From positions 1 to 46,688 of the forward strand of contig JAQTVB010000007.1 in NCBI GenBank assembly GCA_028707005.1: a DNA stretch of 46,688 nucleotides. The letters run 5' to 3'. The position numbers and the translations under genes were made by a program. Shown in pieces: positions 1 through 46,688 of this stretch. The stretch's first letter is position 1, and each line of letters begins with the position of its first letter. The stretch comes from Patescibacteria group bacterium (lineage in GTDB: Bacteria; Patescibacteriota; Patescibacteriia; Patescibacteriales; GWC2-42-12). The notes below the pieces were generated by a model. The model saw only the letters and a list, made by a program, of their open reading frames with translations. It made no database searches and was not told where the DNA came from.

Positions 1-260
1 TGTAAATCGTTACGATAGGAAACTTTAGTGTCCTACCGCTGTTTGACTGATGCGCTCTAATGATATTTATCAATGAACCGGTAAAAGATTGCTAACATCT
101 GAACACTTGATTTAATTTATAGGTAAATTTATTTTTATACCACAACCTTCCCGAGAATGGGGGTTATGGTAAGATTAAAAAATTTATTCTTGATTATTTA
201 ATCATAGCATAAAAAACGACCTCAATAAAGTGAATTAACAAAAACCGGTCGCATAGCAAA

Positions 261-304
261 ACGACCGTCCCCCTATTAGGGGTCGGTCGTTTAGAACTTT
301 TTTT
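261..304 (+). terminator. Putative intrinsic terminator hairpin
   Basis: ACGACCGtCCCC ctatta GGGGtCGGTCGT followed by a T-rich tract. Confidence 0.55.
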
Positions 305-469
305 ATTTGCTCCGCGAATTACATATTTACCGAACTATACAACATCTATCGGCTGGTAAAAATCAGTCTGGAAAAGTTCGATAAACTTTGTTTTATTAAG
401 TAATTCGTCCCAATAGTAAGATAATATTTAATCTACTAAGAAAAAGGCAGCACTATTAGGACGGATATT

Positions 470-1438
470 TTATCCTGCTGATTTCTGTACTACTTTTATA
501 TAACCGTAAAAAGGTGCCTTTTTGCTCGACTCTTCAAGCTTTTCTAAAACTTCTGTTTCTGAAAATTCTATTGACCCTTTAGGGCTAATTTCTCTTTTCA
601 TATCATCCATATAGTCTCTCGACCCCAAAGGAGAAGAAAAAGAATTTGTTTTATAACCTTTTGTTTTAATAAAATCTTCTGCATAAGATAAAACATAATC
701 GGCTTCTACATGATGTCCAATATATGCTCCTCCGGGAACCAGGACCCTGTCCATCGCCTCGGAAACATGTTTCTCAAAGTCTTCTTTACTATTCTCAAAT
801 CTCCCACCACCTTCTGGATTCGGATGCATATTATGAGTATAAATAACATCTGCTTTTCTTCCCTTCATACATTCTTCAATGTTTTCCCAGCTATCATTAA
901 TAAATTCTACATTCGGATACTTTTTTAAAAAATCATCGCCGGGATGCTCAACGTCTATTGCAATAGTTTTTGCCCCACGGGAGGCAAGATACGCCAATAT
1001 CGCTACTCCTTCTCTTCCTGGCCCAACCTCTACTATGGTTCTACCGCTTAAGTCTTCTCCCAATAAGGTATGTATTAAAGCAATATCTGGTACATAGCAA
1101 GTTTTTACTTGCGAACCTTTGGGCTCTTCCCAAAAATTTTTTAAATCTTGCCATCTTTTTAAAAGCATATTTGGGCTAAGTCCAACTGCTTTGTTTTTCG
1201 CCATATGGTGCATAAATTCTAAAGTCCCTAGACTTGCCCCAAATTTTTTATTCAACTTTTCTACTTTTTTATTCCACTCCTCAATTTTTAATCCTTTATA
1301 CCAAAGTAACTTTCTTTCTTTAGTTATTTTTTCAATTTTATCTTTTAGGGCAACCACATCTGGTGAATTATACAATTCATCAATATTTGTAATTTTTACA
1401 TCTGCCTTTTTTGGCTCTTCGAGTCTTATTTCTTTCAT
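470..1438 (-). CDS. Class I SAM-dependent methyltransferase-like protein
   Basis: 322 aa ORF; TIVEVGPGREGVAILAYLASRGAKTIAIDVEHP resembles a Rossmann SAM-binding motif I; VLVPGGAYIGHH typical of post-motif strands. Confidence 0.65.
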   Translation of the reverse strand: MKEIRLEEPKKADVKITNIDELYNSPDVVALKDKIEKITKERKLLWYKGLKIEEWNKKVEKLNKKFGASLGTLEFMHHMAKNKAVGLSPNMLLKRWQDLKNFWEEPKGSQVKTCYVPDIALIHTLLGEDLSGRTIVEVGPGREGVAILAYLASRGAKTIAIDVEHPGDDFLKKYPNVEFINDSWENIEECMKGRKADVIYTHNMHPNPEGGGRFENSKEDFEKHVSEAMDRVLVPGGAYIGHHVEADYVLSYAEDFIKTKGYKTNSFSSPLGSRDYMDDMKREISPKGSIEFSETEVLEKLEESSKKAPFYGYIKVVQKSAG

Positions 1439-1505
1439 AGTATATATTATTTATCCTTATATCATTATAACACGAACAATACAAAGTTCGGAAAAAGTAA
1501 TCTGG

Positions 1506-1904
1506 TTATAAAAAAATTACCCTGATATTAGGGTAATTTTCGTTATGCTCCGAACGCTGAACGAAATCCGAACTTTTTTTAGCGAAAATCCGAACGCTGA
1601 ATTTTGAAAAACTTTCGCTTAAATCCTTGCGAGAGTCAGTTTCTTTGAGTTGATTGTATAAATTAACCAAATTGTGTGCCTTTTCTCCTCGCTTATCAAA
1701 TTTTATATTTTTAATACGATGCACTGTTTTTAAATATTTCTCTATCGCTGAGTTAGATAAAATAGCTCCTTGAACTAATAGTCCTCTTCGTATGAGGGTG
1801 CGAGCAGCGAGGTAATCATTGTCGGCTAAGCTAAGCCAAGCGGTTATATCGCGTGCTTGATTTTGATATGCCGTATCTTTGATAATGGGATCAGTTTTAT
1901 TCAT
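1506..1904 (-). CDS. HEPN-domain protein (putative RNase-type), divergent from the lexA-MTase gene
   Basis: 132 aa; WLSLADNDYLAARTLIRRGLLVQGAILSNSAIEKYLKTVH HEPN-like pattern plus RGEKAH (Rx4H) motif; the C-terminal ~30 aa read through repeats and a terminator hairpin. Confidence 0.65.
   Translation of the reverse strand: MNKTDPIIKDTAYQNQARDITAWLSLADNDYLAARTLIRRGLLVQGAILSNSAIEKYLKTVHRIKNIKFDKRGEKAHNLVNLYNQLKETDSRKDLSESFSKFSVRIFAKKSSDFVQRSEHNENYPNIRVIFL
1511..1540 (-). terminator. Intrinsic terminator hairpin overlapping the 3' end of the HEPN ORF
   Basis: AAAATTACCCT gatatt AGGGTAATTTT; U-tract on minus strand. Confidence 0.6.
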
Positions 1905-1928
1905 AAAACTTTTTATAATACACTGTTT

Positions 1929-1957
1929 TTGACTTCGGTAAATTTTCGGTATATACT
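1929..1957 (+). promoter_or_regulatory. Candidate sigma70 promoter of the lexA-MTase gene with direct-repeat operator in spacer
   Basis: TTGACT (1929-1934), 17 bp, TATACT (1952-1957); TTCGGTA direct repeats at 1934-1940 and 1945-1951 (11-bp period). Confidence 0.6.
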
Positions 1958-1968
1958 ATAAATATAAC

Positions 1969-3426
1969 ATGTGGATAAATAATGTCAATAATATGCAAAC
2001 TCTAACAAAGAGACAAAAACAGATTTTAGATTTTATTGGGGGATATATTAAAAAGCGCAACATATCCCCTACTTATAAAGAAATAAAGAAACGCTTTAGA
2101 CTTTCCGCGCTTTCTACTGTTCACCAACATGTTGAAGCATTGATAAATAAGAATTACCTATTTAAAAATGACAACTCTTCAAGAGGAATAGAAATTAAAA
2201 AAACTGTTGATGATTTTATACAAATCCCACTCGAAGGAACTATTGCCGCAGGACAACCGATAGAAGCGATTGAAGAAAAAGAAACTATCGCGATACCAAA
2301 AAGCTCACTACCGAGAAGCGGCAATATTTATGCATTAAAAGTGGCCGGTGATAGTATGATTGAAGAGAATATTAATGATGGTGATATAATTTTAGTAAAA
2401 AAACAAAATACTGCTGTTAACGGTCAGAAAGTCGTAGCTCTTATTGATAACCAGGAAGCAACTTTAAAACAATTTTATAAGGAAAAAAAATACATTAGAT
2501 TGCAACCTGCTAATAAAAATTTTGAACCAATTATCATAAAGAGAGATAAAGAATTTTCAATCCAAGGTGTAGTTCTCGATGTAATAAAGAATGAAAAAAA
2601 TGAATTATTACATATAACAGACCTAGAAAAAAAACAAAAAAAATTGCCTCTTAATAGAATTATTTGCGGAGATGCAGTTGATATTATGCAATCAATACCT
2701 GTCGACTCCATAGATTTAGTAGTCACTTCACCTCCATATGACAATCTAAGAAGCTATAATGGATACTCGTTTGATTTTGAAGGTATGGCAAAAGGTTTGT
2801 TCAGGGTTATGAAAAAAGGCGGAGTTATAGTATGGGTTGTCGGAGACCAAACGATTAAGGGCGATGAAACAGGTACATCTTTTAGACAAGCTCTATATTT
2901 CAAGCGAATAGGATTTAATCTTTTTGATACAATGATATACCTAAAAACTCCGCGAGGTGCCGTTGGTAATAATAATACATACTGGCAGGCTTTTGAATAT
3001 ATGTTTATATTAAGTAAGGGTACGCCAAAAACAATAAACCTTATTAAAGATAGGGAAAATAAAGATGAACGTGATGGTGATAACGGCACAAAACGACTAC
3101 ACGATGGTACGCTATTAAAGCAAAGGAGGGCTGGATATTCTAAGTATGGAAGAAGAACGAATGTTTGGGAATATCTTATAGGAAGGGGCCATTCTTCGAG
3201 TGATAGTATTGCTTATAAGCATCCTGCTATATTCCCGGAAAAATTGGTGCGAGATCATATTATAAGTTGGACAACTCCTGGCGATGTGGTATTAGACCCT
3301 ATGTGTGGCAGTGGAACTACATGCAAAATCGCTAAACTTAATAAAAGAAATTTTATTGGAATTGATATTTCTTCTGAATATTGTAAAATAGCTGAAGAAA
3401 GATTAAAACAAAAATCTCTATTTTAA
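1969..3426 (+). CDS. LexA repressor (HTH + S24 autoprotease) fused to beta-class DNA N4/N6 methyltransferase
   Basis: 485 aa single ORF. LexA winged HTH (ISPTYKEIKKRFRLSALSTVHQHVEAL), IAAGQP cleavage site (A94-G95), KVAGDSM Ser129, ATLK Lys167; then TSPPY (aa 253-257) and DPMCGSGTT (from aa 443). A start at the internal ATG 1993 is also plausible. Confidence 0.9.
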   Translation: MWINNVNNMQTLTKRQKQILDFIGGYIKKRNISPTYKEIKKRFRLSALSTVHQHVEALINKNYLFKNDNSSRGIEIKKTVDDFIQIPLEGTIAAGQPIEAIEEKETIAIPKSSLPRSGNIYALKVAGDSMIEENINDGDIILVKKQNTAVNGQKVVALIDNQEATLKQFYKEKKYIRLQPANKNFEPIIIKRDKEFSIQGVVLDVIKNEKNELLHITDLEKKQKKLPLNRIICGDAVDIMQSIPVDSIDLVVTSPPYDNLRSYNGYSFDFEGMAKGLFRVMKKGGVIVWVVGDQTIKGDETGTSFRQALYFKRIGFNLFDTMIYLKTPRGAVGNNNTYWQAFEYMFILSKGTPKTINLIKDRENKDERDGDNGTKRLHDGTLLKQRRAGYSKYGRRTNVWEYLIGRGHSSSDSIAYKHPAIFPEKLVRDHIISWTTPGDVVLDPMCGSGTTCKIAKLNKRNFIGIDISSEYCKIAEERLKQKSLF

Positions 3427-3867
3427 AGTACCCCGTAGCCATTTTATTGCCCGTTTTAATATAATCTCATTATCCTCCATCATTCCCATACTATTATTAC
3501 ACATTCTGCAAATCCAACCCCTTATCTCGCCAGTACTGTGGAAGTGATCTAACACAACATCATTTTTATATTGCCTGATTATTGTTCTATCGCAAATAGG
3601 GCAATGAAAGGGTTTACCTATAGGAGGCTGTGGGCTTGTTTTTTCAAATTCCTCTCTTGCTTTTTGGGGCATAGGTCGTTTCCACTTGCGACATTCTCTG
3701 CATTCACCCCTTCTTGATACTTTACCACGAATCGTTTTTTGATTCTTTTCAAATTCAAAAATGCTTTTCCGTTGTTGACACCTTCGGCATATTTTTGTTT
3801 CATTAAAACAGGATTCGCAAAAGCTTTTCCGAGTTGCTTTATTACGATTACATTCAATACATTTCAT
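3418..3867 (-). CDS. Endonuclease VII-like HNH nuclease with CxxC zinc ribbons; candidate restriction endonuclease
   Basis: 149 aa; CIEC/CESC, CRRC/CREC, CPIC...VVLDHFHSTGEIRGWICRMCNNSMG as in Endonuclease_7 family; convergent with and overlapping the MTase 3' end by 9 bp. Confidence 0.82.
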   Translation of the reverse strand: MKCIECNRNKATRKSFCESCFNETKICRRCQQRKSIFEFEKNQKTIRGKVSRRGECRECRKWKRPMPQKAREEFEKTSPQPPIGKPFHCPICDRTIIRQYKNDVVLDHFHSTGEIRGWICRMCNNSMGMMEDNEIILKRAIKWLRGTLK

Positions 3868-3869
3868 AT

Positions 3870-4088
3870 TTATTTTAGAAAAAAATTAATATCTTTTTTA
3901 TAAATTTCAGCAAACTTCCTTAACTGAACTACATCGATTTTGCGCTGACCAGATTCAATTTTCGATAAATAGGATTGAGAACGACCCAATTTTTTAGCTA
4001 CTTCAATTTGATTAAGACCCACTTCAAGACGGGCTTTTATTAATTTCTGGACTATAATTTTATGTTCCTTTGAATATAAATTGCTCAT
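3870..4088 (-). CDS. XRE-family HTH regulator (C-protein-like)
   Basis: 72 aa; ARLEVGLNQIEVAKKLGRSQSYLSKIESGQRKIDVVQLRKFAEIY; 2 bp upstream of the HNH ORF. Confidence 0.88.
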   Translation of the reverse strand: MSNLYSKEHKIIVQKLIKARLEVGLNQIEVAKKLGRSQSYLSKIESGQRKIDVVQLRKFAEIYKKDINFFLK

Positions 4089-4111
4089 ATTATTGCTATG
4101 TATCTATTTAT

Positions 4112-4140
4112 ATGATATATTACAAAATGTAATATGACAA
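4112..4140 (-). promoter_or_regulatory. Candidate promoter of the XRE-HNH operon with C-box-like palindrome in the spacer
   Basis: On minus strand TTGTCA - 17 bp - TATCAT; the perfect dyad ATATTACA-AAA-TGTAATAT (4117-4135) covers the spacer. Confidence 0.6.
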
Positions 4141-4340
4141 AATGGAATACAAGAAAAAAGAAAAGTTTACTTTTGACTTAAAATAAAGTTCGAGCCGATA
4201 TTTTTTACAGGTTCTTTGGCAGTTTTTTTAAAGCCGGGCTTTGCCCGCGAGGAAATTATTGCTTTTAAAAGCTTTATATAAAATCGTTTAAAACCTTTTT
4301 TTAAATTCAGTTCGAGCTTCGGTATAAAATCGGAGCAAAT

Positions 4341-4371
4341 AAAACAATCTGGCAAAAGGCCAGATTGTTTT
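4341..4371 (-). terminator. Intrinsic terminator downstream of tRNA-Asn
   Basis: AAAACAATCTGGC / GCCAGATTGTTTT perfect inverted repeat. Confidence 0.75.
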
Positions 4372-4373
4372 CT

Positions 4374-4448
4374 TGGCTCCCGGGGTCGGATTCGAACCGA
4401 CGACCAACGCGTTAACAGCGCGCTGCGCTACCGCTGCGCTACCCGGGA
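4374..4448 (-). tRNA. tRNA-Asn (GTT), CCA encoded
   Basis: Reverse complement TCCCGGGTAGCGCAGCGGTAGCGC...CTGTTAACG...GGTTCGAATCC...CCCGGGAGCCA; acceptor pairs, anticodon GTT. Confidence 0.92.
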
Positions 4449-4454
4449 ATAAAT

Positions 4455-4603
4455 TCAATTATCAATTAGCAATTAAAAATTACGAATTAACTTGCATTAA
4501 TTCGTATAAACGCAATTCTTAATTTTGACTGATAATATATTAAATTAAAACCGGCCCACTGTCAAATAGCATTCGTAATTCGTAATTTTTAATTGATAAT
4601 TGA
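4455..4603. repeat. Inverted repeat built of degenerate heptads (ATTANNA / TTNNTAA)
   Basis: Left arm ATTATCA ATTAGCA ATTAAAA ATTACGA ATTA; right arm TTCGTAA TTCGTAA TTTTTAA TTGATAA TTGA. Confidence 0.8.
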
Positions 4604-4604
4604 C

Positions 4605-5897
4605 CTACTGGTAATCTCTCAACTTCTTGATGCCGGCATGCTTCTGAATCCGTTCAATCGCCTTGGCTTCAATTTGCCTGATGCGCTCGCGGGTGACGTC
4701 AAACTCGCGGCCGACTTCTTCCAGTGTATGGGCTACGCCGTCTACCAAGCCAAAACGCAATTCCAAAATTTTTTGTTCGCGCGGCGTCAACTCTTTAATC
4801 ACGTCTTTCACGTAATCTTTTAGTAAGCGCAAAGCGGCCGAACGATCAGGCGTGACATTCTTCACGTCTTCAATAAAATCTTCCAGCGTGGAATCTTCAT
4901 CATCCTCGCCGATGGTGGTTTCCAGGGAAATCGTATCCTGGGATATTTTTATGACATGTCTTACCTTATCAATCTCCTCGCCCATCTCCGAAGCAATTTC
5001 CTCCGGCAAAGGCTCGCGGCCCAAATCCTGGATCAGCTGGCGCTGAACCTGCTGGAATTTATTGATGGTTTCCACCATATGCACCGGAATCCTAATAGTG
5101 CGGGACTGGTCGGCCAGCGCCCGGGTGATCGCCTGCCTGATCCACCAGGTGGCGTAAGTGGAAAACTTGTAGCCTTTGCGGTTCTCGAATTTTTCCACGG
5201 CGCGAAACAAGCCGATATTGCCTTCCTGAATCAAATCTAAAAGCGACAGCCCCTTTGAGCCGGTAAACTTTTTAGCGATGGAAACCACCAAGCGCAGGTT
5301 GGCTTCAATCAGCTTCCTTTCCGCTTCTTTATCGCCCTTTTCCTTGCGCTTGGCCAATTCCACTTCTTCCTCGCTGGATAAGAGCGGCACTTTGCCGATT
5401 TCCCTTAAATACATCTGGATTGAATCGGCGCTTAATTCCGAGATGTCGTACTTTTTCTTTTCATTAAAGCCGCTGATTTGCGAGGTTTTTTTCTTAATAT
5501 CGTCGCCCAAACCCAAAAATCCGCCCGTGTCTTCAATGATCTGGATGCCATTTTTCTGCAATTCCTCCAAAGTCAACTCGTAATCAAAAATATATTCTTC
5601 AACTTCCGGAAAAATATGAAGCAATTCGGTTTCGGTGATAAAACCGCGCGAGCGACCTTTAACGATTAAATTTTTTATCTGCTCCTCGGTCGGCTTGGCA
5701 ATCAGATGCTCTGCCTGCGGTTCGGCTCTCTTGCCCGCTCCCCTTTTTTGCTTCGCCTTCTTCGCGTATTTTTTAAAGTATTTATGCCGCGCTTTATCCG
5801 CCTTTTTCCGCTTGAATTTCGGCTGATATTTTCTTTGCCTGGATTTTTTGCTGTTTTTTTTATTTTTCTTCGACATATATCTTAATAGTTGGATCAT
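4605..5897 (-). CDS. rpoD: RNA polymerase primary sigma factor RpoD
   Basis: 430 aa; [49 protein letters not shown]; region 4 [21 protein letters not shown]; start probably at 5876. Confidence 0.95.
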
Positions 5898-7838
5898 TTA
5901 TTTTATTTCTATCAATTTGATTTCTTCGGTAATGGTTTTAAACTCCTCCATCAGTTCCTTTAATTCCCCGGCGCTCTCTTCCGTCTTCGCCTTTTCAGCG
6001 CTGGCGATCAGCTTGATGATTTGCCGGCGCCGCTTATTCAAACTGTTGATTCTTAAAGCCGCCACCAAACTGATCACTTCGGCCTTGGCCTGCTCTACCG
6101 TGTAATCGTAGAAATCTTTGTCGGCCAAAAGAACCAGCTTATCCAAAAGAACCAAACACTTTAAACAGTCGGACTGATAGTCCATTTCATCAACATCCGA
6201 ATTTAGCGATAAATTGCCGGGATTATTCAACCAGTCTTTAAAATCATGATAATTTATTGCCAAATCAAAACTGCCTCCCTCATGAGTCCAGAAATCTATG
6301 AGCTTATTATAATAGATAATTAAATTTTTGTAAAATGATTTGTTGCTGTCGCCGGCCAAATCATCGGGCGCTAAATGGTTAATGATATATTCCAGCTGCG
6401 GCCAATACTTTATCGCCAAAGCCAAAAGCGTTTCGCTTAGTTTAATTTCCCTGCTTTGTTTTGCATCATCGGCAACCGCTTCCGCGCGACCGGTTGATTC
6501 TGCTATCGGCCGGCCTGGCCGATTGAATTTTTTGTCCAAAGCGCGCTCTTGAGCCGCCATGATCTCGCTTAACTTCTCTCTTAAAGAATCTTCCTTGGCG
6601 TCAATCTCCTGGCTTAATTTCCTCAGCCAAAAATCCTGCTCAATTTTCGCGCCGAATTTGGCGATTATCGGCAAAATAATATTGACGCTTTGCCGCTGGC
6701 CCGCGAGTTCATTTTTATTGAACTTGGCGAAAGTCTTGTTAAAATAATATTGCATCATGGGCTTAGCTTCTTTAACCGCCTGGCGCCAAGCGTCTGGATT
6801 TTCCCGAATGCACTCATCCGGATCTTTGGCTCCGATAATTTCAATGACTTTAATCTGCATTTCCGCCGCCATGGCCGTGGCGATGCCCCGTTCGGACGCC
6901 AAGTCGCCGGCCTGGTCCATGTCAAATGACAAAAATAAATTATTGGTATAGCGTTTTATCAAACTTACTTGCTCGGCGGTAAGCGCCGTGCCCGAAGAAG
7001 CAACCACGTTTTTGAAGTTATTCTGCTGGGCGGTAATGCAGTCCATTTGGCCCTCCACCAAGACCGCCGCGTCTTCCGCCTTGATCGCCATTTTGGCTTT
7101 GTCCAGGCCGAAGAGGATTTTTGATTTATCATAAATCATGGTCGCCGGCGTATTAATATATTTACCCATCTTTTCCTCCGCTTCTCTTTCCGGGCTTACC
7201 CGGGCGCTAAAACCGACGGCGTTGCCGCCGATATCGCATAGAGGAAACATGATTCTGCCTCTAAAGCGATCATAAAACCCCGGCGCTTTTTCTTTCTTGA
7301 CGATTAAGCCGGCCAAAAAAATCTCGTTTTCCTTAAAGCCTCTGCCGCGTAAAAAATTCAATAGCGTGTCCCAGGCGTTCGGGCTATAGCCAAGGCGCCA
7401 ACCGGTAATCGTCTCGTCGCTCAACCCTCTTTTCTTTAAATAAGCGCGGGCGGCCTCGGCCGCCGGGCTGGCCGTAAGCACTTTATGGTAAAATTCCACG
7501 GCCAAATCCATAATATCCAACAGGCTATTCCTTTTAGAAGTAAGCGCGGGATCGGATTTTTTTAAAGTAACGCCGGCTTTTTTGGCCAACAGCCTGAGAG
7601 CTTCAATAAAACTCAAGCCTTCAATTTCCATGATGAAAGAAAAAATATCGCCGCCCTTGCCGCAGCCGAAACAATGCCAAATTTGCTTTTCCGGGCTCAC
7701 CATGAAAGACGGGGTTTTCTCCCGGTGGAACGGACAATTGGCGCGAAAATTATAGCCGGCCGCCTTAAGCGGAACATATTCGCGGATCACTTCCACAATG
7801 TCCAGTTTAGATTTTATTTCATCAGAAGGGTTTGGCAT
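5898..7838 (-). CDS. dnaG: DNA primase DnaG
   Basis: 646 aa; CPFHREKTPSFMVSPEKQIWHCFGCGKGGDIF zinc-binding domain; TOPRIM VEGQMDCI and SFDMDQAG. Confidence 0.95.
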   Translation of the reverse strand: MPNPSDEIKSKLDIVEVIREYVPLKAAGYNFRANCPFHREKTPSFMVSPEKQIWHCFGCGKGGDIFSFIMEIEGLSFIEALRLLAKKAGVTLKKSDPALTSKRNSLLDIMDLAVEFYHKVLTASPAAEAARAYLKKRGLSDETITGWRLGYSPNAWDTLLNFLRGRGFKENEIFLAGLIVKKEKAPGFYDRFRGRIMFPLCDIGGNAVGFSARVSPEREAEEKMGKYINTPATMIYDKSKILFGLDKAKMAIKAEDAAVLVEGQMDCITAQQNNFKNVVASSGTALTAEQVSLIKRYTNNLFLSFDMDQAGDLASERGIATAMAAEMQIKVIEIIGAKDPDECIRENPDAWRQAVKEAKPMMQYYFNKTFAKFNKNELAGQRQSVNIILPIIAKFGAKIEQDFWLRKLSQEIDAKEDSLREKLSEIMAAQERALDKKFNRPGRPIAESTGRAEAVADDAKQSREIKLSETLLALAIKYWPQLEYIINHLAPDDLAGDSNKSFYKNLIIYYNKLIDFWTHEGGSFDLAINYHDFKDWLNNPGNLSLNSDVDEMDYQSDCLKCLVLLDKLVLLADKDFYDYTVEQAKAEVISLVAALRINSLNKRRRQIIKLIASAEKAKTEESAGELKELMEEFKTITEEIKLIEIK

Positions 7839-7841
7839 ATT

Positions 7842-7892
7842 GAAAATTGAAGCATTAAAAATTGTTTAAAAATTAAAAATTAAAAATTTTTC
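7842..7892. repeat. AT-rich heptad repeat tract
   Basis: ATTGAAA ATTGAAG ... TTAAAAA TTAAAAA TTAAAAA. Confidence 0.55.
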
Positions 7893-7895
7893 CTG

Positions 7896-8210
7896 TTATA
7901 CCCGAAAACTCGTCGGCACATAACTCTTAATTCTGGCTATTTCCTGCTCTACCAGCTCACCGTCGTACTCGGCGTTATGCGCGTGCGCGCCCGAATAGCT
8001 GGCCTGTTTTTGATCCAAATGCAAATTAATGACGATCTGCCCATTCTCTCTGGCAACATAGACATGGAATCTGGGATAAAAACCGCGATTGAACGGCCGG
8101 GTAAAACTTTCCTGGCCGCTGCGCGGATCCACGAAATACTTATAGCCGGCTTGCCTCAAAAGATTTTCCGGCGCTTGATCAAGTTGATTTTCGTCTAAAA
8201 TTAGCTTCAT
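7896..8210 (-). CDS. Conserved-looking hypothetical protein (104 aa)
   Basis: Intact ORF, downstream of dnaG on the same strand; no family recognised. Confidence 0.6.
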   Translation of the reverse strand: MKLILDENQLDQAPENLLRQAGYKYFVDPRSGQESFTRPFNRGFYPRFHVYVARENGQIVINLHLDQKQASYSGAHAHNAEYDGELVEQEIARIKSYVPTSFRV

Positions 8211-8300
8211 AAATTAAAATCGTTTAAATCAGCCTACTAACAATTTTATCATAGTTTAAAAATTTGATTAGGTCAAAGCGCCGGTCGGCCAAGTCTCCAG

Positions 8301-8340
8301 ACAAAAATGGCATAAGCGCGCCGCTTATGCCGTTTTTGTT
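8301..8340. terminator. Strong hairpin, probable bidirectional terminator
   Basis: ACAAAAATGGCATAAGCG CGC CGCTTATGCCGTTTTTGT. Confidence 0.6.
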
Positions 8341-8476
8341 GTCTATGATAATCAAGGATTTATTTAACATGTTGTCTGACCGCAGGATGATGATTGCCAT
8401 TATGGCACGCCAATTGATCATTGACTTGCATGCTAGTATATACGCATCATGGTTTTTTTTCTTCATGGGCAATAAA

Positions 8477-8513
8477 AAGAGGAAGGGCTAACCCCATAGA
8501 GCCCTTCCTCTTC
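8477..8513. terminator. Probable intrinsic terminator
   Basis: AGAGGAAGGGCT aaccccat AGAGCCCTTCCTCT. Confidence 0.65.
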
Positions 8514-8542
8514 TCTTATTTATAGACCGCTGTTCGGCCTAA

Positions 8543-9199
8543 TTAATTATTGGTTTCAGTTTTGTCTGCACCCATGAATCTGCCGCCGCCGAAGCCGCGA
8601 TCGCCATTCGGACCATGGCCCGGGCCTCTGCCGCCTATCGCTGCCGGACCATTAACGCCCAATTCTTGCAAAATAGTATCGGCCTGCTGTCTTAAGTTGT
8701 TGGCTTGGACATAGCGGCTGAAATTATTGGCGTTGACCTTGTCTAAGATCGGCGCGCTGGCATCCAACGCCTTAACGGCCGCCACCCAAGCATTGTAATC
8801 GCCATTCTTCAGCGCGGTCTTTACCGCCGCGGCCTTGGTCTGCTGTTCAGCCATTTTGGCTTCCCCGTCCTTGAATTTGGCTGCATATTCGCTGAAATTG
8901 CCGGTCGTGACCTTCTTCAATTCCGGAGCATTCTCATTTATCGCTTTCACGGCCGTTACCCAGGCGTTGTAATCGCTGTTTTCCAGCGCGGTTTTCACCG
9001 CCGCCGTTTTGGTTTGCATGGCCGCTTTCTGCGCTGCGGTTAATTCAGCCGGCTTATTTTTCCGCTCTCCGCCGAAGAATTTGCCAATTATCGGCAAAGA
9101 GCCGGCATTATCGGCGGCTAAAACGGTTGAAGCTATGCCGGCGGTCGAGGCCAATAAAGTCAAAGCGATAGCCGCGGTAATTAATTTTTTTTGTTTCAT
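8543..9199 (-). CDS. Secreted/anchored protein with two tandem ~45-aa repeats and Gly-rich tail
   Basis: N-terminal signal peptide; AAVKTALENSDYNAWVTAVKAINENAPELKKVTTGNFSEY and AAVKTALKNGDYNAWVAAVKALDASAPILDKVNANNFSRY; tail GGRGPGHGPNGDRGFGGGRF. Confidence 0.8.
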   Translation of the reverse strand: MKQKKLITAAIALTLLASTAGIASTVLAADNAGSLPIIGKFFGGERKNKPAELTAAQKAAMQTKTAAVKTALENSDYNAWVTAVKAINENAPELKKVTTGNFSEYAAKFKDGEAKMAEQQTKAAAVKTALKNGDYNAWVAAVKALDASAPILDKVNANNFSRYVQANNLRQQADTILQELGVNGPAAIGGRGPGHGPNGDRGFGGGRFMGADKTETNN

Positions 9200-9333
9200 A
9201 GTTTTTATGCTTCTGCCATAAAATAGCTTGGTTGCTGATTTATGGCGGAAGACGATTAATTGTTAAGGGGAGATATATTTTTTAACGTCGCCCTGTTTAA
9301 TAATACGCAGGCGATATTTTTTTCTTCAAAAAG

Positions 9334-9360
9334 AAAAAGCCGTCTGCTCAACGGCTTTTT
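9334..9360 (-). terminator. Intrinsic terminator
   Basis: AAAAAGCCGT ctgctca ACGGCTTTTT. Confidence 0.7.
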
Positions 9361-9378
9361 CTGAAAAATATTTTCTGC

Positions 9379-10155
9379 TTAAGGAGAAAATTCTTGGTCC
9401 CGCTCCAATCCGGGCGGAGGCAGATTGTTGAAACGCAGGAAGAACCCGCTGCCGGAAGGAATGGCCGGTAAAATTTCTTCAGCCCTGAAATAATGATCAT
9501 CCTGCGCTTCGCCCAAGAAACGGGCCGGCAGGCCGATGATTATTTGAGCGCGCCGATCTCTTTTCGCGCCGGCCGTTAACACAGCCCATCTGATGCCGCT
9601 TCCGTCTAAGAGCAGATATTCGTCGGCATTGGTTTGCTGGGTAATAACGCCCACCAGCCGGCCGGCCGTCGGTTGCGACCAGAAATTTATGCCCGGATTC
9701 ATAATCCGGTCATAGAATGGCGCTCGTCGGCCCAAGGCATCGTCCACTATTTTACCCACTCCCAGCAGGTGAAAAGCTCCGCCCAAAATGACGCTAGTTA
9801 AAATAATAATGGACAAAACCGCCACCAAAGAATAGCGATAGCCCTTTTTGGTAAGCTTAAAATCATAGAAAACGAACAATATAAAAAGGATCAGGCAAAC
9901 CAGCCAAAACAAAGGCACAATTAGTAAGGCTTCGTTCCAAATTTGTCCGCCAGCTCTTCGATAAACGTCCAACTCATCATAGCGCAACATATACAAAACC
10001 AGCGCCATGGTGACCGAACCCAAAACCAGCGACAGCGCGCCCAATAGCCAAACAATATAATTTTTTAGCAAAAATTGCCATCTGGGTTTTGGCTGAAGAT
10101 GCTGATTGTCGATTTTATTAAGCAATTCCTGGCCAAAATTTTTATCTAATGTCAT
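9379..10155 (-). CDS. Multi-pass membrane protein, putative anti-sigma-type partner of the ECF sigma factor
   Basis: 258 aa; cytoplasmic N-terminus then three hydrophobic helices; located directly downstream of the ECF gene. Confidence 0.6.
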   Translation of the reverse strand: MTLDKNFGQELLNKIDNQHLQPKPRWQFLLKNYIVWLLGALSLVLGSVTMALVLYMLRYDELDVYRRAGGQIWNEALLIVPLFWLVCLILFILFVFYDFKLTKKGYRYSLVAVLSIIILTSVILGGAFHLLGVGKIVDDALGRRAPFYDRIMNPGINFWSQPTAGRLVGVITQQTNADEYLLLDGSGIRWAVLTAGAKRDRRAQIIIGLPARFLGEAQDDHYFRAEEILPAIPSGSGFFLRFNNLPPPGLERDQEFSP

Positions 10156-10192
10156 ATATTTATAATTATAAATTGCACCAATTAATTTGCTT

Positions 10193-10355
10193 ATCTCGGT
10201 TAAATTTATTTAATTTTTTGAGCGAGGATTGTTTGAGTCATCTCCAGCTCGCGAAAACAACACCGGCTGGTTTGGCCTGGCCTCGGATAATTTCAGTAAA
10301 GTCAACAGTCGGCGAGCTCCGCAGTGAAAAAAAATTAAATAAATTTAACTGAGAT
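10193..10355. repeat. 163-bp element with 27-bp terminal inverted repeats
   Basis: ATCTCGGTTAAATTTATTTAATTTTTT ... AAAAAATTAAATAAATTTAACTGAGAT, one mismatch (G.U capable). Confidence 0.8.
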
Positions 10356-10376
10356 TCTATAGCTAACATCGCCCAT

Positions 10377-10961
10377 TTATAATTTAATTTTTTGCTCCGC
10401 TAATTCTTTTTTAAATTCCGCCTTAGCTCGATTAATCATTGAACCGACCGTGCCAATCGGTTTTTTAATGATGTCGGATATTTCCTGATAGCTTTTTTCT
10501 TCCAAAAATTTCAAAACCAAAACTTCGCGGTATTTTTCTCCCAACCCGTCCAAAATCTTAAGGATCTTTTCTTTCTGCAACGCCAAATCCAGGTCTTTTT
10601 GCAAATCAAGGTTGGAGATTATTTTATTAACGCCTTCGTCTTCCAGCGCGATGGCATGGCCCTCGGCCCTGGCCTGCAATTTGCGATGGCGGCTGATCAC
10701 CTGATGGCGCGCTATCGCGTAAGCCCAGGAAGAAAATTTCAAGCTGCGGTCAAAGTCGTTTAAATTTAAATAAATTTTAAGAAAAATTTCTTGCAGCAGA
10801 TCTTCCGCGTCTTCACTGCTTACTTTAGTTATGCGCCTGATGAAATTATACAGCTTGACCTTATAACGATTGATAATAAATAAAAAATTATCCTTGTTTT
10901 GCAAGGTTAATTCAACGATCTCTTCGTCGCTTAGTTGATCAGTCGAAGAATTAGGAACCAT
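10377..10961 (-). CDS. ECF-type RNA polymerase sigma factor
   Basis: 194 aa; SEDAEDLLQEIFLKIYLNLNDFDRSLKFSSWAYAIARHQVISRHRK; LKFLEEKSYQEISDIIKKPIGTVGSMINRAKAEFKK. Confidence 0.92.
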   Translation of the reverse strand: MVPNSSTDQLSDEEIVELTLQNKDNFLFIINRYKVKLYNFIRRITKVSSEDAEDLLQEIFLKIYLNLNDFDRSLKFSSWAYAIARHQVISRHRKLQARAEGHAIALEDEGVNKIISNLDLQKDLDLALQKEKILKILDGLGEKYREVLVLKFLEEKSYQEISDIIKKPIGTVGSMINRAKAEFKKELAEQKIKL

Positions 10962-11018
10962 GGCGTGAATTTAGGACCTACTACTTATTAGTACGCGCCA
11001 GCCGGCAAAATCTTCATG

Positions 11019-11363
11019 TCAGGCGGCGCTGGCGTTGCTTAATAAAATCACAGCCAGGACGGCCGTAATGACGCCAAGCACGCCTACGGCGTTTAATTTT
11101 TCTCCGAAAATCAAAATGCCAATCAAGATGGTGGTGAGCAAGCTGAGAACCGACCAAATCGTGCCCACGATTGACAGCTGATTTTTTTGCAAAATCGCCG
11201 GCAGCCAAGCCAAAATTCCCAGGCCGTAAGCCAAATAAATAAGCGCCACCCAGCTTAGCTTGGGATTAAGCGCGAATTTTTTTGACAAAAATTCGCCGGC
11301 GGCGAAAAATATCCCGGAAACCGCCAGCCAGACTAAATAATTGATGGATAAAATAAATTTCAT
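11019..11363 (-). CDS. Small EamA/SMR-like membrane transporter
   Basis: 114 aa, four hydrophobic segments; IGTIWSVLSLLTTILIGILIFGEKLNAVGVLGVITAVLAVILLS. Confidence 0.7.
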   Translation of the reverse strand: MKFILSINYLVWLAVSGIFFAAGEFLSKKFALNPKLSWVALIYLAYGLGILAWLPAILQKNQLSIVGTIWSVLSLLTTILIGILIFGEKLNAVGVLGVITAVLAVILLSNASAA

Positions 11364-11372
11364 ATTGAACGA

Positions 11373-11765
11373 TCAGCGCTGGCGGCGGGTATAAAATGCT
11401 CTGGAGCCGCGAGAAGCGATAAATAAAGTCACCACCACCAGATAGGTGGAAATCGTATCCTGCGATATATGATAAGAAGAGCCGAGATAAGCGTTGGAAA
11501 TGATTAAAATGAAAATCAAAACAGTCCAAATAACCAAAGCGATTTCTCCCGGATGATGGCCCTGATAATGATTAAACCAGCGCTTGAATTCTTTGGAGCC
11601 GATATAAACCGTGAGCAAGGTAATGTAAAGAAGAGAAATCGGCGAAATCAAATAGGTATAGTGGCCGCCGGACCAAAAATCAATAATAATGATAAAGACA
11701 ATCACGGCCAGCCAGATGTTGGCCAGCCAGCGCCAATATTTTTCCGAATGACTTTGTTTAGCCAT
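11373..11765 (-). CDS. Hypothetical integral membrane protein
   Basis: 130 aa, four predicted hydrophobic stretches. Confidence 0.6.
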   Translation of the reverse strand: MAKQSHSEKYWRWLANIWLAVIVFIIIIDFWSGGHYTYLISPISLLYITLLTVYIGSKEFKRWFNHYQGHHPGEIALVIWTVLIFILIISNAYLGSSYHISQDTISTYLVVVTLFIASRGSRAFYTRRQR

Positions 11766-11770
11766 AGTTG

Positions 11771-11857
11771 CGGAAGAGGAGGGATTCGAACCCTCGAAGG
11801 CTTTTACACCTTACACGCTTTCCAAGCGTGCGCCATCGACCACTAGGCGACTCTTCC
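11771..11857 (-). tRNA. tRNA-Ser (GGA), CCA not encoded
   Basis: GGAAGAG...CTTGGAAAG anticodon loop...long variable arm...GGTTCGAATCC...CTCTTCCG. Confidence 0.9.
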
Positions 11858-11868
11858 TAAAATATTAT

Positions 11869-12435
11869 CTAAATTGACCGGTAAATAAAAACCGAAACCA
11901 CGGCAAAGGCGATGGCCAAATAGAAACACCAGGTTGCTGAAATCAAGAATAACGGCAGGCTAGATAAAATATAGACGAATAAAAGAATAAGAGCAAGTAC
12001 CTGGGTCGCCATTTTGACTTTGCCCATGGCTTGGGCTTTAATCCTCTTCTGCGTCGTTAATTTTAAATGCAGGGCCACAATGATCAATAAAAGCTCTATG
12101 CCGACGATCAGCCCGGCGACAAAAACGCTGATATACTTTGTCACCAAAACCATCACCACAACGCCAACCAAGAATTTATCCGCCAAAGGATCAAAGAACT
12201 CCCCCCATTCGGTTATCTGGTTTCTGGTGCGCGCCATGGCGCCGTCTATGGCGTCGGTTAAAGCCGCGACAACAAACAAGACAAAAGACCAAAGCATCTG
12301 ATCAATCAGCAACAAGTAAGCGATCGGGGGAATCAAAATAAACCTTAACATGGTGACGTGGTTTGGTAAAACAAGCCTGGGAATCAGGCGGAGAATTGAT
12401 TGGGCAAGCAAATTATCAAAAAATTTTTGAGTCAT
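11869..12435 (-). CDS. CDP-alcohol phosphatidyltransferase (PgsA-like)
   Basis: 188 aa; DAIDGAMARTRNQITEWGEFFDPLADK matches DGx2ARx8Gx3Dx3D. Confidence 0.88.
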   Translation of the reverse strand: MTQKFFDNLLAQSILRLIPRLVLPNHVTMLRFILIPPIAYLLLIDQMLWSFVLFVVAALTDAIDGAMARTRNQITEWGEFFDPLADKFLVGVVVMVLVTKYISVFVAGLIVGIELLLIIVALHLKLTTQKRIKAQAMGKVKMATQVLALILLFVYILSSLPLFLISATWCFYLAIAFAVVSVFIYRSI

Positions 12436-13092
12436 TTATTTGAGCAAATTGCTGATAATTGTCTTCATACCCGCTTCTTTATCGCCGTTCGGGGCCGTAA
12501 AATCTTCATAAGGGTAAGCGCCCGGATAGATATTGCCGTTGACAAAAGTTGTGGGCGTGCCGGTCACGCCGGCCTGTCCGCCTTCGGCCATTTCTTCCGC
12601 CACTTTACTTTTATATTTCCCGTCGTCCAAACATTGATTAAATTTTGCCGCATCCAAACCCAGGTCGCCGGCGTCTTTCTTGTACTGCTCCGCGCTTAAG
12701 CGGCCGGCCAGATTATCGGCAAACAGCTTGTCATACATTTCCCAAAATTTGCCCTGTTCGGCTGCGCACTCGCTCGCTTCGGCCGCTTGGCCGGCCTCCG
12801 CGTGGCCTGAAAGCGGGTAATGGCGAAAAGAGATCGCCACCTTGTCAGGAAAATTTTCCGCCACTTTTTTTACAGTATCGGTAAATTGCTGGCAAAACGG
12901 ACATTCAAAATCGCTATAAATAATCATCTGCACCGGCGCGTCCGACCGTCCCCAAAGATGATCGGTGGCGTCGATGGGACGCAACGCCGACAGATTACCT
13001 TCGCCGCCCCGATTGCTTTTGGCCAAATAGACCAAACCCGCTAAAGCCAAAATGACGGCAACAAATATGATTATTTTATTTTTCTTGGACAT
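12436..13092 (-). CDS. DsbA-family thioredoxin-fold oxidoreductase
   Basis: 218 aa; YSDFECPFCQQFTDTVKKV (CPFC), TGTPTTFVNG; N-terminal membrane anchor. Confidence 0.9.
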   Translation of the reverse strand: MSKKNKIIIFVAVILALAGLVYLAKSNRGGEGNLSALRPIDATDHLWGRSDAPVQMIIYSDFECPFCQQFTDTVKKVAENFPDKVAISFRHYPLSGHAEAGQAAEASECAAEQGKFWEMYDKLFADNLAGRLSAEQYKKDAGDLGLDAAKFNQCLDDGKYKSKVAEEMAEGGQAGVTGTPTTFVNGNIYPGAYPYEDFTAPNGDKEAGMKTIISNLLK

Positions 13093-13096
13093 AGAG

Positions 13097-13145
13097 GGAA
13101 AATTAATTTTTAATTTTTAATTTTTAATTTCTAATTTCTAAACAA
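13097..13145. repeat. Heptad repeat tract
   Basis: TTTTTAA TTTTTAA TTTTTAA TTTCTAA TTTCTAA. Confidence 0.75.
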
Positions 13146-13243
13146 TTTTCAATGATTCAATGAATTAATTTCCAAACAATAAAAAGTTATCTGTGAAATT
13201 GCCAGCCCGAGGCTGGTCGGCCTTGAGCCGAAAAATTGAAAAT

Positions 13244-14743
13244 TTATATTCCTGGTTTCTCTAAGTGCCACCGGGTCGTTGCCTCATAAGCCCAGCCGAC
13301 ACGAAACAGCATGGCTTCGTCAAATCTTCTGCCGATTAATTGCATGCCCACCGGCAAGCCATTGTCAAAGCCGCAGGGTATGGACATCGCCGGCAAGCCC
13401 GACAGCGACGCTCCGGCCATAAAAATATCTTCCAAATACATCTTTAAAGGATCTGCGGATTGCGGCGCGCCGATTTTAAACGCCACGTGCGGCGCGGTCG
13501 GAGTCAAAAGGCAATCAACTTCTTGTAAAACTTTATCCATTTCTTGTTTAATTTGGGTGCGCACTTTTTGCGCCTGTAAATAATAAGCGTCATAATAACC
13601 GGCGCTCAAAGCATAAGTGCCCAGCATAATGCGGCGCTTGGCTTCGGGCCCGAAACCCTTGCCCCGGCTCCTGGTATAGACGCTCATTAAATCATTACCC
13701 CTCTCCCGCGAGGTACGAGCGGGGGAGGTTAGGGAGGGGGCCGCGCTTAAGCCATATTTGATGCCATCGAAACGCGCCAAGTTAGAGCTGATCTCTGATG
13801 GTGTAATGATATAATAAACCGGAATAGCGTATTTGGTATGCGGCAGACTTACTGATTTGAATTTAACGCCCAACTTTTTCAAGGTTGCCACGGCTTGCTC
13901 TATGGCTTGGGTCACGCCCTGGTCAGTGCCCGCGGTAAAATACTCCTTGGGCAAACCAATGGTCATGCTCTTTAAATTTACCCTCTCCTTACTAAGGAGA
14001 GGGTTGGGGTGAGGTTGATTTACCGTGGTGGCGTCATTCTCATCAACTCCCGCGATCACGGATAGCACTATGGCTGCATCCTCCACGGTCTTGGCCAGCG
14101 GTCCGGGCACATCGGTTGAACTGGTCATGGCGATCAGGCCAAAACGAGAGCTTCGCCCATAAGTCGGCTTCAGGCCGACAATGCCGCAAAAACCGGCCGG
14201 GTATCTGATGGAGCCGCAGGTGTCCGTGCCCAAAGCGAATAAGCACATGTCGCTAGCCACGGCCGCGGCTGAGCCGCCGGATGAACCGCCGGGAACGCGC
14301 GTTAAGTCCCAGGGATTATGCGTCGGGCCAAAAGCTGAATTTTCCGTGGAAGAACCATGGGCAAATTCATCCAGATTGGTCTTGCCCAAAAGCACTGCGC
14401 CGGCTTGCTTTAATTTTTTGATAATCGTCGCATCATACGGCGCGATGTAATTTGCCAAAATTTTTGAAGCCGCCGTAGTTTTTATGCCGCGGGTTAAAAT
14501 ATTGTCCTTAGCAAAATACGGGATGCCCAATAAATCCCCGCTTTCGCCTGCAGCGCGCCGCTCATCGGCCTTTTTCGCCTCTGCCAACGCTTCTTTCTCG
14601 CAGACTGTTAGACACGCCTTTATCTTCCCGTCAATTTCTTTAATGCGTTTTAAACAGGCCTCGGTTAATGCGACCGAAGTTATTTCTTTTTTTGCCAGCA
14701 ACTGGCTGGCTTGCTTTATGGTAAGCTGGTTTAATGATTTCAT
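13244..14743 (-). CDS. gatA: Asp-tRNA(Asn)/Glu-tRNA(Gln) amidotransferase subunit A
   Basis: 499 aa amidase signature VPGGSSGGSAAAVASDMCLFALGTDTCGSIRYPAGFCG; two palindromic-repeat-derived insertions. Confidence 0.95.
   Translation of the reverse strand: MKSLNQLTIKQASQLLAKKEITSVALTEACLKRIKEIDGKIKACLTVCEKEALAEAKKADERRAAGESGDLLGIPYFAKDNILTRGIKTTAASKILANYIAPYDATIIKKLKQAGAVLLGKTNLDEFAHGSSTENSAFGPTHNPWDLTRVPGGSSGGSAAAVASDMCLFALGTDTCGSIRYPAGFCGIVGLKPTYGRSSRFGLIAMTSSTDVPGPLAKTVEDAAIVLSVIAGVDENDATTVNQPHPNPLLSKERVNLKSMTIGLPKEYFTAGTDQGVTQAIEQAVATLKKLGVKFKSVSLPHTKYAIPVYYIITPSEISSNLARFDGIKYGLSAAPSLTSPARTSRERGNDLMSVYTRSRGKGFGPEAKRRIMLGTYALSAGYYDAYYLQAQKVRTQIKQEMDKVLQEVDCLLTPTAPHVAFKIGAPQSADPLKMYLEDIFMAGASLSGLPAMSIPCGFDNGLPVGMQLIGRRFDEAMLFRVGWAYEATTRWHLEKPGI
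13696..13742. repeat. Palindromic repeat inserted in frame in gatA
   Basis: CCCTCTCCCGCGAGGTACGAGCGGGGGAGGTTAGGGAGGGGG; encodes APSLTSPARTSRERGN. Confidence 0.75.
13981..14016. repeat. Second palindromic repeat inserted in frame in gatA
   Basis: CCCTCTCCTTACTAAGGAGAGGGTTGGGGTGAGGTT; encodes QPHPNPLLSKERV. Confidence 0.8.
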
Positions 14744-14783
14744 AAATTACAAATCTACAAAATCTAACACCAATGCACAAATA

Positions 14784-15191
14784 TCACTTTCGTATATTTA
14801 ACGGATTCAAAGCTCTAAAAAATTTGACTCCGCTCGATGTGATATTGGCAATAATCGCTAATTTTAAACCCGTAGCCTTTAAATATCCTTTAATTTGTTC
14901 AATATTTCTCCGTCCAAAATAATTCCCTGTTTTAATTTCTAAAACAATTTTATCTTCAATAATAAAATCAATGAAATATCTACCTATAACATTACCTTTA
15001 ATTGATATTTTGAATGGCGCTTGTTTATTATATTGTAAATTTGCTTGCTTTAAATAACATTCAATCGCTTTATAGTAATACTTCTCCTGATAACCATAGC
15101 CTAGATCATTATAGACATTAAACAAAACTCCGATGACTTTATAGCTAAGCTCCTTATAAATCACTTTGTCCCCCTCCTTACTCATATTCAT
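14784..15191 (-). CDS. GxxExxY-family protein (PD-(D/E)XK nuclease-like), between gatC and gatA
   Basis: 135 aa; GYGYQEKYYY (GxxExxY) and DFIIEDKIVLEIKTG. Confidence 0.85.
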   Translation of the reverse strand: MNMSKEGDKVIYKELSYKVIGVLFNVYNDLGYGYQEKYYYKAIECYLKQANLQYNKQAPFKISIKGNVIGRYFIDFIIEDKIVLEIKTGNYFGRRNIEQIKGYLKATGLKLAIIANITSSGVKFFRALNPLNIRK

Positions 15192-15226
15192 ATTTGTGAA
15201 TTTGTAGCCGATTTGTGAATTGGTAA

Positions 15227-15520
15227 TTACTCGATTACTCTTTTCACCTTGATAAATCTTCCCTCTTTGGCCGGCGCGTCGCTCAAAGCCGCTTCAACCA
15301 GGTGCTGGGGCCAGCTCTTTATTTCATCCTCGCGCCAAATGTTTTCCAAGCCGGTCACTTGCGCGGTCGGAGCAACGCCCTCAACATCCACTTCTTTCAA
15401 CTGATCAATGTAATCTAAAACCGCGGACAATTGTCCGCCATACTTTTCCAGTTCCTGGTCCGTAAGCTCCAGGCGCGCCAACTCCGCGATATGTTTTACT
15501 TCCTCTTGAGATAAAGACAT
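15227..15520 (-). CDS. gatC: Asp-tRNA(Asn)/Glu-tRNA(Gln) amidotransferase subunit C
   Basis: 97 aa; VKHIAELARLELTDQELEKYGGQLSAVLDYIDQLKEVD. Confidence 0.93.
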   Translation of the reverse strand: MSLSQEEVKHIAELARLELTDQELEKYGGQLSAVLDYIDQLKEVDVEGVAPTAQVTGLENIWREDEIKSWPQHLVEAALSDAPAKEGRFIKVKRVIE

Positions 15521-15526
15521 AAAAAA

Positions 15527-17593
15527 TTAAATTTTTCCCTCTATAATTTTCAAAAACCCATCTTCTCCTATCACCTTCACTCCCAGCTTTTTGGCTTTTT
15601 CCAGCTTGCTGCCCGGCTCCGCGCCGGCCACCACATAGTCGGTAGTTTTGCTTACTGACGAAGAAATATCTCCGCCCAATTCTCTTATCTTAGCCTTGGC
15701 TTGCTCTCTTGTCAATTTTTCCAGGGAACCGGTTAAAACAAAAATTTTTCCGGCTAATTTCGCGTTTTCGGAAGTTGCTTTCAAGCTTTTCACTTTGACG
15801 CCAGCCGCCGCCAATCTGGCCAAGAGCTCTAAATTATTTTTATCATGAAACCATTCATAAGCGCTTTTGGCTATAATTTCCCCAAAATCATAAATAGCGT
15901 TTATTTCAGCCAACTCGGCATTTTTAATTTTTTCCAAGCTGCCGAAATGCTTTGCCAGAAGCAAGGCCGTCTCTTCGCCCACATGCCTAATGCCCAGGCT
16001 GTAAATAAACCTGGCTAAATCAACTTTCTTTTTGGCCGCGATGGCCGCGACTAAATTCTCCGCCGACTTATCGGCAAACCTTTCCAGAGGCATTAAATCC
16101 CCCGCGGTTAATTGATAAAAATCACTAGCATCTTTCACTAAACCTTCCTTAACCAATTGTTCAATAATTTTCGGGCCCAAGCCTTCTATGTCCATGGCGT
16201 TTTTCGAGGCCCAATGGCTTAAATGCCGCAAATTAACCGCATAACAATTTTTATTGGCGCAACGATAAGCCACTTCGCCTTGAATCTTTTCCACCGCGCC
16301 GCCGCACATCGGACACTTAAGCGGCGCGGTAATTTCTTTCTCGGAACCGGTGCGCAAATCGGTTAAAACTTTCACCACCTTGGGGATCACGTCGCCGGCC
16401 CGTTCTATGATTACCGTGTCGCCGATTTTTAAATCCAAGCGCCTAATCTCATCCAAATTATGCAACGTTGCCCGGCTCACGGTCACGCCGTAGACTTTCA
16501 CCGGTTTTAAGTGCGCTGTCGGCGTCAAAACACCGGTGCGGCCGACCTGCCAAGCCACTTCTTCCACCACCGTGGTCGCTTGCTCGGCCGCGAATTTATA
16601 GGCCATCATAAATCTGGGGCCCTTGCCCACGAAGCCGAGCTTCGGCCATAAACTCAAATTATTAACCACAATAACCACGCCATCGCAGTCAAACGGCACC
16701 TGGCCGCGCCGCTTTTCCCAGTCGTCATGATAGGCGATGGCTTCGGCCAAGTTTTTACAATATTTATTTTGCTTTAAAACTTTAAAACCCAAAGCCCGGG
16801 CCACTGCATGCTCTTGCTCATGATTGGCCAGCCCCAGCGCCGTGGCCAGGGCGTAGATATGGCAATCCAAATGCCGCTCGGCCGCTAATTTCGAATCCAG
16901 TTGCCTGATTGACCCGGCGGCCGCGTTGCGCGGATTGGCCAAAAGCGCCAGGCCTTGTTTTTTATATTGCCGGTTTAAATCGGCGAAAACCCGGTTAGTC
17001 ATAATCGCTTCGCCGCGCGCTTCCAATCTGCCCTGGTCCAGCGCCTGATATAATTTTTTGATCGCTTCGCCGCTTAAACCGATTTTTTTTAACTCTGCCT
17101 TTTCCGGCCGCCTGAGAATCAGCGGGATGGCTTCAATGGTCTTTAAATTCTGGGTTACATCCTCGCCGGTTTCGCCGTCGCCGCGAGTCGCGCCCAAAAT
17201 AAATTGGCCTTTTTCATACGTAAGCGCCACGGCCAAGCCATCCATCTTCAGTTCAGCGTAATAATCAAGTTGTTCGCTCGCTAAAATTTTCTTCATCCTT
17301 TTTTCCCAGTCCCGCATATCTTCGGGGCTGAAAGCATCATATAAAGAAGTAAGGGGCGTTGAATGCTTCACTTTATTGAATTGCTCTAACGGCTGGCCGC
17401 CGACCCTTTGCGTGGGCGAATCGGGCGCAATCAATTCTGGATGCGCCGACTCCAGCCGCTGCAGTTCATTTTTTAAGCTGTCCAAGGCCGCATCGGAAAT
17501 TAAAGATTGATCCAGCACATGATAAGCATAGCGATATTTCTCAATCTCCCGCCTTAATTTCTCAATTCTTTTTTTAGCCGCGTTTTTTTCCAT
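15527..17593 (-). CDS. ligA: NAD-dependent DNA ligase LigA
   Basis: YYAELKMDGLAVAL nucleotidyltransferase motif, Cys4 zinc finger, HhH and BRCT domains; start set at MEKNAAKKR. Confidence 0.95.
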   Translation of the reverse strand: MEKNAAKKRIEKLRREIEKYRYAYHVLDQSLISDAALDSLKNELQRLESAHPELIAPDSPTQRVGGQPLEQFNKVKHSTPLTSLYDAFSPEDMRDWEKRMKKILASEQLDYYAELKMDGLAVALTYEKGQFILGATRGDGETGEDVTQNLKTIEAIPLILRRPEKAELKKIGLSGEAIKKLYQALDQGRLEARGEAIMTNRVFADLNRQYKKQGLALLANPRNAAAGSIRQLDSKLAAERHLDCHIYALATALGLANHEQEHAVARALGFKVLKQNKYCKNLAEAIAYHDDWEKRRGQVPFDCDGVVIVVNNLSLWPKLGFVGKGPRFMMAYKFAAEQATTVVEEVAWQVGRTGVLTPTAHLKPVKVYGVTVSRATLHNLDEIRRLDLKIGDTVIIERAGDVIPKVVKVLTDLRTGSEKEITAPLKCPMCGGAVEKIQGEVAYRCANKNCYAVNLRHLSHWASKNAMDIEGLGPKIIEQLVKEGLVKDASDFYQLTAGDLMPLERFADKSAENLVAAIAAKKKVDLARFIYSLGIRHVGEETALLLAKHFGSLEKIKNAELAEINAIYDFGEIIAKSAYEWFHDKNNLELLARLAAAGVKVKSLKATSENAKLAGKIFVLTGSLEKLTREQAKAKIRELGGDISSSVSKTTDYVVAGAEPGSKLEKAKKLGVKVIGEDGFLKIIEGKI

Positions 17594-17597
17594 AAAC

Positions 17598-18014
17598 TTA
17601 CTCCGGCAAAGGAATCGGCGCCGACTGATTAATATCCGCCTGATAAGTGCTTTCAACCGATCTTTTCACCCCGCCATAACTGCCGATCGATTTAAAAGTT
17701 ATTGAACCGTTGGCCGAATATGAAACATTATAAACACTGCCATTGGCCAGCGGCACATTGGTAAACGAATTGATATTGTCATTTTTTCTGGCTTCCCACA
17801 GGGCCCGCTCCAAACCGGCTTCGGAAGCGAAAAAAGCGACGCTGGAATAACCGCTGAGCCGATTCATTTTTATGCCGGCAAAAACCAAATCAGCCGCGCC
17901 CAAAGTTACTATTAAAATACTGCTTAAAATAAGCAGAGCCATAAGCAATATCACGCCTTTTTGATTCTTCTTTATTCTGCCCCCTTGATAAAGGGGGTTA
18001 GGGGGATTTTTCAT
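17598..18014 (-). CDS. PilX-like minor pilin assembly protein
   Basis: 138 aa; GVILLMALLILSSILIVTLGAADLVFAGIK; N-terminus reads through a palindromic repeat, so true start may be internal. Confidence 0.7.
   Translation of the reverse strand: MKNPPNPLYQGGRIKKNQKGVILLMALLILSSILIVTLGAADLVFAGIKMNRLSGYSSVAFFASEAGLERALWEARKNDNINSFTNVPLANGSVYNVSYSANGSITFKSIGSYGGVKRSVESTYQADINQSAPIPLPE
17979..18010. repeat. Palindromic repeat at the start of the pilX-like ORF
   Basis: CTGCCCCCTTGATAAAGGGGGTTAGGGGGATTTT. Confidence 0.75.
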
Positions 18015-18059
18015 ATTTTATATTCGCGGCATTCGCATATATTCGCGGATTAGCATTAT

Positions 18060-18614
18060 TTATTCGTAGTATCTTGAGGAAACCGTAATTTGAATTTTCA
18101 TATTCTGCCCATGCATGGCCTGGCCCAAAGCTTTTATGTCCAGCACCATGGTGACGTAAGGTTGAAGGCTATGAAAAGCGCCGATTAAATCATCGCCCAC
18201 GTAAAACTTTAAATTGCTTACTTCCAGGCTGCTGGGAGTAATAAAATCAGAGACTACTCCGACGACCGTTATTTTTAAACGGCTATTTTCTAAATAGTAT
18301 TTAACGCAATTGCCGTCTTTGTTCTTAAAATACAACTCGCTAGTGCTGCTGGCCGTATTAAAAACTTTGTTAACCGCCGCGGGCAAGCAGGCGTCATTGC
18401 TTAATTGCGCCATTCTTATTTCTTTGCTCATTCTTTCTAAAGCATAACGCATGTTCTCCTGAACATTTTGCGCGCTGATGGCGTTCCTTTGGCCGTCTAC
18501 CACCATTTTAAAGATTGAAGTCGCCGACAAAATAATAACCGTAAACATAGTTACTGCCACTAGCAACTCCAACAAACTTACGCCTCTTTGATTTTTGATT
18601 TGCGGTATTCGCAT
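18060..18614 (-). CDS. PilW-like prepilin-type protein
   Basis: QRGVSLLELLVAVTMFTVIILSATSIF prepilin N-terminus. Confidence 0.85.
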   Translation of the reverse strand: MRIPQIKNQRGVSLLELLVAVTMFTVIILSATSIFKMVVDGQRNAISAQNVQENMRYALERMSKEIRMAQLSNDACLPAAVNKVFNTASSTSELYFKNKDGNCVKYYLENSRLKITVVGVVSDFITPSSLEVSNLKFYVGDDLIGAFHSLQPYVTMVLDIKALGQAMHGQNMKIQITVSSRYYE

Positions 18615-18638
18615 ATTATTTTTAGTGTCCGCTTTATC

Positions 18639-19166
18639 TTACCGCCAATTATATAAATAAGTTTCCGCTTTATAATCATGGTTTTGGCTGCCTTCTTTCC
18701 AGCGGATGGTGCACTCAACGTCAAGATAATTAGTATTATCAACTACGGTAATCAAACGATAAAAGTTTGTCGGCGCATTACCTCCGTCGCTGGCGTCGTG
18801 GGTGTACAAACCGATGTACGGTTCGGCGCTTTTAATATAAAGTCTGGCCGCGGCGTCATCCGCTCCCGCTATATTGGTAATACTGCTGCGGCCGCGGTAA
18901 TCAATGGCGTAAGTGCCGTCGCCGACGATATTATCGTCCCAGACCTTGCCTGAAGTGAGCCAATTTAAATCTCTGACATTTCTTACCAGCTCCAAACCTT
19001 CCTGCGCCAACCCCGAAGCGATTAAAACGTTTTTATTAATATATTGGGCGTTAATATTTTGAATAACCAACGACATCACGCCAATCATGCCGATAACGAT
19101 TATTAAAATCGCTACGATAACCTCTAAAATGCTGAAGCCTCGATTGTTGTTTTTTAGCCTTGCCAT
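18639..19166 (-). CDS. PilV-like prepilin-type protein
   Basis: NRGFSILEVIVAILIIVIGMIGVMSLV. Confidence 0.85.
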   Translation of the reverse strand: MARLKNNNRGFSILEVIVAILIIVIGMIGVMSLVIQNINAQYINKNVLIASGLAQEGLELVRNVRDLNWLTSGKVWDDNIVGDGTYAIDYRGRSSITNIAGADDAAARLYIKSAEPYIGLYTHDASDGGNAPTNFYRLITVVDNTNYLDVECTIRWKEGSQNHDYKAETYLYNWR

Positions 19167-19191
19167 GTAATGTTATATGTAAAAATTTATC

Positions 19192-19767
19192 TTACTGCGT
19201 GTCTATTAAACCGAGAAAATTCACCGTCACCACGCCGATTGAATTATTCAGGTTTTCTTTCAGAGTAACGCTGGCAATGGCGCTCCCGCTATCCCCCGCG
19301 GCCTTGCCGTTTATATAAACTACCGGATCGGGCGGCAAAAAAACCACATCAAATTTATCTGCCGGTGAGAAAGCGCTGATCGTAATGCCGGCCGGCAAAG
19401 TCTTAGTTTCTACGGCTTCTTGTTGTGGCCCATTATAAACTCTATTGTTATTAGTATCGGCAAAAATTATATATTGGCTAGGCTGATTTTTATCAAAATG
19501 CACGCCCCAGCCGCCCGGCGGCGTAGCGATTCCGTTCCAAACTTTTGAACCCAGACTGTTGTTTTGCGCCACTCTTATATCTGAAGCTAATTTCTGCTTG
19601 GCCATATTAAGCTCCGAGCGCTTGCTGGTATTATGATAACTCACCATAAAAATGCCGCTGATTAGAGTGATGACAAAAATACTTACCACCAGCTCGATTA
19701 AAGTAAAGCCCGGCCGTGAACATTTTTTAAAACCAAACTGGCCTTTTATTTTACCGCTGATTAACAT
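19192..19767 (-). CDS. GspH/FimT-like minor pilin
   Basis: RPGFTLIELVVSIFVITLISGIFMVSY; SDIRVAQNNS. Confidence 0.85.
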   Translation of the reverse strand: MLISGKIKGQFGFKKCSRPGFTLIELVVSIFVITLISGIFMVSYHNTSKRSELNMAKQKLASDIRVAQNNSLGSKVWNGIATPPGGWGVHFDKNQPSQYIIFADTNNNRVYNGPQQEAVETKTLPAGITISAFSPADKFDVVFLPPDPVVYINGKAAGDSGSAIASVTLKENLNNSIGVVTVNFLGLIDTQ

Positions 19768-19842
19768 AAAATACCCAGCCTGCGCATCTAAGTAATGCCG
19801 CTTAATATTAAAGTAAATTTTGTTATAAGATGATTATTTAAT

Positions 19843-19903
19843 TACCAATCTACAAATCAAATACAAATTCACAGATAAATTTGATTTGTAGATTCGTCAA
19901 TTA
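19843..19903. repeat. Intergenic inverted repeat
   Basis: CAATCTACAAATCAAAT ... ATTTGATTTGTAGATTCG. Confidence 0.7.
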
Positions 19904-19907
19904 CCCT

Positions 19908-21437
19908 CTATTCCGGCTTAACCTCTTTCCAGTTCGGCAGATTGGCGTTAACGTTAACTAAAATAGGAATTGTGCTGTAATACGGGGTGGCGCCGGTGTC
20001 GCCATTGTCAGTCACTGTCAAATATACAGTGTTGGCGTTGGCGTTATTAAAAACTATAACCGTGGTTGAGGCGGTAGGACTAGTAATAGTGGCATTGTCC
20101 GCAACCCATTGCCAGCGGCAGGTGCTTTCCTGGCAATCGCGCGCCGCGGCTGGAGCGCCTGAAAAAAACCTCTGGCTGCTGGTAGCGATAAATTTGACTT
20201 CTTCGCCCTGGCTTGGTTTAGAGGGAAACCAACTGGCGCTCGGATCAGGGAATTCATGCATATAGGTCGTAAAAGTTTTATTCGCGCCATCGCCCGCTTC
20301 CGGAGGAGTGTCCGCGGTGGTATTATATTGCGTTATATCCGAAGGGGCGCCATGCTCATCCCAAACCCTAACCCACCAATAATAAGGCGTATGATAACTT
20401 AAAGATTTAGAAACATTTGACAAAGCTAACTGCAATGGGAATTGAACCGTATCCGGGCCGGCTGTACATGGTCCGTTGGGGGTGAGAGCCGTGCATTTAC
20501 CTGAATCAAAAAACGGACTACTGGTGGTATCTTGAGTGTTGACTATTATTTCGTAAGCGGATTGGCTTGAGCCGATATCTAAATCGCTAAAGGTCCAATC
20601 CAAATAAGCATTAAGCGCACTCGACTCTGCGGCCTGGGGATAGCTCCAATTTGGCGCGGTCATATTAACTACCGTGGGCAAGCTGTTGACATTACCAACC
20701 ACTTTATAATTTGCCGTGCCGCACGAGCCATTATCCGCGCAATTAAAACTTATCCAGCCAATACCGCCACCTCCGTTGTCATTGGCGTTCCAGGCCCAGC
20801 CGCTGAATTCGCCAGTAGCCTGATCGATCGACACGCCATAGTCGCCTCCGCTGTCTGATGAAGATTTGCGTAACTTAATCCAGCCGTTGTTATTATCCAC
20901 ACCTACTGAAGGCTTAAAAGATAAAATTCTCGCCCAGCCATAAACCTGATTCGTCGGCGCATAGCAAGCTGTGCAATTATGAGCGGCATCGCAGTTGCTG
21001 CCGGGTCGGCAATTAACGTTAAAGGCGTAACTATCCGGCGGATTGATTTCATTAAAACTAACCCAGCCAACACCAGGGCTCCAGGCATAGCCGCTAAAGT
21101 CGCCGGTGACTAAATCTATCTTCACGCCATAATTTGACAAAGCCGCGCAAGTATTAACGCAACTGCCGCTCGGACAATCGCTGTCGCCGGAGCACGGACT
21201 TCCGGCTTTATTACCGCCACTGCATGACATTGGCGTGTCCGTGCAATTAAAACTAATCCAGCCAATGTTTGCATTCCAGGCCCAGCCATTAACATTATCG
21301 CTGGCGCTGGCGCTGGTAAATTTTATGTTTTTTCCCAAGCCAAATTCATAATAAACCAGGGCCGAACTGAGAAAAACGGCAATAATGAATATTAGGCAGG
21401 CAATCAGCCAAAATTTTGGCTTAAAGTAGTCCTTCAT
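19908..21437 (-). CDS. Large surface protein with GWAWN..GWISFNC repeats and PKD/FnIII-like C-terminal region
   Basis: 509 aa; N-terminal anchor; repeats NGWAWNANIGWISFNC, SGYAWSPGVGWVSFN, SGWAWNANDNGGGGIGWISFNC; Cys-rich segments. Confidence 0.75.
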   Translation of the reverse strand: MKDYFKPKFWLIACLIFIIAVFLSSALVYYEFGLGKNIKFTSASASDNVNGWAWNANIGWISFNCTDTPMSCSGGNKAGSPCSGDSDCPSGSCVNTCAALSNYGVKIDLVTGDFSGYAWSPGVGWVSFNEINPPDSYAFNVNCRPGSNCDAAHNCTACYAPTNQVYGWARILSFKPSVGVDNNNGWIKLRKSSSDSGGDYGVSIDQATGEFSGWAWNANDNGGGGIGWISFNCADNGSCGTANYKVVGNVNSLPTVVNMTAPNWSYPQAAESSALNAYLDWTFSDLDIGSSQSAYEIIVNTQDTTSSPFFDSGKCTALTPNGPCTAGPDTVQFPLQLALSNVSKSLSYHTPYYWWVRVWDEHGAPSDITQYNTTADTPPEAGDGANKTFTTYMHEFPDPSASWFPSKPSQGEEVKFIATSSQRFFSGAPAAARDCQESTCRWQWVADNATITSPTASTTVIVFNNANANTVYLTVTDNGDTGATPYYSTIPILVNVNANLPNWKEVKPE

Positions 21438-21447
21438 GGAAAAATAT

Positions 21448-22236
21448 TTAAAATAAATTCAAGTACCAATTTAAAATTGGCGTCTGCCAGAACAAACTGA
21501 TGATCGTGCCCGCGGCCAAAAAAATGCCCAGCGGCACTTCCGAGCCCCACTTCTTCTTTCCGCTAGCCAGCAAACCGATGCCAACGGCCGAACCGATAAA
21601 ATAAGAGATGATAGTTGCCAATAAAACCCCGGGCCAGCCCAGACCCAAGCCCATCAGCAAGCCCAAGCGAATGTCTCCTCCGCCGATCCATTTTCCGCCT
21701 GAAATAACGAACTGAATTAAGAAAAAACCACCTCCTATTATACCAGAAAACAGCAGGTTCCACAAATTAAAATCCAAGATCAAATTCAAAATAAAAACCA
21801 ACAAACAAGCCGGCAAAGTTACGGTATCCAAAATCAAATACCAGCGCAGATCATAGATAAAAACCACGATCATAACGGAAATCAAGAAAAAATTTCGTAA
21901 AGTTAAAATTGAGAATTGAAAATTTGGCAGCTCATCTAGGGGCATAAACTTAAAATTAATAACAAAAGAAATCACGAAAAGAATGGCCGTAGCCAATTCC
22001 ACTGCCGGATACTGCCAGGAAATCGGCTTGCCGCAGTGCCGGCACTTGCCTCTTAGCATGATAAAGCTTAACAGCGGCACGTTATCGTACCAGCTGATTT
22101 GCTCTCTGCATTTCGGGCAATAAGACCGACCGAGCAAGCTTTCGTTTTTATGCAAACGCCAAATTAGACAGTTTAAAAAACTGCCGATAATCAGGCCGAA
22201 GGCAAAAACAAAAATTAATAACATTAACAGGGTCAT
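21448..22236 (-). CDS. pilD: Prepilin peptidase PilD
   Basis: 262 aa; CPKCREQISWYDNVPLLSF..CRHCGKPISWQYPAVEL and GGGDIRLGLLMG. Confidence 0.95.
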   Translation of the reverse strand: MTLLMLLIFVFAFGLIIGSFLNCLIWRLHKNESLLGRSYCPKCREQISWYDNVPLLSFIMLRGKCRHCGKPISWQYPAVELATAILFVISFVINFKFMPLDELPNFQFSILTLRNFFLISVMIVVFIYDLRWYLILDTVTLPACLLVFILNLILDFNLWNLLFSGIIGGGFFLIQFVISGGKWIGGGDIRLGLLMGLGLGWPGVLLATIISYFIGSAVGIGLLASGKKKWGSEVPLGIFLAAGTIISLFWQTPILNWYLNLF

Positions 22237-22248
22237 AGAATTACATTT

Positions 22249-24567
22249 TTAATTTTTACTGTTCAGCTCCTGCTGATATTTTTTAAGTTCTGCATTCTCC
22301 GGCGCCAGCTTCAGGGCCTGACTTAAATATTCTCGAGCCCGGCCCAGGTCTTGCTTGTCGCGATAAAGCAAAAACAAAGCTAACGGCCAATGATAATCGG
22401 CAGGATTAAGCATAAAACCTCTTTGATTTAAGGCAATCGCTTGATCCAATTCGCCCTTTAAATAATGAATGTCGGCTAAATTTTTATATAAAGTGACGCG
22501 GTAGGGATCAAGGGCAAGAGCCATCTTATAATATTTTAGAGCTTGGTCGTAAGCTTTCGCTTGAGTGGAGGCAAAACCCATGATTTCATAAAAGTTAGCC
22601 TCTTCCGCCTTGATTTGGCGTTTATGATCCTCATTAAGTTGCGGATGATCCAGCGGCGGAAACAATCGCTCGGCTTGTTTTAAAATCTGCATCGCGCCGG
22701 CATAATCTTCTTGCCATACTTTCATCCTGGCAAAATCTTGATAAAAAGTAAGGAAATAAGGATAATCTGCAAACAGTTTATCATATAATGCCTGCGCCTT
22801 CGCATAATAAGCCTTATTAACGTAGAAGCCGAACGAAGCATAAGCGCGCGCTACGGCCAAACGGCTTACATAGCGAGATTCCACCGATTCTAGAGAATTA
22901 ATTTGCTCCTCTATGTTATCGCGCAAAGCTAAGCGGCCGGCTTGGCTGGGAACGGCGAAAAAACAGCTCTGGCCATAAAAAATATACTGCTCTTTATAAA
23001 AAACGCTGGACGGATAATAATCAACCGCTCGCTCCATATTATCCAAAACGCCGCGGCAATCGCCTTTTCTCTCTTCAATCTTAACTTGCAAATAATAATA
23101 ATCCGCCATCAACGGATTGAAATTCTCTGAATAAAAAAATAAAACCGCCACGACCGCCAGCGTCAGCCAAATTAAGATTTTCGAAACAGGCGTTAATTTA
23201 ACACTGAATTCTTTTTCCTGGCGGCCGCTGATGATAAACCACAGCAGAGCTAAAATAAAAAACAAATAAACAAAAGAGGTGGTTAGCGAAAAACTAAATA
23301 AATTATTTATGCAATACGCCGCCAAGCTAGCGACTAGGGCGACCGCCAGCCAAACTTCTTCTCTTAATTTAGCCGCTCGGCCGAATAAAAACTTGCCGAC
23401 CTGATAAATAAAATAAGCATAGAACCAGAGCATCGCCGCCAGACCTGCCAAGCCAAAAGATAAAATCGTATCAAACAGCCAATTATGCGCTCTGTCGGGA
23501 AATGTGTTGATAACTTCGTAGACCGCCCAATCAGGCCGGTAATATTTTATAAAAACTTCGGCCAAAGTGTCCGGACCATAGCCCAGCAATAGTCTTTGAT
23601 AACTTGCCTGCCTGATTTCTTTGAGCGCATCCTGCCAATAAGCCAGCCGTAGCTTATTTGAACCGCTTTGCAAATCAACCATGCTGGTCCAGCGGCTAAC
23701 GAAATTAAAAGCGTGCACTTGGCCTTGAGGCGCCGGCCGCACAATATTTATACCAATCGCTAGCGCGGCAGCTAAAACCAGAGCTCCGGCGAAGCCCCAG
23801 GCGATCTTTCTATGGCCTTGCTGAAATAACCAAAAGAAAATCGCCAAAGCCGCCGCGGCTAAAAAACCCAGCCAGGCGGCCCGGGAATAAGTATAAACCA
23901 AACAAATCAATTCGGCTATAACCACCAGGCTGAAGCAAAATCTAACTAAGAATTTCCTGGCGATGAAGAGCCAAGCATAACAGCTTAAGGGGATGATTAA
24001 AACTAAATAATGGCCTAAAAAATTAGGCTGGCCCAAACTGGAAAAAACTCGGCCCGTATCCGAAACCTTGTCTCGCCATAGCCAGGGGTCCAGGCCGCCA
24101 AGCTGGATTAAGCCATAAAGCGAAACCGCCGCGCCAGCCATAACGGCCGTGGCAATGAGCCGCCTAACCTGTTTTAAATCGCGCAAATTTAAAATCAATA
24201 AAATAAAAAATAACCAATAATTGGCTAAGCAATAAAAACCCTGCCCTCTTTCATAACTGCCCCAAAAGCTTAGATGAGGCTGGATTGACAAAAGAGAACT
24301 GATAAAACATGAAACTAATAATAAGAAGGAAAATAAAAAAATTTTACCGCCGCCTTTAATATTAATTCTCCCCTGAATAAATATCTTCGCAATGTAGGCC
24401 GCTAAAATCAAGCTTAAGATTGCGCGGAAAACCGCCTCCCTTAAAGGGCCAAAAATACTATAAGTATTTAATGCGAAATTAAAAATCAGCGGAACCAAAA
24501 AAACTATGGCGCAAAAGCCGCAAGTAATGATAAAATCGCAAAGTTTAATTATTCTATCCTTGGGCAT
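22249..24567 (-). CDS. O-antigen ligase/polymerase (Wzy_C)-like membrane protein with C-terminal TPRs
   Basis: 772 aa; GLGQPNFLGHYLVLIIPL-type loop and PDRAHNWLFDTILSFG; YDQALKYYKMALALDPYRVTLYKNLADIHYLKGELDQAIALNQR TPR. Confidence 0.85.
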   Translation of the reverse strand: MPKDRIIKLCDFIITCGFCAIVFLVPLIFNFALNTYSIFGPLREAVFRAILSLILAAYIAKIFIQGRINIKGGGKIFLFSFLLLVSCFISSLLSIQPHLSFWGSYERGQGFYCLANYWLFFILLILNLRDLKQVRRLIATAVMAGAAVSLYGLIQLGGLDPWLWRDKVSDTGRVFSSLGQPNFLGHYLVLIIPLSCYAWLFIARKFLVRFCFSLVVIAELICLVYTYSRAAWLGFLAAAALAIFFWLFQQGHRKIAWGFAGALVLAAALAIGINIVRPAPQGQVHAFNFVSRWTSMVDLQSGSNKLRLAYWQDALKEIRQASYQRLLLGYGPDTLAEVFIKYYRPDWAVYEVINTFPDRAHNWLFDTILSFGLAGLAAMLWFYAYFIYQVGKFLFGRAAKLREEVWLAVALVASLAAYCINNLFSFSLTTSFVYLFFILALLWFIISGRQEKEFSVKLTPVSKILIWLTLAVVAVLFFYSENFNPLMADYYYLQVKIEERKGDCRGVLDNMERAVDYYPSSVFYKEQYIFYGQSCFFAVPSQAGRLALRDNIEEQINSLESVESRYVSRLAVARAYASFGFYVNKAYYAKAQALYDKLFADYPYFLTFYQDFARMKVWQEDYAGAMQILKQAERLFPPLDHPQLNEDHKRQIKAEEANFYEIMGFASTQAKAYDQALKYYKMALALDPYRVTLYKNLADIHYLKGELDQAIALNQRGFMLNPADYHWPLALFLLYRDKQDLGRAREYLSQALKLAPENAELKKYQQELNSKN

Positions 24568-24669
24568 AACTTATTATATTATAGCTTAATTGCCGCCATA
24601 AGAAAAACCCGCCTCGGGCGGGTTTTTCTCTGATAAATCCTTAATAGGACCCTTTTAAAGATTTTGTTT

Positions 24670-25083
24670 TTATTGTATGCCGCTCGGAGTAGCTGTATGA
24701 ACTCCAAGGGTCACGCCGCCGGTGTTACCGCCCAAGCAATAACTCAGGTTGTAGCTTGTATATGGCGAACTTCCAACCACTGCGTAGGTGTAAGTAGTCA
24801 CGCTCGGGGCAGTAGAGCAATCAGACGGTGGCGGACTAGACGGCACTACGGCCATATAAGTGCCAATCGCTCCACCGCTGGTAACCGTCGCGGGGTAACC
24901 ATTGTTGTCGTTATAATATAGTTCCAGAGCGGTTTGGATTTGCTTGATATCGGAAATGCGCCTGGCGTCCCTGGATTTCATTCTGGCGTTGTTTAAAGCA
25001 ACTACGGCTAAAGTTGATAGCAAGCCGATAATGGCGATAACCACCAAAAGTTCAATCAGGGTAAAACCTTTTTGTTTTCTCAT
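24670..25083 (-). CDS. Type IV prepilin
   Basis: 137 aa; [61 protein letters not shown]. Confidence 0.92.
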   Translation of the reverse strand: MRKQKGFTLIELLVVIAIIGLLSTLAVVALNNARMKSRDARRISDIKQIQTALELYYNDNNGYPATVTSGGAIGTYMAVVPSSPPPSDCSTAPSVTTYTYAVVGSSPYTSYNLSYCLGGNTGGVTLGVHTATPSGIQ

Positions 25084-25115
25084 TGTTCACCTCCCCTCTT
25101 GATAGCGAATTTAGT

Positions 25116-25225
25116 GCGAATTAACTGCGAATTATCTCGAATTAGAATAAACAAGCCCATTTTCTTTGTATATTTACTCTAATTCTCATTAATTCGCAGT
25201 TAATTCATTTTTAATTCGCGGTTAA
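25116..25225. repeat. Undecamer (11-bp) degenerate repeats forming an inverted repeat
   Basis: GCGAATTTAGT GCGAATTAACT GCGAATTATCT CGAATTAG ... ATTCGCAGTTA ATTCATTTTTA ATTCGCGGTTA. Confidence 0.75.
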
Positions 25226-25284
25226 TTAATAATATACTTATCCACAATTATACCATAAAAATCACAAATCTCATATTCCATGAC

Positions 25285-25370
25285 TAATAACTCATAATTC
25301 GTATCTCGCAACTCTTTTGTTTGATATTTGAGATGTGAGATACGGGATACGAGCTATGAGTTGCGAGGCT
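25285..25370. repeat. Heptad degenerate repeats forming an inverted repeat upstream region
   Basis: ACTAATA ACTCATA ATTCGTA TCTCGCA ACTC ... TGAGATG TGAGATA CGGGATA CGAGCTA TGAGTTG CGAGG. Confidence 0.7.
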
Positions 25371-25886
25371 TCACCAGCCTCTGATCACCTGCAAATCAGC
25401 GCTTTCTTCAATCCGATAAACCAAGGCATATTCGCTGCCATTTGATTTGCTGATGTAGCGATAAAAGTAAATAGAATCAACGGCCGGATCGTTGGTGGGA
25501 TTTTTTGGATCCTTGGGCATGGGATTTAAGTAAGGCTTAGCGCCTCCGGTTAGGGCCTCGCCCAAAGCCACCTTGTAACAATCCGCGAAAGTTGGCGTGG
25601 GGGCTGCGCCAAAATCAGCTCTCGCGCCATCCCAGGACGACCCGCCGCAAATCGGATACTGGTTATTTTCATCATAATAAATATTGATGGCGGTCCTGAT
25701 TTGGGTCATATCAGCCTTGCGCAAAGCGTCTCGCGCCTTGTTTCTGGCGCCATTAAGCGACACCACGGCAAAGGACGATAAAATGCCGATAATACTAATA
25801 ACCACCAACAATTCAATCAAGGTAAAACCTTTCTTAAAATTATTTTTTTGTTTCATAAATTTAGGCGAAAAATTAGTAACTCGCAT
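25371..25886 (-). CDS. Type IV prepilin (second major-pilin-like)
   Basis: 171 aa; [61 protein letters not shown]. Confidence 0.92.
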
Positions 25887-25889
25887 CTA

Positions 25890-27092
25890 TTAAAAATTAC
25901 TGGCCATATTATACATGGGCAAAATCACCGCGGCCACCATGATGCCGACGGCCACACCCATAATCACCATAATGATCGGCTCCATCAAGGTCATTAAATT
26001 CGCTACCAAATTTGCAATTTCCCGGGCGTAAAAGTCCGTTATTCTCGCTAAAATAATATCCATCTTGCCGGTCTTTTCGCCAATGCTTAGCATCTGGGAA
26101 ACCATTTTGGGTATGACTTTGCTGTCCATAAAAACACTGGAAATTGAATTTCCGTCTTCAACCTCCTTGATAGTTTTCTCGATTAACTCGCGGTAGACCG
26201 CGTTATTAACCACGTCAGCCGTTACCTTTAAACCATTGGAAATGGTTACTCCGCCGACAATCAACGTATTCATGGAGCGGGTAAAGCGGACCAAATAAAT
26301 CAGCTGAAACAGATGGCCGAAAACCGGCAATTTCAATTTTATGAGATCAAACTGCCTTTTGCCTTGAGGCCGTTTCAAAAACAATTTAAAAGCGAAAATC
26401 AGCCCGCCGATTACCACCAAAAGAACCCACCAATAATTCGTTAAAAAACCGGAAGTGCCGATTAAAATTTTGGTGCTTAAAGGCAGTTCAGCGCCGCTCT
26501 CGGTAAGTATGGCGGTAAGCTTGGGCACGACAAAGATCATCATGACGACTCCGACCGCGGCCAAAGAGCATAACACAAAGGCCGGATAGATCATCGCACC
26601 TTTGATTTTACTCGTCATATCATAATCTTTTTCCATCTCATCGGCCAAATAATTAAGAACTTCATCCAATTTTCCCGAGGTTTCGCCTGATTTTACAACA
26701 CTTACGTAGAAATCGCTAAAAACATTCGAACGCTTGCCCAAAGCTTCGGACAGCGGCGAACCGGAGTCAACTTCATCAGCGACTTCGCTGATGATCATCT
26801 TCAAATTAATATTGCCTGTTTGATCAATTAAAATTTTGAGCGCCTGCACCATGGCAACGTTGGCCGCAATCAAAACGGAGAATTGGCGCGAAAAAATCAC
26901 CACATCTTTAATTTTGACACGCCCAAACAGGCTGAAACCGAATTTATTCGCGGACGACACTTGAGAAATTGTCACTATGGACAAACCCTTTTCTCTTAAT
27001 ATTTCCTCGACATAATTCCGGTTGTTCGCTTCAACCAAACCGGTCTGCAGTTTCTTTCCTTGAGTAAAAGCTTTGTATTTAAAAATCGGCAT
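25890..27092 (-). CDS. pilC: Type IV pilus inner-membrane platform protein PilC
   Basis: 400 aa; two GspF domains; MEPIIMVIMGVAVGIMVAAVILPMYNM. Confidence 0.95.
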   Translation of the reverse strand: MPIFKYKAFTQGKKLQTGLVEANNRNYVEEILREKGLSIVTISQVSSANKFGFSLFGRVKIKDVVIFSRQFSVLIAANVAMVQALKILIDQTGNINLKMIISEVADEVDSGSPLSEALGKRSNVFSDFYVSVVKSGETSGKLDEVLNYLADEMEKDYDMTSKIKGAMIYPAFVLCSLAAVGVVMMIFVVPKLTAILTESGAELPLSTKILIGTSGFLTNYWWVLLVVIGGLIFAFKLFLKRPQGKRQFDLIKLKLPVFGHLFQLIYLVRFTRSMNTLIVGGVTISNGLKVTADVVNNAVYRELIEKTIKEVEDGNSISSVFMDSKVIPKMVSQMLSIGEKTGKMDIILARITDFYAREIANLVANLMTLMEPIIMVIMGVAVGIMVAAVILPMYNMASNF

Positions 27093-27141
27093 AATTTTAT
27101 GGCTAAGTAGAGATATCTAACAAGTACCCAATATCCTAATT

Positions 27142-28176
27142 TCACGCTTCTTCCTGCCTAATCTCGCCCGACTCAACCAAACTGGCTAATGATTTTTCCA
27201 AAGTGATCATGCCGTCTTTCCTTGATGTCTGCATAATGCTTTCCAGCTGATAAATTTTACCTTCCCTGATCAAAGCTTTAACCGCGGAATTATTCAATAA
27301 TATCTCATTGGCTAAAACCAGTCCTCCGCCCCGCCGCTTCACTAATTTTTGCACCACCACCCCCACCAAAATATCGGCCAAATTATAGCGTACGGCTTCC
27401 GCAGACATCTTCTGGCTCGCGCCCGCCAAGATTTTTTCCAAAACTCTTACCGAGCTGTCGGCGTTGATTTCCAACAACACCAAGCAATTGCCCGAGGCTA
27501 ATTCAAAAATCTTTGGCATCGCCCGATTGAACACCTCTTCATCTTTTATTTCACTCAAATAAATGATATCAATATCTTCATTCAAGCAATAATCCAAGCC
27601 GTCCATCACGGAATTAATGTCCGAACCAACCTGCCTTTGGGTGATCAGGCTGGACTTGCTGGTAAATAAATACTCAATCGGATTTTCAATAGTGACGACA
27701 TTTTTAACGCTGGTTTTATTAAATTCTTCAATCAGCGAAACCGCCGTAGTGGTTTTTCCCGAATTATACGCTCCGGCGATGACTAATAGGCCGGAATTAA
27801 CTTTTAAAAAATTATTGCGCGCGTCGGACAAACCCAGCTCCTGAAAATTTTTTACAGTGTTGGGGATATAGTGAAAAGACAACGACAGCAAGCCTTTTTG
27901 ATAAAAAACATTTATCCGAAAGCGAAAATTGGCGATTTCTTTCACTAAAACCAAATTTTTGCTTTCCTCCAGTTTGGCGATTTCTTCCTGGCTTAAAAAC
28001 GTTTCCGCGATTTTGTTTAAAACTTCTTTAGTCATCATTTCCTGGCCGGCCAGCGGAGAAAATTCGGCATTGACCCTTATCATGGGCGGGCTGCCGACGG
28101 TTAAATGCAAATCAGAACCGTTTTTTTTGGCCATTTCCGATAAAATTCTGTTTAATAAAATAGATGGCACTTCCAT
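27142..28176 (-). CDS. PilT-like ATPase with degenerate His box
   Basis: GAYNSGKTTTAVSLIEEF Walker A; TIENPIEY; IIYLSEIKD; His box reads GNCLVLLEINADSS; start set at MEVPSILLNRILSEMAKKNGSDLHLTVG. Confidence 0.88.
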   Translation of the reverse strand: MEVPSILLNRILSEMAKKNGSDLHLTVGSPPMIRVNAEFSPLAGQEMMTKEVLNKIAETFLSQEEIAKLEESKNLVLVKEIANFRFRINVFYQKGLLSLSFHYIPNTVKNFQELGLSDARNNFLKVNSGLLVIAGAYNSGKTTTAVSLIEEFNKTSVKNVVTIENPIEYLFTSKSSLITQRQVGSDINSVMDGLDYCLNEDIDIIYLSEIKDEEVFNRAMPKIFELASGNCLVLLEINADSSVRVLEKILAGASQKMSAEAVRYNLADILVGVVVQKLVKRRGGGLVLANEILLNNSAVKALIREGKIYQLESIMQTSRKDGMITLEKSLASLVESGEIRQEEA

Positions 28177-28332
28177 ATAATTATAATGCGAATGTTGCGA
28201 ATTCCGCCCGCCTGGCCCGATAAGCGGAGCGAGTCGAGGCGGGCAAATAATTAGATTCGCATGATTGATAATTTGCAAAATTCGCATCCTAATGCGCGGT
28301 ATTCGCACTAATATAGACGCGGATTCGCATGA

Positions 28333-28713
28333 TTATTTATTTAAAATTTTCTTAATCTTATCCACCACTTCCGACGGCATAAAATGGGCCTTGATTAAAA
28401 AATCTTCCGCTCCCAACTTTAAGCCTTTGTCAATCTCTTCCTGCTGGCTTAAATTCGTCAACATGATTACCGGCACTTTAGCCGATGAACTGTCGGCTTT
28501 AAGCTGTTTTAAAACTTCAAAACCGTCAATCTTGGGCAGGATAATATCCAAAAGGATAATATCCGGCCGCTCCTTGCGGAAAGCCCGGAGAGCCTTTTCC
28601 CCGTCTTCGGCTATGGCCACTTTTAATCCCTCGGCTTCAAATTTAGCGGCGTACATGCCCAACAAAAACGAATCGTCTTCAACTAGAAGAATTTTAATTT
28701 TTTCTTTTGGCAT
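28333..28713 (-). CDS. Stand-alone CheY-like response regulator
   Basis: 126 aa; LLVEDDSFLL, PDIILLDIILPKIDG, VIMLTN, LIKAHFMPSEV. Confidence 0.93.
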   Translation of the reverse strand: MPKEKIKILLVEDDSFLLGMYAAKFEAEGLKVAIAEDGEKALRAFRKERPDIILLDIILPKIDGFEVLKQLKADSSSAKVPVIMLTNLSQQEEIDKGLKLGAEDFLIKAHFMPSEVVDKIKKILNK

Positions 28714-28724
28714 ATTGATTGAAA

Positions 28725-30464
28725 TTAAAAATTAACTGTTCTTAAAACTTCCTCCATGGTAGTAAGGCCCAACAGCACTTTTATAATACCATCCTGCTTC
28801 ATGGTGATGAAATTCTGGTCTTTGCGCAGATCTTCAAGCGTTAAATTTTTCTTGTTATCCATGATCATTTGCTTGATCCCCTCGTCAATGTCAAGCACTT
28901 CGGCCATGGCGATCCGGCCGGTATAGCCGACCGAGCCGCAGCGAGAACAACCCCGGCCCCTAAAAAATTTTATTTTACTCATATCATAGCCGGGAAGCAT
29001 TTGATCAATCACCGCGGCCGGAGTGGCCGCCAGCTCCTGTTTGATCGCCTCCACCATATCCGGAGGCAATTTTTGCTCTTCTTTGCAATGTTCGCAAATT
29101 TTTCTGCCCAGCCTTTGCGCGATCACGACGTTTAGGGTGGAACCCAAAAGGAAAGGTTCGGCTTTCATGTCCAAAAGCCTGGGAATGGCGCCCAAGGCGT
29201 CATTGGTGTGCAAAGTGGAAAGCACGAAATGACCGGTCAAACTGGCATGTATGGCCAGTTCGGCTGTCTCATTGTCTCTGATTTCCCCCACCATGATTAC
29301 GTCAGGATCTTGCCTTAAAAGCGAACGCAGTCCCGTGGCAAAAGTAAAGCCGATTTCCGGCCTTACTTGCGACTGGTTCACTCCTTTTATGTAATATTCA
29401 ACCGGATCTTCCAAAGTAGAAATATTTATTCCTTCGGCGTTAAGGATGGTAAGAAGGGAAAATAAAGTCGTTGATTTGCCGGATCCGGTGGGGCCGGTGA
29501 TCAAAAACATGCCGTCGGTTTTTTCTAAATTCTTTAAAATAATTTTCAGCCCCTGGCCCATAAAGCCCAAATCTTCCAAAGACGGGGCGCCTTTAGTAAC
29601 ATCTAAAATTCTCATGACAACTTTTTCTTCATCCAACAGGGGCAAAACGGAAATTCTTAAATCTATCTCCTGGTTATTGTTGTTGATTCTGATTCTGCCG
29701 TCTTGCGGCGTTCGCGTTTCATCAAGCTTCAAATCAGCTAAAACTTTAATTCTGCCGACAATGGCGCTATGAATGCTCTTGGGCAAAATCAGCGAGGTGT
29801 GCAAAATACCGTCAATCCTGTATCTTACCCGGCTTTCCTTCTGCATCGGTTCAATATGAATATCGGAAGCTCGGCCCTCGACCGCGTGCCTGATAATTAC
29901 CGAAACGATTTTGGAAACCGGCGCCGATTTTATAACCTCCTCCACTTCCTCGCCCTGCAATTTCTGCTTCGCCCGCTCCAAAGCGTCTTCCTCGGCTTTT
30001 GATTTTAGCGCCCCGGAAACTTCTTTGCCCAAAGTTTTATAATGGCTTACGGCTTGGCTGAAGCTTAGGGTGGAAATTAAAAAATATTCCGGTTGGAAAT
30101 TTTGCTCCTTGGCTAAAAAATCTATCGCCTCAAACGCTTTGAAATTCTCCGGATCTAAAATGCCCACTTTCATTTTTTTCCTGTAAATTTCAAAACAGAT
30201 AATTTTATAATTTTCCGCCACTTCGGCGGGAATTGAGTTCAGAGCCTGGTCCGGAATCTTAACATCAAGCAGGCTGTGGTATTTCATGCCATAAACCTGG
30301 GCTTTAACTTTTGTGAATTCCTCAATATCAACCAAGCCGCTATCGGCAACGGCTTTTTCGGGATTGGCCATAAAAGCCGGCTGCCTTTTTAATTCAGCCA
30401 ACGCCTTGGCGGCGATCTTTTTATCTCGCACCAGTAAATTTATCAATTCATCAATTTTTCTCAT
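28725..30464 (-). CDS. pilB: Type IV pilus extension ATPase PilB
   Basis: GPTGSGKSTTLFSLL, LEDPVEYYIKGVNQSQV, VGEIRDNETAELAIHASLTGHFVLSTLHTNDA, Cys4 zinc motif; start at MRKIDELI. Confidence 0.95.
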   Translation of the reverse strand: MRKIDELINLLVRDKKIAAKALAELKRQPAFMANPEKAVADSGLVDIEEFTKVKAQVYGMKYHSLLDVKIPDQALNSIPAEVAENYKIICFEIYRKKMKVGILDPENFKAFEAIDFLAKEQNFQPEYFLISTLSFSQAVSHYKTLGKEVSGALKSKAEEDALERAKQKLQGEEVEEVIKSAPVSKIVSVIIRHAVEGRASDIHIEPMQKESRVRYRIDGILHTSLILPKSIHSAIVGRIKVLADLKLDETRTPQDGRIRINNNNQEIDLRISVLPLLDEEKVVMRILDVTKGAPSLEDLGFMGQGLKIILKNLEKTDGMFLITGPTGSGKSTTLFSLLTILNAEGINISTLEDPVEYYIKGVNQSQVRPEIGFTFATGLRSLLRQDPDVIMVGEIRDNETAELAIHASLTGHFVLSTLHTNDALGAIPRLLDMKAEPFLLGSTLNVVIAQRLGRKICEHCKEEQKLPPDMVEAIKQELAATPAAVIDQMLPGYDMSKIKFFRGRGCSRCGSVGYTGRIAMAEVLDIDEGIKQMIMDNKKNLTLEDLRKDQNFITMKQDGIIKVLLGLTTMEEVLRTVNF

Positions 30465-30524
30465 AAAATATAATCCAACCCGTGAAACGGTATTGATTAG
30501 CAAGTCACCCCGGCAAACGCAAGA

Positions 30525-30881
30525 TTAATTCGGTTTGAATGGATCTCTTTTGCCTTTTTCCGTCTCGCTTTGCATTATCAATACATTTTCTTTTAACGCT
30601 TTAAATTTTTCACTCTGAAAAATAGTCAAATCTATTTCGCTGTTATTGCCAATACTGCTGGTATCCGGCTGAATCTCCTGCGCCTGCGGCTCCGCCTCAA
30701 GGCTGCCGGCGCCGGTTTGCGGGGTCAAAATATCTTGTTGCGAGCCGGAAACAAGCGCGGCGTCCTGCCCGGTCGTCTTGTTATTTTGATAAATCATGAC
30801 GCCCGTTCCGGATAACATGACAATGATTATAGCAATACAAACAGCAAGTTTTTTGGGCGACATCTGCTTTAAAACCAGCAT
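30525..30881 (-). CDS. PilP-like short anchored protein
   Basis: 118 aa; N-terminal TM and C-terminal GKRDPFKPN. Confidence 0.5.
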   Translation of the reverse strand: MLVLKQMSPKKLAVCIAIIIVMLSGTGVMIYQNNKTTGQDAALVSGSQQDILTPQTGAGSLEAEPQAQEIQPDTSSIGNNSEIDLTIFQSEKFKALKENVLIMQSETEKGKRDPFKPN

Positions 30882-30888
30882 ATATTTT

Positions 30889-31566
30889 TTAATTCATTAA
30901 ATAATAAGTATAAACCACCAAGGCGACTTTATCGTCCGCTACCGAATAATCTATTTGAGCGATATCAAACAATTTTATATTATTTTCAAAAGCTTTGATG
31001 ATATTTTTTAAAACTTGGTAGTTGGCCGAACTCAGGTTGATCTCCAGCCTTACCATGCCCACCCCCTGCGGCAGCTGTCCTTTAAAAATCCCTTCCGGAG
31101 CCTCTCCCTTCGCCGAAGAATCCGCGCTTATCGGGGCCTGGCTTTGGTCATTTCCCGAATCAATTTTAATAGAATTTAAAACCGCGCCGTTTTTTAAAAC
31201 AATTGAATCAACTTCGGAAATCAAACGAGTAACTTCGCTTTCCGCCGGCACCATCTCGGCGATCTTCTTTTTGTCCGTCCCGGCAATCAGCTGATATGAC
31301 TTCATTAAACTGTCAATTTTGGCGAGCTCGCCCGATTTGCTTTCATACTCGGCTTGCAGGCTCTTGCTGGTCTTTTCCCTATCCTGAGCCATTTTTTCGT
31401 ATTGAGGATAGACAAAAAAGAATAAACCGGCGGCAAAAACAATCAGCGACACGGCCAATACAAAATAATTAAAATAATAAATCAAAAAATTATTGATTTG
31501 CTTTCTTAATCGGCCATTTTCTTTATTTTCCATGTTCTCTCGCGAAAAATTATTTTTATTATCCAT
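30889..31566 (-). CDS. pilO: PilO-like pilus assembly protein
   Basis: TM then coiled-coil and ferredoxin-like C-term; position after pilN. Confidence 0.75.
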   Translation of the reverse strand: MDNKNNFSRENMENKENGRLRKQINNFLIYYFNYFVLAVSLIVFAAGLFFFVYPQYEKMAQDREKTSKSLQAEYESKSGELAKIDSLMKSYQLIAGTDKKKIAEMVPAESEVTRLISEVDSIVLKNGAVLNSIKIDSGNDQSQAPISADSSAKGEAPEGIFKGQLPQGVGMVRLEINLSSANYQVLKNIIKAFENNIKLFDIAQIDYSVADDKVALVVYTYYLMN

Positions 31567-31579
31567 AGGCTTTTTCCAC

Positions 31580-33010
31580 CTATTCTATGAAAATATTTTT
31601 TAGGATAGAAAGTTTCAAATCAAACGCGACGCTGGGGTTTTTGCCCGCGCCGTTGGACATAAAACTGCCACCGGCCGTTTTTACGCTCACAACTTTCTGG
31701 TTGGCTTTAAGAACATCCACCTGTCTGGAAATATCGGAAAACTTCACAGCGACCGCGTCCAGCGAATAATTGCCGCCGGTATCGCCGGAAAAACCTTTAT
31801 AATAAACATCTTTTATCGTATTATCTTCTAAAAATTTAAAAAAATTAGTCCAATATATGTGTTTGGCAAAAATTTGAGAAACCGCCTTAAGCCCGTCCTG
31901 AAAGGCCACCGCTTCTTTAAAACCAAGCTCTTTTTGTTTTATTTGCTCCGTAATCTTTTCAATCTTCGCGACCTGATCTTTTATTTTTTCCTGATTCTGG
32001 TTCTGAAAATACGCCAAGCCAAAATAAGCCAAAAAGACAATGACCGCTGGAATAACAATGGCCTTGATTAAATTGGCAATTTGCTTATGCCAATCAAAAA
32101 AAGTTATTATTTCCCCTTTAATCAGATTGGTCTCTAAAACTTTCTCCGCGTCTTTATCTATGGGTTCCGGTTTTGGCAAAATTTCTTTATCAGTCTCGGC
32201 CTCTTTTTTAATATTAATTTGATTCAAAGCCGCTGGCGGAGAAATTTTCGGCTTGGTTTCATGAAGCGGCTCCGGGATATCGGTCTTGACCGGCTTCTGC
32301 TCTTGTTTTAAGGCGGATAATCGCTCGCGCCGAGAACGTCTAGCCGCCAAATTGTCTTTAATAAATTTTAAAAACTTTGAGAAAAAACCGCCGCCAGGCT
32401 CTCGCGCCGGCTTTGCCAACGCCGGCTTTTTCACTATGAGCGGCGGATCCGGCTTTAAATTATTCTTATTTTCCGAATCGGCGAGCGCGGGCGGCCTCTT
32501 ATTATCGGTTTTGGCGTAAGCGTCTTTGGGCTTTGATGTGGCAACCGCGCTCGCGGTTTGTTCGGCAGCCAAGCCTCTTTTTATCTTCTCCCGATTAAAA
32601 ACGTGCTGATAATCTATTAAAATTTCTTTATGATTTTTAGGTTGTTTTTTCAGTTTTTCTAAAATTCCCGGAAAAAAGCGCCAGCCTTTTTTCTCGCCGG
32701 GGTTAAAACCCTCTTCGGCGGACCGGCGGGATTCTTTTTTTGATGCCGAAATTTCCTTTTGCCTGATAAGATTTAAAATTTCTCGCCGCGATTTTTTAAT
32801 TTTATCTTTATCGCTCGCCGGTTTCGGCGCCGGAGAAAGCTTCGGACTTTGGCTTGGCTTGCTTAAAAACGGCAGGTCCTTAAAACCCCCCTCTTGAGGC
32901 ATGGCTTTGCCGTGTTCCGGCTCCGACCAAATTATTTTTTCTTCGCCTTTGTTTTCGGCTTCTTGGTCGCGTGAATTTTTCTTGCCGGTTAAAAAATTAA
33001 TATCTGACAT
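31580..33010 (-). CDS. pilN: PilN-like protein with ~300-aa Lys/Pro-rich N-terminal extension
   Basis: 476 aa; TM IPAVIVFLAYFGLAYF and PilN-type C-terminus; position after pilM. Confidence 0.75.
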   Translation of the reverse strand: MSDINFLTGKKNSRDQEAENKGEEKIIWSEPEHGKAMPQEGGFKDLPFLSKPSQSPKLSPAPKPASDKDKIKKSRREILNLIRQKEISASKKESRRSAEEGFNPGEKKGWRFFPGILEKLKKQPKNHKEILIDYQHVFNREKIKRGLAAEQTASAVATSKPKDAYAKTDNKRPPALADSENKNNLKPDPPLIVKKPALAKPAREPGGGFFSKFLKFIKDNLAARRSRRERLSALKQEQKPVKTDIPEPLHETKPKISPPAALNQINIKKEAETDKEILPKPEPIDKDAEKVLETNLIKGEIITFFDWHKQIANLIKAIVIPAVIVFLAYFGLAYFQNQNQEKIKDQVAKIEKITEQIKQKELGFKEAVAFQDGLKAVSQIFAKHIYWTNFFKFLEDNTIKDVYYKGFSGDTGGNYSLDAVAVKFSDISRQVDVLKANQKVVSVKTAGGSFMSNGAGKNPSVAFDLKLSILKNIFIE

Positions 33011-33069
33011 AAATGATTAAAACATAAATCTCAATTGCAATTAAGGTCTGTTTAATTCCGCGCCGTCCG

Positions 33070-34176
33070 TTATTTCCTCATTTCCCTTAACGCTAAACCG
33101 ATGGCTATGGCCAAGCGCGGCGCGATTTCATCCAAGAGCGGCTTCAATTCCAAGGGATATGAAATCCTGGCCCAGGGATCGCCCGCCAGCACGTTGATAT
33201 TCACCGCTTTTGACAAATAATTAACAAAGTTCATCAACAGCGCTGAACCGCCGCTTAAAATAATTTTGTCAACTTTTTTGCCGCTTTTATTTTGAAATAA
33301 ATTCAAGGCATATTTAATTTCGTTGACGATCGGCGCGACGCTTTCAGCGATGGTCTTAGGGATGGTATTGTCCCCCGAATCCGGCGCGCTGATGCCCAGA
33401 TCATACTTGAATTGTTCGGCCCGCTCCATGCCAATATTGAGATTGTTGGCGATCGCTTTGGTAATCGTCCAGCCGCCGATATCAATGCTTCTGTTCAGGG
33501 TCGGAATATTTTGATCAATAATATTAAAACTGGTGGTCTTGGCGCCTATCTCCACGATCATAATGGTTGATTTATCGCTGCCAATCAACGAACGGATTAA
33601 GGCGAAAGTTTCGGTTTCCAGGCTCAATAAATTTATTTGGGCGGCCTGGAAAATTTCAATGTATTTTTTAACCAAAGATCTGGGAGCGCCGGTCAATAAT
33701 ATTTTCGTGTTATTCTTATTGTCCGTCTCATCTTGATTGACGATTTTTTTCCAATCCAATATCATTTCTTCAAGCGGCAAAGGAATGACTTTTTTCGCCT
33801 CCCAATTTATGGCTGAAGGCAGATCCTTTTTGCTCACGTCGGATAAATTTAAAATAGACGAAAAAACCGAAAAAGTGGGCAGGGCCGAAATGGCTTTGCG
33901 GCTTGAAATTCCCGACTCCCGGCAAATTTTGTTGATTATCGCCGAAATTTCCCCGGGATCTTTCTTATCCAGATCATCTAAATTTTCGCTAAAACCATAG
34001 GTTAAAAGCCGCACTTTGCCGCCTTCATTTTTTAACTCTACGATTTTTATGCTTGAAGAGCCGATATCTATGCCCAGAAAACTTTCATTATGAAAAAATA
34101 AACCCATATAATTAACATTACTTACGCACATAAAAATTTTAGCTAATTTAAAAGATAAACTATTTATTTTTAGCAA
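33070..34176 (-). CDS. pilM: Type IV pilus actin-like ATPase PilM
   Basis: LGIDIGSSSIKIVELK; ILSGGSALLMNFVNYLSKAVNINVLAGDPW; start likely internal MGLFFHNES. Confidence 0.93.
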   Translation of the reverse strand: MLKINSLSFKLAKIFMCVSNVNYMGLFFHNESFLGIDIGSSSIKIVELKNEGGKVRLLTYGFSENLDDLDKKDPGEISAIINKICRESGISSRKAISALPTFSVFSSILNLSDVSKKDLPSAINWEAKKVIPLPLEEMILDWKKIVNQDETDNKNNTKILLTGAPRSLVKKYIEIFQAAQINLLSLETETFALIRSLIGSDKSTIMIVEIGAKTTSFNIIDQNIPTLNRSIDIGGWTITKAIANNLNIGMERAEQFKYDLGISAPDSGDNTIPKTIAESVAPIVNEIKYALNLFQNKSGKKVDKIILSGGSALLMNFVNYLSKAVNINVLAGDPWARISYPLELKPLLDEIAPRLAIAIGLALREMRK

Positions 34177-34190
34177 AAACTGGGATATAT

Positions 34191-34250
34191 AATGCGAATC
34201 TGCGAATGAAGGCGAATGCCGCGAATATTATTCGCAGCATTAGCATTATA
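34191..34250. repeat. Iterated GCGAAT / ATTCGC words
   Basis: AATGCGAATCTGCGAATGAAGGCGAATGCCGCGAATATTATTCGCAGCATTAGCATTA. Confidence 0.6.
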
Positions 34251-34541
34251 GTTTGTTGCTTTTAATTGATAATCTATTTTAAGATCAGCTTGAAATTTAA
34301 AGTGCGTAAGTACTGTATTTAATACAAAAATACAAAAAATTTTTCGCGTTTTAACTATTTCCTGCTGTTTTTACGACCTGGCATTCGCTTTTTGACACTT
34401 CTACCCTTTATATTATATAATTATATAATAATGGCTCGAAAGAATAAAGGGTCGGCTGAATAAATTCACGTAATTATTATACCATAAATTATTGTTTTCA
34501 CAAAAAGCGCTCACTTTAAAAATTATAAATCCAATAATCAA

Positions 34542-35783
34542 ATGGATTTCCTAATCAAATACAAAAAAATCTTCGTCGCCGCCGCTCTGGCGCTGGCGGT
34601 TATTATTATCGGCTATCTGCTTTACGCCGTATTTTTTAAACCAAGCCAACCTCAAGTTAATTTGGAAAACCCCGCAGCCACCACCACGGCGGGCCGGGGA
34701 AATTTGCCGCTCACCCAAACCGGCGCCGGCCAGCCGGTTCAACTCGGCCAGGGACAGGGCGGTCTTACTACGGGGACGGGAGAAACAACGCCGGCCAGCG
34801 CGACGGCGCGGGGCGGACTTACTGAAGTAACGGCGCTAAACCAGGCCGCGAGCCTGGGCGCGGCCTTAGCCGCTAACGGCGACGATTTACTGTATTATAA
34901 CGGACAGGAGGGAAAATTTTATCGCGTTACCAAGGACGGAAAAATCACTTTGCTTTCAGACACGGTTTTCCATAATGTTGAAAAAATCACCTGGTCGCCG
35001 GACAGAACAAAAGCGATCCTTGAATATCCCGACCAAGCAAAAATTATCTACGACTTTAAAAATAATAAACAAATCACTTTGCCCAGCCATTGGCAAGACT
35101 TCGCCTTTTCGCCCGATGGTTCAAAAATTGTCATGAAAAGCCTTGCCGAATCAGCGGATAACCGCTGGCTAGCCGTCGTCAACAGCCAAGGCACTGAAGC
35201 GAAAAAAATCGCTCCCTTGGGCGATAACGATGAAACCGTTTATCCTTCCTGGTCGCCCAACAATCAGACTGTCGCCATGTACACGGAGGGCGCAACTTTC
35301 AATGAGCAAAACGTTTTCTTCGTCGGTTTGAATAATGAAAATTTCAAAGCTTTAAAAATTGCCGGGCGAGGTTTTGAGTTTGCCTGGTCGCCTCAAGGCG
35401 ACCGCTTGCTCTATAGCGTCTACACCAGCGACAACGGGCTGAAGCCGGAATTATGGATAGCCAACGCCCAAGGCGACAGTATCGGCTCGGGGCGGACCAA
35501 TCTGGAGCTTCAGACTTGGGCCGATAAATGCACCTTTTCCGGCAGTAATCTTTATTGCGCCGTACCGCAGGAGCTTGCGGAAGGCGCCGGCCTATCTAAA
35601 GAGCTGGCTCAAAACACCAAAGACAATCTATATCAAATTGACGTGCGAACCGGCGCTAAGAAGCTGGTGGCCGTGCCGGACGGCGGCTACACCATGTCCG
35701 ACCTGATTGTTTCGGACGACGGCGGCTACCTCTATTTCACCGACCAAAACACGGGTAAGATAAACCAAATCAAACTAAAATAA
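34542..35783 (+). CDS. Membrane-anchored beta-propeller (TolB/WD40-like) protein
   Basis: 413 aa; N-terminal TM; repeated ITWSPDRTKAI, FAFSPDGSKIV, PSWSPNNQTVAM, FAWSPQGDRLLYSVY. Confidence 0.82.
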   Translation: MDFLIKYKKIFVAAALALAVIIIGYLLYAVFFKPSQPQVNLENPAATTTAGRGNLPLTQTGAGQPVQLGQGQGGLTTGTGETTPASATARGGLTEVTALNQAASLGAALAANGDDLLYYNGQEGKFYRVTKDGKITLLSDTVFHNVEKITWSPDRTKAILEYPDQAKIIYDFKNNKQITLPSHWQDFAFSPDGSKIVMKSLAESADNRWLAVVNSQGTEAKKIAPLGDNDETVYPSWSPNNQTVAMYTEGATFNEQNVFFVGLNNENFKALKIAGRGFEFAWSPQGDRLLYSVYTSDNGLKPELWIANAQGDSIGSGRTNLELQTWADKCTFSGSNLYCAVPQELAEGAGLSKELAQNTKDNLYQIDVRTGAKKLVAVPDGGYTMSDLIVSDDGGYLYFTDQNTGKINQIKLK

Positions 35784-35786
35784 AAG

Positions 35787-35941
35787 AATTTTTAATTTTT
35801 AATTTTATAATTTTTAAATAATATACTAATTTTTAATGACTAAATATAATACAGCTCTTCAGCTTTTCACTCCGCGTATTTTATTAAAAATTTAGATATT
35901 TGATTATTGTTTAAAAATTATAAAATTAAAAATTAAAAATT
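35787..35941. repeat. 155-bp intergenic inverted repeat with ~33-bp heptad-like arms
   Basis: GAATTTTTAATTTTTAATTTTATAATTTTTAAATA ... TTTAAAAATTATAAAATTAAAAATTAAAAATTC. Confidence 0.8.
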
Positions 35942-35954
35942 CTCCTTCCTTCTT

Positions 35955-37304
35955 GTGTCTACCAAAATCTCCACAGTCTATGCTTGTTCAAACTGCGGCG
36001 CCCAGTTCCCTAAATGGAGCGGGCGCTGTTTAGAGTGCGGCGGCTGGGGCACCTTGCAGATGCAGACGGTTGACCTGAAACAAGCCGATAAAATGGCGGC
36101 GGCCAGCCCGGCGGTGGTGGTTGATTTGGAAAAACTTGATCAGACGGCGCTGGCGCAACGGCAGGCAACCAACATCCGGGAATTGGATCGGGTGCTGGGC
36201 GGCGGCCTGGTGCCGGGCTCTCTGGTTCTATTGGGCGGCGAACCGGGCGTGGGCAAATCCACTTTGGTCGCGCAAATCGCCGCGGCGATCGGCAAAACCC
36301 AAATGGTAATTTACGCCAGCGGCGAAGAATCGGCCGGCCAAATCAAAGTCCGCCTGGACCGGCTGAAAATTAAAACGGAAAGGATAAAATTTTTAAACGA
36401 AACCAACGCGGAAAAAATTATCGCCACGATTGACCAGCTAAAACCGGCTTTAGTGATTATCGACTCAATTCAAACTATTTCCACTTCCCTGCTTGCCGGC
36501 GAAGCCGGCGGCTTGAGCCAAATCCGCGGCGTCACCGTGAGTTTTTTGGAAACCGCCAAGCAAACCAACGCCGCCATCATTCTCATCGGCCATATCACTA
36601 AAGACGGCGCCTTGGCCGGACCGAAAACTCTTGAGCACATCGTGGACACCGTGCTTTATCTTGAAGCCGAAGCCAGCCATGATTATAAAATCTTGCGCGC
36701 CACCAAAAACCGCTTCGGTTCGGTGAATGAAATCGGCATTTTTGAAATGACCGACAGCGGCTTTAAAGAAATCGCCAACCCCTCGTTGATTTTCATTGAA
36801 CAGCGGCAAAACATCACCGGTTCGGTAATCAGCTCCGTCACCCAGGGCACGCGCGCTTTTTTGACCGAAGTTCAGGCGCTGGTAACCAAAACCGTTTTCG
36901 GCTATCCCCAAAGGAAAGCCTCGGGTTTTGACTTAAACCGCCTCCAGGTTTTAATCGCCGTACTGACTAAGCGCGCCAATCTTAATTTAACCAACCAGGA
37001 CGTGATTTTAAACGTGGTCGGCGGCTTGAAAATCAGCGACCCCGGACTGGATTTGGCGGTTTCTCTGGCTATCGCCTCTTCTGTTTTAAACCAAGTCATT
37101 CCCAATAACACGATTGTCTTGGGCGAAGTCGGCCTGGGCGGAGAAATCCGGCCTGTGGCCAGGCTGGAGCAAAAATTAAAAGAAGCGGAAAGGCTGGGCT
37201 TTGCTAAAGCCATTATCCCGGCCAGCGAGGTTATGTCCAAAAAATTAAAACTCATTAAAATAAAAAATGTTCAAGAAATGGTTGGACAGATAATCGGAAA
37301 GTAA
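35955..37304 (+). CDS. radA: DNA repair protein RadA
   Basis: 449 aa; CSNCGAQFPKWSGRCLECGGWGTL, GGEPGVGKSTL, KNRFG; GTG start. Confidence 0.95.
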   Translation: MSTKISTVYACSNCGAQFPKWSGRCLECGGWGTLQMQTVDLKQADKMAAASPAVVVDLEKLDQTALAQRQATNIRELDRVLGGGLVPGSLVLLGGEPGVGKSTLVAQIAAAIGKTQMVIYASGEESAGQIKVRLDRLKIKTERIKFLNETNAEKIIATIDQLKPALVIIDSIQTISTSLLAGEAGGLSQIRGVTVSFLETAKQTNAAIILIGHITKDGALAGPKTLEHIVDTVLYLEAEASHDYKILRATKNRFGSVNEIGIFEMTDSGFKEIANPSLIFIEQRQNITGSVISSVTQGTRAFLTEVQALVTKTVFGYPQRKASGFDLNRLQVLIAVLTKRANLNLTNQDVILNVVGGLKISDPGLDLAVSLAIASSVLNQVIPNNTIVLGEVGLGGEIRPVARLEQKLKEAERLGFAKAIIPASEVMSKKLKLIKIKNVQEMVGQIIGK

Positions 37305-37308
37305 AAAA

Positions 37309-37342
37309 AGCTTCCCGAACAAGCATGCTGCTCGCGGGAAGC
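37309..37342 (-). terminator. Intrinsic terminator for orf67
   Basis: AAAAAAAGCTTCCCG ... CGGGAAGC. Confidence 0.65.
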
Positions 37343-37360
37343 CATTGAACTGCCAGACGA

Positions 37361-37564
37361 TCAATTCGGCACCAGGTCTTTTGGCGCAACTTCTTGGCCT
37401 CTGATAAAGGCCTGCAACGCCCCACTGGTGATGAAACGTTGGTGGGTTCTCTTCATAAAGGCAAGAACCCGACGACCGTGTTGTTCGTCCACGCGGATGA
37501 TTTCCACGTCACCTTTTGTGTGCCCAACAGGCACCCGGTAACACCTTGAAACACTGGCTGACAT
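37361..37564 (-). CDS. Small ORFan protein (67 aa)
   Basis: Intact ORF with own terminator and candidate promoter upstream (TTGACA-17-GAGAAT); no family recognised. Confidence 0.5.
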   Translation of the reverse strand: MSASVSRCYRVPVGHTKGDVEIIRVDEQHGRRVLAFMKRTHQRFITSGALQAFIRGQEVAPKDLVPN

Positions 37565-37700
37565 ATGTTTTCTGGTTTGTTTTTTTGTTTTTTTCTAACG
37601 AGACCGTACTAACTGCAAAAACACCGCCTAGTTTAAAAAGAACGCCTTCTGTATTATTCACATTCTCCCACTAATTAAGCTAACTGTCAAGCAAAATCAA

Positions 37701-39851
37701 TTACTCCAAATGCGTCTTCTTTTCCCACGCGCCCAGTTGATCTTGTAAGGCTGGCCAGCGGCTCAAAGTCGGGTCAATCGCCAACAGTTTGATGGCCTGA
37801 TCGCGAGCCGATTTCATCAGAGTATAATCAAATAAAGACGCCATCTTCAGTTCAGGAAAGCCTTTTTGCTCGGTGCCGTAAACTTCGCCCGGGCCGCGGA
37901 ACTTTAAATCCAGTTTAGCCAGAGCAAAACCGTCATGGTTTTCTTCCAGCGCCCGCAAACGCTTTTGCGTCGCTTCTCCGGCCGACTCGGTAAATAAAAA
38001 ACAATAGGACTGATGAACGCTGCGGCCTACCCGGCCGCGGAATTGATGCAGCTGCGCCAGCCCAAAGCGGTCCGCGCCTTCAATCATCATCACCGCGGCG
38101 TTGGACACGTCCACGCCGACTTCTATAACCGAAGTGGCCACTAAAATGTTAATCTTATTTTCTAAAAATTTCGCCATGATCGCTTCTTTTTCCTTAGGCT
38201 TTAACCGGCCATGCAGCTTGCCGATGGCCAAATCGGGAAAAATAATCTTTTTAAGCTTTTGATATTCTTCTTCAACTGATTTCACGCCCAATTTGCTCGC
38301 CTCGCTGGCGCTTAAAGGGCGAAGCGGGTCGGACAGGTCAATTAGCGGACAAATCACAAAAACCTGCCGGCCCGCGCTAATCTGCTCACGGATAAATTTA
38401 TAGGCAACCGCCCGCTGATTTTCCGGCACCAGCCTGGTGATGATTCTTTTTCTGTCTTTGGGCATTTCGTTGATCATAGACAGCTCCAAATCGCCGTACA
38501 AAGCCAGGGCCAGGCTCCGCGGAATCGGCGTAGCGGTCATGCTTAAGAGGTGCGGCACCAGCTCGCCGCCGGTTTTTTCCATCAGCGCTTTTCTCTGCTC
38601 CACGCCGAAGCGGTGCTGTTCGTCAATCACCGCCAAAGCCAAATTCCTGAATTTTATGTCCTCCTGGATTAAGGCATGCGTACCGATAATTAAATCTGAA
38701 TTATGAATAATGAATGATGAATCACGGTCTTTAATTTTTGTCTTTTCTCCATAATTCGTAATTCGTAATTCGTAATTCGTAATTTTCTGATTGCTAGTCA
38801 TCAGTCCCACTTTCATGCCAAAGCCCGACAGCAGGCGGCTCACTGTTTCATAGTGTTGCCTGGCCAGTATTTCCGTCGGCACCATCAATGCCGCCTGTTT
38901 TTTATTAAGCGCCACATTAAGCATGGCCATGATAGCCACTAAAGTCTTGCCACTGCCGACTTCGCCTTCCAAGAGCCGAGACATGGGCCGGTTTTTTTCC
39001 ATGTCCAATAAAATTTCCCAGGCGGCTTTTCTTTGTGCGTTGGTTAAGGTAAACGGCAAACTATCAACAAATTGCTTGGTCTCCGCTTCGTGGAATTTTA
39101 TGGCCCAGGCCCGGCTTAAATTTAAGCTCCGCTTCACCAATTGCGACTGCAGCTGAATTAAAAAAAGCTCGTTAAAGGCCAAGCGCTCGCGAGCTTTTTT
39201 AATCTCTGAACTATTTTTGGGAAAATGAATCTTCTTGATTGCTTCGGCTAAACTGATCAGCCTGGCCGGCTGCTTAATTTCCCAGGGCAGCCAATCCGGC
39301 GTTTGATTGGCCAGATTAATCACCTGTTTAATTAAAAACCTTACCTGCTTATGCGTCAAATTGGCGGTAAGATGATAATTGGGCACTAGTCCCTGCGTAT
39401 GAATGGCATTTATCCCCCCTGACAAGGGGGGAATAAGGGGGGTTTGTATCTTTTCATAAACCGGCGACATCATCACTAAGCCGCCATAATCGTCTTCCAC
39501 CTTGCCGGCCAGCGAGACTTGATCGCCCGCCTGCAAAACGCGCGCCAAAAAAGGCTGATTGAACCAAATCACTTTTAACGTTTCCGCACCATCGCCGATT
39601 AACGCTTCGGTAATATTCATTCTGCGCTTCCAACTCCGTTTATTCTGAATTAATTCAATCTGGCCGACCACGTTCGCGCTGGTCCCGGCCTGCAATTTTT
39701 CAATCGGCGTTATTTTGGAAAAATCGTCGTAGCGGAAAGGAAAATAAAATAACAAGTCGCGCACCGTGGCCACGCCCAATTTTTTCAGCTTCTTGGCCGT
39801 GGCCGCGCCCACGCGGGTGATATGAATAATGTCGGTATCTAAAGTCAACAT
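37701..39851 (-). CDS. recG: ATP-dependent DNA helicase RecG
   Basis: 716 aa; LLEGEVGSGKTLVA, VIDEQHRFGV, LLSMTATPIPRSLAL, HQFRGRVGRS; two repeat-derived insertions. Confidence 0.95.
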   Translation of the reverse strand: MLTLDTDIIHITRVGAATAKKLKKLGVATVRDLLFYFPFRYDDFSKITPIEKLQAGTSANVVGQIELIQNKRSWKRRMNITEALIGDGAETLKVIWFNQPFLARVLQAGDQVSLAGKVEDDYGGLVMMSPVYEKIQTPLIPPLSGGINAIHTQGLVPNYHLTANLTHKQVRFLIKQVINLANQTPDWLPWEIKQPARLISLAEAIKKIHFPKNSSEIKKARERLAFNELFLIQLQSQLVKRSLNLSRAWAIKFHEAETKQFVDSLPFTLTNAQRKAAWEILLDMEKNRPMSRLLEGEVGSGKTLVAIMAMLNVALNKKQAALMVPTEILARQHYETVSRLLSGFGMKVGLMTSNQKITNYELRITNYGEKTKIKDRDSSFIIHNSDLIIGTHALIQEDIKFRNLALAVIDEQHRFGVEQRKALMEKTGGELVPHLLSMTATPIPRSLALALYGDLELSMINEMPKDRKRIITRLVPENQRAVAYKFIREQISAGRQVFVICPLIDLSDPLRPLSASEASKLGVKSVEEEYQKLKKIIFPDLAIGKLHGRLKPKEKEAIMAKFLENKINILVATSVIEVGVDVSNAAVMMIEGADRFGLAQLHQFRGRVGRSVHQSYCFLFTESAGEATQKRLRALEENHDGFALAKLDLKFRGPGEVYGTEQKGFPELKMASLFDYTLMKSARDQAIKLLAIDPTLSRWPALQDQLGAWEKKTHLE
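38753..38785. repeat. Heptad repeat (ATTCGTA)x4 inside recG
   Basis: Encodes KITNYELRITNYG on the minus strand. Confidence 0.85.
39410..39448. repeat. Palindromic repeat inserted in frame in recG
   Basis: TTATCCCCCCTGACAAGGGGGGAATAAGGGGGGTTTG; encodes QTPLIPPLSGGI. Confidence 0.8.
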
Positions 39852-39880
39852 GCTTACATTTTAACACAAAAATCGTAATA

Positions 39881-39913
39881 AAAAAGCCCCTAAAACTAAA
39901 AGTTTCAGGGGTT
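39881..39913 (-). terminator. Intrinsic terminator for orf162
   Basis: AAAAAGCCCCTAAAACT aaa AGTTTCAGGGG. Confidence 0.7.
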
Positions 39914-39934
39914 GAAATGGATAGGGGCAACAAC

Positions 39935-40423
39935 CTAGCAATTTTCCGCCAGGAATGCCCAGTCTTTAGGCCAGCGGCTCTGCGGCCCGAGAATGGTCGC
40001 CAGGCAAAGCGCGCGACCTTGACCGTCGCGATAAACGCACAGAAAAGAGGAACTGCCGCTTGGATCCTTAAAGATCGCTCGAACATTATCCGGCTCGGCG
40101 GCAACAAGGCTCTTGCATCGTAATTCCTCCGGCATGTCGCCTTCCCGTACTTGCGCCATCAGCCCTAACAGATAGTTGGGCGCTTGGCGGCAGTGTTGCA
40201 TACTCAGCTCCTGAAGAAGACCGGTGCTCTCTGCTTCTCTGATGGGGCGGCCGAAGCAGACTAAATAGAGATTCTTGGCTCCTTGAGCCGTCTCAAGCGC
40301 CACTATTTGTCCGATGTTTTGCGGATGGTAAGTATGATAGCCACCTGTCTCGATTGTCTCGATTGTATTGACAGGCGGGATGTCGAAAAACTCACGGACG
40401 ACCAGATCAGATGTAGTCGGCAT
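39935..40423 (-). CDS. ORFan protein (162 aa)
   Basis: Intact ORF with its own terminator and candidate promoter; no family recognised. Confidence 0.6.
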   Translation of the reverse strand: MPTTSDLVVREFFDIPPVNTIETIETGGYHTYHPQNIGQIVALETAQGAKNLYLVCFGRPIREAESTGLLQELSMQHCRQAPNYLLGLMAQVREGDMPEELRCKSLVAAEPDNVRAIFKDPSGSSSFLCVYRDGQGRALCLATILGPQSRWPKDWAFLAENC

Positions 40424-40576
40424 AATATTATGTGTTTGAAGTTTTCAGTGAACTGCCTTAAATCCCCTGCCAGAAAGAGACTTAAGGCAATTCACTTGCC
40501 GCAAGACATGACTTTTAAAAGAACAAAATGGCTAATAAAATATCCTAACATACCCATACACTGCTGTCTAGTTCTA

Positions 40577-40680
40577 TTAATTTTTAATCACTCTCCGCCT
40601 TAAATGCGCTGGGATGTGGACTAAAATTTCCCAAGGAATCATGCCGACGGCTTTGGCTATACAAGCCGATGCCTAAATGG
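40577..40680 (-). pseudogene. Remnant of a partial alr duplication
   Basis: Translates as IAKAVGMIPWEILVHIPAHLRRRVIKN*, near-identical to the Alr C-terminus; preceded by a fragment LGIGLY from further upstream in alr. Confidence 0.85.
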
Positions 40681-40693
40681 TTGAATTTTCAAC

Positions 40694-40724
40694 AAAAAAA
40701 GAAGCTGACGCGCGCGTCAGCTTC
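40694..40724 (-). terminator. Intrinsic terminator for orf275
   Basis: AAAAAAA GAAGCTGACGCG CGCGTCAGCTTC. Confidence 0.75.
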
Positions 40725-40753
40725 GTGAAAACTCAATTTGCCTCCTCTGCTTG

Positions 40754-41581
40754 TTACCGCCTTGCTAGCGGCGGGAGTTGGTCCGGCCCGGAGGTTGCAA
40801 TATATATGCGGCGCAACAGCCGATGATATTCGCCCCCAAAAGAACCCTGGAACAAGTTCCAGTTCTTTACCCATAGAGAGATATCCCAATCGACAACAAA
40901 TATTCCCTCACCAAACTCCTCGCTAGAATGGCGCCAAGCTGGAAAAACAAACCCCACTCGACCCTGCAGACTTTTGGGGATATCTTTTTGATGTTGCAGG
41001 ATGTGCTCCCCGTCCTCCTGGCCGAGATTGACGTTCAGCTCCTGGACCCGCCCCACCATAATATGGCCAGGCACCGGCGCGACTCCCTTTGTCGGGATCT
41101 TAACAATCTCGTAGGTGCGGCCGCCCACCACCATCCGGGCAGGCAGAGCGTCGCCCTGGCTGGGTTCGCCGCCAGGCTTTTCAGCCTCCTTCGTGCCGCC
41201 GGCAGCAAGCCCCATCTCGTCCTCGAGCGCTAGCTCGTTGGGCGTGGCTCGCTTTTGAGTTTCCAAGACCCAGGCGGGATTCTCCATCTTGCCCTGGCGC
41301 GTCTGAAGGTTGAAACGGCATTGAACGTTGACCTTGACGGAGCTGCCTTGAGAGGTCGGCGCCATAAGCATCGTCTCAAAGACTTCATTGTCCGCGCCAG
41401 TTATAAGGTCGCGGCAGCAAAAATTTCCACCGCAGATCCTGAACGATTGATAATTCAGATATTGGCCTTGCTTTTCCTGCACGGCGAAAGTTATTGGCCT
41501 GCCGGCGAAAACAGCCAACATCATGCTCCAGCGGCCCGGACCTCTGGTGATTGTCAGCACTCTTGTTATTGTTGAGCTCAT
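40754..41581 (-). CDS. ORFan protein (275 aa)
   Basis: Intact ORF between alr and the alr remnant; no family recognised. Confidence 0.6.
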   Translation of the reverse strand: MSSTITRVLTITRGPGRWSMMLAVFAGRPITFAVQEKQGQYLNYQSFRICGGNFCCRDLITGADNEVFETMLMAPTSQGSSVKVNVQCRFNLQTRQGKMENPAWVLETQKRATPNELALEDEMGLAAGGTKEAEKPGGEPSQGDALPARMVVGGRTYEIVKIPTKGVAPVPGHIMVGRVQELNVNLGQEDGEHILQHQKDIPKSLQGRVGFVFPAWRHSSEEFGEGIFVVDWDISLWVKNWNLFQGSFGGEYHRLLRRIYIATSGPDQLPPLARR

Positions 41582-41770
41582 ACGAACTCCTTTTGATTTG
41601 CATTGTGCAACGCCTTAATCAGGGAAAGCGTCTGACCCTCTTATTCCTTGCAGAACGACCTAACCATACAGCTAGGAATTAACTAACAAGCTAACTTATC
41701 ATAAATTGATAATTTTGTAAATATCAAAAAACAGGCCGTCTGATAATGACCAAACAACCTGTCGCTGAAT

Positions 41771-42925
41771 TTAATTTACGACTCGTCTTAAATGCGCCGG
41801 GATGTGGACTAAAATTTCCCAAGGAATCGTGCCGACGGCTTTGGCTATATTGTCAACCGAATTTTTGTCATTTTGCTTATTGCTGATAATTACCACTTCA
41901 TCGCCCGATTTTATATCCTGCACTGCCGAGACGTCTAGGGAAGTAATATTCATGCTCACTCGGCCGACAATTGGGCAAAACTGGCCGCGCACTTTTAAAA
42001 AGCCGCAATCAGACAGTCGCCGATCCACGCCCTCATAATACCCGGCCGGTACCGTAGCGATTATCGCATCGCGCTTTAATTCATGAGTCAGATTATAGCC
42101 CAAGCGCTCTCCGGCTTTAAGCCGCTTGACCGAACTGATGATTGACCGCATGGCCAAAACCGGCTTGAGCTTCAAGCTAAGCCGCGGCGACGGCTTAAGG
42201 CCATACAAACCGATGCCCAGCCGGGCCACGTTATGATCAATTTGGTCGCCATATAACATCCCGGCCGTGGCCGCCAGATGAAAATATTTTATAGTAGAAA
42301 AATTATGCCTAAAAATCGCCGCTGCTTTCGCCCACTGCTCAATCTGCGATTTGGTAAAAGCTTCTTCCGGCCCGTCCGCGTCGGCCAGATGCGAGCAAAC
42401 GCCTTCCAAAATCAAAAATTTATTTCCTTTAATGATTTTCACGGCTTGATCAATCTGGCTGAATAAAATCCCCTGCCGATGCATGCCGGTATCTATTTTT
42501 AAATGAATCGTTAATGGCGAAAATAAATTTTCGGCAACCGACGTTAAGTGCTCCAGGCTGGTGATGGTAAAAGAAAAATTTTTCCGCTGGAAATTTTTAA
42601 CATTTTCCGCATGGGTATAGCCAATAATCAAAATTTTGGATTTTATGCCATGATGCCTTAAACTCAGGGCCTCGGCTAGCGAATCAACAACAAAAAAAGG
42701 GATTTTCTCCCTATCTAAAATTTCGGCGGCCGGCGCCAAGCCATGGCCGTAAGCATTGCTTTTTAAAACCGGCGCCAAAGCCAGAGCCGGATAGGCTCGC
42801 TGGAATTCATGCAAATTGTCCAGCAAATTTTTCCTGGAAATTAAAACTTCCACCAGCGGGCGGAAGCGGGAAAAACGCTGCCTGATTTTTCTCAAAAAAT
42901 TTAAAAATTTCATAAAAGGAGTCAT
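41771..42925 (-). CDS. alr: Alanine racemase
   Basis: VLKSNAYGHGLAPAA PLP-Lys motif; GIGLYGLKPS; MNITSLDVS; start chosen to avoid the tRNA overlap. Confidence 0.95.
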   Translation of the reverse strand: MTPFMKFLNFLRKIRQRFSRFRPLVEVLISRKNLLDNLHEFQRAYPALALAPVLKSNAYGHGLAPAAEILDREKIPFFVVDSLAEALSLRHHGIKSKILIIGYTHAENVKNFQRKNFSFTITSLEHLTSVAENLFSPLTIHLKIDTGMHRQGILFSQIDQAVKIIKGNKFLILEGVCSHLADADGPEEAFTKSQIEQWAKAAAIFRHNFSTIKYFHLAATAGMLYGDQIDHNVARLGIGLYGLKPSPRLSLKLKPVLAMRSIISSVKRLKAGERLGYNLTHELKRDAIIATVPAGYYEGVDRRLSDCGFLKVRGQFCPIVGRVSMNITSLDVSAVQDIKSGDEVVIISNKQNDKNSVDNIAKAVGTIPWEILVHIPAHLRRVVN

Positions 42926-42934
42926 TCTAAAATG

Positions 42935-43006
42935 TGCCCTCAAGAGGAATTGAACCTCTGTCCCAAGCTCCGGAGGCTTGTACTCTATCCGTTGAGCTAT
43001 GAGGGC
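42935..43006 (-). tRNA. tRNA-Arg (CCG)
   Basis: GCCCTCATAGCTCAACGGATAGAG...CTCCGGA anticodon loop...GGTTCAATTCC...TGAGGGC. Confidence 0.9.
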
Positions 43007-43095
43007 AAATAATACTCAACTTTTAAAGCTCCGGCCTGCCCGCCAAAGCTTTAGCGGCGGCGGGAGGCTTACGCTCCCCGCCCGCCTGACTCGTC

Positions 43096-43170
43096 TGGTG
43101 GCCCCAGCAGGAATTAAACCTGCATCTTGGGCTTCGGAGGCTTACGCTCTATCCTTTGAGCTATGGGCGC
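43096..43170 (-). pseudogene. Degenerate tRNA-Arg copy (tRNA pseudogene)
   Basis: GCGCCCATAGCTCAAAGGATAGAGCGTAAGCCTCCGAAGCCC...GGTTTAATTCCTGCTGGGGCC; mismatched acceptor and anticodon stems. Confidence 0.65.
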
Positions 43171-43183
43171 ATCATCACTTGTC

Positions 43184-43245
43184 ATTGCGAGGAGCCCGCT
43201 CAGCGCGCCAGCGCCTGAGCGGGCGACGCGGCAATTTCTGACCAA
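43184..43245. repeat. Dispersed GTCATTGCGAGGAG...GGCGACGCGGCAAT-type repeat
   Basis: TGTCATTGCGAGGAGCCCGCTCAGCGCGCCAGCGCCTGAGCGGGCGACGCGGCAATTTCTG with internal hairpin. Confidence 0.65.
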
Positions 43246-43337
43246 AAGGCACTAACTAATTAAAGATGAAATTATCTAAGCAAAAAAACCTATTAGCCAA
43301 GGCGTTTTCTCATAATTCGTAATTCGTAATTCACTTG

Positions 43338-44579
43338 TTATCTGCCGCGCCGCCGGCCCATAATCGGCGGCCTGGAGCGCCGGACGGCCGATCGTCCGAA
43401 GCTCATGGTCCGGCCGTAGCGCCTGAAAGTCGGGCGCGTGCCAGCCTGCTCCAGTTCGACGAATTTTTTCAAAGTAAGCTTTTTATTAATCAATCTTTCA
43501 ATGCTCCTAACGTCTTTGCCCTGATCGGGCGTGGCGAAAGAAATCGCTTTGCCGACCTTGCCGGCGCGGGCGGTGCGGCCGATGCGATGCACGTAATCTT
43601 CCGAATCGTCCGGCAAATCATAGTTCACCACCAGCTCAATATCCGAAACATCAATGCCGCGCGCGGCAATATCCGTAGCGATAAGAATCCGGTATTTCCG
43701 GGATTTAAAGCCGGACATTGATTCCTTGCGCTGATTAAATGATAAATTGGAATGAATTTCCGCCACTTCATGCCCGCTCTGCTCTAAAGTCCTGGCTAAA
43801 TTTCTCGCGCCATATTTAGTCCTGGTAAAAACCAAAACCGAGCCCCGGTATTCATGAAGAATCTTTTCCAACTGGCCGCGCTTATCCTCTTTCCTCATAA
43901 CATAAACTTCTTGATCAACCAACTCCACCGTAGTTCCCGGCGGAGCTACTTCAATATGAATCGGCATGATCATATGAACCGAAGCCAATTTTAAAATCGC
44001 CCGAGGCATGGTGGCGGAAAAGAGCATGGTTTGCCGTTTTTTCGGCACCCGTTTAATAATTTCTTCTATCTGCGGAGCAAAACCCATGTCAAACATCCGG
44101 TCGGCTTCGTCCAGAACCAAAATTTTAACCCGGTCCAATCTCACCGAACCGCGCCTAAGATGATCAATCATCCGGCCCGGCGTGGCGATATAGATATGAG
44201 GATTTCTTCTAAGGCTTTGCAATTGGCTGCCGATGCCCTGGCCGCCAATCAGCGAGATGGTCCTAAGGCCAAGCTTGCCGCCGAGCTGGCGCAAACTCTC
44301 ATCAACCTGCAAGGCCAGTTCGCGGGTCGGCAATAAAACCAAGCCCTGGCCGCCGCTAACGGCCAGCCGCTCAATCATGGGAATGCCGAAAGCGAAAGTT
44401 TTGCCCGTGCCGGTTTGGGCCACGCCGATTAAATCCTGGCCGGTTAAAGCGACCGGAATTGATTTGGTCTGAATTGGTGTGGGCGTGTCTAATTTTAGAC
44501 TATTGAGCACGTTTAAAATTGAGGCGCTAACGCCCAAATCTTTAAAAGTAGATTCGGTTGGTTTGGTTGGTAGAGACAT
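43338..44579 (-). CDS. DEAD-box RNA helicase
   Basis: 413 aa; AQTGTGKT, PTRELA, VLDEADRM, SATMP, HRIGRTARAG. Confidence 0.95.
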   Translation of the reverse strand: MSLPTKPTESTFKDLGVSASILNVLNSLKLDTPTPIQTKSIPVALTGQDLIGVAQTGTGKTFAFGIPMIERLAVSGGQGLVLLPTRELALQVDESLRQLGGKLGLRTISLIGGQGIGSQLQSLRRNPHIYIATPGRMIDHLRRGSVRLDRVKILVLDEADRMFDMGFAPQIEEIIKRVPKKRQTMLFSATMPRAILKLASVHMIMPIHIEVAPPGTTVELVDQEVYVMRKEDKRGQLEKILHEYRGSVLVFTRTKYGARNLARTLEQSGHEVAEIHSNLSFNQRKESMSGFKSRKYRILIATDIAARGIDVSDIELVVNYDLPDDSEDYVHRIGRTARAGKVGKAISFATPDQGKDVRSIERLINKKLTLKKFVELEQAGTRPTFRRYGRTMSFGRSAVRRSRPPIMGRRRGR

Positions 44580-44583
44580 AATG

Positions 44584-44655
44584 TGCTCTCGGCAGGAATT
44601 GAACCTGCATTTCTTCCTCCGCAGGGAAGTGTCCTATCCGTTGAACGACGAGGGC
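44584..44655 (-). tRNA. tRNA-Arg with GCG anticodon
   Basis: GCCCTCGTCGTTCAACGGATAGGACACTTCC CTGCGGA GGAAG...GGTTCAATTCC...CGAGAGC; one acceptor mismatch. Confidence 0.78.
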
Positions 44656-44794
44656 GTAATATTATTTTATAAACATCGGCAGAAAATCTGGACTTGCGTC
44701 CTACTTGCCCGCCGAAGCTTAGGCGTAGACGGGTCCATTGTCAGACCAGGGCTGATCCGCCTTGGGCGGAAACGACGAGTGCGTAATATTAACA

Positions 44795-44843
44795 CGGCAC
44801 AGGATATTACCCTGTGCCATGAAAGCGAGGATATATATCCTCG
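44795..44843 (-). terminator. Tandem hairpins, possible terminator
   Basis: GGCACAGGaTATTaCCCTGTGCC and CGAGGATATATATCCTCG. Confidence 0.45.
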
Positions 44844-44859
44844 ACTAACAAATTGTCAT

Positions 44860-45360
44860 TTATAATTTAAACAATTTGGCTAAAGCTTCGGAAACCGGCT
44901 GGTCAGTCCGCTCCAGGTCTTCCGGCAGGTATTTTAGCAAATTTTCCCGAATTGGCAAGGGGTTTAAGTTATTAAGCGGTATTGACAGCCGGGGCTTGAC
45001 CGGATTCTTAAATTCAAAATATAAATTTTTTACATTCTGATGCGGCTTATAAACAATGGAAAAATCCTTAACAACGTCGTAATCATAAAATTTTCTGCCC
45101 ACCACCAAGCCCTGGTCGGTGATACTGAAATCTACCTGGAGCGGCTCTTGTCCGTCATGAATGATCATAATTAAAGCGCCGATAATTACAATGGCGGCAA
45201 ACAAAAAATCACCGCTCAAAAAAGAATAAACGATAAAGGCCACGCCCACGATACCGGCGATGATATACCAGGCTTTGGTCCGCTCGTGCTTATCGTATTC
45301 CGGCACGCTCCAGCTAATGATTTTTTTGCCTTGTTCGGTTGTTTTCGTCATTTCTGCCAT
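44860..45360 (-). CDS. Hypothetical membrane protein with two TM segments
   Basis: 166 aa; AWYIIAGIVGVAFIVYSFLSGDFLFAAIVIIGALIMIIHDG then soluble domain. Confidence 0.7.
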   Translation of the reverse strand: MAEMTKTTEQGKKIISWSVPEYDKHERTKAWYIIAGIVGVAFIVYSFLSGDFLFAAIVIIGALIMIIHDGQEPLQVDFSITDQGLVVGRKFYDYDVVKDFSIVYKPHQNVKNLYFEFKNPVKPRLSIPLNNLNPLPIRENLLKYLPEDLERTDQPVSEALAKLFKL

Positions 45361-45418
45361 AGTTTTTTATTGACATTATTGGATAAATTGGCTATATTTA
45401 TTGTAGCACGAAATAAAT

Positions 45419-45496
45419 CAATTATCAATTACGAATTAAAAATTACGAATTAAATTTTTGATTCGTAATTTTTAATTGTTAATTCGTAATTGAATT
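45419..45496. repeat. Heptad inverted repeat directly 5' of tRNA-Ser
   Basis: ATTATCA ATTACGA ATTAAAA ATTACGA ATTAAA ... TTCGTAA TTTTTAA TTGTTAA TTCGTAA TTGAATT. Confidence 0.85.
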
Positions 45497-45586
45497 GGAG
45501 AGGTGGCTGAGCGGCTGATAGCAGCACCCTGCTAAGGTGTTAGGCTTTAACGAGTCTCGAGGGTTCGAATCCCTCCCTCTCCGCCA
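45497..45586 (+). tRNA. tRNA-Ser (GCT), CCA encoded
   Basis: GGAGAGGTGGCTGAGCGG...CTGCTAA...GGTTCGAATCCCTCCCTCTCCGCCA. Confidence 0.93.
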
Positions 45587-45599
45587 ATCGGAATGAAGA

Positions 45600-45632
45600 G
45601 CCCTTTGATAAATATAATCAAAGGGTTTTTTG
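45600..45632 (+). terminator. Intrinsic terminator after tRNA-Ser
   Basis: CCCTTTGAT aaatat AATCAAAGGG TTTTTT. Confidence 0.8.
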
Positions 45633-45712
45633 TATGAGATTAGTATTTTTCCGTCGAATTTAAAAGTCGTAGTTCGCGCAACATTCGCGCAAGAAACTAA
45701 TATACTGAAAAC

Positions 45713-45738
45713 AAAAACCTCGTTATTACGAGGTTTTT
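45713..45738 (-). terminator. Intrinsic terminator hairpin
   Basis: AAAAACCTCG ttatta CGAGGTTTTT. Confidence 0.7.
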
Positions 45739-45767
45739 ATGCTATTAAGAATTTAATATGCTATAAG

Positions 45768-46628
45768 CTATTTTTGCGCCAGCGGCAATTCCAGATAGAA
45801 GATACTGCCCTTGTCCTTGCCCTCGGACTCGGCCCAGGCGCGGCCGCCGTGCGCTTCTATGATCATTCTCACCGTGTAGAGACCGTAGCCGGTAGAGTCA
45901 ACATTTATTCTTAAGGAGTCCTTGCCGCGGCCGCCTTCTTTAAAAAGATTGACTTTGTCTTCGTCGGTGATGCCCACGCCCGTGTCTTTAACCGAAAAAA
46001 GAATTTTATGAGTTGCTTTATACAATTTAACGGTAATACCGCCCCGCAAAGTGTATTTAACCGCGTTGTCTATTAAGCTATAAACTATTTCTTTAAGCCA
46101 GAAAGCGTCGCCCATGATCGTGAAGTCATCGTCCGCCAAATCGCCGGCGAGCTTCAAATTTTTGTGTTTCGCCGGGCCTTTTTTATCTTGGATGGCTTCT
46201 TCAACGATTTTTTTGAAATCCAGAGGCTTCATGTCAAATTTTACTTTGCCGGCTTGAAAGTTGGCCGCGTTTAAAACCAAATCAACCGTAGCGATGCCCT
46301 CATTGTCCGAGTCCAGGCCTTGCTGGGCGATATTTTTCACTTTGGCGGAAATCGGGCCGAAAGTACCTTCCAAAAGTTCGGCAAAAATGTACTTTGAACG
46401 AGTGAACGAACCTTTGACTTTATGGGTCACTAAATGGACTAGGCTTTCTCTCTGCTTGATGGCATTTTGCAGATCAACATTAAGTTTGGCCAACAATTCT
46501 CTTTGGCGGACTTCGGCTTTAACTGAGCGTACCAGCCACCAGCCAAAAGCGGCAACTATCACCAAGGTAATGCCGGTCAGAACTCTGTTGGTCGGATTTT
46601 GAATAAAAGCGTATTGCGAGGCGATCAA
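45768..46628 (-). CDS. Sensor histidine kinase (N-terminus possibly incomplete)
   Basis: HLVTHKVKGSFTRSKYIF phospho-acceptor region; NAVKYT, DTGVGI, STGYGLYTVRMIIEAHGGRAWAES; TTG start close to window edge. Confidence 0.85.
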   Translation of the reverse strand: MIASQYAFIQNPTNRVLTGITLVIVAAFGWWLVRSVKAEVRQRELLAKLNVDLQNAIKQRESLVHLVTHKVKGSFTRSKYIFAELLEGTFGPISAKVKNIAQQGLDSDNEGIATVDLVLNAANFQAGKVKFDMKPLDFKKIVEEAIQDKKGPAKHKNLKLAGDLADDDFTIMGDAFWLKEIVYSLIDNAVKYTLRGGITVKLYKATHKILFSVKDTGVGITDEDKVNLFKEGGRGKDSLRINVDSTGYGLYTVRMIIEAHGGRAWAESEGKDKGSIFYLELPLAQK

Positions 46629-46688
46629 AATGATAATGCCGACGACCAGGGCCTGGGCTTAAACCAATTTTATATTGAAAGATTTGTA

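Follow-up and report, generated by a model that had tools for sequence, protein, structure and literature searches.

What does a complete LexA repressor do when it is joined, in one polypeptide, to a DNA methyltransferase? The question is raised by a gene in the window analyzed here, which is the whole of contig C11 (46,688 nucleotides) of the 1.08-Mb assembly of a Patescibacteria group bacterium (genome G000). A preliminary description had read this gene (Table 1) as a single uninterrupted 485-codon frame comprising a complete LexA and a beta-class amino-methyltransferase (MTase); the open reading frame and the domain calls confirm this, and the residue coordinates given there for Ala94-Gly95, Ser129, and Lys167 are all exact. 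In profile searches, the LexA equivalog model TIGR00498 scores 179 bits (cut-off 111) over residues 9–208. The LexA-family features are a winged helix-turn-helix (HTH) and an S24 peptidase, both above their curated cut-offs (PF01726 and PF00717), together with the Ala-Gly site and the Ser/Lys dyad. PF01555 (N6_N4_Mtase) scores 148 bits over residues 248–477, with TSPPY at residues 253–257 and DPMCGSGTT at 443–451. An AlphaFold model (mean pLDDT 80; pTM 0.53, which makes the relative placement of the domains unreliable) has two folded domains with a disordered linker between them at 209–223, and its Foldseek matches are LexA and beta-class MTases including M.MboIIA, CcrM, and a rotifer N4C MTase. 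Translation likely starts at ATG 1993 (Met9) rather than at ATG 1969, because most homologs start at the equivalent of residues 9–11, the −10 element of the promoter ends at 1957, and residues 1–9 are unstructured in the model.

Table 1. Features of the LexA-MTase locus (window coordinates).
Feature	Position	Strand	Basis or remark
Sigma70-type promoter, TTGACT - 17 bp - TATACT	1929–1957	+	10/12 consensus positions
Predicted operator of LexA-M: TTCGGT-N5-TTCGGT(A), a direct repeat with period 11 in the promoter spacer	1934–1951	+	Sequence
DnaA-box-like 9-mer TGTGGATAA	1970–1978	+	Conserved near fusion promoters; function inferred
LexA-methyltransferase fusion gene	1969–3426	+	Uninterrupted ORF, 485 aa; likely start ATG 1993
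LexA winged-HTH DNA-binding domain (residues 9–73)	1993–2187	+	PF01726; specificity residue Gln53 at 2125–2127
Ala94-Gly95 self-cleavage site	2248–2253	+	Predicted; 100% kept in 72 fusions
LexA/S24 peptidase domain	2233–2574	+	PF00717; Ser129 at 2353–2355, Lys167 at 2467–2469
Disordered linker (residues 209–223)	2593–2637	+	Structure model; LexA/MTase exchange joint in relatives
Beta-class amino-methyltransferase	2650–3411	+	Motif IV TSPPY 2725–2739; motif I DPMCGSGTT 3295–3321
Convergent HNH endonuclease, predicted cognate R	3418–3867	−	Endonuclease_7; PADLOC Type II REase; 9-bp overlap with the 3′ end of M
Xre-type regulator of 72 aa, putative C (controller) protein	3870–4088	−	Directly upstream of R
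C-box-like repeats in the C-R promoter	4116–4149	−	Sequence only

The fusion is not peculiar to this genome. Fusions confirmed by translation are present in 19 of 381 patescibacterial genomes, no two of them from one family. A wider scan covered one genome per species (85,462 species) with an alignment of fused LexA domains as the query; in 73 of the best 80 loci, which are the most similar ones and not a random sample, the ORF that contains LexA is extended C-terminally by 157 aa or more. The preliminary description had proposed searching for this domain combination and its neighborhoods, and the outcome is a recurrent fusion family in a restriction-modification (R-M) context, both of which it had missed. 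Most record titles among the best 80 loci are Parcubacteria or other Patescibacteria, and five bins among the matches listed are labeled as lying outside Patescibacteria (L074, L087, L119, L131, and L133). Misbinning or recent transfer is possible for L087, because its DNA is 88% identical to that of L088, a Parcubacteria bin from the same dataset. No fusion record at 80% coverage was found among 72,556 plasmids or 50,697 phages, and one fusion (L147) was recognized across two IMG/VR scans; a phage or plasmid origin was rejected on these grounds. The MTase domain by itself has many phage relatives.

In a tree of LexA domains, built by a quick method and with many open forks, the fusions group together (SH-aLRT 98) and are separated from 22 stand-alone genes, one of which is the host lexA. 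Nested inside this group are ten LexA copies that stand alone or are truncated, and the kinds of MTase are scattered within it. The fusion is thus not an ortholog of housekeeping lexA, being in a separate clade and having a half-site that differs from that of the genome's own lexA; stand-alone lexA and recA are both present in the genome. Four stand-alone LexA genes in the fusion clade (L078, L135, L138, and L139) have the same operator type without an MTase, and are possibly MTase losses or a separate accessory LexA group. The genome also encodes a second LexA-like protein of 218 aa with a GDSM motif and an altered cleavage region, VVGDSSCGHF; its gene lies directly upstream of a separate DPPY-type MTase gene, making an unfused LexA-like and MTase pair (contig C3, locus L066, 1934–3467, minus strand). 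The preliminary description knew of no enzyme joining a full LexA to an MTase, and this holds for the literature searched (LexA with methyltransferase, R-M, or CPR; mostly open-access), in which no such fusion was described; LexA goes unmentioned in a 2025 review of R-M biology. The LexA-MTase fusion is real and recurrent, and it is apparently undescribed.

The gene context identifies the fused MTase as the modification enzyme (M) of a Type II R-M cassette, in which LexA-M is accompanied by an HNH endonuclease gene in convergent orientation and by an Xre gene resembling those of C proteins. Linkage of the MTase gene to a restriction endonuclease (REase) gene is given by the match of the HNH protein to an REase_II model, and M and R have been co-inherited with those of L101 (86 and 89% identity). 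The downstream neighbor is convergent in 59 of 71 fusion loci, usually overlapping the fusion by a few bases, and representative neighbors match Type II REases of the TaqI, BglII, MunI, MamI, HNH, and other families, while several match no known REase model. The neighbor is not convergent in the remaining 12 of 71 loci, and some of these neighbors are second MTases. A second gene in the same direction follows the fusion in L102, L114, L123, and L126, and in the two that were scanned it is an MTase (D12 in L102, N6_N4 in L114), which suggests two-MTase systems at these four loci. A small Xre gene lies beyond the downstream neighbor in 32 loci, as in the window, where its position upstream of R and the promoter repeats point to C-protein control at the level of sequence. 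A LexA operator was not found at the C-R promoter of the window or of nearly all other loci, and an operator at that position was rejected. We infer the binding, cleavage, methylation, and cognate R/M specificity of the cassette from its sequence.

The MTases found fused belong to N6_N4_Mtase, C5 DNA_methylase, MethyltransfD12, and MT-A70; the window enzyme (PF01555) is not of the m5C class, to which a few relatives (PF00145) belong. Of 256 fusion pairs whose LexA parts are at least 70% identical, 162 have MTases less than 35% identical, and identity between fusions falls at the domain joint near residue 210. The LexA lineage is an exchangeable regulatory chassis, with at least four MTase families and many unrelated restriction enzymes alongside. 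The window cassette itself looks recombinant from its sequence relationships: promoter and HTH, from 1926, are closest to L067 (87% DNA identity), and the stretch from about 2220–2241, next to the codons of the cleavage site, to 4107–4135 is closest to L101, L112, and L122. Because the two halves have different closest relatives, promoter, operator, and HTH appear to travel as one module and MTase, REase, and C as another. The first 4 kb of the window have a GC content of 33–35%, vs. about 45% over most of the remainder, and this region terminates near a tRNA-Asn gene, consistent with an acquired island. A minus-strand gene at 470–1438 encodes a 322-aa protein with a methyltransferase-like Gly-rich motif (VVEVGPGREG) and without a match in Pfam, NCBIfam, PADLOC, or PHROG.

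What does the fused LexA bind? Upstream of the fusions there are direct repeats with an 11-bp period, typically between −35 and −10, with half-sites of the types TTCGGT, TTCTAT, TTCGAT, and CTCGGG. A perfect 7-of-7 repeat at period 11 occurs in 45 of 71 non-redundant fusion upstream regions vs. 9 of 228 controls, taken from in front of non-fusion ORFs at these loci; among periods of 8 to 14, only 11 is conspicuous upstream of the fusions. The operator motif pattern is found in 59 of 71 vs. 2 of 228; this pattern was derived from the same data, but neither the period test nor the controls were tuned to it. About one sixth of the fusion promoters are without an operator recognizable by the pattern, and at some loci the box is reversed and situated downstream of the forward −10. 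An inverted-repeat operator was considered and rejected: the dyad enrichment is mainly A+T-rich, and the clear signal is the period-11 direct repeat.

The half-site can be predicted from one residue of the recognition region, which stands between two histidines and is Gln53 in the window: Gln, Glu, or Asp goes with CGG, and Phe, His, or Tyr with CTA or CGA, in all 62 cases in which both are readable. When changes of residue and half-site are mapped onto a tree of the sequence C-terminal to the HTH, seven are independent and lie on supported branches, and every one is concordant (sign test, p = 0.0156). This covariation is the chief indication of binding, and self-repression by LexA-M at its own promoter is a well-supported prediction.

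Other signals surround the promoter. The 9-mer TGTGGATAA is found in the 160 bp upstream of 44 of 71 fusions vs. 4 of 228 controls; its orientation is nearly always the same, and it mostly precedes the operator by 19–26 bp, whereas the window copy is placed differently, past the −10. The 9-mer is also found near the host lexA promoter (G000, contig C6, 4687–4695). Hypothetically, such a DnaA box could couple expression of M to replication. A divergent promoter-like sequence (1988–1961, minus strand) overlaps the fusion promoter and is conserved in 41 of 71 fusion upstream regions, and promoter competition as in Ecl18kI is possible. Upstream neighbors point away from the fusion in 52 of 57 cases, although they are mostly genes unrelated to one another; in the window the divergent neighbor (1506–1904, minus strand) is a HEPN-domain protein (PF05168, marginally above the cut-off).

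All of 72 divergent fusions (100%) keep Ala94, Gly95, Ser129, and Lys167, whereas variation is seen at other positions of LexA. When 92 fusions were counted with a regular expression, five appeared to be exceptions, but all five keep the residues on reading. The invariance of the cleavage dipeptide and the Ser/Lys dyad argues that self-cleavage is under selection, and it also makes plausible the earlier proposal that the fusion is damage-responsive. We infer that cleavage of LexA-M would depend on RecA, which the genome encodes.

These observations lead to a mechanism that we regard as probable: LexA-M represses itself, and cleavage triggered by RecA filaments derepresses the M gene of a Type II R-M system. 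Uncleaved LexA-M would sit on the direct-repeat operator in its own promoter, as the covariation supports. RecA filaments would arise from damage, from phage attack, or from self-restriction by the cognate endonuclease at times of insufficient methylation. The LexA part would then cleave itself at Ala94-Gly95, to judge from its invariant catalytic residues, and the HTH would leave the MTase. M would be derepressed and the freed peptidase-MTase part (residues 95–485) may still methylate, so that protective methylation would go up. For R, a separate delay would come from the C-like Xre gene together with its own predicted boxes. In a new cell M would be fully on before C and R accumulate, since no LexA-M is present there. 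A cleaved M that is unstable or inactive could reverse the outcome. A broader formulation, which we put forward more tentatively, is that the whole patescibacterial chassis works in this way: M, the antitoxin of the system, senses damage, self-restriction leads through RecA to cleavage, and induction of M lasts as long as the genome lacks protection, with the DnaA box adding replication coupling.

The strongest competitor is a constitutive self-repressor, in which the LexA part only binds DNA and dimerizes, limiting M, and cleavage has no role. The own-promoter operator and the helix covariation require nothing beyond the HTH, and known HTH-MTase repressors act without cleavage (PMC12707154). 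This is nevertheless unlikely: an unused dipeptide and Ser/Lys dyad should drift, yet they are invariant across the 72 divergent fusions.

Damage-induced cleavage could also serve the opposite end. LexA fragments are unstable in E. coli, and a similarly short-lived or less active MTase fragment would let methylation fall until the endonuclease kills the cell as an abortive defense; R-M systems can indeed behave as toxin-antitoxin pairs (PMC3874152). Such self-killing is quite improbable, because in the window an operator was found at the M promoter but not at the C-R promoter, so that cleavage should raise synthesis of M, and because the MTase is modeled as a separately folding unit behind a flexible linker.

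Still less survives of the epigenetic switch over target genes put forward in the preliminary description, in which LexA-M would repress a regulon and damage would redistribute or re-dose methylation genome-wide. The complete LexA anatomy invites this reading, yet we consider it very improbable. Across the 1.08-Mb genome, the operator TTCGGTN5TTCGGTA has a single exact copy, at the promoter of the fusion itself. The host LexA is a separate protein with a different half-site (TTCGT), and the fusion falls outside its clade. An SOS regulon under the host LexA was looked for and rejected: in the genome, a promoter-like box is seen for lexA alone, and the remaining matches resemble ATTCGTA simple repeats or are without a fitting gene. 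Finally, an assembly or frame artefact that joined lexA to a methylase gene has a negligible probability, and a chimera was rejected, because homologous intact fusions with conserved gene order recur across many independent genomes and the stand-alone lexA of this genome sits elsewhere.

The fusion is thus a variant of the repressor-fused methyltransferases of the EcoRII/SsoII/Ecl18kI type and very probably not a genome-wide epigenetic switch. M.EcoRII, M.SsoII, and M.Ecl18kI are m5C enzymes with a small HTH and without a protease. Like them, the fusion has an N-terminal DNA-binding domain and a predicted operator in the M promoter; unlike them, it has a complete LexA with an intact self-cleavage apparatus and extends over at least four MTase families. 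In that group the N-terminal domain represses the enzyme's own promoter (PMC12707154, PMC3874152). With LexA proper (TIGR00498) the fusion shares the winged HTH, the Ala-Gly site, the Ser/Lys dyad, and a period-11 direct-repeat box at its own promoter; the Caulobacter LexA box, GTTCN7GTTC, is also a direct repeat with period 11 (PMC9578287). It differs from the SOS repressor in its covalent attachment to an MTase, its separate clade, and its own operator variant, in a genome that retains a normal lexA. As in C-controlled Type II systems of the PvuII and BamHI type, R follows a small Xre/C-like gene with its own promoter repeats, but M would be under its own LexA operator and not under C control. 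In restriction alleviation of EcoKI, a Type I system, the host is shielded from its own restriction under DNA damage or at unmethylated sites (PMC4231737, PMC11109961). The logic would be similar here; there, the host protease ClpXP destroys R, whereas the fusion would induce M through self-cleavage in a Type II setting. SOS induction upon R-M imbalance and self-repression by HTH-fused MTases are both recorded, separately (PMC3874152).

In the ultra-small Patescibacteria (CPR), the protective MTase of many R-M systems thus appears to be built on a complete self-cleaving LexA seated on its own promoter, and DNA damage, including self-inflicted cutting, should automatically raise protective methylation. 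Type II systems must hold methylation ahead of restriction, and the R-M reviews consulted give no direct molecular answer to how cells sense that they are losing this race. Because the fusion family is large, naturally shuffled over MTase and REase families, and equipped with a readable helix-to-operator code, it is readily testable, and it also offers a sequence-based view of LexA operators in Patescibacteria. An MTase carrying its own damage-triggered, self-cleaving repressor would, if true, be a direct homeostat.
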